This document shows, in pieces, positions 1 through 64,000 of a stretch of 64,000 bases of DNA (positions are counted from its first letter, which is position 1; each line of letters opens with the position of its first letter). The notes under the pieces were generated by a model. That model searched no databases. It was given only the letters and a program-made list of their open reading frames with translations, and was not told the DNA's origin. Source of the stretch: an uncultured Micrococcaceae bacterium (GTDB lineage Bacteria; Actinomycetota; Actinomycetes; Actinomycetales; Micrococcaceae); NCBI GenBank assembly GCA_947502645.1, contig CANNAD010000002.1, forward strand, positions 620,001 through 684,000, given 5' to 3'. The position numbers and the translations under genes were made by a program.

Positions 1-363
<363 letters not shown>

Positions 364-1959
364 TCAGTCTTGCAGGTCTACCCCACGGGCTAGGGTGGCC
401 CCTACCTCAGACTTCACGGCGTCGAGCAGTTCCTGCGGAACCGAGGAATCAACGGTCAGAAGGCACAGGACCTGCCCGCCGTCGTCGTTCCTGGCAACCT
501 GCATGCCCGCAATGTTGATGTTGTGATCGCCCAGGATCCGGCCGACAGCACCAATCACCCCTGTGCGGTCCTGGTACACGAAGAGCAGCAGGTGCTCGCT
601 GATCGGGATCTCGATCTCGAACCCGTTGACGCCCACGAGCTTCTGAATCTGGCGGTGCCCGGTCAACGTACCGGAAACCGAGATCTGCGAACCGTCAGAG
701 AGCGCGCCTCGAACCGTGAGCACGTTACGGTACTCCTCAGACTCCGAAGTGGTGATCAGCCTGGTTGCGATGCCGCGCTGTTCGGCCAACACCGGGGCGT
801 TGACGTAGGACACCTGTTCGGAGACGACGTCGGTGAAAACGCCCTTGAGCGCTGCGAGTTCCAACGCCTTGACGTCCAGTTCGGCGATCTCGCCCGCAAC
901 CTCGACGTCAATGGCCGTTGGTGAATCGTGGCTCAGCGCCGTGAAGATTCGACCGAGCTTCTCCATCAAAGGAATACCGGGACGCACTTCAGGTGCGATG
1001 ATCCCTCCTGCCACGTTGACGGCGTCGGGCACCAACTCACCAGCCAGGGCGAGCCGCACCGACTTCGCCACGGACACGCCCGCCTTCTCCTGCGCTTCGT
1101 GGGTGGAGGCACCAAGGTGCGGTGTGACAACAACGTTCTCGAGTGCGAAGAACGGCAGATCGGTGCTGGGCTCATTGACGAAAACGTCAACGGCCGCACC
1201 GGCGATCGCACCAGTGGTGAGCGCCGTGTAGAGGGCGCTCTCATCGATGAGTCCGCCACGGGCAACGTTGATGACGAAGGCGGATTCCTTCATCTTGGCG
1301 AAGGCATCCGTGCCGAGCATCCCGAGAGTTTCGGGCGTCTTGGGCATGTGGATGGTCACGACGTCCGACTGCTCCAACAACTCGTCCAGGGTCACCAGAC
1401 GCACGCCCAGCTGCGCGGCCCGCGCGGAGGTCACGTAGGGGTCGTATGCGAGGATCTCGGTCTCGAATCCCTGCAGCCGGGCAGCAACGAGAGCGCCGAT
1501 GCGCCCCAGGCCAATGATCCCGATCTTCTTCTCGTACAGCTCCACACCGGTGTACCTTGAGCGCTTCCACTCGCCGTTCTTGAGCGAGGAGTTGCCGGCC
1601 GGGATGTTACGCGCCAGGCCAAGGATGTGACCAACGGTCAGTTCTGCCGCGGACACAATGTTCGACGTCGGCGCGTTGACCACCATGACGCCAGCGTGTG
1701 TGGCCGCTTTGATATCCACATTGTCCAGCCCGACGCCGGCCCTGGCGATGACCTTCAGCTTCGGTGCTGCTGCAATCGCCTCGGCATCCACCTGCGTGGC
1801 GGAGCGCACCAGGATGGCGTCCACGGATGCGATGTCCCGCAGGAGCTGGGCGCGGTCGGCGCCGTCGGTCGATCGGATCTCAAAGTCGGGACCCAGCGCC
1901 TCGACGGTGGCGGGTGATAGTTCCTCAGCAATCAGGACGACGGGTTTGGTGGGGGTCAC
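364..1959 (-). CDS. serA: D-3-phosphoglycerate dehydrogenase
   Basis: SerA oxidises 3-phosphoglycerate to phosphohydroxypyruvate with NAD, the committed step of serine synthesis. The 531-aa length matches the long actinobacterial (type I) enzyme. It has an N-terminal substrate domain, a Rossmann domain with IGLGRIG near residue 150, the catalytic region NVARGGLIDE near 235 and TPHLGAST near 280 (His), then an ASB domain and a C-terminal ACT domain (GVIGAVGRILGDHNINIAGM) that binds serine for feedback inhibition. The start is GTG at 1959, with AAGGA about 9 nt upstream. It follows ilvC by 93 bp on the same strand, but a hairpin at 1997-2040 may separate the transcripts. Confidence 0.96.
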   Translation of the reverse strand: MTPTKPVVLIAEELSPATVEALGPDFEIRSTDGADRAQLLRDIASVDAILVRSATQVDAEAIAAAPKLKVIARAGVGLDNVDIKAATHAGVMVVNAPTSNIVSAAELTVGHILGLARNIPAGNSSLKNGEWKRSRYTGVELYEKKIGIIGLGRIGALVAARLQGFETEILAYDPYVTSARAAQLGVRLVTLDELLEQSDVVTIHMPKTPETLGMLGTDAFAKMKESAFVINVARGGLIDESALYTALTTGAIAGAAVDVFVNEPSTDLPFFALENVVVTPHLGASTHEAQEKAGVSVAKSVRLALAGELVPDAVNVAGGIIAPEVRPGIPLMEKLGRIFTALSHDSPTAIDVEVAGEIAELDVKALELAALKGVFTDVVSEQVSYVNAPVLAEQRGIATRLITTSESEEYRNVLTVRGALSDGSQISVSGTLTGHRQIQKLVGVNGFEIEIPISEHLLLFVYQDRTGVIGAVGRILGDHNINIAGMQVARNDDGGQVLCLLTVDSSVPQELLDAVKSEVGATLARGVDLQD

Positions 1960-1996
1960 GGCGGGGTCCTTACGGAGGTGGTGGTCAGTGGGATGA

Positions 1997-2040
1997 ACTG
2001 GTCCATGGCAGCGATTGGAAGCCCGTTGCCATGGACCAGT
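1997..2040 (-). terminator. Hairpin after ilvC
   Basis: Arms ACTGGTCCATGGCA (1997-2010) and TGCCATGGACCAGT (2027-2040) are perfect 14-bp complements, extendable by three more pairs, in the 93-bp gap between the ilvC stop and the serA start. There is no marked T-run, so termination strength is uncertain. It could also stabilise the ilvC mRNA 3' end. Confidence 0.55.
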
Positions 2041-2052
2041 GCGGGAACGCGC

Positions 2053-3623
<1,571 letters not shown>

Positions 3624-3626
3624 GGG

Positions 3627-5546
3627 CTAGTCCTCCTGCTCCCACTCGGGTGTCATGTTGCGGGCAATCTGGATGAGGTCGTTGCTGACCCCGGCTGGAA
3701 CCATCGGCCACACCATCGAATCGCGGCTGACCACGAAGTCGACGACGACGGGGCGGTCGTTGATTTCCAGTGCGGCGGCGATGGTCGCATCGATGTCTTC
3801 GTCGCGTTCGCAGCGAAGACCGGCGCAGCCGTAGGCGTCCGCGAGCTTCACAAAGTCCGGGACGCGGACGGTGTCATGCCCGGTGTTCAGATCTGTGTGG
3901 GAGTAGCGGCCGTCGTAGAACAGTGTCTGCCACTGGCGGACCATGCCCAGTGAAGAGTTGTTGATGATGGCCACCTTGATGGGGATGTTGTTGATCACGC
4001 AGGTGGCCAGTTCCTGGTTGGTCATCTGGAAGCAGCCGTCGCCGTCGATCGCCCAGACCACACGGTCCGGGTTCCCTACTTTGGCGCCCATGGCTGCGGG
4101 AACCGAGTACCCCATGGTTCCGAGGCCTGCGGAGTTCAGCCAAGAGTGCGGGCGTTCATATTTGATGAACTGTGCAGCCCACATCTGGTGCTGTCCCACC
4201 CCGGAGACGTATACGCCTTCAGGGCCGGTCATTTCGCCGATTCGCTGGATGACGTGCTGCGGGGCGGAGTGATCGTTGGCTGGGCTTGTGAATCCGAGGG
4301 GGTAGGTTTCCCTGAGCCGGTTCACCATGGACCACCAGGACGAGACGTCTGGACGGCCGTGCTCGGCGAAGTTCGCGCGGCAGGCGTCCGTAAGCTCAGG
4401 GAGGATCTGCTTCACGGACCCGACGATGGGGACGTCAGCAGTTCGGTTCTTGGAAATTTCTGCCGGGTCGATGTCAGCGTGGATAACCTTCGCCCCGGGC
4501 GCGAAAGTATGCAGGACCCCGGTGACGCGGTCATCGAAGCGCGCACCAAGCGTGATCAGCAGATCGGCCTGCTGCAACGCGGTGACAGCGGAGACCGAGC
4601 CGTGCATCCCGGGCATACCCATGTGCTGTGGGTGGGAGTCGGGGAAGGCTCCGCGTGCGGTCAGGGTAGTCACCACCGGTGCGTTGACGAGCTCTGCAAG
4701 TTCCAGCAGTTCCTGGGAGGCGTGGGCGTGGATGACACCGCCACCCACGTAGAACACTGGACGCTGCGATGCCGCGATGAGCTTGGCCGCTTCACGGACC
4801 TGCTTGGAGTGCCCCTTGACCACGGTCTTGTAGCCGGGGAGCTCGATGCGCGGCGGCCACGAGAATGTGGTGGTGGCCTGCTGCGCATCTTTGGTGATGT
4901 CCACAAGTACAGGTCCGGGACGCCCGGTGGAGGCAATGTGGAATGCCTCGGCCAACACGCGCGGGATGTCTTCGGCCCGAGTCACGAGGTAGGAGTGTTT
5001 GGTAATGGGCATGGTAATACCCACTATGTCCGCTTCCTGGAACGCGTCCGATCCGATCACCGCACTGGAGACCTGGCCTGTGATGGCCACCATGGGGACG
5101 GAGTCCATGTTGGCGTCCGCAATGGCTGTCACCAGGTTGGTGGCTCCGGGACCGGAGGTTGCAATGCAGACGCCCACCCGGCCGGTGACCAGCGCGTAAC
5201 CCTCTGCGGCGTGTCCGGCGCCCTGCTCGTGGCGGACCAGAATGTGCCGCAGCTTTGAGGACGCGAGCAGTGGGTCATAGGTGGGAAGAATGGCCCCGCC
5301 GGGTAGACCAAAGATCTCATCGACGCCAAGCTCTTCGAGGGTGCGAACGATGGCCTCGGAACCGAGCATCGTTGTTGCCGGGACCACGTTGTTGGGCCCT
5401 TGCACGAGGTTGACCGCGGCGGGAGTTCCGTGGGCCCTGTCTGCTTTTGTCTGGCCAGCGATGGAAGCTGCCGGCCCTGTTCCTGCTGGACCGTGCTGTG
5501 CCTTGGAGGGCATCAGCGCCGGGCTGATTGGCGATCCCTTGCTCAT
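3627..5546 (-). CDS. ilvB: Acetolactate synthase large (catalytic) subunit
   Basis: This ThDP- and FAD-dependent enzyme condenses pyruvate with pyruvate or 2-oxobutyrate, the first step of branched-chain amino acid synthesis. From the chosen start it is 639 aa. It has an N-terminal ThDP-binding domain with [15 protein letters not shown], a central FAD domain, and a C-terminal ThDP domain with IDGDGCFQM...NNSSLGMV for Mg-diphosphate binding. An ATG 72 nt upstream (5618) gives a longer frame, but the ATG at 5546 has AGGAAGA about 8 nt upstream and the extension is not family-like. It is preceded by a leader peptide and attenuator and followed by ilvN and ilvC. Confidence 0.96.
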
Positions 5547-5632
5547 CTGGGTCTTCCTTACCGAACTCTTGCAGTGGTGCTCCCCGTTGCCGAGGTGCGA
5601 TTTTTGCTCGTGCGCCATGTACCTGTAGGTAC

Positions 5633-5669
5633 AAAAAAACCCCTCAGGCCGGTTGGCTCTTCGGGGTTT
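5633..5669 (-). terminator. ilvB attenuator terminator
   Basis: Read on the minus strand, AAACCCC...GCC-AACC-GGC...GGGG forms a stem-loop followed by seven T (5639-5633). It stands between the stop of the branched-chain-rich leader peptide (5701) and the ilvB start. Upstream, GCGCGTGG at the end of the leader ORF can pair with CCACGCGC just before the terminator, giving the expected alternative pairing for ribosome-controlled attenuation. Confidence 0.82.
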
Positions 5670-5700
5670 GCGCGTGGTGTAGTGCTACCAGGTGGGGCGG

Positions 5701-5745
5701 TTAGGCCACGCGCCTGATAATAAGGACTACGGATACGAGCTGCAT
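5701..5745 (-). CDS. ilvB leader peptide (attenuation)
   Basis: This is a 14-codon ORF, MQLVSVVLIIRRVA, with eight Leu/Val/Ile residues, 155 nt upstream of the ilvB start and followed by an intrinsic terminator. It is the standard layout for ribosome-mediated attenuation: stalling at Val/Leu/Ile codons when the charged tRNAs are scarce would block the terminator. Control of this kind is established for ilvBNC in corynebacteria. There is no Shine-Dalgarno. A TAAAGA box about 8 nt upstream of ATG, with TTGACT 15 nt further up, suggests a leaderless transcript (inference). Confidence 0.85.
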   Translation of the reverse strand: MQLVSVVLIIRRVA

Positions 5746-5805
5746 GTAACTAGTCTTTACCCTCCCCCGCCGAGAGTCAACCGGAGACGCCCTTGTCTCA
5801 CTATT

Positions 5806-5838
5806 TGGACGCAACGTCCAGTGAGTGGACACTCACTG
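5806..5838. promoter_or_regulatory. Two overlapping palindromes between ilvD and the ilvB leader
   Basis: TGGACGCAACGTCCA (5806-5820; 6-bp arms) and CAGTGAGTGGACACTCACTG (5819-5838; 8-bp arms) overlap by 2 nt. CTCAC just left of the first can also pair with GTGAG of the second, so the hairpins are mutually exclusive. They follow the ilvD stop by about 20 nt and precede the ilvB promoter. They may be the ilvD terminator, an operator, or both. Confidence 0.45.
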
Positions 5839-5859
5839 AATCGCTGCGTCGCGAACCTA

Positions 5860-7572
5860 CTACCCGCAGTACGCGCCCTCAGAGGCCGAATGCACAAGTT
5901 TCGCGTACTTCGCCAAGACACCCTTGGTATAAATGTGCGGCAAAGGCTCCCAACCAACCCGGCGCGCCTCAAGCTCTGCCTCATCAACCAGCAGATCAAA
6001 AGACTTCTGGGGAATATCCACCCGAATGCGGTCACCGTCCCGCACAAAAGCGATCGGACCGCCGTCGGACGCTTCCGGAGCAACATGCCCAATACACAGC
6101 CCCGTTGTGCCTCCCGAGAACCGGCCGTCCGTGAGCAGCAGGACGTCCTTGCCCAGACCGGCCCCCTTGATGGCGCCAGTAATCGCCAGCATCTCGCGCA
6201 TCCCCGGCCCACCTTTGGGGCCCTCATAACGGATGACGACGACGTCGCCAGCCTTGATGGTGCCAGCGTCCAGTGCGTTCAGCGCGCCCTGTTCGCGCTC
6301 GAAGACCCTCGCGGTTCCCTCAAACACCTCAGCGTCGAAGCCAGCCGTCTTCACAACTGCGCCTTCCGGGGCCAGCGACCCCTTCACAATGGTCAGACCG
6401 CCCGTGCGGTGAATGGGGTTGTCCAGGGCCCGCAATATCTTGCCATCCAGATCCGGCGGGTTGATGGCCTCGAGGTTCTCAGCTAGCGTCTTGCCGGTGA
6501 CGGTCAGCGCATCGCCGTGAAGCAGTCCAGCGTCAAGCAACGCCCGCATGATCACGGGCACGCCGCCGATACGGTCGACGTCGTTCATCACGTACCGACC
6601 AAAGGGCTTCAGGTCACCAAGATGCGGGATCTTCTCACCGATGCGGTTGAAGTCATCGAGCGTCAGATCCACCTCGGCTTCCCTAGCGATTGCGAGCAGG
6701 TGCAGTACCGCATTGGACGATCCGCCAAAGGCCATAGTGACGGCGATGGCGTTCTCAAACGCTTTCTTGGTCATGATGTCGCGGGACGTGATGCCCAACC
6801 GCAAGAGGTTAACGACCGCTTCCCCGGACTGGTGGGCGAACGCATCACGACGGCGGTCCGCGCTCGGCGGAGCGGCCGAACCGGGCAGCGACATTCCGAG
6901 CGCCTCACCGATACAGGCCATGGTGTTCGCCGTGTACATTCCGCCACAGGCACCTTCGCCCGGGCAGATGGCACGTTCAATGCGGTCCAGATCGCCGCGG
7001 GACATTTTGCCGGCGGCGCACGCTCCAACAGCCTCGAAGGCATCGATGAGCGTGACGTCCTTCTCCGTGCCGTCTTCCAGTTTCACCCAACCGGGCATGA
7101 TGGAACCGGCATAGAGGAACACACTGGCCAGGTCCAGCCGGGCAGCTGCCATGAGCATCCCGGGAAGCGACTTGTCGCAGCCCGCCAAAAGTACGGAGCC
7201 GTCGATCCGTTCGGCCTGCATCACGGTCTCCACGGAATCCGCAATCACCTCGCGGGAGACCAGGGAGAAGTGCATACCCTCATGTCCCATTGAAATGCCG
7301 TCAGAGACCGAGATGGTCCCGAACTGCATGGGGAATCCGCCCCCGGCGTGGACGCCTTCCTTGGCGCCCTGAGCCAACCTGTTCAGCGAGAGGTTGCAGG
7401 GAGTGATCTCGTTCCACGAGCTCGCAACACCAATCTGCGGTTTCGCAAAATCGTCGTCGCCCATGCCCACTGCTCGGAGCATCCCGCGCGCAGGCGCGGC
7501 ATGAATCCCATCTGTGACAATTCGGCTACGGGGCTTGATATCCGGCTTCTGCTGATTCGGGACAGTGCTCAT
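5860..7572 (-). CDS. ilvD: Dihydroxy-acid dehydratase
   Basis: IlvD dehydrates 2,3-dihydroxy acids to the 2-oxo acids of valine and isoleucine, using an Fe-S cluster and Mg. The protein is 570 aa, normal for the family. Cluster cysteines are visible in [10 protein letters not shown] (near residue 58), GCDKSLPGM (near 128) and [13 protein letters not shown] (near 198). The C-terminal [20 protein letters not shown] is the second family signature. It lies directly downstream of a LysR regulator (48 bp gap) and upstream of the ilvB leader, all on the minus strand. Confidence 0.97.
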
Positions 7573-7620
7573 GCCTGAAAGTCTAGGACTCCACGGGCCC
7601 GAACGAGATAATTGCCACTC

Positions 7621-8547
7621 TCATATGACGGAATTTTCGGCCCCTGTTACGATCGCCGCCGCTTCCGCCTGCAGCATCTCGACAACCCTGCGCACGGAGG
7701 TTCGCTCGGAAACATCCTTGCGCATGAGCACGGCGATAGACCTCCGGGCACGAACGTCCGTCAGTTCACGAAGCTCCAGCTTCTCGGAGATATGGCCCCG
7801 CGCCGTATACCGGGGCAGCATGGCCAGGCCATGACCAGCAGCTACCAGCGCTTCCATGACCCTCAAATCCGGGTACTTCTGGATACGGGTGGCCAGGCGC
7901 CCTGCCCGCACCTCTATCTGCGACAGCACGGTGTCGAAAGGGAAACCCGCTGCAATGCCAACCCACGGATAGTCGACCACTTCCTCCGGGGTCACCACCT
8001 CTCGGGAAGTCAGCGGATGCCCAGCCGGCATGGCAACATCCAGCGGCTCATGCATCAAGGGAACGACGACGATTCCCGGCTGGATGAACATGTCAACGCC
8101 CTCGATACTGTGGGCCAGCACGAAGTCGTAGTCCGCCGTCAACAACGGAAAGTCCCGCATGGACGGGTCCTCCAGCACTGCCTCAAGGTGCACGCCGTCG
8201 AGCTCTTCCATCCGTGTGAGCAGACCGGGAAGAAGCATCTCCGCGGCGCTCGGAAAGAATGCCGCCCGAATATCCGTCTGCCAGCCTCGCCGGTAAAGGT
8301 CGACTGTGGACTTCACCCGCTCCATGGCCGCGGACAGCTCAGCCGATGCTCCTGCCATGGCCAGTCCCGCTTCGGTCAGCCGGACGCGCCTGCCAACCCT
8401 CTCCACCAGCTCGATACCGACTTCTTCCTGGAGCACCTTGAGCTGTTGGGACACCGCCGATGGGGTGACGTTCATGGCGACAGCCGTAGCAGCAACGGTT
8501 CCCCGGTCGGCCAGCTCTCGAAGAATCTGCAATCGCTTCAGGTCCAT
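7621..8547 (-). CDS. LysR-family transcriptional regulator
   Basis: The protein is 308 aa. It has an N-terminal winged HTH (residues 1-60; LADRGTVAATAVAMNVTPSA, then VSQQLKVLQEEVG) followed by a periplasmic-binding-like effector domain (about 90-300). It is encoded just upstream of ilvD in the same direction with a 48-bp gap. Co-direction with ilvD suggests, but does not show, control of branched-chain synthesis. The effector is unknown. LysR proteins usually regulate a divergent gene; here that would be the unknown gene at 8758. Confidence 0.9.
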   Translation of the reverse strand: MDLKRLQILRELADRGTVAATAVAMNVTPSAVSQQLKVLQEEVGIELVERVGRRVRLTEAGLAMAGASAELSAAMERVKSTVDLYRRGWQTDIRAAFFPSAAEMLLPGLLTRMEELDGVHLEAVLEDPSMRDFPLLTADYDFVLAHSIEGVDMFIQPGIVVVPLMHEPLDVAMPAGHPLTSREVVTPEEVVDYPWVGIAAGFPFDTVLSQIEVRAGRLATRIQKYPDLRVMEALVAAGHGLAMLPRYTARGHISEKLELRELTDVRARRSIAVLMRKDVSERTSVRRVVEMLQAEAAAIVTGAENSVI

Positions 8548-8757
8548 GCCGAAATCCTATATTTAGGTGTGCGGACCCAACGATTCGGCCCTCCCACTTG
8601 GTGTCGAGGCCGTAACAATTCGGGAGGGGGGCCTGAAATTATCGCCACATCGTCAGTTAGGCTGTGGTACCGGAAGACACCCGAGGAGCGAGGCAGGGGC
8701 AGCTGCCGAGCCGCTGCATGCCGCAGCTCCCACGCCGCCAATGAGGTCCCGCACCAT
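8548..8757. promoter_or_regulatory. LysR / unknown-gene divergent intergenic region
   Basis: This 210-bp gap between divergent genes contains a GC-rich imperfect inverted repeat, GGCCCTCCC near 8588 against GGGAGGGGGGCC near 8621-8632. A LysR-type binding site is expected here, but no clear T-N11-A box stands out. Confidence 0.3.
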
Positions 8758-9216
8758 ATGACACCCGCCAGCATCTCGCCCATCAGTCCGCAGGACAGCG
8801 CACACCTGAAGAACATGTTGCGGCAGGTCTTCGACTCCCAAATCCCCAACTACGGTGATTACAATCTCGTGTGTGCCAGCAGGTCTCCCCTCTCCGACGG
8901 GGGACCGGCCTCGGGAACTGAATATTATGTGGTGGGCTACAGATGGCAGCCGCTGGAAATCATGATCGCACCCTTCGAGGCGGACGAAGTCTCGCCAGCA
9001 GGCACGCCTGTGGAACTGAACATGACCAACCTCTCCCACGCCGTTGAACTCGCACGGGACCACTATGAAACAGGCACCAGCACGGGGGCCGTTTTCTATT
9101 TTGAGGTTCAGCCGGCGATCGAATTGCCCCTACTGGATGGCGCGCGCACTCTTGTCCAGCGGGAGGACTACGAAGACTTCAGTGCGTTCATGACGCAGTT
9201 CCTCACGCTGGACTGA
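8758..9216 (+). CDS. Small protein of unknown function
   Basis: The protein is 152 aa from ATG 8758, preceded by GAGG 11 nt upstream. It is acidic, soluble and without a signal peptide or membrane segment. The central region (YYVVGYRWQPLEIMIAPFEA) looks like a beta-rich globular fold. I do not recognise the family. A much longer frame exists upstream but is the antisense shadow of the LysR gene. It is divergent from LysR and convergent with the 2-hydroxyacid dehydrogenase, 21 bp away. Confidence 0.7.
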   Translation: MTPASISPISPQDSAHLKNMLRQVFDSQIPNYGDYNLVCASRSPLSDGGPASGTEYYVVGYRWQPLEIMIAPFEADEVSPAGTPVELNMTNLSHAVELARDHYETGTSTGAVFYFEVQPAIELPLLDGARTLVQREDYEDFSAFMTQFLTLD

Positions 9217-9237
9217 CGCCACGCCGCGGCCTGCGGC

Positions 9238-10197
9238 TCATGCCGAGGGGAATGGCCCGAGCTGCACGAGGTTCTCAGGTGCCTTGCCGGCGTCCAATGC
9301 GCCGAGCTGCCGACGCAGCAAAGCGCGGATACGCGGTTCAAATGCTTCGGTGTTTCCACCGATATGCGGGGTGATGATGGCGCCCTCTGCGGACCACAAC
9401 AGGTGGTCTCTCGGCAAGGGTTCCGGATCAAAAACATCGACGGCGGCGCGTAATCTACCGGACACCACTTCACGGGTCAGCGCCTCTGAGTCCACCACAC
9501 CGCCTCTGGCAACGTTCACCACCAGTGCGCAGCCCGGCAGCGCGCGGAGGACTTCAGCACTGATCAACCCTTCGGTGCTTTCAGTCAACGGCGTGATAAC
9601 AATGAGGACATCCGTCTCCCCTGCCAGAGCCGCCAGCTCGTCCGGCCCGTGAACCGTGCCCTCGTCATCACTTCTGGGCTTGCTTCCCACGCGGATCAGT
9701 TCCACCTCGAACGGCCCAAGCCTGCGCGCTATCTCCCGGCCGATTCCTCCTACCCCCACCAGCAGCACGCGCTTGTCCGCAAGTCCGGGATGGCGTCGGT
9801 GGTTCCACTCCGCACGCCCCTGATCCCGCACAGCGTTGTCGATGCCTCGCTGGGACGCCAACACGAGCCCGACGGCGTGCTCCGCCGTCGCAGCTGCGTG
9901 CACCCCCGCGGCACTGGACAGGCCGACCGCAGGACCCACGATTTCGGGCAACCCGTCAAAACCGGTGGACTGCGTCTGCACGAACGCTAGGTTCTGGACG
10001 CGGGCCAACGCTGACGCACAGTCCGCTCCATTCACGTACGGCAACACGACGCCGTCGATCTCGTCATACCCCACACCCTCGGGAGCTGACTCCAGATCCC
10101 ACAGCGCGAGCCGCAGACCCCCGGCGTGCGGGGCAAGGGCATCCAGTAATCCTGACGAGGGGACAGTCAGCGTCGTGACGATTCGTTCGGCAGCCAT
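9238..10197 (-). CDS. D-isomer-specific 2-hydroxyacid dehydrogenase family protein
   Basis: This is an NAD(P)-dependent oxidoreductase of the D-2-hydroxyacid dehydrogenase family. From ATG 10197 it is 319 aa. The Rossmann motif VGVGGIGREIA lies near residue 150, the catalytic Arg region NVARGGVVDSEAL near 228, and the His region TPHIGGNTEAF near 280. The substrate cannot be told from sequence; it is not the SerA of this strain (no ACT domain). The start at 10197 is preferred over 10224 because TAGCCT lies 7 nt upstream of it (leaderless pattern) and the family N-terminus begins about there. It stands alone, divergent from the next gene. Confidence 0.85.
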   Translation of the reverse strand: MAAERIVTTLTVPSSGLLDALAPHAGGLRLALWDLESAPEGVGYDEIDGVVLPYVNGADCASALARVQNLAFVQTQSTGFDGLPEIVGPAVGLSSAAGVHAAATAEHAVGLVLASQRGIDNAVRDQGRAEWNHRRHPGLADKRVLLVGVGGIGREIARRLGPFEVELIRVGSKPRSDDEGTVHGPDELAALAGETDVLIVITPLTESTEGLISAEVLRALPGCALVVNVARGGVVDSEALTREVVSGRLRAAVDVFDPEPLPRDHLLWSAEGAIITPHIGGNTEAFEPRIRALLRRQLGALDAGKAPENLVQLGPFPSA

Positions 10198-10291
10198 GGT
10201 CCACAGGCTACCGTCTATGGACACTGCACGTACTACGTCGTAACGTCAGGAAGAACGCGGAAACCATACCGCGCGGCTGAAGGAGATCGTC

Positions 10292-10864
10292 ATGGAATGG
10301 CTCATAGGATTCATCGTCATCGTTGTCATCGTCGCCGTCGTCTGGTGGCTGCTGAACCGGGGATCCGGCCGCGCAGAGAGCCCCGACTCCCTGAACCACG
10401 CCCCTGCCACGCTCCAGCACGGATTCTCGGACGTCGGCCAACAAGCACCCACAACTTTCAGCAATCATGATGCTTCTACACCGAGCGCTGGCGCCGGTGC
10501 AGGCGGCAAAGCTGCGATGAGTCGCGACGAAGCCTCGGCCAGACGGGCCGAGGATGCCGCGCCCGTTCACGCCGCAGGTTCAAGCCGCGTCGAGCACGAG
10601 CCCGTCAACCCGAACGAGCCTTTTCTTCAGGAACGCATGGCCGCCGGTACGGACGCCGAAGAGCGCGTCGCCGAGGAAACCGGAACCGGACCGGACCACC
10701 GGGCCCAGCCGCGTGGAGAAGCTGCGCCGGACCACCAGGGATCGGGCGTGGACTCCGTGACGGAGAATTCTTCAGGTGACTGGGACCTTGATGAATCAGA
10801 AGCAGTGGTTTCCAGAGGCACCACAGACCCCGCAGACGGACCAGCGCACCGGTCCGATAGCTGA
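10292..10864 (+). CDS. Membrane-anchored acidic low-complexity protein
   Basis: The protein is 190 aa. Residues 3-21 form one hydrophobic segment (LIGFIVIVVIVAVVWWLL) followed by Arg, so it is an N-in or N-out anchored protein. The remainder is a hydrophilic, disordered-looking tail rich in Glu, Asp, Ala, Gly and Ser. AAGGAGA lies 5 nt before ATG. No catalytic motif is visible, and I do not recognise the family. The product may interact with the envelope or chromosome, but nothing in the neighbourhood (tRNA-Lys downstream) informs its role. Confidence 0.8.
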   Translation: MEWLIGFIVIVVIVAVVWWLLNRGSGRAESPDSLNHAPATLQHGFSDVGQQAPTTFSNHDASTPSAGAGAGGKAAMSRDEASARRAEDAAPVHAAGSSRVEHEPVNPNEPFLQERMAAGTDAEERVAEETGTGPDHRAQPRGEAAPDHQGSGVDSVTENSSGDWDLDESEAVVSRGTTDPADGPAHRSDS

Positions 10865-10997
10865 GCTGACAGGCAATCCCCCAATTTGGTGAGCCGAGGT
10901 TCGATTTTTTGTTTCGGGAATCTTGCTGGTAATGTTTCATGTCGTTGCGGATGAGCAATTCGGTTCCAGAGGGGCAGGATTCACCGCGGCACGGAAC

Positions 10998-11073
10998 GCA
11001 CCTCTAGCTCAACTGGCAGAGCAATTGACTCTTAATCAATGGGTTTCGGGTTCGAGTCCCGAGGGGTGCACCA
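10998..11073 (+). tRNA. tRNA-Lys (anticodon CTT)
   Basis: This 76-nt gene folds as a cloverleaf. The acceptor GCACCTC pairs with GGGGTGC (one G-U), the anticodon stem ATTGA/TCAAT holds loop CTCTTAA with anticodon CTT, and the T arm is CGGG-TTCGAGT-CCCG. Discriminator A and CCA are encoded. Confidence 0.97.
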
Positions 11074-11076
11074 AAG

Positions 11077-11119
11077 AAAAGCTCCGGTTGACCAATGGTC
11101 AACCGGAGCTTTTGTTTTT
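11077..11119 (+). terminator. Intrinsic terminator of tRNA-Lys
   Basis: The arms at 11077-11093 and 11097-11113 are perfect 17-bp complements around loop AAT, followed by GTTTTT. The stem begins 3 nt after the tRNA CCA. Confidence 0.93.
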
Positions 11120-11131
11120 GCCCTGAAGTTG

Positions 11132-11168
11132 GGGCTTCTTGGACCACCCCTATGTGGCCCAAGAAGCC
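11132..11168 (-). terminator. Hairpin downstream of the MarR gene
   Basis: GGCTTCTTGG (11133-11142) pairs with CCAAGAAGCC (11159-11168). It lies 15 nt beyond the MarR stop on the minus strand. It probably terminates that transcript and, with the tRNA-Lys terminator, insulates the two units. Confidence 0.6.
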
Positions 11169-11183
11169 TCTGAAAAGTTTTAG

Positions 11184-11711
11184 CTACTCTCCGACCGCGA
11201 CAGTGAGCGGCTCAGCCTCTGATTCTCTGGGGTTCACGTGGATGATCTCTGCAATCGCAGGCTCACCAGTGGTCTCCACCACTTCCTTGACACTCTGCCT
11301 GCCTGCAAGTCCTCGAATCACGCTGAACAGGTGGGTCCGCAACTCCTCTGACAGCAGGTCACTGCCATCGGCGATAGTCGCCTCGACCTCACGCGCGCTT
11401 TCGAGGGCCTCTTTGCCCTCGTCAGTGATCGTGACCATGTGGCTACGGCGGTCAAGATCATTCCGAACACGCGAGACGTGCCCGTGATTTTCCAACCGCG
11501 CCAACGTCTTACCCATAGTCTGGGCCTGCACATGGACCATCTGCGCAAGACTGGCCTGAGTCATGGGCCCCTGGTCAGCAAGGACCCCCAGGCCGATAAC
11601 GCCCGCATGCGTAACTCCGATGGACGACAGCCGCTCATTCCAGGCGTGTTCTACCAGCCGCGCCGCCGTTGATAGAAGGCGCCCCGTGGGCCATTGCTCC
11701 ATATTCGGCAT
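11184..11711 (-). CDS. MarR-family transcriptional regulator
   Basis: The protein is 175 aa. A winged helix-turn-helix spans about residues 45-105, with MTQASLAQMVHVQAQTMGKT as HTH and the wing DLDRRSHMVTITDEGK, which carries the DxRxxxxxLT-type MarR signature. It is encoded divergently from the peroxiredoxin gene bcp. The 154-bp gap contains the palindrome ACGCT-GAT-AGCGT (11786-11798). Control of bcp by this regulator is plausible from the layout but not shown. An alternative start is Met4. Confidence 0.9.
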   Translation of the reverse strand: MPNMEQWPTGRLLSTAARLVEHAWNERLSSIGVTHAGVIGLGVLADQGPMTQASLAQMVHVQAQTMGKTLARLENHGHVSRVRNDLDRRSHMVTITDEGKEALESAREVEATIADGSDLLSEELRTHLFSVIRGLAGRQSVKEVVETTGEPAIAEIIHVNPRESEAEPLTVAVGE

Positions 11712-11785
11712 AAAAAGTTCCCCTTAACACATCACTGCCAGTCCGGCTCATCCGGGCCGACTCCCGAACCCCGCCTTATATCATA

Positions 11786-11798
11786 ACGCTGATAGCGT
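11786..11798. promoter_or_regulatory. Candidate MarR operator
   Basis: ACGCT-GAT-AGCGT has perfect 5-bp arms in the marR-bcp divergent region, next to the AT-rich TTATATCAT stretch that could supply the -10 elements. MarR proteins typically bind such palindromes in their own divergent promoter. Confidence 0.4.
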
Positions 11799-11865
11799 GG
11801 GAGGCCTTCAGATCCATCGATAAAACCATATTCTTTGCCGAATAGAAACCGAACCAGGAGCACCA

Positions 11866-12345
11866 GTGGACGCCGCCAACCGTAAATTGTCCGTCGGAGA
11901 TACAGCACCGGATTTCACGCTGCAAGCCGCCGACGGAACGGAAATCACCCTGTCCGGGTACAGGGGCCGGCGCGTCGTCGTCTACTTTTACCCAGCCGCG
12001 GGAACCCCTGGCTGCACCAAGCAGGCTTGCGATTTCCGAGACAATCTTGCCTCGCTAGCCAGCCACGGTTACCAGGTACTGGGCATCTCCCCGGACACCG
12101 TGACCAAGTTGGCTTCCTTTGCCGACAAGGAAAGCCTCAACTTCCCGTTAATGGCTGATCCAGAGCACTCCGTAGCCGAAAAATACGGCGCCTGGGGCGA
12201 GAAAAAGAACTACGGCCGCGTCTACGAAGGCCTGATCCGCTCCACGGTCGTCGTCGATGAAAACGGCGTGGTCGTCCTCGCGCAGTACAACGTCAAAGCG
12301 ACAGGCCACGTCGCAAAGCTGCGCCGGGACCTCGGTCTGGACTAA
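11866..12345 (+). CDS. bcp: Thioredoxin-dependent thiol peroxidase (BCP/PrxQ)
   Basis: This cytoplasmic peroxiredoxin reduces H2O2 and organic hydroperoxides with thioredoxin. The protein is 159 aa, normal for the family, from GTG 11866. The thioredoxin fold contains PAAGTPGCTKQACDFRD near residues 43-59: peroxidatic Cys at about 50 and resolving Cys five residues later, the alpha2-type BCP arrangement. GISPDTV follows. It is divergent from a MarR regulator and upstream of tRNA-Leu. Confidence 0.95.
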   Translation: MDAANRKLSVGDTAPDFTLQAADGTEITLSGYRGRRVVVYFYPAAGTPGCTKQACDFRDNLASLASHGYQVLGISPDTVTKLASFADKESLNFPLMADPEHSVAEKYGAWGEKKNYGRVYEGLIRSTVVVDENGVVVLAQYNVKATGHVAKLRRDLGLD

Positions 12346-12362
12346 CGTCCGGTACCCTAGTA

Positions 12363-12380
12363 ACGGTCCTTATGGACCGT
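12363..12380 (+). promoter_or_regulatory. 5' leader hairpin abutting tRNA-Leu
   Basis: ACGGTCC-TTAT-GGACCGT is a perfect 7-bp stem whose last base is immediately before the first base of tRNA-Leu. It could form in the precursor at the RNase P cleavage site. Confidence 0.5.
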
Positions 12381-12462
<82 letters not shown>

Positions 12463-12484
12463 CAGCAGCTACAGCAATATCCGA

Positions 12485-12517
12485 AGTCGCCCTGGTCAAT
12501 CACCAGGGCGACTTTTT
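12485..12517 (+). terminator. Intrinsic terminator of tRNA-Leu
   Basis: AGTCGCCCTGGT (12485-12496) pairs perfectly with ACCAGGGCGACT (12502-12513), followed by TTTT. Confidence 0.93.
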
Positions 12518-12671
12518 GCTGCCCGCAGGCTTGCCAAAAAAGTTTTTGAGATTCCACCCATCCACCTGCAATGCCCAACCGAATAGATCATGAAACCTCC
12601 GCTACAGGAGGTTCGAAAAATTCGATCGGGCACCGCAGACTGCGGCAGCCACTAATCACCAGGAGAATCTC

Positions 12672-13352
12672 ATGAACGTCTCACGCAAAAGCCTCAGCAT
12701 CCTCGGAGTAGCCGCAGTAGCCATGTTCGGTCTTTCGGCATGTAGCGGCGGCGCCGAATCGGAGAGCATGTCATCCGAATCAGCGGAGACCACCGAAATG
12801 GCGTCGGAATCACCGAGTACAGAAGCTTCGGAAATGGCAGACCCGGCAGCCAACCTGGTGGGTCCGGGCTGCGCTGACTACGCCGCCCAGGTTCCCGAAG
12901 GAGACGGTTCCGTAGCCGGCATGGCCATGGACCCGGTCGCTACCGCGGCATCGAACAACCCGATTCTGACTACTCTGACCGCAGCAGTTTCAGGACAGGT
13001 CAACCCGGACGTTGACCTCGTTGACACCCTCAACGGCGGCGAGTTCACCGTCTTCGCACCCACCGACAAGGCATTCGAGAAAATCGACGCCGCCACGATG
13101 GAAAAACTCGGAACGGACGCAGACCTCCTCTCCGGAATCCTGACCTACCACGTCATCGCCGGACAGCTGTCCCCGGATGAGATCGCAGGCACCCACACCA
13201 CCGTCAATGGCGCTGAAGTAACCGTCGAGGGTGAAGGCGACATGATCACCGTTGGTTCCTCTGACGCTGCAGTCATCTGCGGCGGCGTCCAGACGGCCAA
13301 CGCCACGGTCTACATGGTGGACTCGGTTCTGATGCCGCCGGCAGCAAAGTAA
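12672..13352 (+). CDS. Fasciclin (FAS1) domain lipoprotein
   Basis: This is an exported lipoprotein of 226 aa. The signal peptide ends in lipobox LSAC (Cys about 24). It is followed by a Ser/Glu/Met-rich linker (about 25-60) and one FAS1 domain (about 88-225) with H1-like [14 protein letters not shown] and H2-like [14 protein letters not shown]. The layout resembles mycobacterial MPT70/MPT83. FAS1 proteins act in cell-surface adhesion; the specific role here is unknown. AGGAG lies 5 nt before the ATG. It is monocistronic, with its own terminator. Confidence 0.93.
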
Positions 13353-13394
13353 ACCACCTGATTCCTCCCTCTACTGGGGATCAGGCACGGAATT

Positions 13395-13429
13395 GAGCGG
13401 GTACCCCAGAACCGGGTACCCGCTCTTTT
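13395..13429 (+). terminator. Terminator of the fasciclin gene
   Basis: GAGCGGGTACCC (13395-13406) and GGGTACCCGCTC (13414-13425) are perfect complements, followed by TTTT. Confidence 0.92.
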
Positions 13430-13536
13430 CATGCCAGCAGCGCATCCAGACGCTTCACAGGGAACACGAATCTTTTTCCACTAGACTGAGCTCTTCCCAT
13501 TATCAGTTCTGCGGCTGGCAGTGCCCGAGGAGTCAA

Positions 13537-15237
13537 GTGCGAGCAAATCAACCAGGTCACGGCTGGACAACATCCATCCACCGGAAGCGGTCACGAACGA
13601 TGGCTCTTCGCATCGTCGCCGCAGCCTCAGTGCTCCTTATGACCGCCTGCACAGGTTCAACTCCCCCGCCTGCAGTCACCGGCACGACGACGTCGCCGGC
13701 CGTGGACAAGGGAACGTTCACCTTCGGCACCGCTGCCCGGCCCGCCGGGCTCGACCCCGCGGTTGTTGCCGACGCCGAGACCTACAGGGTCACCCTGCAG
13801 GTGATGCAGGGGCTGGTTGGCGTTGACCCGCTGACGTCCGCACCGGCTCCACTTCTCGCACAGAGCTGGAAGGAACTCAACGAGGGTCGGTCATACTCAT
13901 TCCAGCTCCGGGATGACGTCACCTTTCATGACGGAACAGCGTTCAACGCTGAGGCCGTCTGCGCGAACTTTGACCGCTGGTATCACCTTCCAACCGAGCT
14001 GCGCACGGCATCCTCGGCCACTCCGTTCAAAACAGTGTTCGGTGCGTTTGCCGACACTCCCGAGCTCAGCAACTACAAGAAGTGCACTGCTGTCACTGAG
14101 TTCACAGTTCGTATAGACCTCGACCGCCGGTTCACCGGCTTCATTCCCGCATTGTCCATGCCCGGGTTTGCTATTGCTTCCCCCACGGCGCTGAAGAAAA
14201 TGTCAGCCGACAAACCCGTGGACGAACGCCAGGGCAGCAAAATCTCGGAATTTGCCCAGCACCCCGTCGGTACCGGCCCCTACACCTTCGGCAGCTGGGA
14301 GGACGACAAGGTCACCCTGGACGCCTACGAGGATTACTGGGGTGAGCAAGGCGATGTCCGGCACATTGTCTTCCGCACCATTCGTGACGCAGATGCCAGG
14401 CTCCGCGCCCTCCGGGAGAGCGCCATCGACGGCTACGACATGATCAGCGTCTCCAACGTGGCTGAGCTGGCACGCGGTGGAAAGCAGATCCTGCAGCGGG
14501 ACCCATACTCTGTTTTGTATTTGGGAATGAACCAGAAGTTCCCGGGTCTCGAAGAGGAGAAAGTCCGCCAGGCCATTGCGCACGCTGTAGACAAGGATGC
14601 CCTCCTTGACGGCGTCTTTCTGAACGGCACCAAAACCGCATCGACGTTCATGCCACCGAAACTGGGCGTCGAGAACGTAGGTCTCACTACCTACAATTAC
14701 GACCCCGAAAAGGCGCGAAGGCTACTCGAGGAAGCCGGCTACAAGGGAGAGCCGCTACCGTTCTACTACCCGCGCAATGTGGCCCGGCCCTACCTGCCAG
14801 CGCCAGAAAAGATCTACGCGGAACTCAGCCGCCAGCTGACCGCCGTCGGACTCAATATCCAGCCCGTTCCCATTGAATGGTCCGAGGGGTACTTGCCCGA
14901 GGTCCAGAAATCCGGCGACCGCGCCCTCCATCTGCTCGGTTGGAACGGAAGCTATCAGGATCCCGATAACTTCGTGGCGCCGCTCTTCGGTTCCTACAGC
15001 GAAGAGTTCGGGTTCAGCGACAGCCAGCTCTTCAGCAAGATCGCCCGCGCGCGGACAATCCCGAACGGCGAAGAACGGCAGATTGCGTATCAGGACATCA
15101 ATGATCAGATTGCGGACGGCATTCCCGCCGTTCCCCTCGCTTTTCCTATCTCCGCACTCGCAGTGTCCGAACGGGTTGCATCCTATCCCGTCAGCCCGGT
15201 CCTCCACGAAGTCTTCAACAAGATCGAGCTCAGGTGA
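13537..15237 (+). CDS. ABC transporter substrate-binding lipoprotein (peptide/opine family 5)
   Basis: This is a solute-binding protein of SBP family 5 (DppA/OppA-like). From GTG 13537 it is 566 aa. It has a basic n-region (HRKRSR), hydrophobic core and lipobox MTAC, then the bilobed SBP fold with YSFQLRDDVTFHDGTAFNAE near residue 150. GTG 13537 has GAGGAG 4 nt upstream; the ATG at 13600 has a poorer ribosome site, lacks the basic stretch and would also give a lipoprotein. No permease or ATPase gene lies beside it, so it is an orphan component. The ligand is not predictable. Confidence 0.88.
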   Translation: MRANQPGHGWTTSIHRKRSRTMALRIVAAASVLLMTACTGSTPPPAVTGTTTSPAVDKGTFTFGTAARPAGLDPAVVADAETYRVTLQVMQGLVGVDPLTSAPAPLLAQSWKELNEGRSYSFQLRDDVTFHDGTAFNAEAVCANFDRWYHLPTELRTASSATPFKTVFGAFADTPELSNYKKCTAVTEFTVRIDLDRRFTGFIPALSMPGFAIASPTALKKMSADKPVDERQGSKISEFAQHPVGTGPYTFGSWEDDKVTLDAYEDYWGEQGDVRHIVFRTIRDADARLRALRESAIDGYDMISVSNVAELARGGKQILQRDPYSVLYLGMNQKFPGLEEEKVRQAIAHAVDKDALLDGVFLNGTKTASTFMPPKLGVENVGLTTYNYDPEKARRLLEEAGYKGEPLPFYYPRNVARPYLPAPEKIYAELSRQLTAVGLNIQPVPIEWSEGYLPEVQKSGDRALHLLGWNGSYQDPDNFVAPLFGSYSEEFGFSDSQLFSKIARARTIPNGEERQIAYQDINDQIADGIPAVPLAFPISALAVSERVASYPVSPVLHEVFNKIELR

Positions 15238-15318
15238 GTCTCACCCGGGCTGATTACCGATGTGTTCCGGCGCGCGATAGGCTTCAGGAGCCAGCACCCT
15301 TGCGAGTGGAGATAGAAA

Positions 15319-16815
15319 TTGACTGCGAATAATGCGGCGGGCAGCGCCTCGGAAAACGTTGATGTAGTACTGATCGGCGGCGGCATCATGAGTGCCACCC
15401 TCGGAACTTTCCTGAAGCAGCTGCAGCCCGATTGGACCATCTCGCTCTTCGAGCGCCTCGATCAGGCCGGACTCGAAAGTTCGGACCCGTGGAACAACGC
15501 AGGTACAGGCCACTCAGCCCTGTGTGAGCTCAATTACACCCCCGCTGCGGCAGACGGCAGCATTGACCCTGCCAAAGCAGTCAAGATCAACGAACAGTTC
15601 CAGGTTTCCCGCCAGTTCTGGTCCCATCTCGTCTCCAACGGCCACATAGGACCCGCACGCAACTTCATCAACCCCCTTCCCCACATGAGTTTTGTGTGGG
15701 GCGAATGGCAGACCGAGTATCTCCGCCGCCGCTTCGAGGCCCTTCGCACGCAGCCGCTGTTCAAGACCATGGAGTATTCAGAAGACCACGAGACTCTGGC
15801 CGACTGGACCCCTCTTGTTATGAAGGACCGCAACCCCTCCCAGCACGTTGCTGGATCGCGGGTTGTTGAAGGCACAGACGTTGACTTCGGTGCACTCTCA
15901 CGGGAACTTACGTCCTACCTCGGCAACTCGGGAGTGGAGCTCAATTTCGGTCACGAGGTCGTTGACCTGGAGCGCTCAAGTTCCGGCGGATGGGACGTGT
16001 CGGTCAAGAACCGGGCGAGCAGTGAAAAGCGCAAAGTCCACGCCAAGTTCGTGTTCGTTGGAGCCGGCGGCGGCGCGCTGCATCTCCTTCAGCGTTCCGG
16101 GATTCCCGAGGGCCGCGGCTTTGGCGGCTTCCCTGTGTCCGGACAGTTCCTGCGCTGCACCAACCCCGACATAGTCGACCAGCACAACGCGAAGGTCTAT
16201 GGCCTGGCCGACGTCGGCGCTCCTCCGATGTCCGTACCGCACCTTGATACGCGGTTCGTCAATGGGGAACGCTCCCTCCTGTTCGGCCCGTATGGCGGTT
16301 TCTCCACCAAGTTCTTGCGCAATGGTTCATTCCTTGACCTGCCAGCATCGATTCGGCCCTCGAACCTCATTCCCATGCTGGCTGTCGGCAAGGACAACCT
16401 CGGCCTGGTCAAGTACCTGGTGACGGAGGTCCTCAAGAGCCGGAATGCGAAGAACGATGCACTGCGCACGTTCTTCCCCTCGGCCAATGCTGACCGCTGG
16501 GAGCTGATCACAGCCGGCCAGCGTGTCCAGGTCATCAAGAAGGACGCCAAGAAGGGCGGCATTCTCCAGTTCGGGACCGAAGTCATCACGTCGGCAGACG
16601 GTTCCATGGGGGCCCTGTTGGGCGCTTCCCCGGGAGCATCAACAGCGGCGCCGATCATGGTGGATCTCCTGAAGCGGTGTTTCCCGAAGCAGATGGACGC
16701 ATGGGAGCCAAAGCTCCGCGAGATGATCCCCAGTTATGGTGTCCAGCTCAACGAGAATGAGACTCTGGCTGATGAGGTCACAGCCCACACCAGCAGCGTT
16801 CTCAACCTTTCGTAG
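15319..16815 (+). CDS. mqo: Malate:quinone oxidoreductase
   Basis: This membrane-associated FAD enzyme oxidises malate to oxaloacetate and passes electrons to menaquinone, feeding the TCA cycle and respiratory chain. The protein is 498 aa, normal length. The N-terminal FAD motif is [17 protein letters not shown], followed by [20 protein letters not shown], the Mqo signature. The start is TTG 15319 with GGAGA about 7 nt upstream. It is 82 bp after the solute-binding protein gene. Confidence 0.96.
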
Positions 16816-16871
16816 TTCCTCTGCGGGCCGCATCAGTGGCCGGAGTCAGTCCTTTCCTGTGAGGCGGTCCG

Positions 16872-19800
16872 ATGTTCAGTCTGGCGAAATTATCGCTGGC
16901 CAATAGGGCGCTCATTGCGCTGATCACTGTCTTTGCGGCGGTCTTTGGTGTCATTACGATGGGCTCGCTCAAGCAGGAGCTCATTCCGTCGCTCGAGTTC
17001 CCGCAGATCACGGTTATTTCGGCCATGCCCGGGGCATCTCCCGCGGTGATCGATGAGCAGATCAGTGAGCCGCTTGAGAGTGCCCTGAACGCGGTGGAGG
17101 GTCTTGAGTCCTCGTCCAGTACGTCGCGGACCGGAATCTCCACCGTCAGCCTCACGTTTGCCTACGGCACGGACCTTGACCGGGCTCGCGGTCAGGTTGA
17201 TCGTGCCATTTCGACGGCTGAACAGGTGTTGCCGGAGGACGTCTCCCCCAACGCACTGGCGGGTAGCATCAGCGATCTGCCCATCGTCTTCATGGCTGTT
17301 TCCTCCGATCAGCCCCTGAGCGCGCTCAAGAGTGATCTGGCGCGGTTGACGGTCCCCAGACTGCAGAAGATCGAGGGCGTTCGCAGTGCCGAGGTAACCG
17401 GCGGCACAACCCGGCATATTGCGGTACTCCCCGACCAGGCCGCGCTGGCGGCAGAGGGGCTGGATACCTCGGACGTTCTGGACGCCCTGGAGAAGAACGG
17501 ATCCCTTGTTCCGGCCGGTGTTCTGAACACCGGCGAGAAGTCTCTGACGATCCAGATCGGCAGCCCCATCGAGTCCCTGGAGGATGTACGGGCGCTGCCG
17601 TTACCAGGTGGGGACGGTCCGGTGCCGTTGGGTCAGGTGGCCTCCGTGTCCATCCAGAACGATGACCCCACTTCCATAACCCGTACCAACGGAGAAGAGA
17701 CGCTGGCGCTCTCCGTCACCAAGACTCCCGACGGCGACACCGTCACGATTTCCCACGAGGTCACGGCGTTGCTGGACCAGCTTGAGGACGAGCTGGGCAA
17801 CGGTGCGGACATTACGGTGGTATTCGATCAGGCGCCCTTTATCGAGAAGTCGATCGAGGATCTGACCACCGAGGGCTTGCTCGGCCTTGGGTTCGCCGTC
17901 TTGATCATTCTGGTTTTCCTGATGTCGGTGCGGTCCACGGTCGTGACCGCGATTTCCATCCCGCTGTCTTTGCTCATGACCTTTATTGGCCTCTACGCCG
18001 TCGGATTCTCGCTGAACATCCTGACGCTCGGGGCGCTCACCATCGCTATTGGCCGCGTGGTGGATGACTCCATCGTGGTGATCGAGAACATCAAGCGGCA
18101 CCTGTCCTATGGGGAGGAAAAGAGCGCTGCCATCCTGACGGCGGTCAAGGAGGTGGCCGGAGCCATCACGGCTTCCACGCTGACGACAGTGGCGGTGTTC
18201 GCGCCGATCGCGTTTGTTGGTGATCTCGCCGGTGAACTGTTCCGCCCGTTCGCGTTGACGGTGACCATCGCGCTATTGGCTTCGTTGGCGGTTTCCCTGA
18301 CCATCGTTCCGGTCCTGGCCTACTGGTTCCTCCGCAACAAGGCCCATTCCCACACTGCTCCCCTCTCACGTGATGAAGCGGAGGAGAAGGAACAGCGTTC
18401 CATCCTGCAGCGCGGCTATCTGCCCATCCTGAGGAGCACCCAGAAACACCCCGTCTGGACGCTCATCGCAGGAGCACTGGTGTTGGCAGCCACAGTCGCC
18501 ATGACACCCCTGATGCAGACCAACCTGTTGGGCAGTACCGGGCAGAACAGCATGAGTATCACCCAGGAGCTGGAGCCAGGCTCCAGTCTGGAACACACCC
18601 TTGAAGAGGCCCGGACTACGGAGAAGGTCCTCCGCGACATTGACGGTATTGAAGACGTCCAGCTGACCATTGGTAACTCTACGGATCTCATCGGCTCCTC
18701 CATGGCAGCCGGGGCATCCACGGCGTCGTTCACGGTCATCACGGATGCCGAGGCAGATCAGGAGGCCCTGCAGGATCGGGTGCGGCAACAGATCGAGGCA
18801 AGCGACGCTGCCGGAGACGTCATCGTCTCTGCGAGCGGCGGCGGTTTTGGCATGAGCAGCACCATCGATGTGAACGTGAGTGCCCCGACGTCGGAGATCC
18901 TCGCTGAGGCTTCCGCCGAGGTCCTTGAGCAAATGAAGGGGCTCTCCGGTGCGAGTGAAGTTTCCAGCAACCTGGCGGACGGTCAACCGCTGATTCAGAT
19001 TCGCGTAGACCGCGAGAAGGCTGTGTCGGCAGGACTGAGTGAACAGCAGATCTCCACCCTCGCGGCGAGCACCCTCAGCCCCATTCCAGCCGGAACCCTG
19101 CGCCTTGAGGTCACCGATTACCCTGTGCTCGTGGGCAAGGGGACAACGCCGGAAAGCCTGGAAGAGCTGCGGGCGCTGACCCTTCCCACACCGAAGGGCC
19201 CCGTTCCGTTGACGGCGGTCGCCGAAGTGGAGCAGGTGGCTGTGCCGCTGACAATCACCAGTGCCAATGGGGAACGCACGTCGCGCATTTCCATCACACC
19301 CGCTGAAGCTGATCTGGGTAGCCTCAGTGCCGCAGTTTCCGAAAAGGTGGAAGCCCTCGATCTCCCCGCCGGCGCGACGGTTGAGGTTGGCGGTGCCGCA
19401 GAGCAGCAGGCAGATTCGTTCGGTCAGCTGTATCTGGCGCTTCTGGCCGCCGTCGCTATTGTCTACGTGATCATGGTCGCGACCTTCAAGTCGCTGCTGC
19501 AACCGTTGATCCTGCTTGTTTCAGTTCCCTTTGCGGCCACTGGTGCCATCGCCCTACTGGTGATCACGCAGGTACCGCTAGGGCTGCCGTCGCTGATTGG
19601 CATGTTGATGCTGGTGGGTATCGTGGTGACGAACGCGATCGTACTCATTGATCTGATCAATCAGTATCGGAATCCACATGACGGCGCTGAGCCCATGCGG
19701 GTAGCGGAGGCGGTCGAGCGTGGAGCCCGGCAGCGTTTGCGGCCTATTCTCATGACCGCGCTGGCGACCGTCTTTGCCCTGGTTCCCATGGCTCTGGGGC

Positions 19801-19949
19801 TGACGGGCGAAGGTGGGTTCATTTCGCAGCCTCTGGCTATCGTGGTGATTGGCGGTCTCGTCTCTTCCACTGCCCTGACGCTGGTTCTGGTTCCCGTGCT
19901 GTACGGCTTGCTGGAAGGCCGTCGTGAACGCAAGCATGACAGCGTTTAG
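16872..19949 (+). CDS. RND-superfamily efflux transporter (HAE1/AcrB-like)
   Basis: The protein is 1025 aa with the AcrB/SwrC layout: TM1, a large extracytoplasmic loop (about 35-330), TM2-6, a second loop (about 560-850), and TM8-12. The proton-relay pair is seen in AIGRVVDDSIVVIENIKR (Asp-Asp near 400). It uses the proton gradient to export drugs or lipids. No membrane-fusion or outer-membrane partner is encoded nearby, as is usual for Gram-positive HAE1-like pumps. ATG at 16872, 57 bp after mqo. The substrate is unknown. Confidence 0.93.
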   Translation: MFSLAKLSLANRALIALITVFAAVFGVITMGSLKQELIPSLEFPQITVISAMPGASPAVIDEQISEPLESALNAVEGLESSSSTSRTGISTVSLTFAYGTDLDRARGQVDRAISTAEQVLPEDVSPNALAGSISDLPIVFMAVSSDQPLSALKSDLARLTVPRLQKIEGVRSAEVTGGTTRHIAVLPDQAALAAEGLDTSDVLDALEKNGSLVPAGVLNTGEKSLTIQIGSPIESLEDVRALPLPGGDGPVPLGQVASVSIQNDDPTSITRTNGEETLALSVTKTPDGDTVTISHEVTALLDQLEDELGNGADITVVFDQAPFIEKSIEDLTTEGLLGLGFAVLIILVFLMSVRSTVVTAISIPLSLLMTFIGLYAVGFSLNILTLGALTIAIGRVVDDSIVVIENIKRHLSYGEEKSAAILTAVKEVAGAITASTLTTVAVFAPIAFVGDLAGELFRPFALTVTIALLASLAVSLTIVPVLAYWFLRNKAHSHTAPLSRDEAEEKEQRSILQRGYLPILRSTQKHPVWTLIAGALVLAATVAMTPLMQTNLLGSTGQNSMSITQELEPGSSLEHTLEEARTTEKVLRDIDGIEDVQLTIGNSTDLIGSSMAAGASTASFTVITDAEADQEALQDRVRQQIEASDAAGDVIVSASGGGFGMSSTIDVNVSAPTSEILAEASAEVLEQMKGLSGASEVSSNLADGQPLIQIRVDREKAVSAGLSEQQISTLAASTLSPIPAGTLRLEVTDYPVLVGKGTTPESLEELRALTLPTPKGPVPLTAVAEVEQVAVPLTITSANGERTSRISITPAEADLGSLSAAVSEKVEALDLPAGATVEVGGAAEQQADSFGQLYLALLAAVAIVYVIMVATFKSLLQPLILLVSVPFAATGAIALLVITQVPLGLPSLIGMLMLVGIVVTNAIVLIDLINQYRNPHDGAEPMRVAEAVERGARQRLRPILMTALATVFALVPMALGLTGEGGFISQPLAIVVIGGLVSSTALTLVLVPVLYGLLEGRRERKHDSV

Positions 19950-20039
19950 GCCGCTTTCCACGTCCGGGAACAATATTCAACACCGCGCTGTTCTCACAGG
20001 TGTATAGATGCAAACGCATGTTAATTGGGAGGCAGGGCC

Positions 20040-21146
20040 ATGCAGATAGGTATTTTCAGTGTCGGAGACGTCACAACAGATCCGACGACCAACCAGACAC
20101 CGTCCGAGCACGAACGGATCAAGGCAATGGTCACCATTGCCCGCCATGCCGAAGAAGTGGGCATGGATGTCTTCGCGACCGGTGAGCACCACAACCCGCC
20201 GTTTGTTCCCAGCTCACCCACCACGATGCTCGGATATATCGCCGCACAGACCGAGCGAATCATCCTCTCCACCTCCACAACGCTGATCACCACCAACGAC
20301 CCGGTGAAGATCGCCGAAGACTTCGCCATGCTCCAGCACCTCTCGGACGGTCGCACCGACCTCATCCTCGGGCGTGGAAACACGGCACCTGTGTACCCAT
20401 GGTTCGGACGCAAAATGCAGGACAGCGTTGACCTCACGGTGGAAAACTACAATCTGCTCCGACGCCTCTGGGATGAGGAAACCGTTGACTGGCAGGGACA
20501 GTTCCGCACACCGCTGCAGAACTTCACATCTACCCCGCGTCCATTGGACGGCGTTGCGCCTTTCGTGTGGCACGGCTCCATCCGGACGCCTCAGGTAGCT
20601 GAGATCGCGGCCTACTACGGTGACGGTTTCTTCGCGAACAACATCTTCTGGCCGAAGGAGCACTACCAGCAGCTCATCGAGCTGTACCGGAACCGCTACG
20701 CCCACTACGGGCACGGAACCCCCGAGCAGGCCATTGTGGGTCTCGGCGGACAGTTCTTCATGCGCCGCAACTCTCAGGAAGCTGTGCGCGAATTCCGTCC
20801 ATACTTCGACAACGCACCCGTGTACGGCCATGGTCCGTCCATGGAGGACTTCACATCACAGACGCCGCTGACGGTAGGAAGCCCCCAGGAAGTCATCGAG
20901 AAAACCCTAACGTTCCGGGAATTCTTCGGTGACTACCAGCGACAGCTGTTCCTGGTGGACCATGCGGGACTCCCGTTGAAGACTGTCCTTGAACAGCTGG
21001 ATCTTTTCGGCGAGGAAGTTCTCCCCGTGCTCCGCAAGGAATTTGCTGACAAGACTCCGGCGAACGTGCCAGCCGCCCCGACCCATGAAAACCGCAAAGC
21101 CGCCCGGGCAGCGAAGGAAAGCAGCAGCAATGCCACAAGAGAGTGA
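20040..21146 (+). CDS. LLM-class flavin-dependent oxidoreductase
   Basis: This luciferase-like monooxygenase family enzyme is 368 aa and uses FMN or F420. The N-terminal MQIGIFSVGDV strand, GMDVFATGEHHNPPF near residue 45, and GDGFFANNIFWPKEHYQQ are typical of the family. The substrate is unknown. GGGAGG sits 7 nt before ATG 20040; an upstream TTG (20025) overlaps that ribosome site and is rejected. A short palindrome ATGC-AAAC-GCAT (20008-20019), just after a TATAGA box, may be the operator for the MarR protein encoded next. It overlaps marR by 17 nt. Confidence 0.92.
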   Translation: MQIGIFSVGDVTTDPTTNQTPSEHERIKAMVTIARHAEEVGMDVFATGEHHNPPFVPSSPTTMLGYIAAQTERIILSTSTTLITTNDPVKIAEDFAMLQHLSDGRTDLILGRGNTAPVYPWFGRKMQDSVDLTVENYNLLRRLWDEETVDWQGQFRTPLQNFTSTPRPLDGVAPFVWHGSIRTPQVAEIAAYYGDGFFANNIFWPKEHYQQLIELYRNRYAHYGHGTPEQAIVGLGGQFFMRRNSQEAVREFRPYFDNAPVYGHGPSMEDFTSQTPLTVGSPQEVIEKTLTFREFFGDYQRQLFLVDHAGLPLKTVLEQLDLFGEEVLPVLRKEFADKTPANVPAAPTHENRKAARAAKESSSNATRE

Positions 21147-21585
21147 CGTGACCCAACTGAGTACAGAAACGTGGGAGTCCCTGTTCCGAACACAGGTCTC
21201 CGTGATGCGACAGCTGCAGAGCGACCCGGACTTCAAACAGCTCACGATGCGGGAGTATGACGTGCTGTTCAATCTGACCCGCTGCCCCACCGGTTGGACA
21301 CGCCTGAAGGACCTCAACGAGCACCTGCTCCTGAGCCAACCCAGTCTCAGCCGTATGCTGGACCGACTGGAGGCCAGGGGCCTGGTCACACGGCGCGCCG
21401 CCGCATCAGACCATCGGGGTGTGGAACTCTCACTCACTGATGAGGGACGCGCACTGCAGCGCACCATGGGCAGGGTTCATGTCAACCGCATTCGCAGTCT
21501 GCTTGAACCCGCTCTGACGGCGGAAGAACTGCGTGAACTGCGGCGCCTTACCGACAAACTTCGGCGAAGCATCGACGGTGACTGA
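21130..21585 (+). CDS. MarR-family transcriptional regulator
   Basis: The protein is 151 aa. A winged HTH spans about residues 50-115 (LKDLNEHLLLSQPSLSRMLD recognition region; wing SDHRGVELSLTDEGR). It is translationally coupled within an operon with the flavin oxidoreductase upstream (17-nt overlap) and the SDR downstream (8-nt overlap). It is therefore likely an autoregulator responding to a substrate of these enzymes. The start could also be GTG 21148. Confidence 0.9.
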   Translation: MPQESDVTQLSTETWESLFRTQVSVMRQLQSDPDFKQLTMREYDVLFNLTRCPTGWTRLKDLNEHLLLSQPSLSRMLDRLEARGLVTRRAAASDHRGVELSLTDEGRALQRTMGRVHVNRIRSLLEPALTAEELRELRRLTDKLRRSIDGD

Positions 21586-22477
21586 GCGTTGGGAGACGGA
21601 CCCTGAACTGCCCGGCCGCCGCGTCATTGTCACTGGCGCCAATAGCGGCATAGGCCTCCAGACCGCTCTTGCCCTGGCAGGGTCCGGGGCAATCGTCACC
21701 CTGGCATGCAGAAATCCACAGCGGGCTGAATCTGCGTTACGGCTCATCGAGGACCAGACCGGAAACCGTTCCTGCCGTACCGCAGAACTGGATCTGTCCA
21801 GCTTGTCCTCGGTCCGGAACTTCGCGGACAGGACCACAGAACCCGTGGACCTCCTGATCAACAATGCCGGGGTGATGGCTCCGCCGTTGACACGTACCCG
21901 CGACGGCTTCGAGCTCCAGTTCGGCGTGAATCACCTTGCTCATTTTGCGCTGACTGGGCTGCTCATCGAACAGCTTCGTGCCGGGGTTTCGCCCAGAGTG
22001 GTGACGCTCTCCAGCGTGGCGCACAAGCGTGGGAAAATTCGCTTCGACGACCTCAACTCCGAACGGAGCTATCGTCGTTGGCGCGCCTATTCCCAGAGCA
22101 AGCTGGCGAATCTCTACTTCACGATGGAGCTGCAGCGCCGGCTACGCTCCGCCGCCCCAGACGTGATCTCGGTCGCGGCCCACCCTGGTGTGTCCGGGAC
22201 GAACCTCACCAAACGCGGCGGTCACCCCGGCGCGCTGGACCTGCTCGGCGGCGTATTTGCGGCAATTGGCCAACCAGCGGCAGCAGCGTGCCGTCCCACC
22301 CTGTATGCCGCTACGGCAGCCGGCGTCCAGGGAGGAGACTACTACGGGCCCAATGGGCCGGGAGAGCTCCGCGGAGAGCCAACGCTCGTGGCCCCAGCGC
22401 CTGCGGTCCTGGACGAATCGGTGGCAGAACGGTTGTGGCAGCGAAGCGAGGAGCTCACTGGCGTCCGCTACGGCTGA
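21578..22477 (+). CDS. Short-chain dehydrogenase/reductase (retinol dehydrogenase-like)
   Basis: The protein is 299 aa. It has the classical SDR cofactor motif TGANSGIG near residue 17, NNAG near 90, and the catalytic Tyr-Lys as YSQSKLAN near 170. It is an NADP-preferring oxidoreductase of unknown substrate. The start is GTG 21578, overlapping the end of marR; a frame opening at 21533 lies wholly inside marR. The 3' end overlaps the convergent cysteine desulfurase gene by 10 bp. Confidence 0.92.
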   Translation: MTERWETDPELPGRRVIVTGANSGIGLQTALALAGSGAIVTLACRNPQRAESALRLIEDQTGNRSCRTAELDLSSLSSVRNFADRTTEPVDLLINNAGVMAPPLTRTRDGFELQFGVNHLAHFALTGLLIEQLRAGVSPRVVTLSSVAHKRGKIRFDDLNSERSYRRWRAYSQSKLANLYFTMELQRRLRSAAPDVISVAAHPGVSGTNLTKRGGHPGALDLLGGVFAAIGQPAAAACRPTLYAATAAGVQGGDYYGPNGPGELRGEPTLVAPAPAVLDESVAERLWQRSEELTGVRYG

Positions 22478-23619
22478 CCGACCCCCAACCGCTTGACGGT
22501 GGAGACCGCCTGGCCCACGGCCTTCGCAGCAAGGGCCATCTCCTTTTCACGCATCCCTGCATCGAAAGTCAGTCTGACCGCGGTTTGCGCAACGTCACGG
22601 CTGATTCCCATGGCAGTGAGCACGGCAGAAGGCTCATCTGAGCCCGCCGCGCACGCTGAACCGCTGGAACAGACGACGCCGGAACGTTCCAGCTCCAGGA
22701 GCACGGATTCCCCGCTGGTGCCTGGAAAGCAGAACGAGGCGTGTGCAGGCAACCGCTTCGAGGCGTGCCCGGTAAGAATTGCGTCGGGCACATCGCGCAG
22801 GACGGTCGCGATGAGATGGTCCCGCAGCGCGAGCGCGTTCTCCACCGCGGATTCACGATGGGTCTCGGCCAGCTTCAGGGCGGTGGCGACGGCGACCGCG
22901 CCCGCCACGTTCTCGGTCCCGGACCGCTTTCCCCGCTGCTGTCCGCCGCCGTGGATCTGCGGCTGCAGACGTCGTCGGCCTTTCACGTACAGCAGACCGC
23001 AACCTTTTGGTGCGCCCATTTTGTGCCCGGAAATTGACATGGAGTCCACCCCGGAGGCGGCGACGTCCAGGGTTAACCAGCCAGCTGCCTGCACAGCATC
23101 GGTATGGAATGGCACCGCGTATTCCGCGCAGATGCGTGCAAGTTCGGCGATCGGCTGGATCGTGCCCACTTCGTTGTTCGCATACATGATGCTGCACAGG
23201 GTGGTCTCCGGAGTCAGCACCGCGTCCAGATCCGCCGGATTGACCAGGCCTTCCGCGTCGACGGGAAGAATGGAAACGGTGAACCCGTGGTGTTGCCGCA
23301 GGTAATCCACGCTCTCGAGCACCGACGGGTGCTCTACCGCCGACGTCACGATATGTTTGCCCGCTGGATTGGCGAGCGCCATCCCTTTGATGGCCAGGTT
23401 GTTGGCCTCCGTGCCGCCCGAGGTGAAGACCAGCTCGCCCGGCCGGCAGCCCAGCACCTGCGCCGCCGTTGTCCGGGCGTATTCCGCTGCACGGGAGGCC
23501 GACTCCCCGATCGAATGGTGGCTCGCCGGATTGCCGAAGTCGTTGGTCATCAACGGCCAGATGGCTTCCAGGATTTCCTTGCGCGGCGGCGACGTGGCGG
23601 CGGCATCGAGGTAGATCAT
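22468..23619 (-). CDS. Cysteine desulfurase (NifS/IscS family) of the NAD operon
   Basis: This PLP enzyme of 383 aa takes sulfur from cysteine for Fe-S cluster assembly. YLDAAATSPP opens the protein, the PLP lysine is in SISGHKMGAPKG (about 205), and the catalytic Cys is in SSGSACAAGSDEPS (about 327), a short class I-like active loop. It is the last gene of nrtR-nadA-nadB-nadC, overlapping nadC by ATGA. NadA needs a 4Fe-4S cluster, so a dedicated role in NadA maturation is the natural inference. Confidence 0.93.
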   Translation of the reverse strand: MIYLDAAATSPPRKEILEAIWPLMTNDFGNPASHHSIGESASRAAEYARTTAAQVLGCRPGELVFTSGGTEANNLAIKGMALANPAGKHIVTSAVEHPSVLESVDYLRQHHGFTVSILPVDAEGLVNPADLDAVLTPETTLCSIMYANNEVGTIQPIAELARICAEYAVPFHTDAVQAAGWLTLDVAASGVDSMSISGHKMGAPKGCGLLYVKGRRRLQPQIHGGGQQRGKRSGTENVAGAVAVATALKLAETHRESAVENALALRDHLIATVLRDVPDAILTGHASKRLPAHASFCFPGTSGESVLLELERSGVVCSSGSACAAGSDEPSAVLTAMGISRDVAQTAVRLTFDAGMREKEMALAAKAVGQAVSTVKRLGVGQP

Positions 23620-24497
23620 GAGGCCGCCGGGGTTTGGATCTCGATGTCCAATCCAAGGTCCAGGGCCGGCGCACTGTGCGTCAGGGCGCCCGAGGAAATG
23701 ATGTCGACGCCGGTGCGCGCGATGGCACCAACCGTCTCCAACCGCACGTTCCCGCTTGCTTCCACGTTGGCGCGGCCCGCGACGAGGGCAACGCCGCGCA
23801 CCAGCTCGTCGAGGGTGAAGTTATCAAGCATGATCGTGTCCACCCCCGCTGCAAGAACCGGTTCCACCTGGTCGAGCCGGTCCACCTCGACCTCAAAATG
23901 CACGGTGTGCGGCAGGCGGCTTCGTGCCTCGCGGAGTTTCTGGGTCAGGTCTCCGCCATTCGCGGTCAGGATCGCCAGATGATTGTCTTTGGCCATCACA
24001 GCATCGGAGAGGCTGAACCGGTGATTGCGCCCTCCCCCGCACCGGACGGCGAACCGCTCCAGTACGCGCAGCCCGGGAGTTGTCTTCCGGGTATCAACGA
24101 TGCGAACGTTGGTACCCTCCACCGCAGCAACAAATTTGCCGGTCAGCGTGGCAATTCCGCTGAGCCGCTGTGCGAGGTTCAGCGCGATCCGCTCCGCCCG
24201 CAGGATCGCGCGAGCATCCCCGGTGATGACCGCCAGCTCCGTACCGGCGGCGAACGACCCGCCGTCGCGCACCAGAAAGTCCACCTGGACATCAGGGTGA
24301 ACCAACTCCATGGACGTGCGGATCACCGCCTCACCACAGAAGATGCCCTCTTCCCGCGCCCTCAACGTGGCGGAGGCCTGCGAACCAGCCGGAATGAGTG
24401 ATTCCGACGTGATGTCGCCCCACGGGGCGTCCTCCGCGAGCGCTGATTCGATGATGCGCCGGACGCTACCGGCGTCGGGTTGCTGCAGGTGGTTCAT
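23616..24497 (-). CDS. nadC: Nicotinate-nucleotide pyrophosphorylase (carboxylating)
   Basis: NadC converts quinolinate and PRPP to nicotinate mononucleotide, CO2 and PPi, the last quinolinate-specific step of NAD synthesis. The protein is 293 aa, normal for the family. Signatures are LAQRLSGIATLTG, DTRKTTPGLR (PRPP and substrate contacts, near residue 140) and EVEVDRLDQ with IMLDN near 220. ATGA overlaps join it to nadB upstream and the cysteine desulfurase downstream. Confidence 0.97.
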   Translation of the reverse strand: MNHLQQPDAGSVRRIIESALAEDAPWGDITSESLIPAGSQASATLRAREEGIFCGEAVIRTSMELVHPDVQVDFLVRDGGSFAAGTELAVITGDARAILRAERIALNLAQRLSGIATLTGKFVAAVEGTNVRIVDTRKTTPGLRVLERFAVRCGGGRNHRFSLSDAVMAKDNHLAILTANGGDLTQKLREARSRLPHTVHFEVEVDRLDQVEPVLAAGVDTIMLDNFTLDELVRGVALVAGRANVEASGNVRLETVGAIARTGVDIISSGALTHSAPALDLGLDIEIQTPAAS

Positions 24498-26089
24498 GCG
24501 GATGTCCTCGCGTAGGGTCGGCTGGTTTCGGCGGTGTGGGTCGGTTCACCGGGTGAGTCGGTTCGGTAGTGTGCCCCGCATGAGTCCTCTCGCGCTGCGG
24601 CTGCGGCGACCAGCAGGCGGGCAGCTGTCAGCAGGTTCTCGTCTTCATGGTCCCGGACTGTTCTGGAGTCCTGAGCAAGTGCGGACCAGGCATTGAGCTG
24701 TCGGGCAGCTGTTTCGAGGCCTGCGCTGTTGCGGATGACCCCGGCGTGTTCCCACATGAGGTGCTGCAGTTCGTGGCGGTTGAACGGTGTTGTACGGCCT
24801 TCGGGCAGTTCATGCGGTCTGAGACCGGCAGGGTGCGTAGCGCTGTCAGAAGTCTCCAGCTGCTGAGCTATCAGGCCCGACGTCATGGCCTCGACAGCAC
24901 GCTCTGCGAACACGAGCCCCTCAAGCAGGGAGTTTGAGGCGAGACGGTTTGCCCCATGAACACCTGTGCAAGCGGCCTCCCCCACCGCGAAGAGTCCTTC
25001 CACGCTGGTCCGTCCGTAGAGGTCTGTTCGGACGCCGCCCATCCAGTAGTGTGCAGCCGGGACCACGGGGATCGGCTCGGTGGTCCAGTCGAACCCATGT
25101 TTGGCAGTGAGCCCGTCGAGAGTCGGGAATCTTTCGGCAAGGAACTCCGGCCGGTTCCGTCCGAGCGCTCGCGCGTCCAGGTAAACATGGCGCTCGCCGG
25201 TGCGCTGGAGGTGGCGCATGATGGACCGGGAGACGACGTCGCGCGGCGCCAGTTCAGCGTCCGGGTGGTATTCGGTCATGAAGCGTTCGCCGGCGCTGTC
25301 GAGGAGGACGGCACCTTCCCCGCGCACGGCCTCGGAGATCAGTGGATTGCCCGGTACGTCGAGCGAGGTTGGATGGAACTGGAAGAACTCGAGGTCCGCG
25401 AGCGCCGCACCGGCCCGCCAGGCGATGGCGACGCCGTCGGCCGTGGCTACCTCCGGGTTGGTGTTGCGTTCATAGAGCTGGCCTGCCCCGCCGGTGGCCA
25501 GGACGACGGCGTCGGCTGGAATGTGTTGGACAGACCCGCCCATCAGGACGGTTGCCCCGGCAATTTTTCCTGCCCGCACGACGACGTCGGTCAGGTACGC
25601 GTATTGAAGGACCGTGATACCCGGTTCTTTCAGGACGGCGTCGATCAATGCGGAAGCCAGCCCCTGTCCGGTTGCGTCGCCTCCGGAGTGCAGGATGCGC
25701 GGCGCCGAGTGGGCTGCCTCCATGGTGAGGGAGAGGCTGCCGTCCGCATCCCGGTCCAGCGGTGCACCAGATTCGAGGAGGGAACGTACGCGCGCACCGC
25801 CGTCCTGACACAACGCCTCTGCCGCTGCCGTATTCGTCCGTGACCCGCCGGCGCGAATGGTGTCCCGCGCGTGGGCCTGCCAGCTGTCCCCGGCGGAGCG
25901 CTGCCCCTGGGGCAGGACGGCTGCGATGCCGCCTTGGGCATGCCAGGTGTTGCTTTCCTGCAGGGACGATTTGGCGAGCAGGGTAATGCGGGCGGCGGGA
26001 AGCTGTCGCGCGGCGGTCAAGGCTGCGTGGAGACCCGCGATGCCGGTACCGGCGATCACCAGTGATTCCGGTTGCCTCCCCGAGGTCAT
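24494..26089 (-). CDS. nadB: L-aspartate oxidase
   Basis: This FAD enzyme oxidises L-aspartate to iminoaspartate, the first step of de novo NAD synthesis. The protein is 531 aa. The N-terminal FAD motif is VIAGTGIAGLHAALTA, with SLQESNTWHAQGGIAAVLP near residue 45, FHPTSLD and AHYWMGGVRTDLYGRTS near 345. It is coupled to nadA and nadC by 4-nt overlaps. Confidence 0.97.
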   Translation of the reverse strand: MTSGRQPESLVIAGTGIAGLHAALTAARQLPAARITLLAKSSLQESNTWHAQGGIAAVLPQGQRSAGDSWQAHARDTIRAGGSRTNTAAAEALCQDGGARVRSLLESGAPLDRDADGSLSLTMEAAHSAPRILHSGGDATGQGLASALIDAVLKEPGITVLQYAYLTDVVVRAGKIAGATVLMGGSVQHIPADAVVLATGGAGQLYERNTNPEVATADGVAIAWRAGAALADLEFFQFHPTSLDVPGNPLISEAVRGEGAVLLDSAGERFMTEYHPDAELAPRDVVSRSIMRHLQRTGERHVYLDARALGRNRPEFLAERFPTLDGLTAKHGFDWTTEPIPVVPAAHYWMGGVRTDLYGRTSVEGLFAVGEAACTGVHGANRLASNSLLEGLVFAERAVEAMTSGLIAQQLETSDSATHPAGLRPHELPEGRTTPFNRHELQHLMWEHAGVIRNSAGLETAARQLNAWSALAQDSRTVRDHEDENLLTAARLLVAAAAAREDSCGAHYRTDSPGEPTHTAETSRPYARTSA

Positions 26090-27381
26090 GGTTTTGCCGC
26101 CAACATTCTTTCAAGGGCGGTGCGGGCAGGACCTGCGACGGCGTCCGGTACCGTGATGCGGTTGAGGACTTCACCGCGGACCAGCCCTTCAAGCACCCAG
26201 GCAAGGTAACCGGGGTGGATGCGGTACATGGTGGAGCAGGGGCAGATGACGGGGTCGAGGCAGAAGATCGTGTGCTCCGGGTGCTCGGCTGCGAGCCGGT
26301 TCACCATGTTGACTTCTGTTCCGACAGCGAACGTGGTCCCGGGCTCCGCTGCCTGAATCGCCTTGCGGATGTAGTCCGTGGATCCTGACTCATCAGCGGC
26401 GTCCACCACGGGCATGGGGCACTCGGGGTGGACGATGACACGCACATCAGGGAAGTCGCGGCGTGCCTTCTCGATCTGCGCGACAGTGAAGCGTTTGTGA
26501 ACGGAGCAGAAACCGTGCCAGAGAATGACCCGTGAATCCTGCAGGCCTTCCTCGGAGTTACCGCCCAATGCCTCACGCGGGTTCCACATCGGCATCTGTT
26601 CCAGGGGGATGCCCATAGCCTTGGCTGTATTGCGGCCCAGGTGCTGGTCCGGGAAGAACAGAACCCGCTGACCCCGCTCAAACGCCCATTCAAGAACCGT
26701 AGAGGCGTTGGAGGATGTGCAGACAATTCCGCCGTGTTCGCCGCAGAATCCCTTGAGCGCTGCTGAGGAGTTCATGTACGTCACGGGGATGACCGGCACG
26801 CGGCCGTCTGCGTCAGGCTCCGTTCCGAAGACCTCTTCGAGCTGCTCCCAGCACTCGGTCACAGAATCGATGTCCGCCATATCCGCCATGGAGCAGCCGG
26901 CGGCCAGGTTGGGCAGAATGACGGCCTGATGTTCCTGGGAGAGCAGATCCGCGGTCTCAGCCATGAAGTGCACACCGCAGAAGACGATCGCTTCAGCCTC
27001 TGTCCGCTCCGTCGCAGCCCGGGCAAGCTGAAAGGAGTCACCGACGAAATCTGCGTAGCGCACCACTTCGTCCCGCTGGTAGAAGTGACCCAGCATGACA
27101 ACCCTGTTGCCCAGGGTTTCCTTCGCCGCCATGATGCGGGTGTGGAGTTCGTCCTCGCTCGCGTCCCGGTATTCCTGCGGGATGCCTCCCTGAACGGGGG
27201 CTGTGGCCGGAATGGCATCGGCCATGGAAGCTCCCGGACCGTACGACGGCGAACCGGTATCGAAATTCCACGGAGCGGACGCGAGCTCCGGGGTGCAGGT
27301 TCCGGACGAGGTCTGGTCTTCCAGATTCTGCTCGGCCTCTTCACGGGTGATCAGCTGCACGGCGGTGTTGATGCTGCTCAT
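26086..27381 (-). CDS. nadA: Quinolinate synthase
   Basis: NadA condenses iminoaspartate with dihydroxyacetone phosphate to quinolinate using an oxygen-sensitive 4Fe-4S cluster. The protein is 431 aa, the longer actinobacterial type with about 70 extra N-terminal residues. Cluster cysteines lie in FCGVHFMAE, GIVCTSSNAST and VICPCSTMYR; HPECPMPVVD is also conserved. It is second in the operon, after nrtR (ATGA overlap). Confidence 0.97.
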   Translation of the reverse strand: MSSINTAVQLITREEAEQNLEDQTSSGTCTPELASAPWNFDTGSPSYGPGASMADAIPATAPVQGGIPQEYRDASEDELHTRIMAAKETLGNRVVMLGHFYQRDEVVRYADFVGDSFQLARAATERTEAEAIVFCGVHFMAETADLLSQEHQAVILPNLAAGCSMADMADIDSVTECWEQLEEVFGTEPDADGRVPVIPVTYMNSSAALKGFCGEHGGIVCTSSNASTVLEWAFERGQRVLFFPDQHLGRNTAKAMGIPLEQMPMWNPREALGGNSEEGLQDSRVILWHGFCSVHKRFTVAQIEKARRDFPDVRVIVHPECPMPVVDAADESGSTDYIRKAIQAAEPGTTFAVGTEVNMVNRLAAEHPEHTIFCLDPVICPCSTMYRIHPGYLAWVLEGLVRGEVLNRITVPDAVAGPARTALERMLAAKP

Positions 27382-28157
27382 GGGTTGCTCCGATGTTCGC
27401 TTTCAATGGTGGAAGGATTGCAAATCCTGTCCGGTGTGACCTCTGCGGGATCATCGCCGGTATAGCGGTAAAGACGGGGAGGCCGGTGGCGGCCGCCCTG
27501 AAGAAACATGTCCGTGGGTTGTATGTCCACGGCAGCGCGTAACTGGCGGCGGAAATTCGCCGGGTCCAGCGGGCGGTTCAGAACTGCCTCGTAGACTTCG
27601 CGAACCTGCGCGAGCGTGAAGGTGGAACCCAGGAAATTGTAGGCAATGGACCCGTACTCCATTTTGTTGCGGAGCCGCCATAGCGCGTAGTTGACGATTT
27701 CGTTGTGGTCGAAGGCCAGTTCATCGAGGTCATCGGCCCGGAACCACTTCACGTTCTCGGATTCCTGCGCAAGAGCTGCCACATCGGGCTGAACGAGAGC
27801 CCAGTAGACGATGGACACCAGACGCTGCCCCGGTGAGCGGTCAAGACCACCGAACGCGTAGAGCTGCTCGAGGTAACGCGGTGACAGGGCAGTTGTTTCG
27901 GCCAGGTTCCTGGCGGCCGCATCCGACAAGGACTCATCGTGCCCCAGCGGGCCGCCGGGCAGCGCCCACATGTTCAGGTGCGGCTGGCGTACACGACGAA
28001 CCAGCGGGAGCCACAGCGTCGGCCTCCCTGAACCAGTGCTCGGGCGCAGAGCGAAAATCACCGTGGATATCGCCAATCCCGGAGAGGCCTGCTGGCGCTC
28101 TGAGACATTGGCATTGATCAGCACGGGAATCCTGTCCTGTAAGCCGGGTGAGAACAC
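27378..28157 (-). CDS. nrtR: NrtR-type Nudix transcriptional regulator of NAD synthesis
   Basis: The protein is 259 aa. It has an N-terminal Nudix fold (about 25-150) with a degenerate Nudix box (ARNLAETTAL in place of REUxEExGU), and a C-terminal winged helix (about 165-240; LAQVREVYEAVLNRPLDPAN, FRRQL). This is the NrtR architecture, where ADP-ribose relieves DNA binding. It is first gene of the nadABC operon, with a perfect palindrome 11 bp upstream of the GTG start, which fits autoregulation. A later start is possible. Confidence 0.93.
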   Translation of the reverse strand: MFSPGLQDRIPVLINANVSERQQASPGLAISTVIFALRPSTGSGRPTLWLPLVRRVRQPHLNMWALPGGPLGHDESLSDAAARNLAETTALSPRYLEQLYAFGGLDRSPGQRLVSIVYWALVQPDVAALAQESENVKWFRADDLDELAFDHNEIVNYALWRLRNKMEYGSIAYNFLGSTFTLAQVREVYEAVLNRPLDPANFRRQLRAAVDIQPTDMFLQGGRHRPPRLYRYTGDDPAEVTPDRICNPSTIESEHRSNP

Positions 28158-28168
28158 CCACTAGTAAC

Positions 28169-28181
28169 GGTCAAAATGACC
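28169..28181. promoter_or_regulatory. Probable NrtR operator
   Basis: GGTCA-AAA-TGACC is a perfect palindrome with 5-bp arms, 11 bp before the nrtR start. It resembles the GTCA...TGAC core of described NrtR sites. On the minus strand a TATGGT box with TTCGGA 18 nt upstream ends at the operator edge, so bound NrtR would block the promoter. Confidence 0.68.
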
Positions 28182-28247
28182 ATAACTCACACTGTGACAA
28201 ATTCCGAATCGACTCGCAGATGATCCGCCTCACACGGAAACGTGTTG

Positions 28248-28724
28248 CTAGGGCTCCAGACCCGCGGCAGCCCGGGTGAGCGGCAGAGTGCGCCCATCAA
28301 AGTGTGTATTCAGAACAATGACGGTCGAGGAACGCACGATCGTATCCGTAGCGATGATGGAGTCGATGACGCGCTGCAGGTCCGAGTTGGATCGAGCAGC
28401 AACCCTTGCCATCAGGTCGCTCTCACCGGAGACCGTATGAATTTCCTGGATCTCCGGAATCTTCTCCAGGGCAGCCGCAACGGCGTCGTGACCCTTGTCC
28501 TGACGTATAGCCAGCGCACAGTACGCCACCACCGTGTATCCCAAAGCCACCGGATCCACGCGGGGTCCCCAGCCAGCAATGACACCGGAGCGCTGCATGC
28601 GTTCAAGCCGGGACTGCACCGTAGCCCGCGCCACCTTCAACACGCGCGAGGCTTCAAGGACGCTCATCCGGGGGTCATCCGTGAAAAGTGTGATGATCCG
28701 AGCGTCGAGCTGGTCGATCTCCAT
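28248..28724 (-). CDS. Lrp/AsnC-family transcriptional regulator
   Basis: The protein is 158 aa from ATG 28724, placed 3 nt after a perfect AGGAGG. It has an N-terminal HTH (EIDQLDARIITLFTDDPRMS; VLEASRVLKVARATVQSRLE) and a C-terminal RAM ligand-binding domain (about 65-145). It is divergent from an amino acid permease, the classical arrangement for Lrp-type feed-forward control of amino acid uptake. The ligand is unknown. Confidence 0.94.
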   Translation of the reverse strand: MEIDQLDARIITLFTDDPRMSVLEASRVLKVARATVQSRLERMQRSGVIAGWGPRVDPVALGYTVVAYCALAIRQDKGHDAVAAALEKIPEIQEIHTVSGESDLMARVAARSNSDLQRVIDSIIATDTIVRSSTVIVLNTHFDGRTLPLTRAAAGLEP

Positions 28725-28807
28725 GTTCCTCCTCGAAAGATCCGACACCCAGAGCCTCGGATGAATCAAACTGTACAGAGTTAGGACACAATCCCTACAT
28801 CTTTTGT

Positions 28808-28903
28808 ACACACTGGCTATCGCCTGCGTCACGGTTTGCACGGACCCGGCAATCGTGATTACCGTCACAACACACAAGGCTGGTTACCAGTCATCCAGTG
28901 TGT
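28808..28903. promoter_or_regulatory. Distant inverted repeat in the lrp-permease promoter region
   Basis: ACACACTGG (28808-28816) and its exact complement CCAGTGTGT (28895-28903) are 87 bp apart centre to centre, about eight helical turns, within the 263-bp divergent region. Lrp proteins wrap or loop DNA through multiple phased sites, so paired binding sites are plausible. Confidence 0.4.
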
Positions 28904-28987
28904 GCCTGTTCAATGGAGCACGGGCGTCCTCTCTCAAGTGGTCCACCACAGACATCCCCATGCGTTCCATTCTCGAAAGTGCGGTAC

Positions 28988-30412
28988 ATGACCAACTCCC
29001 CCCTCACCCCCGCTGAAGCGACCGAAGCCGGGAAGGCATCACCGCAACCGGGCAGCAACAACACCATGAAATCGCGGCAGCTCATCATGATGGGACTCGG
29101 CAGCGCCATTGGCGCCGGGCTGTTCCTGGGAGCAGGCGTCGGCGTGCAGGCCGCAGGACCCGCCGTGCTGATCTCGTACCTCATCGCAGGTACGCTCATC
29201 ATCATCGTCATGCAGGCATTGGGGGAAATGGCCGCTGCCAACCCCAACAGCGGCGCGTTCTCCGTCTATTGCGCCAAAGCTATGGGCACAACAGCGGGCG
29301 CAACCGTCGGCTGGCTCTGGTGGGTGCAGCTGGTCATCGTCATCGCAGCGGAAGCTGTGGGAGCAGCTGGCCTGTTGGCAGGGATCTGGCCTGTCTTGCC
29401 AGCCGGAGTCATGGCGTTGATCTTCATGGTTCTCTTCACCGCGGTCAACCTGTTCGGAGTGAAAAACTTTGGTGAATTCGAGTTCTGGTTCGCCATTCTG
29501 AAAGTTGCGGCCATTGTTATATTCCTCGGTATCGGCGGAGCGCTGATTTTTGGGCTACTCCCGGAAGTCCCCTCCCCCGGCTTCTCCAATATCTTCGGCG
29601 GCGACGGTTTTGCCCCGGCAGGACTCGGCGGTATCGCAGCCGGACTACTCGTGGTGATATTTGCTTTCGGCGGCACCGAGATTGTCAGTGTCGCCGCAGC
29701 TGAAACCGAAAACCCCTCACGCAGCGTTCGCAGCGCCATCCGCACAGTAGTCTGGCGCATTCTTGTCTTCTACATCGGCTCCGTTTTGGTCATTGTCATG
29801 GTGGTCCCCTGGACTTCGGATGCGCTCAGCTCCCCGTTCGCGGCAGTCTTATCCATTGCTTCCATCCCCGGCGCAGACACAGCTATCACCCTCGTGGCCG
29901 TCGTCGCACTGCTCTCCGCGCTGAACGCGAATCTCTATGGCGCGTCGCGGATGATCTTCTCACTGTCAGAACGCAGGGAAGCTCCTCGCTTCCTGAGCCT
30001 ACGAAATCGGCTGGCCGTTCCCGTATCCGCCGTCATCGCCTCGGTCATCTTCGGATTCGTGGCCACCGGGCTTGAGCTCCTGTTCCCGGAAAAAGTGCTA
30101 CCCGTTCTCCTTAATATCGTTGGTTCCACCTGTCTGGTGGTGTGGGGGTCGGCGCTGATCGCGCAGATCATCCTTCGACGGCGTGCCGACCGCGACGGCA
30201 CAGAGCTACCCATGCGGATGGCCGCGTTCCCTGCACTGTCCTACCTCGGTGTTGCCCTCCTGACCGGGATTCTGGTCATCGGATTCCTCGCCGAGACCAC
30301 CCGGATCCAGCTGCTCTCCACCTTCGCGCTCGTAGGCGTCATTGCGGCCCTGAGCTGGATCGGCGCACGACGACGCGCCAGCGCCGATATATCCGTCGAC
30401 GCCAGACCCTAA
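28988..30412 (+). CDS. APC-family amino acid permease
   Basis: The protein is 474 aa. Twelve hydrophobic segments run from about residue 32 to 460. The first contains the family signature MGLGSAIGAGLFLGAG (substrate-binding unwound helix) and there is FAFGGTEIVSVAAAETENP near 225. It belongs to the GABA/proline/aromatic type amino acid transporters; the substrate is not determinable. ATG 28988 is chosen because earlier in-frame codons precede the promoter region. It is divergent from the Lrp regulator. Its stop overlaps the convergent LamG gene by 4 bp. Confidence 0.92.
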   Translation: MTNSPLTPAEATEAGKASPQPGSNNTMKSRQLIMMGLGSAIGAGLFLGAGVGVQAAGPAVLISYLIAGTLIIIVMQALGEMAAANPNSGAFSVYCAKAMGTTAGATVGWLWWVQLVIVIAAEAVGAAGLLAGIWPVLPAGVMALIFMVLFTAVNLFGVKNFGEFEFWFAILKVAAIVIFLGIGGALIFGLLPEVPSPGFSNIFGGDGFAPAGLGGIAAGLLVVIFAFGGTEIVSVAAAETENPSRSVRSAIRTVVWRILVFYIGSVLVIVMVVPWTSDALSSPFAAVLSIASIPGADTAITLVAVVALLSALNANLYGASRMIFSLSERREAPRFLSLRNRLAVPVSAVIASVIFGFVATGLELLFPEKVLPVLLNIVGSTCLVVWGSALIAQIILRRRADRDGTELPMRMAAFPALSYLGVALLTGILVIGFLAETTRIQLLSTFALVGVIAALSWIGARRRASADISVDARP

Positions 30413-31296
30413 CGGCCAGCGATGTAGTGCGCTTTGATCTGCTCCGGGGTCAACGCGGTGGTGTACACCGCGGCTTCATCAATGAAGCCGGCGAAGTAGT
30501 GACTCGACGGTCCACCCGACGGCCCGCCCCAATCCGTCACAGTGTCCACGCCGACTCGCCAATAACCGGTGGAGAAGCTGTTATCTCCCCGTGTTATTTC
30601 CGGAACGCAGGTGGCCCTCACAGCATCGACATAGAGGCACATTCCGGCACTGGAGAGCGATGCCGTAGCCATGTGCCAACCACCATCATTGAAGCTGTTG
30701 AAGGTGTAGATCCATTTGTACTGTCCGGGATAGACGCCAAACAGCACGCGCCCCTGGTTGTCCATATAGATGTGTCGATCCACTGCAGAAGTACCCTCGG
30801 GAGAGCGGCTCAAACCGAAGATTCTGCCACCGGAGGTCGTGGTGGTCTTGAACCAGATTTCAATGGTGAAAGTATTGGGTGGTGTTACGGGTGGGGATGA
30901 GATCAAGCCCCAGTCCCACCCACTGCTTCCGTAGGCAAGAAGCTGGAGGTATTTCCCCGTCCTTTCCCGCGAGCACGATCCATCATTGAGAACTTCCCCG
31001 ATGTCCCCGAATTTGCTCTTGTACGTTGTCCCATGCCGACCATTGCCAGAACTGTCAATGACCGGACTTCCGTTGTCATTGAACTTGTAGTACAGGTATG
31101 GCTTGTTGGCCAGAACCGCTGCATTGCATGTGAAATATGAGTTGCTGGCGGCTGTGTTCACGGAGTTGGTGACCTTGGCCGTGAATCCTGCTGAGCTCGA
31201 CGGCGTCAGCTGCGCGGTGAGGCACAGCACCAGAACTATCGCGAGCGTAACCAACCCCAGAACGCGGTTGCGTTTTTGCGTCTCGGCAGCGCTCAT
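30409..31296 (-). CDS. LamG-domain exported protein with SipW-type signal peptide
   Basis: The protein is 295 aa. The signal region (about 10-37) ends in SSSAGFTAKVTNSVNTA, the pattern of alternate signal peptides cut by SipW-like peptidases. It is followed by a LamG/concanavalin-like domain (about 75-290) with FTIEIWFKTTTTSGGRIFGL and YFAGFIDEAAVYTTALTPEQ. LamG domains bind glycans or surface ligands. AGGAG lies 7 nt before ATG 31296, and it overlaps the signal peptidase stop (ATGA). It is probably a surface or fibre-associated protein. Confidence 0.9.
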   Translation of the reverse strand: MSAAETQKRNRVLGLVTLAIVLVLCLTAQLTPSSSAGFTAKVTNSVNTAASNSYFTCNAAVLANKPYLYYKFNDNGSPVIDSSGNGRHGTTYKSKFGDIGEVLNDGSCSRERTGKYLQLLAYGSSGWDWGLISSPPVTPPNTFTIEIWFKTTTTSGGRIFGLSRSPEGTSAVDRHIYMDNQGRVLFGVYPGQYKWIYTFNSFNDGGWHMATASLSSAGMCLYVDAVRATCVPEITRGDNSFSTGYWRVGVDTVTDWGGPSGGPSSHYFAGFIDEAAVYTTALTPEQIKAHYIAGR

Positions 31297-32129
31297 GGCG
31301 CAGCTCCTTCTATTTGTGCTATTTGCGTGTCCTTCTCCGCTTCCGGAGGCAACCCGACGACAAGGCACCACAACAGGGGCAGCCCGCAGACAAGGGCAAG
31401 TACGGACCAACCGATTGGGGACAGGTCCAGGGACGATGCCAGCTGATAGTGTCCACTTTCTGCCAGCGACGGAACGGCGACAGTCCCCACTTCTCCGCTG
31501 ATCAGGTGCGTGCTCGAGCCGCCATCTGCCTCGACCGTGATGGGCAGCACGCCGGTGGAAACAACAGAGGCCTCGGCGCCATCAGATCCCGCCCGCGTGG
31601 TTAAAACGCTGAGGCCAACGAACGGCCTGAGCACCACCGCCGGGATGGACACCACCAGAGACAGTCCGAGAACCCGAAACGCTGTACGTTGACCAGCATC
31701 GGCGACCAGCCGGGTCAGGAACCACAGGGCACATGTACCGATCAGGACCATGGGCAAAGCCCGGATCAGCCAGCCCACACCGGGCAGTACAGCTGAGGCC
31801 TCACCCACCACATCGCCGTCATGGATTGTCCACGGGTCAGCAGCCCCATTGATGTCACCTCGGGTGCGCAAGCCTCCACCGTCCACCAGTGACTCGACCC
31901 GGTGCGTATAAACCTGCTCTGGTGCTGGCGGTGGGTGAAAGGTCACCATGTCACCAACCTGCAGATCCGCCAGTTCGGCGGGCACCGTGACCACGAGAGT
32001 CCCCACCGGCGCAGCCTCCCCCATAGAAGGCGTGCTGATGATGAACCACCTCATCCCAGCCAGATACCCCGCTGCCACCATCAACAGCAACAGTCCGACG
32101 ACGACAGTCAGGAATAGAGGCAACAGCAC
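31293..32129 (-). CDS. SipW-like type I signal peptidase (archaeal/ER type)
   Basis: From GTG 32129 it is 278 aa. The first TM (1-25) is followed by catalytic Ser35 in STPSMGEAAPVG, then YTHRV with His76 where bacterial Lep enzymes have Lys, and GDINGAADPW (90-99). Ser-His chemistry is the SipW/Sec11 class. Two or three more TM segments follow, making it longer than SipW. It sits between two genes for exported proteins with alternate signal peptides, so these are its likely substrates. The start is uncertain: the open frame extends to 32357 inside the upstream gene, and no good ribosome site is visible. Confidence 0.85.
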   Translation of the reverse strand: MLLPLFLTVVVGLLLLMVAAGYLAGMRWFIISTPSMGEAAPVGTLVVTVPAELADLQVGDMVTFHPPPAPEQVYTHRVESLVDGGGLRTRGDINGAADPWTIHDGDVVGEASAVLPGVGWLIRALPMVLIGTCALWFLTRLVADAGQRTAFRVLGLSLVVSIPAVVLRPFVGLSVLTTRAGSDGAEASVVSTGVLPITVEADGGSSTHLISGEVGTVAVPSLAESGHYQLASSLDLSPIGWSVLALVCGLPLLWCLVVGLPPEAEKDTQIAQIEGAAP

Positions 32130-32154
32130 CTTCGCGCTGGGCCGGGACGGCTTC

Positions 32155-32784
32155 CTAGGCAGTGAAAGTCCAAACCAACGGCATCGAGGCTGCAAGTCCT
32201 TGGTACGTGTTTCCGGCCGTCGTGTCCAGAGTGACGTCGAACGTGAACGGAACTTTGACTCCGGCAGCGGGAGCGGGCATGGTGATGGCAGTAGTGGCGC
32301 CTGCGAGCGTGGCGAGCGTGCCAGTGAAAACCGTCGAGGCCCCGGACTTGATGACAACGTTCATCTTGGCGCAGAAATCAGTCGCAGAACCGTTGTACGT
32401 GCCGTTGGTTGACTGCGTGCAGGTGCCGGGCGCCAGGGTGAAGGTGCTGGCCGCCGTGGTACCCACGTTCTCAATGTTGATCGTGGTCGATACTTTCTGC
32501 CCGGGTAACATGCCCAGGATGCCACCGAACTTGTTGATCGTGCTGCAGGTTGCTTTGTTGTCCGGGCCCGATGAGCTGAGACAGGTCACGTCGCCAGCCT
32601 GGTTGGTCTCCTTCATGATGAGGGTGCCGGATCCCGCAGTGTTGGTGTCATTGGTGATCTGTGCTGTGAACGCGGACAGTGTGCCCGTCATGGATAGTGA
32701 TAGCAGGAGTGTCCCCAGGACACCTGCCGACAGAACAGCAGGGGTGAAACGACGACGTTTTGGACGCGAGTGTGAAGCCGACAT
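32155..32784 (-). CDS. SipW-dependent exported protein (TasA/camelysin-like size and signal)
   Basis: The protein is 209 aa. A basic n-region (RPKRRR), hydrophobic core and cleavage region GTLSAFTAQITNDTNTAGSG match the alternate (SipW-type) signal. The mature part (about 40-209) is beta-rich, Thr/Ala-rich with four cysteines and lacks a membrane anchor. TasA-like proteins form extracellular fibres in Bacillus; polymer formation here is only an analogy. It is first gene of the minus-strand trio, 25 bp upstream of the peptidase start. Confidence 0.85.
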   Translation of the reverse strand: MSASHSRPKRRRFTPAVLSAGVLGTLLLSLSMTGTLSAFTAQITNDTNTAGSGTLIMKETNQAGDVTCLSSSGPDNKATCSTINKFGGILGMLPGQKVSTTINIENVGTTAASTFTLAPGTCTQSTNGTYNGSATDFCAKMNVVIKSGASTVFTGTLATLAGATTAITMPAPAAGVKVPFTFDVTLDTTAGNTYQGLAASMPLVWTFTA

Positions 32785-33099
32785 GGTTCAAAGACCCTTC
32801 AAAAGATGAAATCAGTGGATGACGCCCCCAGCGGGCGGTACTGATAGAGATGTTCCCCAACTCTGCTGAAAGAGTAGCAGGAGAGTACACTAAATGGATT
32901 TCTGTTTCATAACGATTGTTCGTATATTCTCCGCCTGCTGTTAGCGGCTCTGTCCGAGTGTGGACGATTTGTCCACGTCAGGACCGTATACACTGCCTAA
33001 AGTGTGCATGCTGTTAGGGTTTTGTCTGCACTATTGCGCAGTCGGGTTCACACCGATACTGTCTCCCAAGAAGCAAAAAACGTCGATAGAAGGCTGGAC
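32785..33099. promoter_or_regulatory. Divergent region between the SipW cluster and the E1/lipoyl operon
   Basis: This 315-bp gap has no credible gene. It holds two inverted repeats on the E1 side: GTGGAC-gattt-GTCCAC (32960-32976) and ACACT-gcctaa-AGTGT (32990-33005). The latter is flanked by GTATA and may be an operator of the E1 alpha promoter. The SipW side is AT-rich near 32880-32935. Confidence 0.5.
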
Positions 33100-34134
33100 A
33101 TGGTTTTCACCGCAACAAGTCAGCAGAAGCTGACGGACGATGAGCTGAGGGAGCTCTACCGCCTCCTCGTCGCCGTCCGCCACCTGGACACCTCGGCCAC
33201 TGCGTGGCAGCGTCAGGGTCTGATCCCCGGATATGCGCCCGAGCTCGGACAGGAAGCTGCCCAGGTGGGCAGCGGCTACGCCGTCGACGTCGCCCGGGAC
33301 TTCGTCTTCCCCACGTACCGCGAGATGGGTGTTGCCCGCGCCATGGGCGTGAACATGGTGGAGTACATGTCCACGCATAAGGCAACCTGGCACGGGGGTC
33401 TCTACAATCCCGCTGAGACGCACCTGGCACCGATCCAGGCCGTCGTCGCCGGCTCTGTACTGCACGCCGTCGGTTGGGCACACGGGCAAACGCTTTCGGG
33501 TCTCCCCCAGGATCAACGCGGAGTTGCCCTCACCTACTTCGGTGACGGTGCCAGCTCACAGGGCGATGTCCATGAGGCCATGAACTTTGCAGCCGTTATG
33601 AAAGCTCCCGTGGTGTTCTTCTCGCAGAACAATGGCTGGGCCATCTCCGTGCCCACCGAATCGCAGGTAGCCGGCGGATCCGTCGCAGCACGCGCAGCAG
33701 GGTATGGGATGGAATCCCTGAAAATCGATGGCAACGACGTCGAAGCCGTGGTTCTCGCCACCCGTCAGGCTATCGAGCATGCACGCGCCGGCAAGGGGCC
33801 GGTAGTCATCGAGGCCATGACCTACCGCCGCGGACCCCACTCCACTTCGGACGATCCCGGGCGCTACCGCACCCTCGATCAGGAGCGTGCCGACGGCGGC
33901 GAAGACCCCGTGGTGCGGCTCCGCAACCGGTTACTGGAGGCCGGCATCATCGACGACGCGTTCGTCGCCGAAGCCCTGGATGCCGCCAAGGCTGAGGAAG
34001 AGAGCATCCGCAACGGTGTTTCCGCTCTGGAGCCCCGCCCCGGAAACGAAATGTTCGACTTCGTCTTCCAGGAACCCACTCAAGCACTCAAGGAACAGGC
34101 CGCGGCCTGGCGGGAGGAAACCGAACATGTCTGA
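33100..34134 (+). CDS. 2-oxoacid dehydrogenase E1 component, alpha subunit
   Basis: This is the ThDP-dependent E1 alpha of a pyruvate or branched-chain 2-oxoacid dehydrogenase, 344 aa from ATG 33100 (AGAAGG 6 nt upstream). The ThDP-Mg motif GDGASSQGDVHEAMNFAAV lies near residue 150, followed by FFSQNNGWAISVPTE. The phosphorylation-loop-like region YRRGPHSTSDDPGRYR is conserved. The substrate (pyruvate, acetoin or branched 2-oxo acids) cannot be set from sequence. It overlaps the beta gene by 8 nt. Confidence 0.93.
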   Translation: MVFTATSQQKLTDDELRELYRLLVAVRHLDTSATAWQRQGLIPGYAPELGQEAAQVGSGYAVDVARDFVFPTYREMGVARAMGVNMVEYMSTHKATWHGGLYNPAETHLAPIQAVVAGSVLHAVGWAHGQTLSGLPQDQRGVALTYFGDGASSQGDVHEAMNFAAVMKAPVVFFSQNNGWAISVPTESQVAGGSVAARAAGYGMESLKIDGNDVEAVVLATRQAIEHARAGKGPVVIEAMTYRRGPHSTSDDPGRYRTLDQERADGGEDPVVRLRNRLLEAGIIDDAFVAEALDAAKAEEESIRNGVSALEPRPGNEMFDFVFQEPTQALKEQAAAWREETEHV

Positions 34135-35218
34135 GCACACCACGGCCAGTGACCTTGAAGCAGCCCAGGACAACACTGTGGAAGCGGACGCCCAACAGCA
34201 GTCCGTAGATGCGGTCTCCACGCGGGAGACCACCACATCCATCACCATGTCCATGCAGGCAGCGCTCAACCGCGCGCTCTCGGAATCCCTCGCAGACAAC
34301 CCCAAGACGGTCATCTTTGGCGAGGACGTCGGCAAGCTGGGCGGCGTTTTCCGCATCACGGACGGGCTGCAGGCTACCTACGGCTCGGACCGGGTCTTTG
34401 ACACACCCCTGGCCGAATCCGGCATCCTCGGAATGTCCGTCGGCCTGGCCATGGCCGGCTACCACCCAATCCCCGAGGTTCAGTTCGACGGCTTCGCCTA
34501 CCCTGCGATCAACCAGATTGTTTGCCAGATCGGCCGCATGAACTACCGCAGCCGCGGAACCATGCCCATGCCCATCACCCTCCGTGTTCCCAGCTTCGGC
34601 GGAATTCGTGCACCCGAGCACCACGGAGAGTCCCTGGAAGCGCTCTTCGCACACGTGCCCGGGCTGAAAGTAGTTTCGCCCTCGAGCCCGCATGAGGCCT
34701 ACCACCTGCTCAAGCATGCTGCCACCCGCCCGGACCCGGTCATTTTCATGGAACCGAAGTCCCGCTACTGGCAGAAGGGCGAAGTGGACCTCGAAAACCC
34801 CGGGAGCGTCGAAGGCTCAAAGGTTGTCCGACCGGGCAAGCATCTCACCCTTGTGGCCTGGGGAGCCATGGTGGCTCGGTGCCTCCAGGTTGCCGAACTC
34901 GCCGCCGAGGACGGCATCGAGATCGAGGTGCTGGACCTGCGCTGGCTCAAGCCCATCGACGCCGAGGGGCTGGCCGCGTCCGTCGCAAAAACGCGCCGCG
35001 CCGTCGTCGTCCATGAAGCACCCCGGACCTCAGGTCTGGGCGCGGAAGTAGCTGCGCTCATCACCGAACAGTGCTTTGGTACTCTCAAAGCACCCGTTGA
35101 ACGGATCACCGGATTCGACGTCCCCTACCCCTCCGGTGACCTGGAAGACGAGTACATTCCCAATATCGACCGCATCCTGTTCGGGATCCAAAGAGTACTG
35201 GAGTATCGCCGTGGCTGA
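34127..35218 (+). CDS. 2-oxoacid dehydrogenase E1 component, beta subunit
   Basis: The protein is 363 aa, partner of the E1 alpha just upstream. After a 40-residue Gln/Asp/Thr-rich N-terminal extension not usual in the family, the transketolase-like domain starts at MSMQAALNRALSESL. VIFGEDVGKLGGVFRIT, FDTPLAESGILGMSVG and EVQFDGFAYPAINQI are E1 beta signatures. A C-terminal transketolase domain follows. It overlaps the lipoyl gene by 8 nt, so all three are translationally coupled. Confidence 0.94.
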   Translation: MSEHTTASDLEAAQDNTVEADAQQQSVDAVSTRETTTSITMSMQAALNRALSESLADNPKTVIFGEDVGKLGGVFRITDGLQATYGSDRVFDTPLAESGILGMSVGLAMAGYHPIPEVQFDGFAYPAINQIVCQIGRMNYRSRGTMPMPITLRVPSFGGIRAPEHHGESLEALFAHVPGLKVVSPSSPHEAYHLLKHAATRPDPVIFMEPKSRYWQKGEVDLENPGSVEGSKVVRPGKHLTLVAWGAMVARCLQVAELAAEDGIEIEVLDLRWLKPIDAEGLAASVAKTRRAVVVHEAPRTSGLGAEVAALITEQCFGTLKAPVERITGFDVPYPSGDLEDEYIPNIDRILFGIQRVLEYRRG

Positions 35219-35543
35219 AATATCTTTTCCGCTTCCGGATCTGGGCGAAGGCCTGATCGAAGCAACCGTCCTCGAATGGATCGTCGCCGTCGGCGAGCAG
35301 GTGGAGCGTAACCAGCCGCTGGTGGAGGTTGAAACCACCAAATCCGCTGTTGAACTGCCTTCACCGCAGGCCGGCAAAGTGCTCCGCATTTATGGGGAGC
35401 CCGGGGACAAGATCAACGTGGGCGAACCACTGATTGTCTTCGAGGTACCGGACGACACCGCGGGCATCGTCGGCACGGTCCCCGAGGAAAAGGCACCCAA
35501 GCGGCGCGTTCGCCTCAGCGCTGCACTGGACGACGAGGACTAG
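35211..35543 (+). CDS. Stand-alone lipoyl-domain protein in place of E2
   Basis: The protein is only 110 aa from GTG 35211. Residues 1-78 form a complete lipoyl domain, PLPDLGEGLIEATVLEWIVA with the lipoylated lysine in VEVETTKSAVELPS (Lys about 44). A charged 30-residue tail follows, and then the stop. The peripheral-subunit-binding and acetyltransferase domains of a normal E2 (about 400-500 aa) are absent, and no other frame downstream restores them. It sits between E1 beta (8-nt overlap) and an alpha/beta hydrolase (5-bp gap). It may be a mobile lipoyl carrier for E1. Confidence 0.9.
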   Translation: MAEISFPLPDLGEGLIEATVLEWIVAVGEQVERNQPLVEVETTKSAVELPSPQAGKVLRIYGEPGDKINVGEPLIVFEVPDDTAGIVGTVPEEKAPKRRVRLSAALDDED

Positions 35544-35548
35544 ACCGG

Positions 35549-36337
35549 ATGGCAGCGACCACCTCATCAGTCTCTGGCGTTAATCTCGCGGCAGAGGTAC
35601 ATTCCCCCGAGGAAGACAGCGGCCTCAGGCCGGTACTGCTCCTGCACGGTTTTGCCTCTTCTTCACAGTTGAACTGGATCGACGCCGGATGGGTAGGCGC
35701 CCTCACCACCGCGGGCCGGCGGGTCATCACCATTGACCTGCCGGGCCACGGAGCCTCACCGGCGCCGGCAGAGGTAGAAGACTATGCGCCGTCGGCCATC
35801 CTTGAGCAGCTTCAGCAACAGCTGGCATCCGAGGGCGTCACGGCACTCGATCCTGCTGACCCGGTATCGGGAGTGGACGTCATCGGCTATTCGCTCGGGT
35901 CACGCCTAGCCTGGGAGCTCGGTGCGGCCCGTCCAGATCTGGTCAACCGCCTGGTGCTAGGCGGACCAGGTAGCGGTGATCCGCTGTCGAAGTTTGATTT
36001 GGAAGCTGCGCGGGCGTCGCTTGTCGATGAAACGCCCATTGCTGATCCACTGACGGCAGAGCTGCTGCGCATGGCTCGCCTTGTTCCATCCAATGATGTG
36101 GATGCTCTGCTGCGGCTGATTCAGGCCGTCAAGGGCGAACCATTTACACCCGATGCGAGCATTCCGGCCATGCCTGTACTGCTCGTTGCCGGAGACCGCG
36201 ACGATCTGGCAACAACGATGCCGGAGCTGGCGGATCTCAGCGGCAACGCCGAAGTTTTGTGGTTGCCCGCGCGCACGCACGCCAATGCTGTGACGTCACG
36301 GGCATTCAAAAGAGCGGCAGTAGAGTTCCTCAGCTGA
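35549..36337 (+). CDS. Alpha/beta hydrolase of the E1/lipoyl operon
   Basis: The protein is 262 aa. The alpha/beta fold has oxyanion HGFASSS near residue 34, the nucleophile elbow GYSLGS (Ser about 115), acid Asp in VAGDRDDL and His in ARTHANAV near 248. It is the last gene of the operon. Acetoin-dehydrogenase E2 proteins (AcoC) of some bacteria fuse a lipoyl domain to an alpha/beta-hydrolase domain, so this pair may be a split version of such an E2 (inference). Otherwise it would be an esterase or thioesterase. Confidence 0.85.
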   Translation: MAATTSSVSGVNLAAEVHSPEEDSGLRPVLLLHGFASSSQLNWIDAGWVGALTTAGRRVITIDLPGHGASPAPAEVEDYAPSAILEQLQQQLASEGVTALDPADPVSGVDVIGYSLGSRLAWELGAARPDLVNRLVLGGPGSGDPLSKFDLEAARASLVDETPIADPLTAELLRMARLVPSNDVDALLRLIQAVKGEPFTPDASIPAMPVLLVAGDRDDLATTMPELADLSGNAEVLWLPARTHANAVTSRAFKRAAVEFLS

Positions 36338-36343
36338 TTGACC

Positions 36344-36375
36344 GCACCGCCGAGTTGTGTTCAACCCGGCGGTGC
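36344..36375. terminator. Bidirectional terminator-like hairpin
   Basis: GCACCGCCG (36344-36352) pairs with CGGCGGTGC (36367-36375), with inner GTTG/CAAC and loop TGTT. The outer bases CTGATT/AATCAG extend it around the hydrolase stop. It separates two convergent genes. Confidence 0.75.
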
Positions 36376-36422
36376 AATCAGCGTAGGAGACTCTCTGCCG
36401 CCTGCTTATTCTCGCGAGAAAC

Positions 36423-36887
36423 TTATGCTGTCTTCAGCGCATCTGCGGACGCTGCGGACTCCCTGCGTTCTAGGTACTGCTCGGCTCCGCGGGCCAGCTT
36501 CTTGAGGAGCGAAACAGTCAACGCATACTCATCTGCCGACAATCCAGCGCAGAGCTCGTGCCGTGTGAGCGCGATGGCCTCTGCTTCCTGCTGACAGATG
36601 TAGTGTCCCTTTTCCGTCACGGCGAGTTTTCCGTCGCGGAAGTCCACCAGTCCGCGGACGATCATTTCGCCAACAGCGGTCTCCCACTCAACAACGTCCA
36701 GACGCCAGAACTGGCTGAGCTTTCCTTCGACCTCCGAGTGTTCGAGTGGTCCTGACTGGTCCAGAACGGAGAGCACCAGAGACTGATCGTCAGTAATTCC
36801 GAGTTTCTCCTGAGATTCGCTACATGCTTTCTGGAAGCTGGCCATAACGCGTGAAGCCCAGTAACCGACTCTGTCTTTCTCTAACAT
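36423..36887 (-). CDS. Winged-helix (MarR-like) protein
   Basis: The protein is 154 aa. The helical N-terminus, LEHSEVEGKLSQFWRLDVVE, then VGEMIVRGLVDFRDGKLAVTEKG (helix-strand wing), and a long C-terminal helix fit a MarR-like winged helix, but the match is weak. It is divergent from the Ser/Thr kinase across a 368-bp region carrying two palindromes, suggesting that it is a regulator acting there. Function is otherwise unknown. Confidence 0.7.
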   Translation of the reverse strand: MLEKDRVGYWASRVMASFQKACSESQEKLGITDDQSLVLSVLDQSGPLEHSEVEGKLSQFWRLDVVEWETAVGEMIVRGLVDFRDGKLAVTEKGHYICQQEAEAIALTRHELCAGLSADEYALTVSLLKKLARGAEQYLERRESAASADALKTA

Positions 36888-37255
36888 GATTCTCCCAGGG
36901 TGTCTCGATCTTCCGGCCCGCGGGCCTCCGCGGAAATCCTTGTCCGCTGCTTTCCCGACGCCGTAGTTCCCGCTACTGACGGGTAACTGTGATCAATGTT
37001 ACCGGCTGGAAGGCAATTTTACCGCTGCGGGCCGTGGTAAATTGCTCAAGATTTGCCGAACTTTCTTGATTCTGGCTGGGTTTCGGCCGCTGACGCCGCC
37101 ATGCAGCACTTGCTGGCTTGATTGTTACTTAACGGTCACAATGCTGGATACTCACGCCTCAGTGGATTAAACGCCAGTCCGATGCCGTAGTCTTCTACGA
37201 GCGGCCGGTAATCAGCAGGCTTCATAAGACAGCACCATAAGCAGGAGGATCGCAC
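36888..37255. promoter_or_regulatory. Intergenic region with two palindromes
   Basis: There is no gene in this 368 bp. A 22-nt palindrome at 36982-37003 (GGTAAC...TGATCA...GTTACC, two mismatched central pairs) and an interrupted hairpin at 37013-37045 (GCAATTT-ACC against GGT-AAATTGC) lie 10 bp apart on the regulator side. A possible kinase promoter, TTACTT with GATACT 16 nt on, lies near 37124-37151. Confidence 0.55.
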
Positions 37256-38215
37256 GTGGGGATGCTTCTGGGCAGTCGGTACAAAACGGCCGAGCTCGTG
37301 GGCACAGGCGGAGCTTCGTCCGTATACCGGGCCGTGGATGAAAACCTTGGGCGGGATGTCGCCATCAAGCTGTTTCGTCCTACCACCCCCGACGACGACG
37401 GCTACCGCCGCCAGCACACGGAGATGTCGATTCTCTCCGCACTGAACCATCCCTGTCTGGTCACGCTGCATGATGCAGGCGTGGAAGAAGGAACCGATGG
37501 TGAAATCTCCAATTATCTGGTGATGGAGCTCGTCGAAGGCAAGGATCTCCGCCGATCATTGCAGGAACGATCATTGACGTCGGCGCAGGTGGCCCAGATG
37601 GGCGCGGATCTCGCGGACGCGCTGGCGTACATCCATGAGAACGGCGTGATTCACCGGGACGTCAAGCCGGCCAACATCCTTCTGTCGCACAGTTCGGATC
37701 ACGACACACGCATCTACCCCAAGCTCACAGACTTTGGCATTGCACGCATGGTCGAGGCAGCAACGGCTACGGCACACGGCGCAACGATTGGTACAGCAAA
37801 CTATCTGAGCCCGGAGCAGGCACAGGGCTCAGGCGTAGAACCGCGTACGGATGTTTACTCTCTCGGTCTGGTGCTGCTGGAATGCCTGACGGGCGAGAAG
37901 GCGTTTCCTGGCCCCGTCGTCGAATCCGCACTTGCCAGGCTTCTGCGCGACCCCGAGGTTCCGGACTCCCTGGATCCGCTGTGGCAGGATCTGCTGACGC
38001 GGATGACGAGCCGCGATCCAGAAAGTCGTCCAGCCGCTCATGAAGTGGCTGTTGCACTGCGCAACATGACGGGCACCTACGTGCAGTCGTTGCCCATTCC
38101 ACGAACAGATGCAGGCGATGCCCTCAACGGCGGCCTGATTACCGGCGGTATTACCACCGGCAATGTTCGGATTCCGGCACCGCCGTCGCACGCGCCGACC
38201 ATCGGCACAAGCTAG
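37256..38215 (+). CDS. Ser/Thr protein kinase without transmembrane segment
   Basis: This Hanks-type kinase is 319 aa. It has the glycine loop GTGGASSVYR (17-26), VAIKLF lysine, HRDVKPANIL catalytic loop (near 130), DFGIAR (near 158) and GTANYLSPEQ. The kinase domain ends near 270; a 50-residue Gly/Thr/Pro tail follows, and there is no TM or PASTA repeat, so it is probably cytoplasmic. AGGAGG lies 7 nt before GTG 37256. The target is unknown. It is the only gene of its transcript in view. Confidence 0.94.
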   Translation: MGMLLGSRYKTAELVGTGGASSVYRAVDENLGRDVAIKLFRPTTPDDDGYRRQHTEMSILSALNHPCLVTLHDAGVEEGTDGEISNYLVMELVEGKDLRRSLQERSLTSAQVAQMGADLADALAYIHENGVIHRDVKPANILLSHSSDHDTRIYPKLTDFGIARMVEAATATAHGATIGTANYLSPEQAQGSGVEPRTDVYSLGLVLLECLTGEKAFPGPVVESALARLLRDPEVPDSLDPLWQDLLTRMTSRDPESRPAAHEVAVALRNMTGTYVQSLPIPRTDAGDALNGGLITGGITTGNVRIPAPPSHAPTIGTS

Positions 38216-38272
38216 CTCCCCACCCAATCGCGCGCCACCTCTTGACGTAATGTCTCTCACAGAGCAGACTGG

Positions 38273-38284
38273 ATCGTATACGAT
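38273..38284. promoter_or_regulatory. Candidate GntR operator of the hpa cluster
   Basis: ATCGTATACGAT is a perfect 12-bp palindrome of the FCD-GntR type (GT-N-AC core), overlapping a TATACG box. It is 28 bp before the GTG start of the FAH-RraA gene. The cluster encodes a GntR regulator as second gene, the obvious ligand. Confidence 0.6.
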
Positions 38285-38312
38285 TTTGTACTCGATCAAG
38301 TTAGGAGCCCCC

Positions 38313-39770
38313 GTGGGCGAGGCAGTGTCAGAGGTCATGCAGGATCACCTGAGTCGGGCGGGCAAAGTCATAGCCGTTCACCTCAACTACCCGAGCCGGG
38401 CCGCCCAGCGCGGACGCACCCCTTCAGTCCCTTCCTACTTCCTGAAGACCGGCACCTCGCTTAGCCTCAGCGGCGGTACCGTGGAACGGCCTCAGGGCTG
38501 CGAACTGCTGGGATATGAGGGTGAAGTTGCCCTCATCATCGGCAAGAGCGCACGCAGGGTCGCACCCGAAGATGCTTGGCAGCATGTCGAATTCGTGACC
38601 GCCAGCAATGACCTCGGCGTCTACGATCTCCGCTACGCGGACAAGGGTTCCAATCTTCGTTCCAAGGGCGGCGACGGTTACACGCCCGTAGGGCCGGGCC
38701 TGATCGCGGCAGCCGACGTCGATCCCCGCGGTCTTCGCGTACGCACCTGGGTGAACGGTGAGCTCAAACAGGATGACACCACGGCCACACTGCTGTTCCC
38801 GTTCGGCCAGCTCGTCGCGGACCTCTCGCAGCTGCTGACCCTCGAACCAGGAGACATCATCCTGACCGGGACTCCCGCCGGCGCATCCGTTGCCATACCC
38901 GGCGACGTCGTCGAGGTTGAGGTGGACTCCCCCGCACATGGCCTCACCAGCGGCCGCCTCACCACCACGGTCGTCGAAGGCCAGACCGCCCTGGCTTCCT
39001 TCGGCGCCCAGCCGCGCGTTGATGAAACCCAGCGGGCAGAAGCCTGGGGAACACCTGCCCCGGAGGCCGAGCCAACTCTGACCCCAGAGCTCAAGACCAA
39101 ACTGATGCAGGTCGCCACTGCCACCCTGAGCTCGCAGCTCCGCAAACGTGGAATGAACAACGTCAGCATCGATGGTCTTACGTCCACGCGGCCGGAGAAG
39201 CGGGTTGTAGGCCTCGCCCGCACCCTGCGTTACGTACCCAACCGTGAGGACCTCTTCAAGACGCACGGCGGCGGCTACAACGCGCAGAAGCGCGTCATTG
39301 ACTCCCTGAACGACGGCGACATCCTCGTCATGGAGGCCCGCGGCGACAAGACCTGCGGCACGGTGGGCGACATCATGGCTCTGCGGGCCCAGGTCAACGG
39401 CGCTGCAGCTGTCATCACGGACGGCGGCGTCCGCGACATCACAGCAGTCGCTGAACTGGACATGCCTACCTACTTCGCGAATCCGCATCCGGCCGTGCTC
39501 GGACGCAAGCACATCCCGTGGGACATCGACGCCACAATCGCGTGCGGCGGCGCCACCGTGCAGCCGGGCGACATCATTGTGGCTGACGCAGACGGCGTTC
39601 TGGTCATTCCTCCGGCCATGGCGGACGAGCTGGCCGACGCTTCCATCGAGCAGGAACTCCAGGAAACCTTCATCGCGGAGAAGGTCGCTGAGGGTGAGAA
39701 GCTCGAGGAGCTGTACCCCATGAATGCTGACTGGAAGTCACGGTTCAGCCAGTGGGCAGAGACCAGATGA
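38313..39770 (+). CDS. FAH-family / RraA-family fusion protein of the hpa cluster
   Basis: The protein is 485 aa. Residues 1-225 are a fumarylacetoacetate hydrolase-fold domain (metal site YEGEVALIIG, ASNDLGVYDLRYADKG, DIILTGTPAGAS) like HpaG decarboxylase/isomerase. Residues about 260-455 are an RraA / HMG-aldolase-like domain (GDIMALRAQVNGAAAVITDG followed by GVRD). In homoprotocatechuate breakdown FAH enzymes isomerise and decarboxylate the dioate; RraA-like enzymes are class II pyruvate aldolases or decarboxylases. GTG 38313 has TAGGAG upstream; the frame opens earlier but would run through the operator. It overlaps gntR by ATGA. Confidence 0.88.
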   Translation: MGEAVSEVMQDHLSRAGKVIAVHLNYPSRAAQRGRTPSVPSYFLKTGTSLSLSGGTVERPQGCELLGYEGEVALIIGKSARRVAPEDAWQHVEFVTASNDLGVYDLRYADKGSNLRSKGGDGYTPVGPGLIAAADVDPRGLRVRTWVNGELKQDDTTATLLFPFGQLVADLSQLLTLEPGDIILTGTPAGASVAIPGDVVEVEVDSPAHGLTSGRLTTTVVEGQTALASFGAQPRVDETQRAEAWGTPAPEAEPTLTPELKTKLMQVATATLSSQLRKRGMNNVSIDGLTSTRPEKRVVGLARTLRYVPNREDLFKTHGGGYNAQKRVIDSLNDGDILVMEARGDKTCGTVGDIMALRAQVNGAAAVITDGGVRDITAVAELDMPTYFANPHPAVLGRKHIPWDIDATIACGGATVQPGDIIVADADGVLVIPPAMADELADASIEQELQETFIAEKVAEGEKLEELYPMNADWKSRFSQWAETR

Positions 39771-40453
39771 GCGTAGCCGCGCCTGCGGCCAGCAAATCCG
39801 AGCTCGCGTACACCAGCATCCTGCAGCGCATCTCGGACGGAACCTACGGCGCGGGCTACCGCCTGGTCCTCGGGCGCATCGCCTCGGACCTCGGGATCAG
39901 CGTCGTACCCGTCCGGGAAGCCATCCGACGGCTTGAAGCCGAAAAGCTGGTGACCTTTGAACGGAACGTCGGAGCAACAGTGGCGGGCATTGATCCCACC
40001 GAGTATCTGCACACGATGCAAACGCTGAGCATAGTCGAGGGCGCCGCCACGGCGCTCTCGGCCCCGCTGCTGACTCCGGCAGAAGTGGACCAGGCTGAAC
40101 TGATCAACGAGGAAATGCGTCGATGCCTCGAGGATTTCGATCCAGTCCGGTTTACGGCCCTGAACCACCAGTTCCACACCATCCTCTACTCACACTGTCC
40201 CAACCCCCACATCCTTGACCTGGTCCACCGCGGATGGGGACGGCTGCGAGCACTGCGGTCATCCACCTTCGCCTACGTACCCGGCCGGGCCAGAGAGTCA
40301 GTGACAGAGCATGCGTCCCTGATTTCGCTCCTACGGGAGGGTGCGGACACCAACACCGTGGAACACGCTGCCAGAGACCATCGTGCAGCAACACTGACCG
40401 CCTATCTGAACCACACCAGGACAAATTCACCCTCTGAGAAAGGAAACCCATGA
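39767..40453 (+). CDS. GntR-family regulator (FCD subfamily)
   Basis: The protein is 228 aa. It has an N-terminal winged HTH (about 12-75; RLVLGRIASDLGISVVPVRE then AIRRLEAEKLV) and a C-terminal all-helical FCD domain (about 85-220) with metal-ligand histidines in ALNHQFHTILY and TEHASLI. It lies inside the hpa operon, coupled to genes on both sides by ATGA overlaps, and is probably the repressor acting at 38273-38284. A GTG start 15 nt upstream is possible. Confidence 0.92.
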   Translation: MSVAAPAASKSELAYTSILQRISDGTYGAGYRLVLGRIASDLGISVVPVREAIRRLEAEKLVTFERNVGATVAGIDPTEYLHTMQTLSIVEGAATALSAPLLTPAEVDQAELINEEMRRCLEDFDPVRFTALNHQFHTILYSHCPNPHILDLVHRGWGRLRALRSSTFAYVPGRARESVTEHASLISLLREGADTNTVEHAARDHRAATLTAYLNHTRTNSPSEKGNP

Positions 40454-41397
40454 AGTTTCGCTCCGACCCCCGCTCACTCAGCGGCGCACTGGCCGCGCTG
40501 TTCACACCCTTCACCGACGAAGGAGACCTGGACAGCGCAAGTCTGCGCAACATGATCAACTGGCAGATTGCCAACGGCTCCACCGGAATCACACTTGGCG
40601 GATCAACGGGTGAGCCGAGCTCACTCAGCGTTGCCGAGCGCATCGAGTCCATCAAGGTGGCTGCCGCGGAAATCAACGACCGGGTGCCGTTCATGCCCGG
40701 CACGGGAACCGCGAAGATGTCCGAGACCCTGGAACTGACCCAGGCCGCGATCGACGCCGGCGCTGATGCGTCCATGATCATCACGCCGTATTACTCCCGG
40801 CCCACCCAGGAGGCGCTGTACCGCTGGTACGCCGAGGTGGCCCAGACGTTCCCGGAGATGCCGTTCGTCATCTACAACGTACCTTCACGGACAGCGGTCG
40901 ATATGGCCCCGGAAACGGTTGCGCGCCTGTACCGCGATTTCGACAACATCGTGGGCATCAAGGAAACCACCAAGGACTTCGAGCACTTTTCCCGGGTCAT
41001 GCACGCCTGTGGACGCGACCTGCTCGTGTGGTCCGGCATCGAACTCCTCTGCCTGCCCCTGATGGCCCTCGGCGGCGTCGGCTTCATCTCCGCGCTGGCC
41101 AACCTCTCCCCACGCGCCATCGCCGACATGTACCACGCCTGGGAAGCCGGCGACCTGGAAAAGGCACGCGAGATCCACTACGGACTGCATCCCCTCGCGG
41201 ACCTGCTGTTCGTCGAAACCAACCCCGCACCGTCCAAGTGGGTCATGGCTCGCCGCGGACTGATCGCTTCCGACCACGTGCGCTCACCGCTCATCACGCC
41301 GACTGATGCTGGTATCACCAAGATTGAGGCGCTGCTGGCCGAAGGCGAAGACTACCTCACCCCCATCACCGGATTCGAGATCGGAGCACAGGCATGA
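40450..41397 (+). CDS. DapA-family class I aldolase/lyase of the hpa cluster
   Basis: The protein is 315 aa, with the TIM barrel of the DHDPS/NAL superfamily. GGSTGEPSSLS (dicarboxylate contact), YNVPSRT (catalytic Tyr) and GIKETTKD (Schiff-base Lys near 170) are intact. Position between gntR and hpaE, and the absence of a typical class II HpaI aldolase, suggest it cleaves or forms a C7 2-oxo-dioate (4-hydroxy-2-oxoheptane-1,7-dioate) rather than acting in lysine synthesis (inference). ATGA overlaps on both sides. Confidence 0.88.
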   Translation: MKFRSDPRSLSGALAALFTPFTDEGDLDSASLRNMINWQIANGSTGITLGGSTGEPSSLSVAERIESIKVAAAEINDRVPFMPGTGTAKMSETLELTQAAIDAGADASMIITPYYSRPTQEALYRWYAEVAQTFPEMPFVIYNVPSRTAVDMAPETVARLYRDFDNIVGIKETTKDFEHFSRVMHACGRDLLVWSGIELLCLPLMALGGVGFISALANLSPRAIADMYHAWEAGDLEKAREIHYGLHPLADLLFVETNPAPSKWVMARRGLIASDHVRSPLITPTDAGITKIEALLAEGEDYLTPITGFEIGAQA

Positions 41398-42902
41398 GCA
41401 CCCCCGAGAACCTCCCTACCCACCTGCAGCACTACATCGGCGGCGAATTCGTTGACTCAATCGGCGGCGAGACCTTCGACGTCCTGGAACCGACGAACAA
41501 CCGCAACTACTGCACCGCCGCCGCCGGTCAGGCCGCTGACATCGACGCAGCGGTAACCGCCGCGACCCAGGCGTTCCGCACCGGTCCCTGGCCGCGGATG
41601 AAGCCGCGTGAACGTGCAACGGTACTGAATCGCATCGCTGACGCCGTCGTCGCCCAGAAAGAGCGGCTCGCGGAGATGGAAACCTTCGACACCGGGCTGC
41701 CCATCACCCAGGCCAAGGGGCAGGCTGAACGCGCCGCCGAGAACTTCCGCTTCTTCGCGGACCTCATCGTGGCGCAGAGCGACGACACCTACAAGGTGCC
41801 CGGCTCGCAGCTGAACTACGTCAACCGCAAGCCGATCGGCGTCGCCGGGCTCATCACGCCCTGGAATACTCCGTTCATGCTGGAATCCTGGAAGCTCGCC
41901 CCTGCGCTGGCCTCCGGCTGCACCGTCGTCCTGAAGCCCGCGGAGTTCACTCCCCTGTCCGCCAGCCTATGGGCCCGGATCTTCGAGGATGCGGGTCTGC
42001 CCAAGGGCGTCTTCAACCTCGTCAACGGAATCGGCGAGCAGGCCGGCGACGCACTGGTCAAGCATCCGGGCGTCCCGCTGATCTCGTTCACCGGCGAGTC
42101 CAGCACGGGCCAGACCATCTTCCGCAACTGTGCGGAAGGGCTCAAGGGCATGTCGATGGAACTCGGCGGCAAATCCCCCGCCATCATTTTCGATGATGCC
42201 GATCTGGATGCCGCTATCGACTCGACCCTGTTCGGCGTGTTCTCCCTTAACGGCGAACGGTGCACCGCAGGATCGCGCATTCTCGTCCAGCGCGGCATCT
42301 ATGAAGAGTTCTGCAAGCGTTACGCTGCCCGCGCCAAGACCATCGTCGTCGGCGATCCCCAGGACCCGAAGACCCAGGTCGGAGCGCTTGTCCACCCCGA
42401 GCACTTTGACAAGGTTGCCTCGTACGTGGAGATCGGCAAGCAGGAAGGTCGGCTTCTGGCCGGCGGCGGACGCCCTGAGGGTCTCCCGGACGGCAACTAC
42501 ATTGCTCCCACCGTGTTTGCCGACGTCGCTCCGGATGCCCGGATCTTCCAGGAGGAGATCTTCGGACCAGTTGTCGCGATCACGCCCTTCGACACGTGGG
42601 ATGAGGCCCTGGAACTCGCCAACAACACCCGGTACGGGCTCGCGGCCTACCTGTGGACGAACAACCTCGCTGGTGCCCACAACTTCGCGCAGAACATCGA
42701 AGCGGGCATGGTCTGGCTGAACAGCCACAACGTCCGCGATCTCCGCACTCCGTTCGGCGGGGTCAAGGCCTCCGGGCTGGGCCACGAAGGCGGCTACCGG
42801 TCGATCGATTTCTACACGGATCAGCAGGCTGTCCACATCAGCCTCGGCCCGGTTCACACACCCAAATTCGGTTCCGACGACGCCGCCAAGGTTGACGGCT
42901 AA
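41394..42902 (+). CDS. hpaE: 5-carboxymethyl-2-hydroxymuconate semialdehyde dehydrogenase
   Basis: This NAD-dependent aldehyde dehydrogenase of 502 aa oxidises the ring-cleavage product of homoprotocatechuate. The family motifs are present: TPWNTPFML, FTGESSTGQTI, LELGGKSPAIIF (catalytic Glu near 260) and NGERCTAGSR (catalytic Cys near 294). It is coupled by ATGA to the aldolase and 33 bp upstream of hpaD, which makes the HpaE assignment strong. Confidence 0.93.
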   Translation: MSTPENLPTHLQHYIGGEFVDSIGGETFDVLEPTNNRNYCTAAAGQAADIDAAVTAATQAFRTGPWPRMKPRERATVLNRIADAVVAQKERLAEMETFDTGLPITQAKGQAERAAENFRFFADLIVAQSDDTYKVPGSQLNYVNRKPIGVAGLITPWNTPFMLESWKLAPALASGCTVVLKPAEFTPLSASLWARIFEDAGLPKGVFNLVNGIGEQAGDALVKHPGVPLISFTGESSTGQTIFRNCAEGLKGMSMELGGKSPAIIFDDADLDAAIDSTLFGVFSLNGERCTAGSRILVQRGIYEEFCKRYAARAKTIVVGDPQDPKTQVGALVHPEHFDKVASYVEIGKQEGRLLAGGGRPEGLPDGNYIAPTVFADVAPDARIFQEEIFGPVVAITPFDTWDEALELANNTRYGLAAYLWTNNLAGAHNFAQNIEAGMVWLNSHNVRDLRTPFGGVKASGLGHEGGYRSIDFYTDQQAVHISLGPVHTPKFGSDDAAKVDG

Positions 42903-42935
42903 CTCCCCTCCCCTGACCCAAAGGAAACTTCAGAA

Positions 42936-44006
42936 ATGAATTCTTCATTGCCCACTCCTCCTGATGTGCTGCGGTGTGCCTACGCCGAGTTGATCGTCAC
43001 CGATCTCGTCAAATCGCGTGAGTTCTACGTCGATGTTCTCGGGCTGGTTGTGACCCACGAGGACGACGACGCCATTTACCTCCGTGCGTTCGAGGAGTAC
43101 CTGCATCACTCGCTGGTCCTGCGCAAGGGCGCTGAGGCTGCCATGTCGGTCATGGCCTACCGTGTTCGCTCTGCTGCCGAGCTCGACGTTGCTGAGACGT
43201 ACTACCGCGCTCTGGGGGTTCGGGTGGAACGCGTTCCGGCCGGCCACACCCGCGGTATTGGTGAGGCTGTACGGATCGAGGATCCGCTGGGCTTCCCGGT
43301 CGAGTTCTTCTACGAAGCCGAGCATGTGGAGCGCTTTACCCGTCGGTATGACGTCCACGGCGCTGGCGCCATTTCACGGCTGGATCACTTCAACGTGGTC
43401 ACCCCTGACGTGGGTGCTGCCCGCGAATACTACGAGGGGCTCGGATTCAAGGTCTCCGAGGACATCCGCGGGGGCGAGGACGACGACAACACCGTCTACG
43501 CAGCCTGGATGTACCGGAAGCCCACCGTCCACGACGTTGCCCTCACCGGCGGCGACGGGCCGCGAATGCACCACATTGCGTTCGCCACGCACGAGCGGAC
43601 GCAGATCCTGCATCTGTGTGACCACCTGGGCGCTCTCCGCCAGTCCGATCAGATCGAGCGCGGTCCCGGCCGTCACGGTGTGTCCAACGCGTTTTACCTC
43701 TACCTGCTGGATCCGGACGGCCACAGGATCGAGATCTACACGCACGATTACTACACCGGTGATCCGGACAACCCCACGCTGACCTGGGATGTGCACGACA
43801 ACCAGCGTCGCGACTGGTGGGGCAGCCCCGTGGTCCCGAGCTGGTATTCGGAGGCATCGAAGGTTCTGGATCTGGACGGCAACGTCCGTGATCTCACACT
43901 TCGCCAGGAGTCTCGTGAAGCCGATGTCACCATCGGTGCTGACGGGTTCTCCTACACCCGCGAGCCCGGTGAGGAAAAGGGCTTCAAGGTAGGCACCCAG
44001 GTCTAG
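42936..44006 (+). CDS. hpaD: 3,4-dihydroxyphenylacetate (homoprotocatechuate) 2,3-dioxygenase
   Basis: This extradiol dioxygenase of 356 aa has two VOC domains. Metal ligands are in LDHFN (His), MHHIAF (His) and RIEIYT (Glu), with the second-sphere His in TVHDVALTGG. The sequence closely follows MndD of Arthrobacter globiformis (Mn) and HPCD of Brevibacterium fuscum (Fe), including CDHLGALR and DPDNPTLTWDVHDNQRRDWW. The metal cannot be told by eye. AAAGGAAA lies 7 nt before ATG. It is the last gene of the operon, followed by the hairpin units. Confidence 0.96.
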   Translation: MNSSLPTPPDVLRCAYAELIVTDLVKSREFYVDVLGLVVTHEDDDAIYLRAFEEYLHHSLVLRKGAEAAMSVMAYRVRSAAELDVAETYYRALGVRVERVPAGHTRGIGEAVRIEDPLGFPVEFFYEAEHVERFTRRYDVHGAGAISRLDHFNVVTPDVGAAREYYEGLGFKVSEDIRGGEDDDNTVYAAWMYRKPTVHDVALTGGDGPRMHHIAFATHERTQILHLCDHLGALRQSDQIERGPGRHGVSNAFYLYLLDPDGHRIEIYTHDYYTGDPDNPTLTWDVHDNQRRDWWGSPVVPSWYSEASKVLDLDGNVRDLTLRQESREADVTIGADGFSYTREPGEEKGFKVGTQV

Positions 44007-44017
44007 AACGTAGACAC

Positions 44018-44206
44018 GAAAAAGCCGAAACACCGGAGGCTGGGGAAACTCTGGTGTTTCGGCTTTTCGTTTGCTACGGACCGGAGTCCGTAGCGGCTGT
44101 GGTGAGCTTGTCTCGGTAAGCCCTACAGCAAGTACATTACGGCTGTTATTCGGGATGGCGCCATGGGTAGCTCTACCCATGACGATGGTTTGCACTCGAT
44201 TCATAA
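44018..44206 (+). ncRNA. Structured-RNA-like unit 1 (four hairpins)
   Basis: P1: 15 bp (44020-44034 with 44053-44067) plus GGAG/CTCT, loop GCTGGGGAAA. P2: GCTACGGAC-CGGA-GTCCGTAGC (44073-44094). P3: GCTGT...GCTT-GTCTCGGT-AAGC...ACAGC (44096-44129). P4: CATGGGTAG-CT-CTACCCATG (44162-44181). The same series occurs in unit 2 with compensatory changes. P1 with its T-run can act as the hpaD terminator. Transcription and strand are unproven; no known family is recognised. Confidence 0.55.
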
Positions 44207-44250
44207 CGTGTGTTATAAGTCGCTATTACCCGAACACGCACGGCTTAAAC

Positions 44251-44451
44251 GAGATAGCCGGAACATCAGAGGCTGGGGAAACTCTGGTGTTCCGGCTATC
44301 TATCGTCCCTGACCAAGTCAGGGATAGTGGTTGGGGCTTGTCGGTAGCCCCTTCCTCACTAACAACTATATGGAACCGTACCGCTGCGCGCGATGGGGAG
44401 AACTACCCATGTGGCGGAATTGCCTCCCCGATGGAACAGGGGTACGGTTCC
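44251..44451 (+). ncRNA. Structured-RNA-like unit 2 (paralogue of unit 1)
   Basis: P1: 44253-44271 with 44282-44300, 19 pairs including one G-U, loop GCTGGGGAAA identical to unit 1. P2: TCCCTGAC-CAA-GTCAGGGA (44306-44324). P3: AGTG...GGGGCT-TGTCGGT-AGCCCC...CACT (44326-44360). P4: ATGGG-GAGAACTA-CCCAT (44393-44410), enclosed by GGAACCGTACC/GGTACGGTTCC (44372-44382 with 44441-44451). It ends 12 bp from the stop of the convergent transporter, so the outer stem may also terminate that gene. Confidence 0.55.
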
Positions 44452-44462
44452 CGTCCGCTGAA

Positions 44463-45836
44463 TTAGCGGCCTGACACATCCGCATCGGCGTCCGCATCCC
44501 TGTTCACGATGGAACCCATACCAAGGTCCGCTCCGCGGGTCTCTTTGGCAAGAATAACGCCCACGCCGGAGATCACGCAGAGAACCATGATGTAGACGCC
44601 AACCGAACCGGACCATCCGGTTGTCACCAGCAGCCACTGGGCGATCGTTGCTGCGAAGGCACCGCCCAGGATCGCGCCGAGCGCGTAGCCGATGGAGATA
44701 CCGGAGTAGCGAATGTTCGCGGGGAACATCTCCGCATACATGGCGGACATCGGTCCGTAGGAGAATCCAAGGCCGATGGTCAGGACAAACAAGCCAACGC
44801 CGTAAAGGACAATGTTGCCGGTGTCGACCAGCATGAACATGGGGATCATCCAGACAAACATGATGGCGTATCCGAGCAGGAAGGTCTTGACACGGCCAAT
44901 GTGGTCCGAGATCCAGCCTCCGATCATGGTGAAGATCAGCCACCCGAAGGATGCCAGCGTGGTTGCCAGCAGGACCTCAGGCAGCGGAAGCTCCAGCGTC
45001 TTCGTGGCGTAGGAGATAAAGAAGGCAATGACGAGATATCCGGCAGCGTTGTTACCGACGAAGATCAGGCAGGAGTAGAGCACTTCGCGCCAGTGGTAAC
45101 GGAAGAGGCTCGCCAGGGGTGCGCTGCTCTCGGCCTTGCGTTCAGAAAGCTCCCGGAAAACCGGGCTCTCCTCGACAGCGCGGCGGATCAGGTAGCCCAC
45201 AAGGATCAGCACGATCGAGAGCAGGAACGGCAGGCGCCATCCCCAGGCCTGGAAATCCTCAGCCGACATGCCAACACGCAGGAAATACAGGAGACCGGTG
45301 GCCAGGATCATGCCGACCGGAACACCAATCTGTGGGTAGGCGCCAAAGAGCCCACGCTTGTTGATGGGAGCATGCTCTACAGCCATCAGCGCAGCGCCGC
45401 CCCATTCACCACCAGCGGAGAAGCCCTGGATCACCCGGAGCAGAACCAGCAAAATCGGAGCCCAGATGCCAATGGAGGCATACGTGGGCAGTACGCCGAT
45501 CAGCGCCGTCGCTGCACCCATCGTGACGAGAGTGAAGACGAGCATCGGCTTGCGGCCGATCCGGTCTCCCAGACGGCCGGCGACGATGGCGCCGAGCGGG
45601 CGGAAGAAGAAGCTGATGCCGATCAGGGCGAACGACAGGATCTGGGCGAGGCCCGGACTCTCCTCATTGAGGGGTGTGAGGAACAGTGGCGCAAGGAGCG
45701 TGGCGGTGAGCTGCGCAAAGATGAAGAAGTCATACCACTCGATGGTGGTACCGACCAGTGTGCCTGCTAGTACCTTGCGCTCTTCCTTACGCTGCCGGGC
45801 TGCCGGCAGAGGGACCGCATGCGACGGTGCTGTCAT
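44463..45836 (-). CDS. MHS-family MFS transporter (probable aromatic acid uptake)
   Basis: The protein is 457 aa with 12 TM segments. GTTIEWYDFFIFAQLTATLL at the first TM and GRLGDRIGRKPML in loop 2-3 are the metabolite:H+ symporter signatures (ShiA/KgtP/PcaK neighbours). VIQGFSAGGEWGGAALMAVE is the TM4 signature. Adjacent to the hpa genes and divergent from an IclR regulator, it probably imports an aromatic acid that feeds the pathway (inference). A 24-bp palindrome lies 26 bp upstream of ATG. Confidence 0.93.
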   Translation of the reverse strand: MTAPSHAVPLPAARQRKEERKVLAGTLVGTTIEWYDFFIFAQLTATLLAPLFLTPLNEESPGLAQILSFALIGISFFFRPLGAIVAGRLGDRIGRKPMLVFTLVTMGAATALIGVLPTYASIGIWAPILLVLLRVIQGFSAGGEWGGAALMAVEHAPINKRGLFGAYPQIGVPVGMILATGLLYFLRVGMSAEDFQAWGWRLPFLLSIVLILVGYLIRRAVEESPVFRELSERKAESSAPLASLFRYHWREVLYSCLIFVGNNAAGYLVIAFFISYATKTLELPLPEVLLATTLASFGWLIFTMIGGWISDHIGRVKTFLLGYAIMFVWMIPMFMLVDTGNIVLYGVGLFVLTIGLGFSYGPMSAMYAEMFPANIRYSGISIGYALGAILGGAFAATIAQWLLVTTGWSGSVGVYIMVLCVISGVGVILAKETRGADLGMGSIVNRDADADADVSGR

Positions 45837-45861
45837 TCGAACTCCAATGAGGGTGAACGGT

Positions 45862-45885
45862 TACTGACCGACAGTTCGGTCAGTA
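45862..45885. promoter_or_regulatory. 24-bp perfect palindrome upstream of the MHS transporter
   Basis: TACTGACCGA-CAGT-TCGGTCAGTA has 10-bp arms and immediately follows a TAAATA box on the minus strand. It is a strong operator. The sequence resembles TetR-family operators, although the adjacent regulator is IclR-type. Confidence 0.7.
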
Positions 45886-46007
45886 TTTATGGATGTGATT
45901 GAGATCATACCTGCGTCTGGGCTGAATCGTCGCGTGGCATCCGTAGCAAAGCGAACTTTTTACGCAACAATTTCGCATACAGCAGCGCAGTCCTGCTGTT
46001 CGATATT

Positions 46008-46022
46008 TGAACAACACGTTCA
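46008..46022. promoter_or_regulatory. Candidate IclR operator
   Basis: TGAAC-AACAC-GTTCA lies 56 bp before the IclR start, flanked by AT-rich sequence suited to a promoter. IclR proteins commonly bind 14-15 bp imperfect palindromes in their own promoter. Confidence 0.45.
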
Positions 46023-46077
46023 TATAAAGAGTATTGTGACCAGCAGGAACCGTCCGACGTTTTGTTGAGGAGAGCCA

Positions 46078-46797
46078 GTGACCCCGCAAACCGCAGCAAA
46101 AGACAAGCCGCTGCACAGCCAGACCCTCTCCCGGGGCCTTCGCGCCCTCGAAATCCTCGCCGAGGCCGACAGTCCCATGAGCATTGCCGGACTCTCGGAA
46201 GCGCTGGGGGTCCACCGGTCCATCGCCTATCGCATCCTTCGAACCCTGGAGGACCATTCGTTGGTGGTCAGGGACGACGCCGGACGCGTCCAGGCCGGCG
46301 TCGGGCTGGCTGCGCTAGCGCGTGGGGTCTCCCGCGATCTCCAGAGCGCAGCGCTTCCCGAGCTCACCACATTGGCCGAATCAGTGGGCACAACAGCATT
46401 CATCGCCGTGTGGGATCAGCATGGCTGCGTCACCCTGCTGACCGTGGAACCCCGTCACCCGGCCGCGACCCTCGTCCAACGTCCTGGCACACGGCACCCG
46501 TTCAGTTCAGGAGCACCAGGAATCGCGATACAGTCAGGACTCACCGACGAAGAGTGGCAACGTCTTGCGCCCGGCGAACCGTACCGGCAAGAAGCCGTGG
46601 AAGCCCGCGATCGTGGATACGCCCTGAGCCACGACGAAGTAATCCCGGGCGTTTCATCCATCGCCGCCCCGATCAGGATTCCAGGCCAACTACCGGCGTC
46701 GATCGCCGTCGTCTACCTGAACCAGCGCGACGACGTCACAGAGCTCGGGACCGCCCTGATCAGGGCCGCGGCAGCAATTGAAGCGCAGCTACGTTAG
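46078..46797 (+). CDS. IclR-family transcriptional regulator
   Basis: The protein is 239 aa. It has an N-terminal winged HTH (about 15-75; IAGLSEALGVHRSIAYRILR) and a C-terminal GAF-like effector domain (about 90-235) with FSSGAPGIAIQSGL and the EVIPGVSSIAAPI signature. The start is GTG after GAGGAG. It is divergent from the MHS transporter. IclR regulators often control aromatic catabolism (PcaR, PobR), so it likely senses a pathway compound. Its stop directly abuts the stop of the convergent MFS gene. Confidence 0.93.
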   Translation: MTPQTAAKDKPLHSQTLSRGLRALEILAEADSPMSIAGLSEALGVHRSIAYRILRTLEDHSLVVRDDAGRVQAGVGLAALARGVSRDLQSAALPELTTLAESVGTTAFIAVWDQHGCVTLLTVEPRHPAATLVQRPGTRHPFSSGAPGIAIQSGLTDEEWQRLAPGEPYRQEAVEARDRGYALSHDEVIPGVSSIAAPIRIPGQLPASIAVVYLNQRDDVTELGTALIRAAAAIEAQLR

Positions 46798-48042
46798 TCA
46801 GTCCCCGCGCTTACGGAGAACGAGGAACATGATGGCGCTCAGGAGAAACAGAATCACTGCAGCACCAACTGACACCCCAAATCCAGCGGCGTAGCCGGAT
46901 CTCTCCGAGATACTTCCCGATAGCGACGCCCCGAGCGCTGTTCCCGCGACGATGCCGCTGGCCAGCATCGTCATGACAGTGCCCATCAGTTTCCGTGGCG
47001 CGACTACCGAACCGATACTGAAGATGGTCACCATCGTTGGCCCTACTGGAATGCCGAGGATGAACAGCGCGATGAGCATCGGGGCCAACTCGTCTGCGAA
47101 CAACAGCATGGTGGACAGCCCGGCCATGGCTGCCGAAGCGACGATCCACCGCAGCCGGTACGCAATGCTTCTGGGCCAGAAGGCCACGGACAATGCCGCC
47201 ACGGCGGAGCTGAGCCCCATGACCGAATACAGCAAGCCAGCTGTACTCGCCGCACCGAAGCTCCCGCCAAAAGCGAAAAGTGTGGTCTGGGTAGCCCCGA
47301 AAAAGGTCCCCATGGACAGCATGCCCAATACGGGCAGCGCCACCAGGAACCAGTTGGTCTTCTCGGCCAGCTCATCACGCGTCCGCGCGGAAGCTCCCAG
47401 CTTGCGCAGGGCGACAACGCTGTTGACCGTGGGGTGGACCGCAAAGGCCGGAACCATCGTCAGCGTAATCAGTGCGGCGAGCGCCAACGGCAACCATGGG
47501 GTGATCAGACTCGCTAGAAGTCCGACGAACGCGGGACCGAGGACGAACGTCAGTTCATCGGCGGTGCTCTCGTAGGACAGTGCGGTGTCCAGGTCACGCG
47601 CGGAGCCGTTGGGGCGCTCGTTCGTGGCCCCGGATGTCATGGCCATCCACCGCACTCGTGCGAGGGGACCAACCTGCGGGCAGGTCCCTCCCATGAGGAA
47701 CGCGGCGGACAGGAAGACGGCAGCCTCCGGTCCGGTGTAGTCAGGAACCAGATACGTCCCGGCCACCAGGGCGGCGATGGTGAGCGTGTTGATGAGGGCG
47801 GATAGTAGCAGTACCGGGCGTTGCCCGAAGTGATCGGCCAGGTAGCCGAGGACGGGAGCTCCTACGGCCGATCCGATGCCGACGGCTCCGGCTGCGAAGC
47901 CACCTACGGCATAGGATCCGCTGACCGCGGTCAGTAAGGTGCCCGCGCCGATCGTGAGCATTGCGAGCGGTACGCGGGCAATGAATCCGACGGGGATGAA
48001 TGATTTACCGGCAAGCTCCGGTAGGCGGGAAAACAGGTTCAT
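46798..48042 (-). CDS. Major facilitator superfamily transporter
   Basis: The protein is 414 aa with about 12 hydrophobic segments. GYLADHFGQRPVLLLSALINT carries the loop 2-3 MFS signature. A middle cytoplasmic region contains RWMAMTSGATNERPNGSARD. It resembles unassigned drug- or metabolite-export MFS proteins of actinobacteria; the substrate is unknown. It is convergent with iclR and followed on the same strand by nothing for its transcript. Confidence 0.88.
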   Translation of the reverse strand: MNLFSRLPELAGKSFIPVGFIARVPLAMLTIGAGTLLTAVSGSYAVGGFAAGAVGIGSAVGAPVLGYLADHFGQRPVLLLSALINTLTIAALVAGTYLVPDYTGPEAAVFLSAAFLMGGTCPQVGPLARVRWMAMTSGATNERPNGSARDLDTALSYESTADELTFVLGPAFVGLLASLITPWLPLALAALITLTMVPAFAVHPTVNSVVALRKLGASARTRDELAEKTNWFLVALPVLGMLSMGTFFGATQTTLFAFGGSFGAASTAGLLYSVMGLSSAVAALSVAFWPRSIAYRLRWIVASAAMAGLSTMLLFADELAPMLIALFILGIPVGPTMVTIFSIGSVVAPRKLMGTVMTMLASGIVAGTALGASLSGSISERSGYAAGFGVSVGAAVILFLLSAIMFLVLRKRGD

Positions 48043-48135
48043 GGTCTCTCAGGTATGTCTGATCGCGCATCGTCCCCCCTCCCGATGCGCACTACCCGGT
48101 GACGCGTCCATTTTATCACCGTGGCAGGTGAGGCC

Positions 48136-51100
48136 CTAGAGACTCAGTTCGCGAAAGCGGATCCTGGAGCCGGTGCGTTCCTTGATGACTTCCAGCTGTG
48201 CCGGGATGCGTTGTTTCATCTCGGCGACGTGGCTGACGAGGCCGACGATCCGCCCGCCGTCCCGCAAGCCTTCCAGCGCATCCATGACCTGTTCCAGGGA
48301 CTGTTCGTCCAGGCTTCCGAATCCCTCATCGACGAACAGGGTCTCCATCTCCACTCCCCCGCTTTCCTGCTGGACGACGTCGGCCAGGCCCAGGGCAAGT
48401 GCCAGCGAGGCCATGAAGGACTCACCTCCGGACAGGGTGGAGGTGTCGCGGCTTTGCCCGGTCCAACCATCCGTGACATGCAGGGAGAGGCCAGATTTCC
48501 TGTTGCCGGATTTCGCGTCGCTGTGTACCAGTGCGTATCTGCCGTCCGTCATCGCAGAGAGTCGTTCGGTCGCGGCCATGGCAATCTGTTCCAGGCGCGC
48601 CGCCAGAACGTAGGTCCCGAGCGTCATTCGATACGTGTTGTCGCCGCTGCCGCGCGCTGTTTCCGCCAGCTGGCCGACGAGGTTCCAACGCTCGCGCAGC
48701 GGCTCGGCATCGCGTTCGAGCTGCTCATACTTCTGCGCGTAGGCTGACACCTGTAGGACTGCCTCCGCCAGAATTCGCGACTGCACCCGTGCTTCGGTGT
48801 GGAGTTCTTCCACTCGCTGTGCATGCGCTCGCAATTCCACCAGGCCGGCGTCGTCCGGAACTGGGACTCCCTGTTCCTCATCAGTGCGTGCTGCCTGGAC
48901 CAGCGGTGAATCCTGGAGCGCTTCCACCTCAACCAGGTCCCGCAACCGGGCTGATTCGTGCGCTTCGAGCTGTTCTACCCGGCTCGGTTCGAGACGCGCA
49001 CGCCGTACGGCATCTACGGATGAGAACCCCGCACGTTCACGTTCGACCGCCAGATGTTCCTCAGCGTCCCTGGCCGCTTCCTGGCTGGTCCGGGCCACCC
49101 GTGCAGCCTCCCGGACGCCGTCCAGCTGATCCCGATAAAGCGTCACTGCGCGCTTTCGTTCCTCAAGGCTCTCGTGCCCGTCCCGGAGTTCCTGCAGCCG
49201 ATTTTCGAGTTCAGTGATGCTACCGTCCAGATGCGTCAGACGGAGCTGGGCTTCACTCACGGCGTTCAACATGTCCGAGTATTGCTCACCTTGTTCCTGA
49301 ATCTTTTGGTCCAGTGCCTCCATGCTGCGTTGGACGTCCTCGAGTTCCACAGCCGCCCTGCGAGCAGCGGCCGCTGATTCCTCAGCCGACTCCAACGCCT
49401 GCCTCACCGCTTCTGCAGGTTGATCTCCGCCACGCGCGGCGAGAGCCGATATTTCTTCCCGAATCTGGGCCCAGTGTGCAGCGATGGACTCAAGTTTCTG
49501 TTCGGCATTTTCCTGCTCTTGCCGCGCCTGCTCCTCGTCCTGCCTCGAGACGAGACCGTCGTCGTCAACTGCCGACGGTGACGGGTGCTCTTCACTTCCG
49601 CAGACCGGGCAGGCCTCGCCCTCTGTGAGGCGGCTCGCGAGTTCAGTCGCGGCCTGTTCAAGTCTGCGACGCATGAGTTCCAGGCACATGGACTTCTTGT
49701 CCAGGGCCGTTTCCTTCGCATCCAGGTGGTTCTTTCGGATCTGGGCCGCCAGAGCAGAGCGGGCAGAATACTCCGTCACGGCGTCCTGCCGCTGACGGGC
49801 CTCTTTCACGGCCTGCTCAGCACGGTCCAACGAATTGGCTACGGGCGCCAGCGCGCCCGACCTGTCAGCGAGCTCTCCCTTGCTCGCGCGCGCGTTCTCG
49901 AGCTCTGCCAGTACCGCGGGAAGGCGGCGTTCGCTCTCCTGGACGGATTGCTCCAGTAGCTGCTGCTCCCGCACGAGTCCCTGAAGCTTGCTCTCCTCAG
50001 GCAGTGCGGCACCGATCGCACCGAGCAGGTGGCCGGCAGCGCGCGATTCCCGTGTGAGGTTCTCTTCGGATACCGGTTCCGTCTGGCCCGGTCCTGCCAG
50101 CCAGAATGGATGCTGCCTCAGCTGCTCCTGTTGGGCCAGCGCCTCTGAACGGCGGCTTTTAGCAACCTTTGCGGCCTCATCCACCCGACGCACAGCAGAT
50201 GACAACGCTTCTGCGGTCCGGTGCAGTTGGAGGGCGGCTGAAACTTCCTCGGCCTGATCCTGGCTTGCCTCAAGGGCGCGACGGCGACGACGATACTCGG
50301 TCAGAGCGTCACGCTGATCGCGCGTGGACTGCGCCTGGGCAGCAGCTGTGCGTGCAGATTCCAGTTCCACCCGCAGTTGCTCGGCCGTCAAGGCAACAGA
50401 CTCTGAGCGCGCTGTCAGCTGTTCCACAATCTCCCGGGCGCTCGGCTGTACGTCCTCACCGTTGATTTCCTCGGGCACAGGCGGCTGAGACTCATCCGAC
50501 GTCGGGCTTTCGGTCTCCGGCCCAGTATGCGCCTGCAGGACGTCCAGCGCCCTTTCGTGAATGCTGTGAAGCTCGGCTTCCCGCTCTTCCCAGGCAGACC
50601 GTGCGCGGACCGCTTCGTCGCCGAGCTGCTGCTCGATCGCTTCAAATCTGTCCGTATTGAACAGTTGCTGCAGTAGATCCCGCCTTGCTTTGGCATCGGA
50701 TCGCAGAAAAGCCGCGAAGTCGCCCTGCGGCAGCATCACCACACGCGTAAACTGCTCGCGGTTCATCCCAAGAATCGCTGTAATCTCTGCAGCTGCTTCA
50801 TCATTTCGGGCAGACTTTTCTACCCACACGCCGTCGACCCACTCGCTGAGCAGCGTATGTGCCTGTTCGGTGGTGGTACCGCTCCCACGTTTGGACGGCC
50901 GCGACCACTGCGGGCTGCGGACAACCCTGAAGCGTTTGCCCCGCGCAGAGAACTCGCAGACCACTTCGGGCGCGGTCCCGATCTGGGCGTGGTCGCTCCT
51001 GAGCCTGCGCCCCTCCTGGCGGGCGCCCGGAACAGAGCCGTAGAACGCGTAACAGACGGCATCGAGGATGCTGGTCTTGCCTGCGCCGGTGGGGCCGTTG

Positions 51101-51198
51101 AGCAGAAAGAGCCCATGTGCGCCAAGGGCATCGAAGTCGACGGTTTCCTTGCCGGCAAAAGGACCGAAGGCCTGGATTTCCAGGGAGTGGATCCTCAT
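48136..51198 (-). CDS. sbcC: Exonuclease SbcCD, ATPase subunit SbcC
   Basis: This is the SMC-like ATPase of the Mre11-Rad50-type complex, which processes DNA hairpins and ends. The protein is 1020 aa. Walker A is LNGPTGAGKTSILDAV (34-49). Long coiled coils flank the zinc hook GEACPVCGSEEHPS (near 535). The ABC signature is TLSGGESFMASLALALGLAD, and Walker B is LFVDEGFGSLDEQ near 960. It overlaps sbcD by ATGA and is translated after it. Confidence 0.96.
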   Translation of the reverse strand: MRIHSLEIQAFGPFAGKETVDFDALGAHGLFLLNGPTGAGKTSILDAVCYAFYGSVPGARQEGRRLRSDHAQIGTAPEVVCEFSARGKRFRVVRSPQWSRPSKRGSGTTTEQAHTLLSEWVDGVWVEKSARNDEAAAEITAILGMNREQFTRVVMLPQGDFAAFLRSDAKARRDLLQQLFNTDRFEAIEQQLGDEAVRARSAWEEREAELHSIHERALDVLQAHTGPETESPTSDESQPPVPEEINGEDVQPSAREIVEQLTARSESVALTAEQLRVELESARTAAAQAQSTRDQRDALTEYRRRRRALEASQDQAEEVSAALQLHRTAEALSSAVRRVDEAAKVAKSRRSEALAQQEQLRQHPFWLAGPGQTEPVSEENLTRESRAAGHLLGAIGAALPEESKLQGLVREQQLLEQSVQESERRLPAVLAELENARASKGELADRSGALAPVANSLDRAEQAVKEARQRQDAVTEYSARSALAAQIRKNHLDAKETALDKKSMCLELMRRRLEQAATELASRLTEGEACPVCGSEEHPSPSAVDDDGLVSRQDEEQARQEQENAEQKLESIAAHWAQIREEISALAARGGDQPAEAVRQALESAEESAAAARRAAVELEDVQRSMEALDQKIQEQGEQYSDMLNAVSEAQLRLTHLDGSITELENRLQELRDGHESLEERKRAVTLYRDQLDGVREAARVARTSQEAARDAEEHLAVERERAGFSSVDAVRRARLEPSRVEQLEAHESARLRDLVEVEALQDSPLVQAARTDEEQGVPVPDDAGLVELRAHAQRVEELHTEARVQSRILAEAVLQVSAYAQKYEQLERDAEPLRERWNLVGQLAETARGSGDNTYRMTLGTYVLAARLEQIAMAATERLSAMTDGRYALVHSDAKSGNRKSGLSLHVTDGWTGQSRDTSTLSGGESFMASLALALGLADVVQQESGGVEMETLFVDEGFGSLDEQSLEQVMDALEGLRDGGRIVGLVSHVAEMKQRIPAQLEVIKERTGSRIRFRELSL

Positions 51199-52361
51199 GC
51201 GCCTACCTCAGCAGACCGTACGGTATCCAACACTCGCGTCAGTGCTTCAGCCTCGGCAGATGATGCCTCGCGGCTCCGGACGTGCTCCAAAAAGCCACAG
51301 CAGACGTCGAGATCACTCTCCGCGGCTGCCAGCTTCTGGCTGTAGGTCACGTGCTGCGCCGGGCCGGCGTCGGCTGGGGCAAATGCCAGAACCAGAGTTT
51401 CAGGGAAACGGGTCCGCACCGATTCCATCGCCTTTGCCGGACGTTGCCGATCCGTCAGCGTCACCTGACAATATGCTTCCTCTGCCCAGGAGTGCGCGGG
51501 GTTCGCCAGCAGGTCCTCAAGCGTTCCCTTCAGCACAGCGAGAGACTTTGTTGCCGCCCAGGTCACCGGTTCCAGGGAGGTAACCCCCGACTGGTCCACG
51601 TCGAGCAGGTACCCGCCCTTGGTCTGACGCGCTTCGGAAAACGAATACGGAAGCGGCGAACCCGAGTACCTGACCGAATCACTCAACCGCTGCTGGCCGT
51701 GCAGGTGCCCCAGCGCGGTGTAGTTGAAACCATCGAACAGATCCAGCGGCACCGCTCCGACGCCGCCCACGCTCAAGTCCCGCTCGCTATCCGAGGTGAT
51801 CCCCCCGCTGGCGAAAGTGTGGGCCATCACCACTGAATGCACCGCCGTGGCGGGCCGGTCCCGCCGCCGCGCTGACAATTCTTCGCGTATGCGTCCGACG
51901 GCACTCCGGGTCACGTCTGCATGGTGGGGTTCAGTCTCCAGCTCCTGTGCGCACAGCCGCGGCTCCAGATACGGAATCCCGTAGACCGCCACCTCAAAGC
52001 CGTCCTCATGGAAGACAACAGGCCGGTCCAACTCGCTCAACCCAGTCCGCAGGTGAACACCGCCGAGCTCCATGATGCCGGCACCGAATCCCAGCCGGAC
52101 AGCCGAATCATGATTACCGCTGCTGATGACCACTGACGCTCCGGCCGCGCGTAGGCGGACCAGTGCCTCGTTCAGGAGCCGCACGACGTCGACGCCCGGC
52201 AAAGCACGGTCATAAACATCTCCGGCCACCAGCACAACATCAACGGCAGAGTTTCGAACAGTATCTACCAGCTGGTCGATAAAGCACCGCTGCGCATCGA
52301 GCATCCCGACGCCATGGAATGAACGGCCCAGATGCCAGTCCGAAGTGTGAAGAAATCGCAT
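51195..52361 (-). CDS. sbcD: Exonuclease SbcCD, nuclease subunit SbcD
   Basis: The protein is 388 aa, a calcineurin-like phosphoesterase with the Mre11 motifs TSDWHLGRSFHG (near 7), VAGDVYDRALPG (near 46), SSGNHDSAVRL (near 80) and ALGHLHGQQ (near 217). It is the Mn-dependent nuclease partner of SbcC, encoded just downstream with a 4-nt overlap. Confidence 0.97.
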   Translation of the reverse strand: MRFLHTSDWHLGRSFHGVGMLDAQRCFIDQLVDTVRNSAVDVVLVAGDVYDRALPGVDVVRLLNEALVRLRAAGASVVISSGNHDSAVRLGFGAGIMELGGVHLRTGLSELDRPVVFHEDGFEVAVYGIPYLEPRLCAQELETEPHHADVTRSAVGRIREELSARRRDRPATAVHSVVMAHTFASGGITSDSERDLSVGGVGAVPLDLFDGFNYTALGHLHGQQRLSDSVRYSGSPLPYSFSEARQTKGGYLLDVDQSGVTSLEPVTWAATKSLAVLKGTLEDLLANPAHSWAEEAYCQVTLTDRQRPAKAMESVRTRFPETLVLAFAPADAGPAQHVTYSQKLAAAESDLDVCCGFLEHVRSREASSAEAEALTRVLDTVRSAEVGA

Positions 52362-52423
52362 GGGGAGAAACTATCCTCTCAGACTGACATTTTGCTCAGG
52401 CGCCTCATGAGAGGGGGAATCTG

Positions 52424-53281
52424 CTACTGCCGGCCGGCCTCGTTGTACCGATCAGCAGCTGTGTCCTCTGACACCTCATCCGCTGGGTCCGCAGCTACAC
52501 GATCACTGGCCGGCGCTGTGAAGACGTCAACACTGCGGTAGATCAGCCCGGCGATAACTGCTCCCAGAACCGGGGCCGCCCAAAAAAGCCACAGCTGGCT
52601 GAAAGCCCACCCTTCCGAGAACAGGACGGCCGCCGTCGACCGGGCAGGATTGAGTGAGCCGTTGCTCAGCGGAATCAGGAACGTCAGGAGTACCGCGTAG
52701 GCGAAACCGATGGCAAACGGCGCTACCGCCAGGCTCTTGCCGCGGCTGGTTGCCCCAAGAAAAACGGCAACCAGCAGTGCGCTTCCGAGAACTTCGGCCA
52801 ACAGCACAGAGGCCATCGGGAATGCGTTGGGTGAATGTTCTCCGTAACCGTTCGACGCAACGGCGAACAGGCTGGAGGTCTCGGGAATCTGCGGATGGTT
52901 CACCAGTATGGCCCACAGCATGACAACGGCCAACGCTGCACCAACCACCTGCACCACTATCAGCGGCAAAACCAGAACCCATCGGGTGCGTCCGGCAACG
53001 GCACTACCCAGCGTGACGGCGGGGTTGAAGTGTGCGCCAGCATAACCCAGAGCCAGATACGCCACGATCAGCGCGAACCCGAAGGCCATGGCCGGCCCAA
53101 GACCGGCCTGAGCATTGAACATCGCCACCCCGAGGCCCGCCAGAACCACCAGGAATGAACCCGTAGCCTCCATCACCAGACGGTGCGGCAACGGCCGGGA
53201 CTCCGCATCCTGCCGTGCGCGGATCTCATCTCTGGACATTTCGGCTTCGGCAGTCATCACCGTGGCAGTTTCAATCGGCAT
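52424..53281 (-). CDS. MIP-family channel (aquaporin)
   Basis: The protein is 285 aa with six TM segments and two half-helices carrying the NPA motifs, HFNPAVTLGSAVAG (near 85) and GSLNPARSTAAV (near 200). The Arg after the second NPA is the selectivity-filter Arg of water-type channels. Both tails are acidic and likely cytosolic; the N-terminus has a 30-residue extension. Water versus glycerol preference is not certain. Confidence 0.93.
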   Translation of the reverse strand: MPIETATVMTAEAEMSRDEIRARQDAESRPLPHRLVMEATGSFLVVLAGLGVAMFNAQAGLGPAMAFGFALIVAYLALGYAGAHFNPAVTLGSAVAGRTRWVLVLPLIVVQVVGAALAVVMLWAILVNHPQIPETSSLFAVASNGYGEHSPNAFPMASVLLAEVLGSALLVAVFLGATSRGKSLAVAPFAIGFAYAVLLTFLIPLSNGSLNPARSTAAVLFSEGWAFSQLWLFWAAPVLGAVIAGLIYRSVDVFTAPASDRVAADPADEVSEDTAADRYNEAGRQ

Positions 53282-53404
53282 GATGTGAGGGCACCTTCGT
53301 CTCGACTATCGGGCAAACCCACCCATCATGACACGACAATCTGCGTATCAGCTGGGAGGTTACGCACAGCAACGTACTACAGATCGAGCGAATAAACTCG
53401 ACAC

Positions 53405-54472
53405 ATGCGTACACACGAGACTTCACCAGCGGACCGCGTTCGCGGCTGCCTCACCGGCGGCGCCCTGGGCGATGCCATCGGCGGCCCGGTCGAATTCATG
53501 ACATGGAGCACGATCCGCCAGCACTACGGAGACAGCGGAGTGACCGGCCCGGACCAGCTTCCACAGCCGCTCATGGTCACCGACGACACGCAGATGACCC
53601 TCTATACGGTGGACGGACTGCTGGAAGCCCTCGAATGGGCCAACGACGGCGTCCAGTCCGACGAAACAGCGTGCCTGTGGCTGGCCTACCTGCGATGGTT
53701 GCGGACCCAATCCCTGCAGCCGCCGTCGTCCGCCCCGTCACAACCAGGACGATGGATAGACGCCCACGATGTCCTCCACAACCAGCGGGCGCCGGGGAAG
53801 GCCTGCATTTCCGGTCTCATGTCCGGGGAGATGGGCACAACATTCCGCCCGGTCAATGCTGACTCCAAAGGGTGCGGGACTGTGATGCGCTCGGCACCGA
53901 TCGGGTTGCTTCCGCACATGCCTCAGGAAGCGCTATCCCGTCTTGCCGTCAATGCCTCAGCCCTCACACACGGCCACCCGTCAGCTCATCAGAGCGCCGC
54001 GATATTCGCGCTCGTCATCAATGACCTCGTCCACGGTGAAAGTGATCTTCGGACTGCGCTGGAACGGGCAGTTGAACGCGCAGCAGAAAACGGAGTACCG
54101 GAGCTGGAACAGCGGCTGAGATCCGCCGTCGAACTGGCCGCGAAGTCCGATGTGCTGGATCCGTCCGGCTTGACGGCCGCCCTCGGCGAGGGCTGGGTGG
54201 CAGAGGAGTCCCTGGCCATCGCGTTCTACGCCGCGCTGCGAGCCCAACAGGATGGTCGGAGCCCGGCGGACACCTTTCGTGCGGCCATAAACATTGCCGT
54301 CAACCACGACGGCGACAGCGACTCAACAGGATCCATTGCCGGCAACATCCTCGGTGCGGCCTATGGGATGGCGGCCTTGCCCGATGGTTGGGCTCCGCTC
54401 CTGGACGCCGCCGACGTGATTGAAGAAGCCGCACAGCGCTTTAACAAACTCACCGGGCTGGACGAGGCATAG
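53405..54472 (+). CDS. ADP-ribosylglycohydrolase family protein
   Basis: The protein is 355 aa. DraG/ARH fold: GCLTGGALGDAIGGPVEF near residue 15, metal-binding VTDDTQMTLYTVDGL near 60, and NHDGDSDSTGSIAGNILGA near 303, completing the binuclear Mg site. It removes ADP-ribose from proteins or related adducts; the partner is unknown and no ADP-ribosyltransferase is in view. TAAACT lies 6 nt before ATG, so it is probably leaderless. It is convergent with the exonuclease gene, 6 bp away. Confidence 0.93.
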   Translation: MRTHETSPADRVRGCLTGGALGDAIGGPVEFMTWSTIRQHYGDSGVTGPDQLPQPLMVTDDTQMTLYTVDGLLEALEWANDGVQSDETACLWLAYLRWLRTQSLQPPSSAPSQPGRWIDAHDVLHNQRAPGKACISGLMSGEMGTTFRPVNADSKGCGTVMRSAPIGLLPHMPQEALSRLAVNASALTHGHPSAHQSAAIFALVINDLVHGESDLRTALERAVERAAENGVPELEQRLRSAVELAAKSDVLDPSGLTAALGEGWVAEESLAIAFYAALRAQQDGRSPADTFRAAINIAVNHDGDSDSTGSIAGNILGAAYGMAALPDGWAPLLDAADVIEEAAQRFNKLTGLDEA

Positions 54473-54478
54473 CGCGGA

Positions 54479-55462
54479 TCAGGAGATGGCCAGCAAGCCC
54501 AAAAAAGCCGACTCGGAAAGCACCTCGATGGGCTGGCCACGTTCCTGCAGGTCAAGAACCCGCCTCGCCTTACCCGTCAGGTGACCGTTACGCAGATCGC
54601 TGGCGGAAAAGCCGTCGCCCACAACCAGCAGCGTCGTAGCCCTCGTGACGCCGCTGGCTGGCTGCGCGCCGACCTCCGCCGCCCGCTGCTTCGCTGCTGG
54701 GCGGCTCATTCCGAGTTTGCCCGTAAAGACAACAGTCTGTCCGTACAGCGGGTGCTCTCGTGATGCGCTCACGTTGGCGGGAGGGTTTGCTCCCTCTTCC
54801 GGCCAACCTGTCCAGAAATCAATAGCACCGGCAGCCGGGGCTTTCTCCCTGGCCGTGCGCGTCGCTTTGGACAGCGCGGACTCCCCCGGCCGGTAGGCCT
54901 CCATCGTCGACGCCTTCACCAGTTGCGCCGCGAATAGTTCGGCCAGACTCGAGGCGCGGTTCCGGGCAGCGATATCGATCATGATTCCCGCGCAGGCACG
55001 GGCGTCCTCAACGGCGTCGTGATGGTTCACCAGCGGAACACCAGCAGCCTCGGCCACAAAGGGAAGGGAGTAGGACTCCAGCGTGTAGTTACGGCGGGAT
55101 AGCGCCACCGTGCACGCATAGTCGTACGCGGGTCCGGGAAGTTCCGATACTTCCAGCGCGGAACGAATGACGCCCATATCAAAAGCAGCATTGTGCGCCA
55201 CGACCAGATCCGCACCGATAAATGCGCCAATCTCAGGAAACACCTCACCGAACCGGGGCGCGGACGCCACTGCTTCCGGGCGGATCCCATGAATCCGAAC
55301 ATTTCTGGGGTCGAAATGATCGAACCCTTCCGGGGGTCGCATCAGCCAGAATGCTTCCTCCACGATTCTCCCGTCACGGACCTTGCTCAGTCCGATCGAA
55401 CAGGGAGAACCTCTGAAACCGTTGGCGGTCTCAAAATCAATTGCCGTAAACTCCAGAGCCAT
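54479..55462 (-). CDS. DEDDh 3'-5' exonuclease with C-terminal BRCT domain
   Basis: The protein is 327 aa. Residues 5-170 are a DnaQ-like exonuclease: FTAIDFETANG (ExoI, Asp-Glu), VVAHNAAFDMGVIR (ExoII) and HHDAVEDARACAGI (ExoIII, His-Asp). A linker of about 60 residues leads to a BRCT domain (about 240-325; GQTVVFTGKLGMSRPAAKQR). The combination is common in actinobacteria and is thought to act in repair; the specific substrate is unknown. It is not the replicative epsilon. Confidence 0.92.
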   Translation of the reverse strand: MALEFTAIDFETANGFRGSPCSIGLSKVRDGRIVEEAFWLMRPPEGFDHFDPRNVRIHGIRPEAVASAPRFGEVFPEIGAFIGADLVVAHNAAFDMGVIRSALEVSELPGPAYDYACTVALSRRNYTLESYSLPFVAEAAGVPLVNHHDAVEDARACAGIMIDIAARNRASSLAELFAAQLVKASTMEAYRPGESALSKATRTAREKAPAAGAIDFWTGWPEEGANPPANVSASREHPLYGQTVVFTGKLGMSRPAAKQRAAEVGAQPASGVTRATTLLVVGDGFSASDLRNGHLTGKARRVLDLQERGQPIEVLSESAFLGLLAIS

Positions 55463-55474
55463 CAGTTCAATCCG

Positions 55475-56197
55475 TCACTGGGAGCCAGAGCGGTTTTTGC
55501 GAACCTTCGAGACCACATAGGCGACGAATACCAGAACGACGACGACAATAACGATCTTCTGGAAGATCCCCGCATAGCCTTCTACCAGGTGCCAGTTCTC
55601 GCCGAGGTAGAAACCCGCCAACACGAAAATCGTGTTCCAGATCAAGCTTCCGGCCGTCGTCAGCAGCAGGAACCTCCAGATGTGCATCCGCTCTATGCCT
55701 GCCGGGATGGAAATCAGACTCCGGAAAATAGGAATCATCCGGCCAAAGAAAACCGCCTTGTACCCATGACGGTTGAACCAGGCTTCGACTTTCTCAACGT
55801 CTTCGACGTCCACGAGCGGAACAACCTTGACCACCTTGTACATCCGCTCGCGGCCAAGCCATGCCCCAATCCCATAGAGCGCCCACGCGCCGAGAATGGA
55901 TCCCAGGGTGGTCCAGAAAATGGCTTCGAAGAGGGTGAAGTCGCCACGGCTGGCCGTAAATCCAGCCAGCGGCAGGATGACCTCGCTCGGCAGCGGCGGA
56001 AACAGGTTCTCCAGTCCCACCAGCAAACCAGCCCCCGGAGCCCCGATGGTCTCCATGACATCGACGGCCCAGCCCGCGACACCGCCAAGCGACGGATCCT
56101 GGGACGCGGCGCCCACATGGACGGACATGGGCTGCACTGTGGACACGGTTATTGACATCTGGTCTGCCTTATCAAGGATGGTGGAATGTGTGGTCAA
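55475..56197 (-). CDS. DedA-family membrane protein
   Basis: The protein is 240 aa. The SNARE-associated/DedA domain spans about 45-215: ENLFPPLPSEVILPLAGF (reentrant helix 1), GRMIPIFRSLISIPAG (reentrant helix 2) and 4-5 TM segments. Members flip polyprenyl or phospholipids in the cytoplasmic membrane. The start may be Met14 or Met24 instead, as the first residues are not family-like. It begins 2 bp after the rdgB stop, so it may be the tail of that operon. Confidence 0.92.
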   Translation of the reverse strand: MTTHSTILDKADQMSITVSTVQPMSVHVGAASQDPSLGGVAGWAVDVMETIGAPGAGLLVGLENLFPPLPSEVILPLAGFTASRGDFTLFEAIFWTTLGSILGAWALYGIGAWLGRERMYKVVKVVPLVDVEDVEKVEAWFNRHGYKAVFFGRMIPIFRSLISIPAGIERMHIWRFLLLTTAGSLIWNTIFVLAGFYLGENWHLVEGYAGIFQKIVIVVVVLVFVAYVVSKVRKNRSGSQ

Positions 56198-56199
56198 GC

Positions 56200-56823
56200 T
56201 CAGCGCAATGAGCTGACAATGTAGGGTAACAACGCCCGAAGGGCCTGACCCCGGTGGCTGATCTCATTCTTTTCCGGCGCGCTCAACTCCGCGCAGCTCC
56301 GCGAAAGCCCAGACGGCTGAAAGATCGGATCGTATCCAAATCCTCCCGTCCCTCGAGGAGACGTCAGCAGAGTGCCGCGCAATTCACCGCGCTCAACATG
56401 CTCCGTGTCAGCCGAGACAACGCTGGCAGCACACACGAAAGCGGCGCCCCGGTGAGGCTCATCAATATCGGAGAGCTGGCCCAGCAGCAGCCTCAGGTTC
56501 TTCTCGTCATCACCGTGCGCCCCGGACCACCGTGCAGAGAAAATACCGGGTGCACCGCCCAGAACATCGACGGCCAAACCCGAATCATCCGCAACAGCCA
56601 CAAGACCTGTGGCAGCGGCCACCGCGCGCGCCTTCAACAGCGAGTTCTCTTCAAACGTCACACCGGTCTCGGGCACGTCAGGAACACCCGCCGTCGCCGC
56701 ATCGATCACCTGCGTGTCGACGTCGAGCCCTGGCACCTGGCCACGCAGGAGTTCCCTGAACTCCCGAAGCTTTCCGGCGTTCCTGGTCGCGAGGACAAGC
56801 CTCGGTTCCAATCCCTTCGGCAC
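56200..56823 (-). CDS. rdgB: Non-canonical purine NTP pyrophosphatase (RdgB/HAM1)
   Basis: RdgB hydrolyses ITP, dITP and XTP to monophosphates, cleaning the nucleotide pool. The protein is 207 aa. LVLATRNAGKLREFRELL near residue 9 (SxNxxK-type), FEENSLLKARA (near 56), ADDSGLAVDVLGGAPGIFSA (near 78) and FGYDPIF are the family motifs. It lies 3 bp after rph, in the conserved clpS-to-rdgB block. Confidence 0.96.
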   Translation of the reverse strand: MPKGLEPRLVLATRNAGKLREFRELLRGQVPGLDVDTQVIDAATAGVPDVPETGVTFEENSLLKARAVAAATGLVAVADDSGLAVDVLGGAPGIFSARWSGAHGDDEKNLRLLLGQLSDIDEPHRGAAFVCAASVVSADTEHVERGELRGTLLTSPRGTGGFGYDPIFQPSGLSRSCAELSAPEKNEISHRGQALRALLPYIVSSLR

Positions 56824-56826
56824 CGG

Positions 56827-57636
56827 CTACTCCCCCAGGGTTGTGCGTTGGATCTGGGCCAGCTGCGATGTACCCAACAGGGCAAGATCCAGCAATTCGT
56901 TCAACTCATCCCGATCGAAGGGAGCGCCCTCCGCGGTCCCCTGCACTTCCACGAACTTTCCACTACCAGTGACGACGACGTTCATGTCCGTCTCCGCGCG
57001 CACATCTTCCACATACGGCAGATCCAACATGGGAACACCGTCGATGATGCCCACGCTCACAGCCGCAACCGTATCCGTCAGCGGCTCCGCCTTCCGGGAA
57101 ATCAGTTTGTTCTCCCGAGCCCAGCGAAGCGCGTCGGCGAGCGCCACATACGCGCCGGTGATCGCCGCGGTGCGTGTACCGCCGTCGGCCTGGAGAACGT
57201 CACAGTCGAGGACGATCGTGTTCTCACCCAACGCTTTCGTGTCAATGACGGAGCGGAGGGAACGACCTATGAGGCGGGAAATCTCGTGTGTCCGTCCGCC
57301 TATTTTGCCCTTGACTGACTCGCGGTCGGAGCGGGTGTTCGTTGCCCGCGGGAGCATGGCGTACTCGGCAGTGACCCAACCGCGTCCCTCGCCCTTGAGC
57401 CAGCGCGGTACCCCTGCGGTCACAGAGGCTGTACACAGCACCCGTGTATTGCCGAATTCGATCAGCGCAGATCCTTCGGCCTGATTGGACCATCCGCGGG
57501 TGATGCTGATGTTGCGCAGCTGGTCAGGCGTACGGCCATCAACACGGCTCCCGCTCCGGGCGGCAGAATCAGCGGAAAGCTCCGTTGGCTGGTTGGTGGT
57601 GGACGCGGACGAAGGGGCTGAACCGTTGACAGTCAT
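56827..57636 (-). CDS. rph: Ribonuclease PH
   Basis: This phosphorolytic 3'-5' exoribonuclease trims tRNA 3' ends and other RNAs, as a hexamer. The protein is 269 aa, with about 30 extra N-terminal residues. [15 protein letters not shown] opens the domain, and [36 protein letters not shown] and DLPYVED are family motifs. It is upstream of rdgB with a 3-bp gap and downstream of the MBL hydrolase gene. Confidence 0.96.
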
Positions 57637-57676
57637 GTGCCAAGTCTACGGGGAACACGACGGCGCACCGCAGGCA

Positions 57677-58474
57677 CTACACGTGATAGGAGACGCCGGC
57701 GACTGCCACCGCGACCTCTCCCCCATAACTTTCCTGGGCCTCAGCGACGGTGACGACGGCGTCGTTCCACACCGGGATGTGCGTCAGCAGGAGTCTCTGC
57801 GCGTTGGCTGCAGTGGCGACTGCGCCGGCACGCTTGCCGGTCAGGTGAACGCCGGCGACGGCGTCGTCGCGCCCCTCATGGAATGCGGCCTCGCAGAGGA
57901 ATACGTCGGCGTCCCGCGCCGCGTCCTGGAGACCCTGACACGCGTCGGTATCCCCGGAGTAGGCCAGCACGCTGGTGTGACTGTTTCCTGACGCATCAAC
58001 CTCACGGACCTCTACGCGCAGTGCGTAAGCCTCGTCGACGGGGTGTAGTGCGGCGAAAGGTGTCACGGTGAAGGGACCGAACTCGACCGGCTTTTCCCGT
58101 TGCCAGACCTGGAAATCGAAGTCCTCTGTCATGCCGGGGTCCGGGTCCAGCCCATAGGCTGTCGCCATCCGGTGCGCGGTGTCGGCCGGCCCCCATACGG
58201 GCACCCGCGGACGGTTCCATCCGTTGGGGTCCCAGTGGATGGCAACGTGGAGGCCGCAGAGGTCCATGCAATGGTCGGGGTGGAGATGGCTGAGGAAAAC
58301 GGCGTCGATATCCCGCAGATCCAGATAACGCTGGACGGCTCCGAGCGCGCCGTTGCCAAGATCCAGAAGAATTTTCCAGTCACGTTCTCCGTCATTGGCG
58401 GTCAGGAGATAGCACGACGCCGGCGACTGCGGCCCTGGGAATGAGCCGCTGCATCCCACGATGGTCAGCTTCAC
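57677..58474 (-). CDS. MBL-fold metallo-hydrolase (RNase Z-like)
   Basis: The protein is 265 aa with metallo-beta-lactamase fold: [15 protein letters not shown] (HxHxDH near 60), YSGDTDAC (Asp near 172) and LLLTHIPVW (His near 232). It resembles the RNase Z/arylsulfatase-like branch, but lacks the flexible arm of a full tRNase Z. It is conserved between murI and rph in actinobacteria; the substrate is not established. The ATG overlaps the murI stop. Confidence 0.9.
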
Positions 58475-59445
58475 CGCAGGGTGTCCTGCTCCACGAGGCG
58501 CATCAGACGCTCCCCCGCGTCCTGGGCGCGTTCGGTTCCAGCCTGCTCGTGAGTCTTCATGCTTCCCGTCGGATAGTGTGCTGAAACGTTGTCAATCTGT
58601 TCCACCCGGAGTACTTCCGGCCCCAGGAATCGGCGGGCCAGAACTTCGAAGGACGCTGCGTCTCCGGTGGCCAGGAAATGGTGTCCCGGGCTGGTGCTGC
58701 CCTGGCGCATCAGCGAGTGACGCACCAACGACCTATACACGTCCTTGGCCGTCTCCTCAGCGCTGGAGACGAGAGTGACTCCTTCGCCCATCACGTAGGA
58801 AATCACCCCGGTCAGTAGCGGGTAATGCGTGCAGCCCAGGACCAGTGTGTCGACTCCTGCATCCCGCAGAGGTTCCAGATATTCCTCCGCCGTCGCAAGG
58901 AGCTCCGGCCCTGCCGTGATTCCGGCTTCGACGAAATCCACAAATCGTGGACACGCCGTGGCTGTGATGTGCAATTGCGGTGCGGCTGCGAAAGTGTCCT
59001 CGTAGGCCTTTGAGCCCACGGTCGCCAAGGTCCCTATGACTCCGATCCGGCCTGAGCGCGTAGCTGTGACCGCGCTGCGGACTGCAGGTTGGATCACTTC
59101 CACAACAGGAATGCCGTAACGGGCCGTATACCTCTCGCGAGCATCCCGAAGCACTGCAGATGAAGCCGAATTGCAGGCGATGACCAGAAGTTTGACTCCC
59201 GCATCCACGAGATCATCCATGATGCCCAAAGCGTTGGCTCGAACCTCGGCGATGGGCAGTGGACCATAAGGCGCGTTAGCGGTGTCCCCCACGTAGAGGA
59301 TCGACTCACCGGGCAACTGATCGATCACAGCCCGGGCAACCGTGAGTCCCCCGACACCAGAATCGAAAATACCGATCGGTGCCTCTGTGTTAACGGCCCG
59401 ACGCGCTTCGTCTGCGCCGGTCATCCGGTTGTCAATGGTGGACAT
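58471..59445 (-). CDS. murI: Glutamate racemase
   Basis: MurI makes D-glutamate for peptidoglycan. The protein is 324 aa, with an N-terminal extension and a 40-residue C-terminal tail beyond the usual 270. [17 protein letters not shown] starts the domain near 22. The catalytic cysteines are in [10 protein letters not shown] (near 92) and [10 protein letters not shown] (near 204). It overlaps the MBL gene by ATGA. Confidence 0.96.
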
Positions 59446-59531
59446 GGTCCTCCGAGGATATGCGTCCGCATCCGGACTTGGGAATTTCAGGCGTCGTTCC
59501 GTTCGTCACATCACGGACACCGAACCGGTCA

Positions 59532-60095
59532 TTAAACGTCGTCGAGCCCTTCGAGCATGGCCTGCATCAGTGTTTCCTGAAGCCAGGACACAAAGTTGTA
59601 GACGAGGGCCAGATAGGTGTCGACGTCGTCGGCCTTCGCCCAGTCATCGATTCCGTGGAGGCGTTCAGCATCGGCGTCGGACTCAATACCCAACCGGTCG
59701 GCCAGGACCAACCGGACATCATTGAGAGCCCGCGACATCAACTGGGCCTGCTCACCCGTCAGAACCGCCTCACGCTTTTCCACCAGCAGGGCCGCAGCCC
59801 TCAGAGCGCCGATCTTTCCCTCCCGCAGTGAGCGTTCAGTCAGGCGCCGGAACTCAAGGGCTTCCTCGTCATCGTTTCCGACAGCGTTGGGCAGAAGCCG
59901 CAGTAGCGCGGAGTCCTCGGGGACCCGGGCCTGCCCGTCCACACCGACCATTGCTGCCAGCGGATCCTGATGGGCTGGCTCCTCCGGTTCCAACAGCTCG
60001 ATAACGTCCTCGAACAGCCGGCGCAGCAGCTCCCGCTCGCCGGGCTCCAGATAACCGCCGATGCCTCGTCGGGTTCGTTTGAACGCCTTCGCCAT
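59532..60095 (-). CDS. DUF2017 family protein
   Basis: The protein is 187 aa. YLEPGERELLRRLFEDVIEL near the start and a helical C-terminus with ADDVDTYLALVYNFVSWLQE match DUF2017, a helical actinobacterial family always near clpS and murI. Function unknown; linkage to ClpS suggests a role with Clp proteolysis, unproven. It follows clpS by 36 bp and precedes murI by 86 bp. Confidence 0.9.
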   Translation of the reverse strand: MAKAFKRTRRGIGGYLEPGERELLRRLFEDVIELLEPEEPAHQDPLAAMVGVDGQARVPEDSALLRLLPNAVGNDDEEALEFRRLTERSLREGKIGALRAAALLVEKREAVLTGEQAQLMSRALNDVRLVLADRLGIESDADAERLHGIDDWAKADDVDTYLALVYNFVSWLQETLMQAMLEGLDDV

Positions 60096-60131
60096 GATGC
60101 TTCCTCGTTTCCGCTGGGAATCTGGGCAGCC

Positions 60132-60437
60132 CTACGGCTGATCTGCGCGCTGGAACGTGGCCCAGAGCCCATACGAATGCATGGCCAGAGTGTCTTTTTC
60201 TACTTTCTCGCGACTGCCTGTGGCCACCACGGACCGCCCGGCTTCATGGACCTCGAGCATCAACGAATTGGCTTTGGACTCCGAATAGCCAAAGTAACTC
60301 CTGAAAACGTAACTCACGTAGCTCATCAGATTCACCGGATCGTTCCACACAATGACAACCCACGGCACATCACTGATCGTCAACTCTTCGTTGCGGGTTT
60401 CAACCCCGGATTCCCTCACAGGGGTACTCACAGACAT
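60132..60437 (-). CDS. clpS: ATP-dependent Clp protease adaptor ClpS
   Basis: ClpS delivers N-degron substrates to the ClpCP/ClpAP protease. The protein is 101 aa. VPWVVIVWNDPVNLMSYVSY forms the N-degron pocket region (NDPVN), with LMLEVHEAGRSVVATG following. A TACACT box about 8 nt before ATG suggests a leaderless mRNA. It is divergent from pncB and first gene of the clpS-DUF2017-murI-MBL-rph-rdgB run. Confidence 0.96.
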   Translation of the reverse strand: MSVSTPVRESGVETRNEELTISDVPWVVIVWNDPVNLMSYVSYVFRSYFGYSESKANSLMLEVHEAGRSVVATGSREKVEKDTLAMHSYGLWATFQRADQP

Positions 60438-60523
60438 GGCCCCAAGTGTAGTAGCCAGCAGCTCACCGACAGGAACATGTCCATGGGTGTAGGAAAAACC
60501 GTTCCACGACTACAGTTTTGTGT

Positions 60524-61876
60524 GTGAGTACTTCAAGTGAGTGGACCCCGCCGAATTCCGCCCTGTATACGGATCATTATGAGCTCACGATGCTTCAGGC
60601 CTCGCTCCACTCGGGGACCGCGCACAGACGTTCAGTGTTCGAGACCTTCGCGAGGCGGCTGCCCGACGGAAGGCGGTACGGCATTGTTGGCGGAACGGGC
60701 CGTCTTCTCGAGGCACTGGAAACCTTCAGATTCGACGACGCCCAGCTGGCCCACCTCTCCGATACCGCAGTGGTCAACGACGAGACCCTGAAGTGGCTCT
60801 CCGAATACCAGTTCACAGGAAATATCCAGGGCTATGCCGAGGGCGAGGCCTACTTCCCGAACTCTCCCATCCTGACAGTTGAGTCAACGTTCGCTGAGGC
60901 ATGCATCCTGGAGACGCTCGTATTGTCGATCCTCAACCACGACAGCGCCATCGCCTCCGCGGCCTCCCGGATGACAGGCGCAGCAGGAGGGCGGCCGTGT
61001 TTCGAAATGGGTTCCCGGCGCACCCACGAGGAATCCGCCGTCGCCTCTGCCCGTGCATCCGTGATCGCGGGTTTCGAAGGCTCATCCAACCTCGAAGCCG
61101 GACGGCGCTATGGAATTCGGACCATCGGTACTGCAGCTCACTCCTTCACTCTCCTGCACGACACAGAACGGGATGCATTCGCCGCCCAGCTGGCGTCACT
61201 GGGAAACAGCACCTCGCTGCTGGTCGATACCTACGACGTCGAACAGGGAGTTCGAACCGCTGTGGAACTGGCGGGTCCGCAGCTCGGGGCGGTGCGCCTG
61301 GATTCCGGCGACCTCGTGGCCCAGGCGCAGTGGGTCCGCACCCTTCTTGACGATCTTGGCAATCACAACACCCGCATCATGGTGACGTCAGACCTCGACG
61401 AATATGCGATCGCCGCACTCGGGTCAGCGCCGGTGGATTCCTATGGCGTCGGCACGTCACTAGTCACCGGCTCAGGGCATCCCACCGCCGGCATGGTCTA
61501 CAAACTGGTGGCACGAGAAGACAACAACGGCGAGTTCGTGTCTGTGGCCAAGGCCTCAAAAAACAAGGTCAGTATCGGCGGACGCAAACAGGCCCTGCGA
61601 CGCAGGAATGCCATGGGCAAGGCGACGGCCGAAGTGATCAGCATCGGCACGAACTACACCGACGACGGCGACGACCGCCCCCTGCTGGAGCAGTTCGTCA
61701 CCCATGGAGAACTGCTACCGGGTTGGACAGGAGCAGAAGCTGTCACGAGGGCAACAGAACGCCACCGTGATTCCACCGCTGAATTACCGGACGTCGTCCG
61801 CCGGCTACAGCGTGGCGAACCAGTAATACCTACCGAATACCAGTCCGCATCCCATCCGGAACAGGAGCTCCAGTGA
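60524..61876 (+). CDS. pncB: Nicotinate phosphoribosyltransferase
   Basis: PncB makes nicotinate mononucleotide from nicotinate, PRPP and ATP in NAD salvage. The protein is 450 aa. LYTDHYELTMLQASL near 17, the phosphorylatable His in GSRRTHEESAVASARA (near 172), GTAAHSF and VRLDSGDL (near 265) are conserved. GTG 60524 is chosen over TTG 60518 because TACAGT lies 7 nt upstream, the leaderless pattern. It overlaps pncA by 4 nt. Confidence 0.95.
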   Translation: MSTSSEWTPPNSALYTDHYELTMLQASLHSGTAHRRSVFETFARRLPDGRRYGIVGGTGRLLEALETFRFDDAQLAHLSDTAVVNDETLKWLSEYQFTGNIQGYAEGEAYFPNSPILTVESTFAEACILETLVLSILNHDSAIASAASRMTGAAGGRPCFEMGSRRTHEESAVASARASVIAGFEGSSNLEAGRRYGIRTIGTAAHSFTLLHDTERDAFAAQLASLGNSTSLLVDTYDVEQGVRTAVELAGPQLGAVRLDSGDLVAQAQWVRTLLDDLGNHNTRIMVTSDLDEYAIAALGSAPVDSYGVGTSLVTGSGHPTAGMVYKLVAREDNNGEFVSVAKASKNKVSIGGRKQALRRRNAMGKATAEVISIGTNYTDDGDDRPLLEQFVTHGELLPGWTGAEAVTRATERHRDSTAELPDVVRRLQRGEPVIPTEYQSASHPEQELQ

Positions 61877-62481
61877 GTACTGCACTGCTAATTGTTGACG
61901 TCCAGAATGACTTCTGTGAAGGCGGCTCACTCGCCGTACCCGGCGGAGCTGCCCTCGCACAGTCCATCAGCGACCACATCGAAAATAACCGGGAGCGCTA
62001 TGACGTCATAGCCGCCTCTCAGGACTGGCATATCGACCCGGGGTCTCACTTCTCCGATTCACCGGACTTCCAGAAATCCTGGCCGCCGCATTGTGTAGCA
62101 AAAAGCTATGGTGCCGAACTTCATCCTGATCTGGACACCGAGCACATCGACGCCTACTTTCGGAAAGGCGCCTATCAGGCGGCGTACTCCGGGTTCGAAG
62201 GCATCCTCGCCCCCGAAGACGAAGTGCCCACAGGTGAACGCGAAAACGGCGATTCAGAAGATGAAGCCATCAGTCTGGACGACTGGCTGCGCAACAACAA
62301 CATCGACACCGTTGAAGTTGTGGGCATCGCCCTGGACTATTGCGTTCGAGCTACAGCCCTGGACTCCCAACGCGCCGGATACAGCACCGTCGTGCTCAAG
62401 GACCTGACGCGCGGCATTGCCGAAGACAGCATCAACACAGCCTTGAAGGACCTGGAGGACGACGGCGTCGAGCTGGCCTGA
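61873..62481 (+). CDS. pncA: Nicotinamidase
   Basis: PncA hydrolyses nicotinamide to nicotinate, which PncB then uses. The protein is 202 aa, isochorismatase-like fold. Catalytic Asp in VDVQNDFCEGG (near 9), metal-binding DWHIDPGSHF (near 51), Lys in YFRKGAY and Cys in GIALDYCVRATALDS (near 157) are all present. GTG start overlapping the pncB stop, so the two are coupled. Confidence 0.96.
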   Translation: MSTALLIVDVQNDFCEGGSLAVPGGAALAQSISDHIENNRERYDVIAASQDWHIDPGSHFSDSPDFQKSWPPHCVAKSYGAELHPDLDTEHIDAYFRKGAYQAAYSGFEGILAPEDEVPTGERENGDSEDEAISLDDWLRNNNIDTVEVVGIALDYCVRATALDSQRAGYSTVVLKDLTRGIAEDSINTALKDLEDDGVELA

Positions 62482-62487
62482 GCGGGA

Positions 62488-64000
62488 TTACTTGCGCCCG
62501 ATGAACCAGTCCTGAAGCTTGCTCAGGCGTCTCGTGAGTTGATCCTCATCCGCCTGGGCAACTGCTGGACCGCCACAGATCCGCCGTAGCTCGGAGTGCA
62601 CCACACCGTGAGGCGTTCCGGTACGGGCGGACCAGGCAGATACGTTCTTTGCGAGCTGCCCGCGCAGCTCCGTCAACCGTCGGTGATCAGCCACGGACGG
62701 CGACGGTTGAGCTTGCTCAGCGGCGCTCTTACCCCCACGACGGACCAGCTGTTCGCGCTGACGCTCTCTCAACAGGACGGCCACCTGATCAGCATCCAGC
62801 AGCCCTGGGATTCCCAGATAGTCCTGCTCATCTTCGCTGCCGACCGAACCGCCAGCGCCGAACTCACCGCCGTCAAAAAGGACTCGGTCAAACGATGCCT
62901 GGGATTCGAGTGCCTCGAACTTCTGCTTCGTCAGGGAATCCGAGGCTTTTTCCTCGCGGTTCGCCGCCTCCATCAGAGAGTCCTCCAGCGCGAACCCTTC
63001 CTCCGCAAGATGATTCTCCGGCCGATCCAACGCATGGTCCCGCTCCAGCTCCAACTGGTTTGCCAGCTCCATGAGATTCGGCACAGACGGCAGGAAAACG
63101 GATGCAGTCTCCCCGCGCTTTCGGGCACGCACAAAACGGCCCACAGCCTGTGCGAAGAACAACGGAGTGGCCGTGGACGTAGCATAGACGCCCACGGAGA
63201 GCCGGGGAACGTCAACACCTTCAGAGACCATTCGCACAGCAACCATCCAGCGCTGATCGCCAGCTGAGAAGTCCTCAATTTTCTGTGAAGCGCCGGCGTC
63301 GTCAGAAAGAATCACCACTGGTGACTGTCCGGATATCCGCTGGAGCTCTCCGGCATAGGCGCGGGCGTCCTCATGATCCGTCGCGATCACCATCGCCCCG
63401 GCATCTGGAACGGTGCGGCGTACTTCGGTCAGCCGTCTATCCGCCGCAGCGAGCACGGAAGGGATCCACTCCCCCGTCGGATTGAGCGCTGTACGCCAGG
63501 CCTGTGCAGTGATGTCCTTGGTAACAGCAGCCTCCCCGAGGGACGCGGCCATTTCCTCACCGCTGCTCGTCCGCCAGCGCATATTGCCGGAATACGCCAT
63601 GAACATGACGGGCCTCACCACGCTATCCTTCAGCGCATCCCCGTACCCATACGTGTAGTCCGCCTTCGAACGGCGGATCCCGTCCTTGTCCTCGGCATAC
63701 TCCACAAACGGGATCGCAGCCGTGTCCGAACGGAAAGGAGTTCCAGTCAGGGCAAGACGACGGGCCGCCGGCTCAAACGCCTCCCTGATGCCGTCACCCC
63801 AGGACAGGGCATCTCCACCGTGGTGGATTTCGTCAAGGATCACCAGCGTCCGTGCAGCTTCGGTCTTGGCGCGGTGCAGCATGGGCTTGGACGCCACCTG
63901 CGCATACGTCACAGCGACGCCGATGAAACCACTGCCATGCCTGCCGTCGGCGTTCTTGAAGTTGGGGTCAATGGCCAATCCGACCCTGGCAGCCGCATCT
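62488..64000 (-). CDS. DExH-box helicase, C-terminal 503 residues (5' end beyond the window)
   Basis: The frame stays open to the right edge, so the Walker A region is missing. Visible are motif II as LVILDEIHHGG, motif III LALTGTPFRSD, and the second RecA domain with VAVRMVSEGVDVPRLSVGVY and FFAQAVGRFVRAR (motifs V-VI). A C-terminal region of about 200 residues with coiled-coil character follows. It is a superfamily 2 DNA/RNA helicase of the type called DEAD/DEAH helicase in actinobacteria; its process is unknown. It converges with pncA, 6 bp apart. Confidence 0.92.
   Translation of the reverse strand, partial: DAAARVGLAIDPNFKNADGRHGSGFIGVAVTYAQVASKPMLHRAKTEAARTLVILDEIHHGGDALSWGDGIREAFEPAARRLALTGTPFRSDTAAIPFVEYAEDKDGIRRSKADYTYGYGDALKDSVVRPVMFMAYSGNMRWRTSSGEEMAASLGEAAVTKDITAQAWRTALNPTGEWIPSVLAAADRRLTEVRRTVPDAGAMVIATDHEDARAYAGELQRISGQSPVVILSDDAGASQKIEDFSAGDQRWMVAVRMVSEGVDVPRLSVGVYATSTATPLFFAQAVGRFVRARKRGETASVFLPSVPNLMELANQLELERDHALDRPENHLAEEGFALEDSLMEAANREEKASDSLTKQKFEALESQASFDRVLFDGGEFGAGGSVGSEDEQDYLGIPGLLDADQVAVLLRERQREQLVRRGGKSAAEQAQPSPSVADHRRLTELRGQLAKNVSAWSARTGTPHGVVHSELRRICGGPAVAQADEDQLTRRLSKLQDWFIGRK

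Follow-up and report, generated by a model that had tools for sequence, protein, structure and literature searches.

The closest described systems are two small RNAs (sRNAs) with C-rich loops. The B11 (6C) RNA of M. abscessus is reported to pair its C-rich loops with G-rich ribosome-binding sites and to repress ESX-4 genes (PMC10470900). In Xanthomonas, sX13 is described as acting on mRNAs whose start codon has GGGG motifs nearby, and as affecting the type III system (PMC3771888). The locus considered here lies in the genome of an uncultured Micrococcaceae bacterium, within a window of 64,000 nt (the whole stretch of DNA that was analysed). With a probability of roughly 0.63, it holds two tandem genes of a new family of trans-acting antisense sRNAs with a C-rich loop, whose operator is shared with WXG100/type VII genes. 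This small locus joins two questions, the control of WXG100 genes outside mycobacteria and the roles of C-rich sRNAs there, and supplies a defined sRNA family, an operator that WXG100 genes also carry, together with precise predictions of starts, loops and -10 elements. Literature searches returned no description of the sRNA, of the operator or of WXG100 gene control in Micrococcaceae.

The new RNA and 6C/B11 (RF01066) both come from Actinobacteria and both carry C-rich sequence in a hairpin loop, but 6C has two C-rich loops, whereas the window sRNA has three hairpins and a single one. RF01066 gave no match at E ≤ 0.001 in the carrier genomes G000, G001 and G008 and was absent among the Rfam matches up to E = 10 in positions 43500–45000 of the window. 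Because of these unmatched carriers and the different layout, the window sRNA is not considered a 6C member. RF01066 did match 4 of 29 genomes, no known carrier among them, and the four loci, when examined, lacked the operator described below (best 8–9 of 14 fixed bases). 6C RNA matches were also seen at L105 and L106, in two genomes of the family, one of them above the cut-off. With sX13, as far as the available text of PMC3771888 describes it, the window sRNA shares three stems and the C-rich loop chemistry; sX13 differs in having three C-rich loops, against one here, and in belonging to a different phylum. The sX13/B11-like class is marked by hairpin loops with a C-tract that is unpaired and conserved, and here this is present as CCCCA in 20/20 aligned copies. 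No Rfam family matched at gathering score in positions 30000–60000 of the window or in 10 homologous loci, in line with the earlier remark that no named family with this layout was known.

Two paralogous hairpin units are located at 44016–44410. The sequence-only reading had described them as tandem multi-hairpin units with covarying stems and an identical 10-nt loop, ordered P1-P2-P3-P4 along the plus strand, and they are present as described. Both carry P2, P3 with the core TGTC(TC)GGT, and P4 with ATGGG/CCCAT followed by TTGC. An MFS transporter gene (44463..45836, minus strand) lies upstream of both proposed sRNA genes on the same strand, and a ring-cleavage dioxygenase-like gene (hpaD-like; 42936..44006, plus strand) is convergent with them. 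Each unit is predicted to consist of an operator, a promoter and an RNA of about 110 nt with three hairpins, the last of which has the C-rich loop. All elements of the two genes are placed on the minus strand. In gene 2, the operator (P4 of unit 2; minus-strand sequence ATGGGTAGTTCTCCCCAT) is at 44393..44410 and the -10 element, TATAGT, at 44365..44370, 22 nt past the operator. The RNA of about 110 nt would span 44248..44359, its 5′ end being set from the -10 and its 3′ end from the last hairpin, and the covariance model R2 matched 44248–44355. It includes SL1 (P3; 44333..44351), SL2 (P2; 44306..44324) and the terminator-like SL3 (P1; 44252..44301) with the C-rich loop TTTCCCCAGC at 44272–44281. 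In gene 1, the operator (P4 of unit 1) is at 44163..44180 and the -10, TAATGT, at 44134..44139, 23 nt past it. The predicted RNA of about 113 nt covers 44015..44128, with both ends estimated, and the R2 match is 44015–44127. Its hairpins are SL1 (P3; 44104..44123), SL2 (P2; 44073..44094) and a terminator-like SL3 (P1; 44017..44069), where transcription of the hpaD-like gene from the opposite side could also stop. The loop TTTCCCCAGC at 44039–44048 is identical to that of sRNA 2.

The P1 regions of the two units are 88% identical over 49 nt, the 10-nt loop included. Folding energies lie well below those of 200 dinucleotide shuffles (z of -6.5 and -8.0), none of which folded as well in either unit. 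When the two window units were aligned with the two of genome G001 (rows aligned by hand with N padding), 97.0% of the cells in P1–P3 were paired and 12 of 34 pairs had changed on both sides, against at most 49.2% and 2 pairs in controls with slid partners. In a larger alignment, A7, of 20 homologues (18 distinct), 92.7% of cells were paired and 23 of 34 pairs had changed on both sides, while slid controls reached at most 51.9% and 12 pairs and 0/500 shuffles scored as high in all five measures; A7 leans toward the structure, because it was fitted to a covariance model. RNAalifold applied to this model-fitted alignment predicted SL1, SL2 and SL3, with 29 pairs. The earlier proposal that the structure is under selection beyond the needs of a mere terminator is supported. 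In the 20 aligned sequences the conserved C-tract is confined to the SL3 loop, where CCCCA is invariant while the stem arms vary. No closed open reading frame above 15 aa occurs inside either sRNA, the longest being of 15 aa. SL3 is followed by a poor U-tract, the more so in sRNA 2, and was not found as a terminator by a consensus scan, whose loop limit of 8 excludes a 10-nt loop.

Covariation of hairpins is blind to strand and fits both. The strand is indicated by the operator and the -10. A TANNNT hexamer follows the operator toward P3-P2-P1 in 20/20 copies, at 22 nt (15 copies) or 23 nt (5 copies), and occurs in the other direction in 1/20 copies (15–30 nt searched; background 0.27% per position). 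This placement puts a predicted RNA with the order P3-P2-P1 on the minus strand, opposite to the strand assumed in the sequence-only reading. Such an operator with its -10 in 20/20 copies, a terminal hairpin and the lack of an open reading frame above 15 aa are the signals expected of an independent small-RNA gene. No sigma-70 promoter was found in a consensus scan of the region, and no consensus -35 was seen. If transcription starts about 7 nt past the -10, the operator would be centred at about -43.5, where class II activators typically bind. Model scores are uninformative on strand, since each model favours the strand on which it was built; an argument from the higher minus-strand score of R2 was dropped, because R1, built on the plus strand, favours plus.

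Homologues beyond the locus, which the earlier note had proposed to look for with a covariance model, were found in 18 of 395 genomes of the family. The plus-strand model R1, built from four units, gave 18/395 genomes at E ≤ 0.01; outside the bacterium's own genus its loci comprised seven real homologues with P4 (one with one base off) and nine ordinary terminators or chance matches. The minus-strand model R2 was built from 11 sequences, aligned by hand with N padding and with the operator columns left out. It gave 47/395 genomes at E ≤ 0.01 and separated 20 copies in 18/395 genomes at E ≤ 4.2e-10 from the next match, an antisense one at 6.6e-7. The operator, with 13–14 of 14 fixed bases, was located 34–39 nt upstream in 18/18 strong R2 loci (one per genome) and in none of the 12 weaker R2 loci examined (best 7–9 of 14). 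Nine of the 18 carrier genomes contributed nothing to the R2 alignment; among those nine, four have nearly the same RNA. The carriers belong to three genera of Micrococcaceae (2, 8 and 8 genomes), one of them Arthrobacter. G001 is the sole other genome of the own genus found, with 80% identity over query positions 15–416, and a tandem pair of copies was observed in this genus alone. In an order-wide search with model R3, 2/396 genomes matched, both from the own family, in a sample that held few known carriers. A search with the pattern of one SL1 type returned five records, all Arthrobacter (Micrococcaceae), which are probably the same species as five R2 loci, because the scores are equal.

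The sequence-only reading had counted P4 as part of the RNA. It is an 18-bp palindrome, ATGGGNAGNNCTNCCCAT, and is read as a DNA operator and not as an RNA stem, because it recurs elsewhere in the genome without P1–P3. The own genome has five exact copies, two being those of the sRNA locus (reversed control 0), and exact copies were found in 31/99 genomes including the own one (reversed control 1/99). Own-genome sites away from the sRNA locus are C1:59194, C1:306375, C1:1147214, C3:142566 and C3:480509, of which C1:306375 and C3:480509 have one mismatch each and are less certain. The palindrome occurs in several families of the order, and several genomes, for example G010 and G031, have the operator yet no sRNA match. 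In the own genome and in relatives it precedes WXG100 genes, DUF6507 genes and genes that appear by eye to be lipoprotein-like. A Pfam scan of 10 chosen downstream proteins (four of them partial) identified five WXG100 (E ≤ 0.01; two above the curated cut-off and three below) and three DUF6507 proteins, and returned nothing for two. A listing for 12 genomes gave 47 operators, of which 7 have a PF06013 match no more than 500 nt away, where about 0.04 would be expected by a rough estimate; conversely, at least 7 of the 33 PF06013 matches in these genomes are within 500 nt of a listed operator. PF06013 is present in 57/59 genomes, so presence of the family alone cannot explain the operator. The sRNA genes are best read as lying behind the DNA signal that also precedes the WXG100 genes of type VII secretion in soil actinobacteria.

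WXG100/ESX genes of Micrococcales share with the sRNA genes the palindromic operator and, in part, the spacing to the -10, but the predicted product in the window is an RNA. TANNNT stands 22–23 nt past the operator before several WXG100-like genes as well. At 39 operator loci examined, TANNNT was present at 20–24 nt on at least one side in 22 (one being the sRNA locus of G008) and on neither side in 17; because of the latter, the 22–23-nt spacing is no general rule beyond the sRNA genes. Genes near C3:142566 (L155) were judged by eye to encode an FtsK/EccC-type ATPase, WXG100, FHA-like and phosphatase-like proteins, the WXG100 gene being the one covered by the family search, and no obvious DNA-binding regulator was seen by eye near this secretion locus. 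At the same site (L040, 1500–1550), the half-site-like repeats CTCCCCATGCA and GTTCTCCCCATGCA lie beside the operator, between EccC-like ATPase and WXG100 genes. The strongest WXG100 gene in three carriers (L199 9942–10232, L200 9428–9763 and L201 9899–10189) is located near groEL, apart from secretion genes, and the operator was not found in these stretches of about 19.9 kb.

Of the options left by the sequence-only reading, a trans-acting RNA fits best. In the proposed mechanism, a regulator, probably an activator, would bind the palindrome, one end of which adjoins the -35 position. RNA polymerase would start at a point set by the -10 located 22–23 nt past the palindrome. The transcript of about 105–120 nt is predicted to fold into SL1, SL2 and the long terminator-like SL3, and the unpaired CCCCA of the SL3 loop may serve as an antisense seed for G-rich ribosome-binding regions in mRNAs transcribed from other loci. 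Antisense chemistry as in B11 and sX13 is the best guess, because the C-tract is invariant, and pairing would most likely lower translation. From the operator common to WXG100 and DUF6507 genes it is proposed that the sRNA and the type VII secretion substrates are produced at the same time, and the sRNA may tune the secretion programme or offset its cost. More tentative, at rather less than even odds, is the fuller picture that one activator turns on both WXG100 effectors and an sRNA limiting mRNAs of the secretion apparatus or competing mRNAs, the link between a C-rich sRNA and ESX, as seen in mycobacteria for B11 and ESX-4, having evolved independently in Micrococcaceae. Such shared-operator wiring, if true, would be unlike anything mentioned for B11 in the available part of PMC10470900.

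Duplex ranking of 90 predicted gene starts in the own genome, with one candidate followed into 8 genomes, yielded no conserved target. Ranked by how well they pair with the loop, the four starts of genes under the operator take places 3, 11, 21 and 37 among the 90. A LysR-type gene (L157), the strongest candidate in the own genome, was considered as a target, since its leader holds CTGGGGAAA and is complementary to the loop in two stretches, but was dropped because the site is not conserved: a site like CTGGGGAAA is absent from the LysR leader in the genus partner G001 and in seven other carriers (8 genomes). Some LysR leaders pair with the loop at other positions, down to -21.1 kcal/mol (G373). 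In the own genome CTGGGGAAA has 14 matches, two of which are the sRNA loops themselves, and none of the remainder is convincing.

The failure to find a conserved target and the strong structure of all stems would suit an sRNA that works by binding a protein, either RNA polymerase in the manner of 6S/Ms1 or an RNA-binding protein, with no antisense pairing. This is nevertheless considered unlikely: no Rfam family whatever matches at gathering score, and the best-conserved of the unpaired segments is a C-tract like those of antisense loops. A somewhat smaller chance is given to the hairpins being 3′-end structures of the MFS and the convergent hpaD-like genes, without an RNA of their own. P1 sits between convergent genes and can terminate both ways, and ordinary terminators did match the models weakly; termination would, however, require neither three stems that covary separately, nor a loop that never varies, nor an operator with a -10 at fixed spacing in 20/20 copies, and in G008 a distance of 1083 nt separates the end of the MFS match from the start of the operator.

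An RNA read from the plus strand as P1-P2-P3-P4 is very improbable. It would agree with the hairpins and their covariation, which suit either strand, with the greater number of T past P1 of unit 1 on the plus strand than past sRNA 2 on the minus strand, and with a TTGC after P4 that, in the two own-genus genomes, precedes a TA-containing hexamer by 17–18 nt (by eye) and points away from the minus-strand RNA. Yet P4 stands before other genes without P1–P3, and TANNNT is found toward P1–P3 in every copy and away from them in one. A plus-strand promoter of this kind (TTGC-17-TATA after P4), with unit 2 as the product of unit 1, was accordingly dropped, given the fixed spacing of the minus-strand -10. 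The least probable reading is a mobile or repeated palindromic element, an option of the sequence-only reading suggested by the two tandem copies and the many palindromes. It fails on the absence of a second hairpin locus in the own genome, on 0 matches in a plasmid collection and 0 in a phage collection, and on the conserved MFS neighbour.

A close homologue (61–93% identity) of the window's MFS gene is found upstream of the sRNA on the same strand at 16 of 17 genome loci (L084 being the exception), and upstream in 5/5 of the Arthrobacter records too. The gene order MFS - IclR - MFS - sRNA is common to window positions 44463–48042 and L107 221–3743 (Arthrobacter sp. Soil782). MFS homologues were matched in 56/99 genomes, and among the 28 MFS loci listed outside the own genus (30 listed in all) the operator and sRNA occurred only in the known carrier G008. 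In G008 the stretch that separates the MFS gene from the sRNA contains a perfect 31-bp tandem repeat of 3.2 copies (L048 1792–1889).
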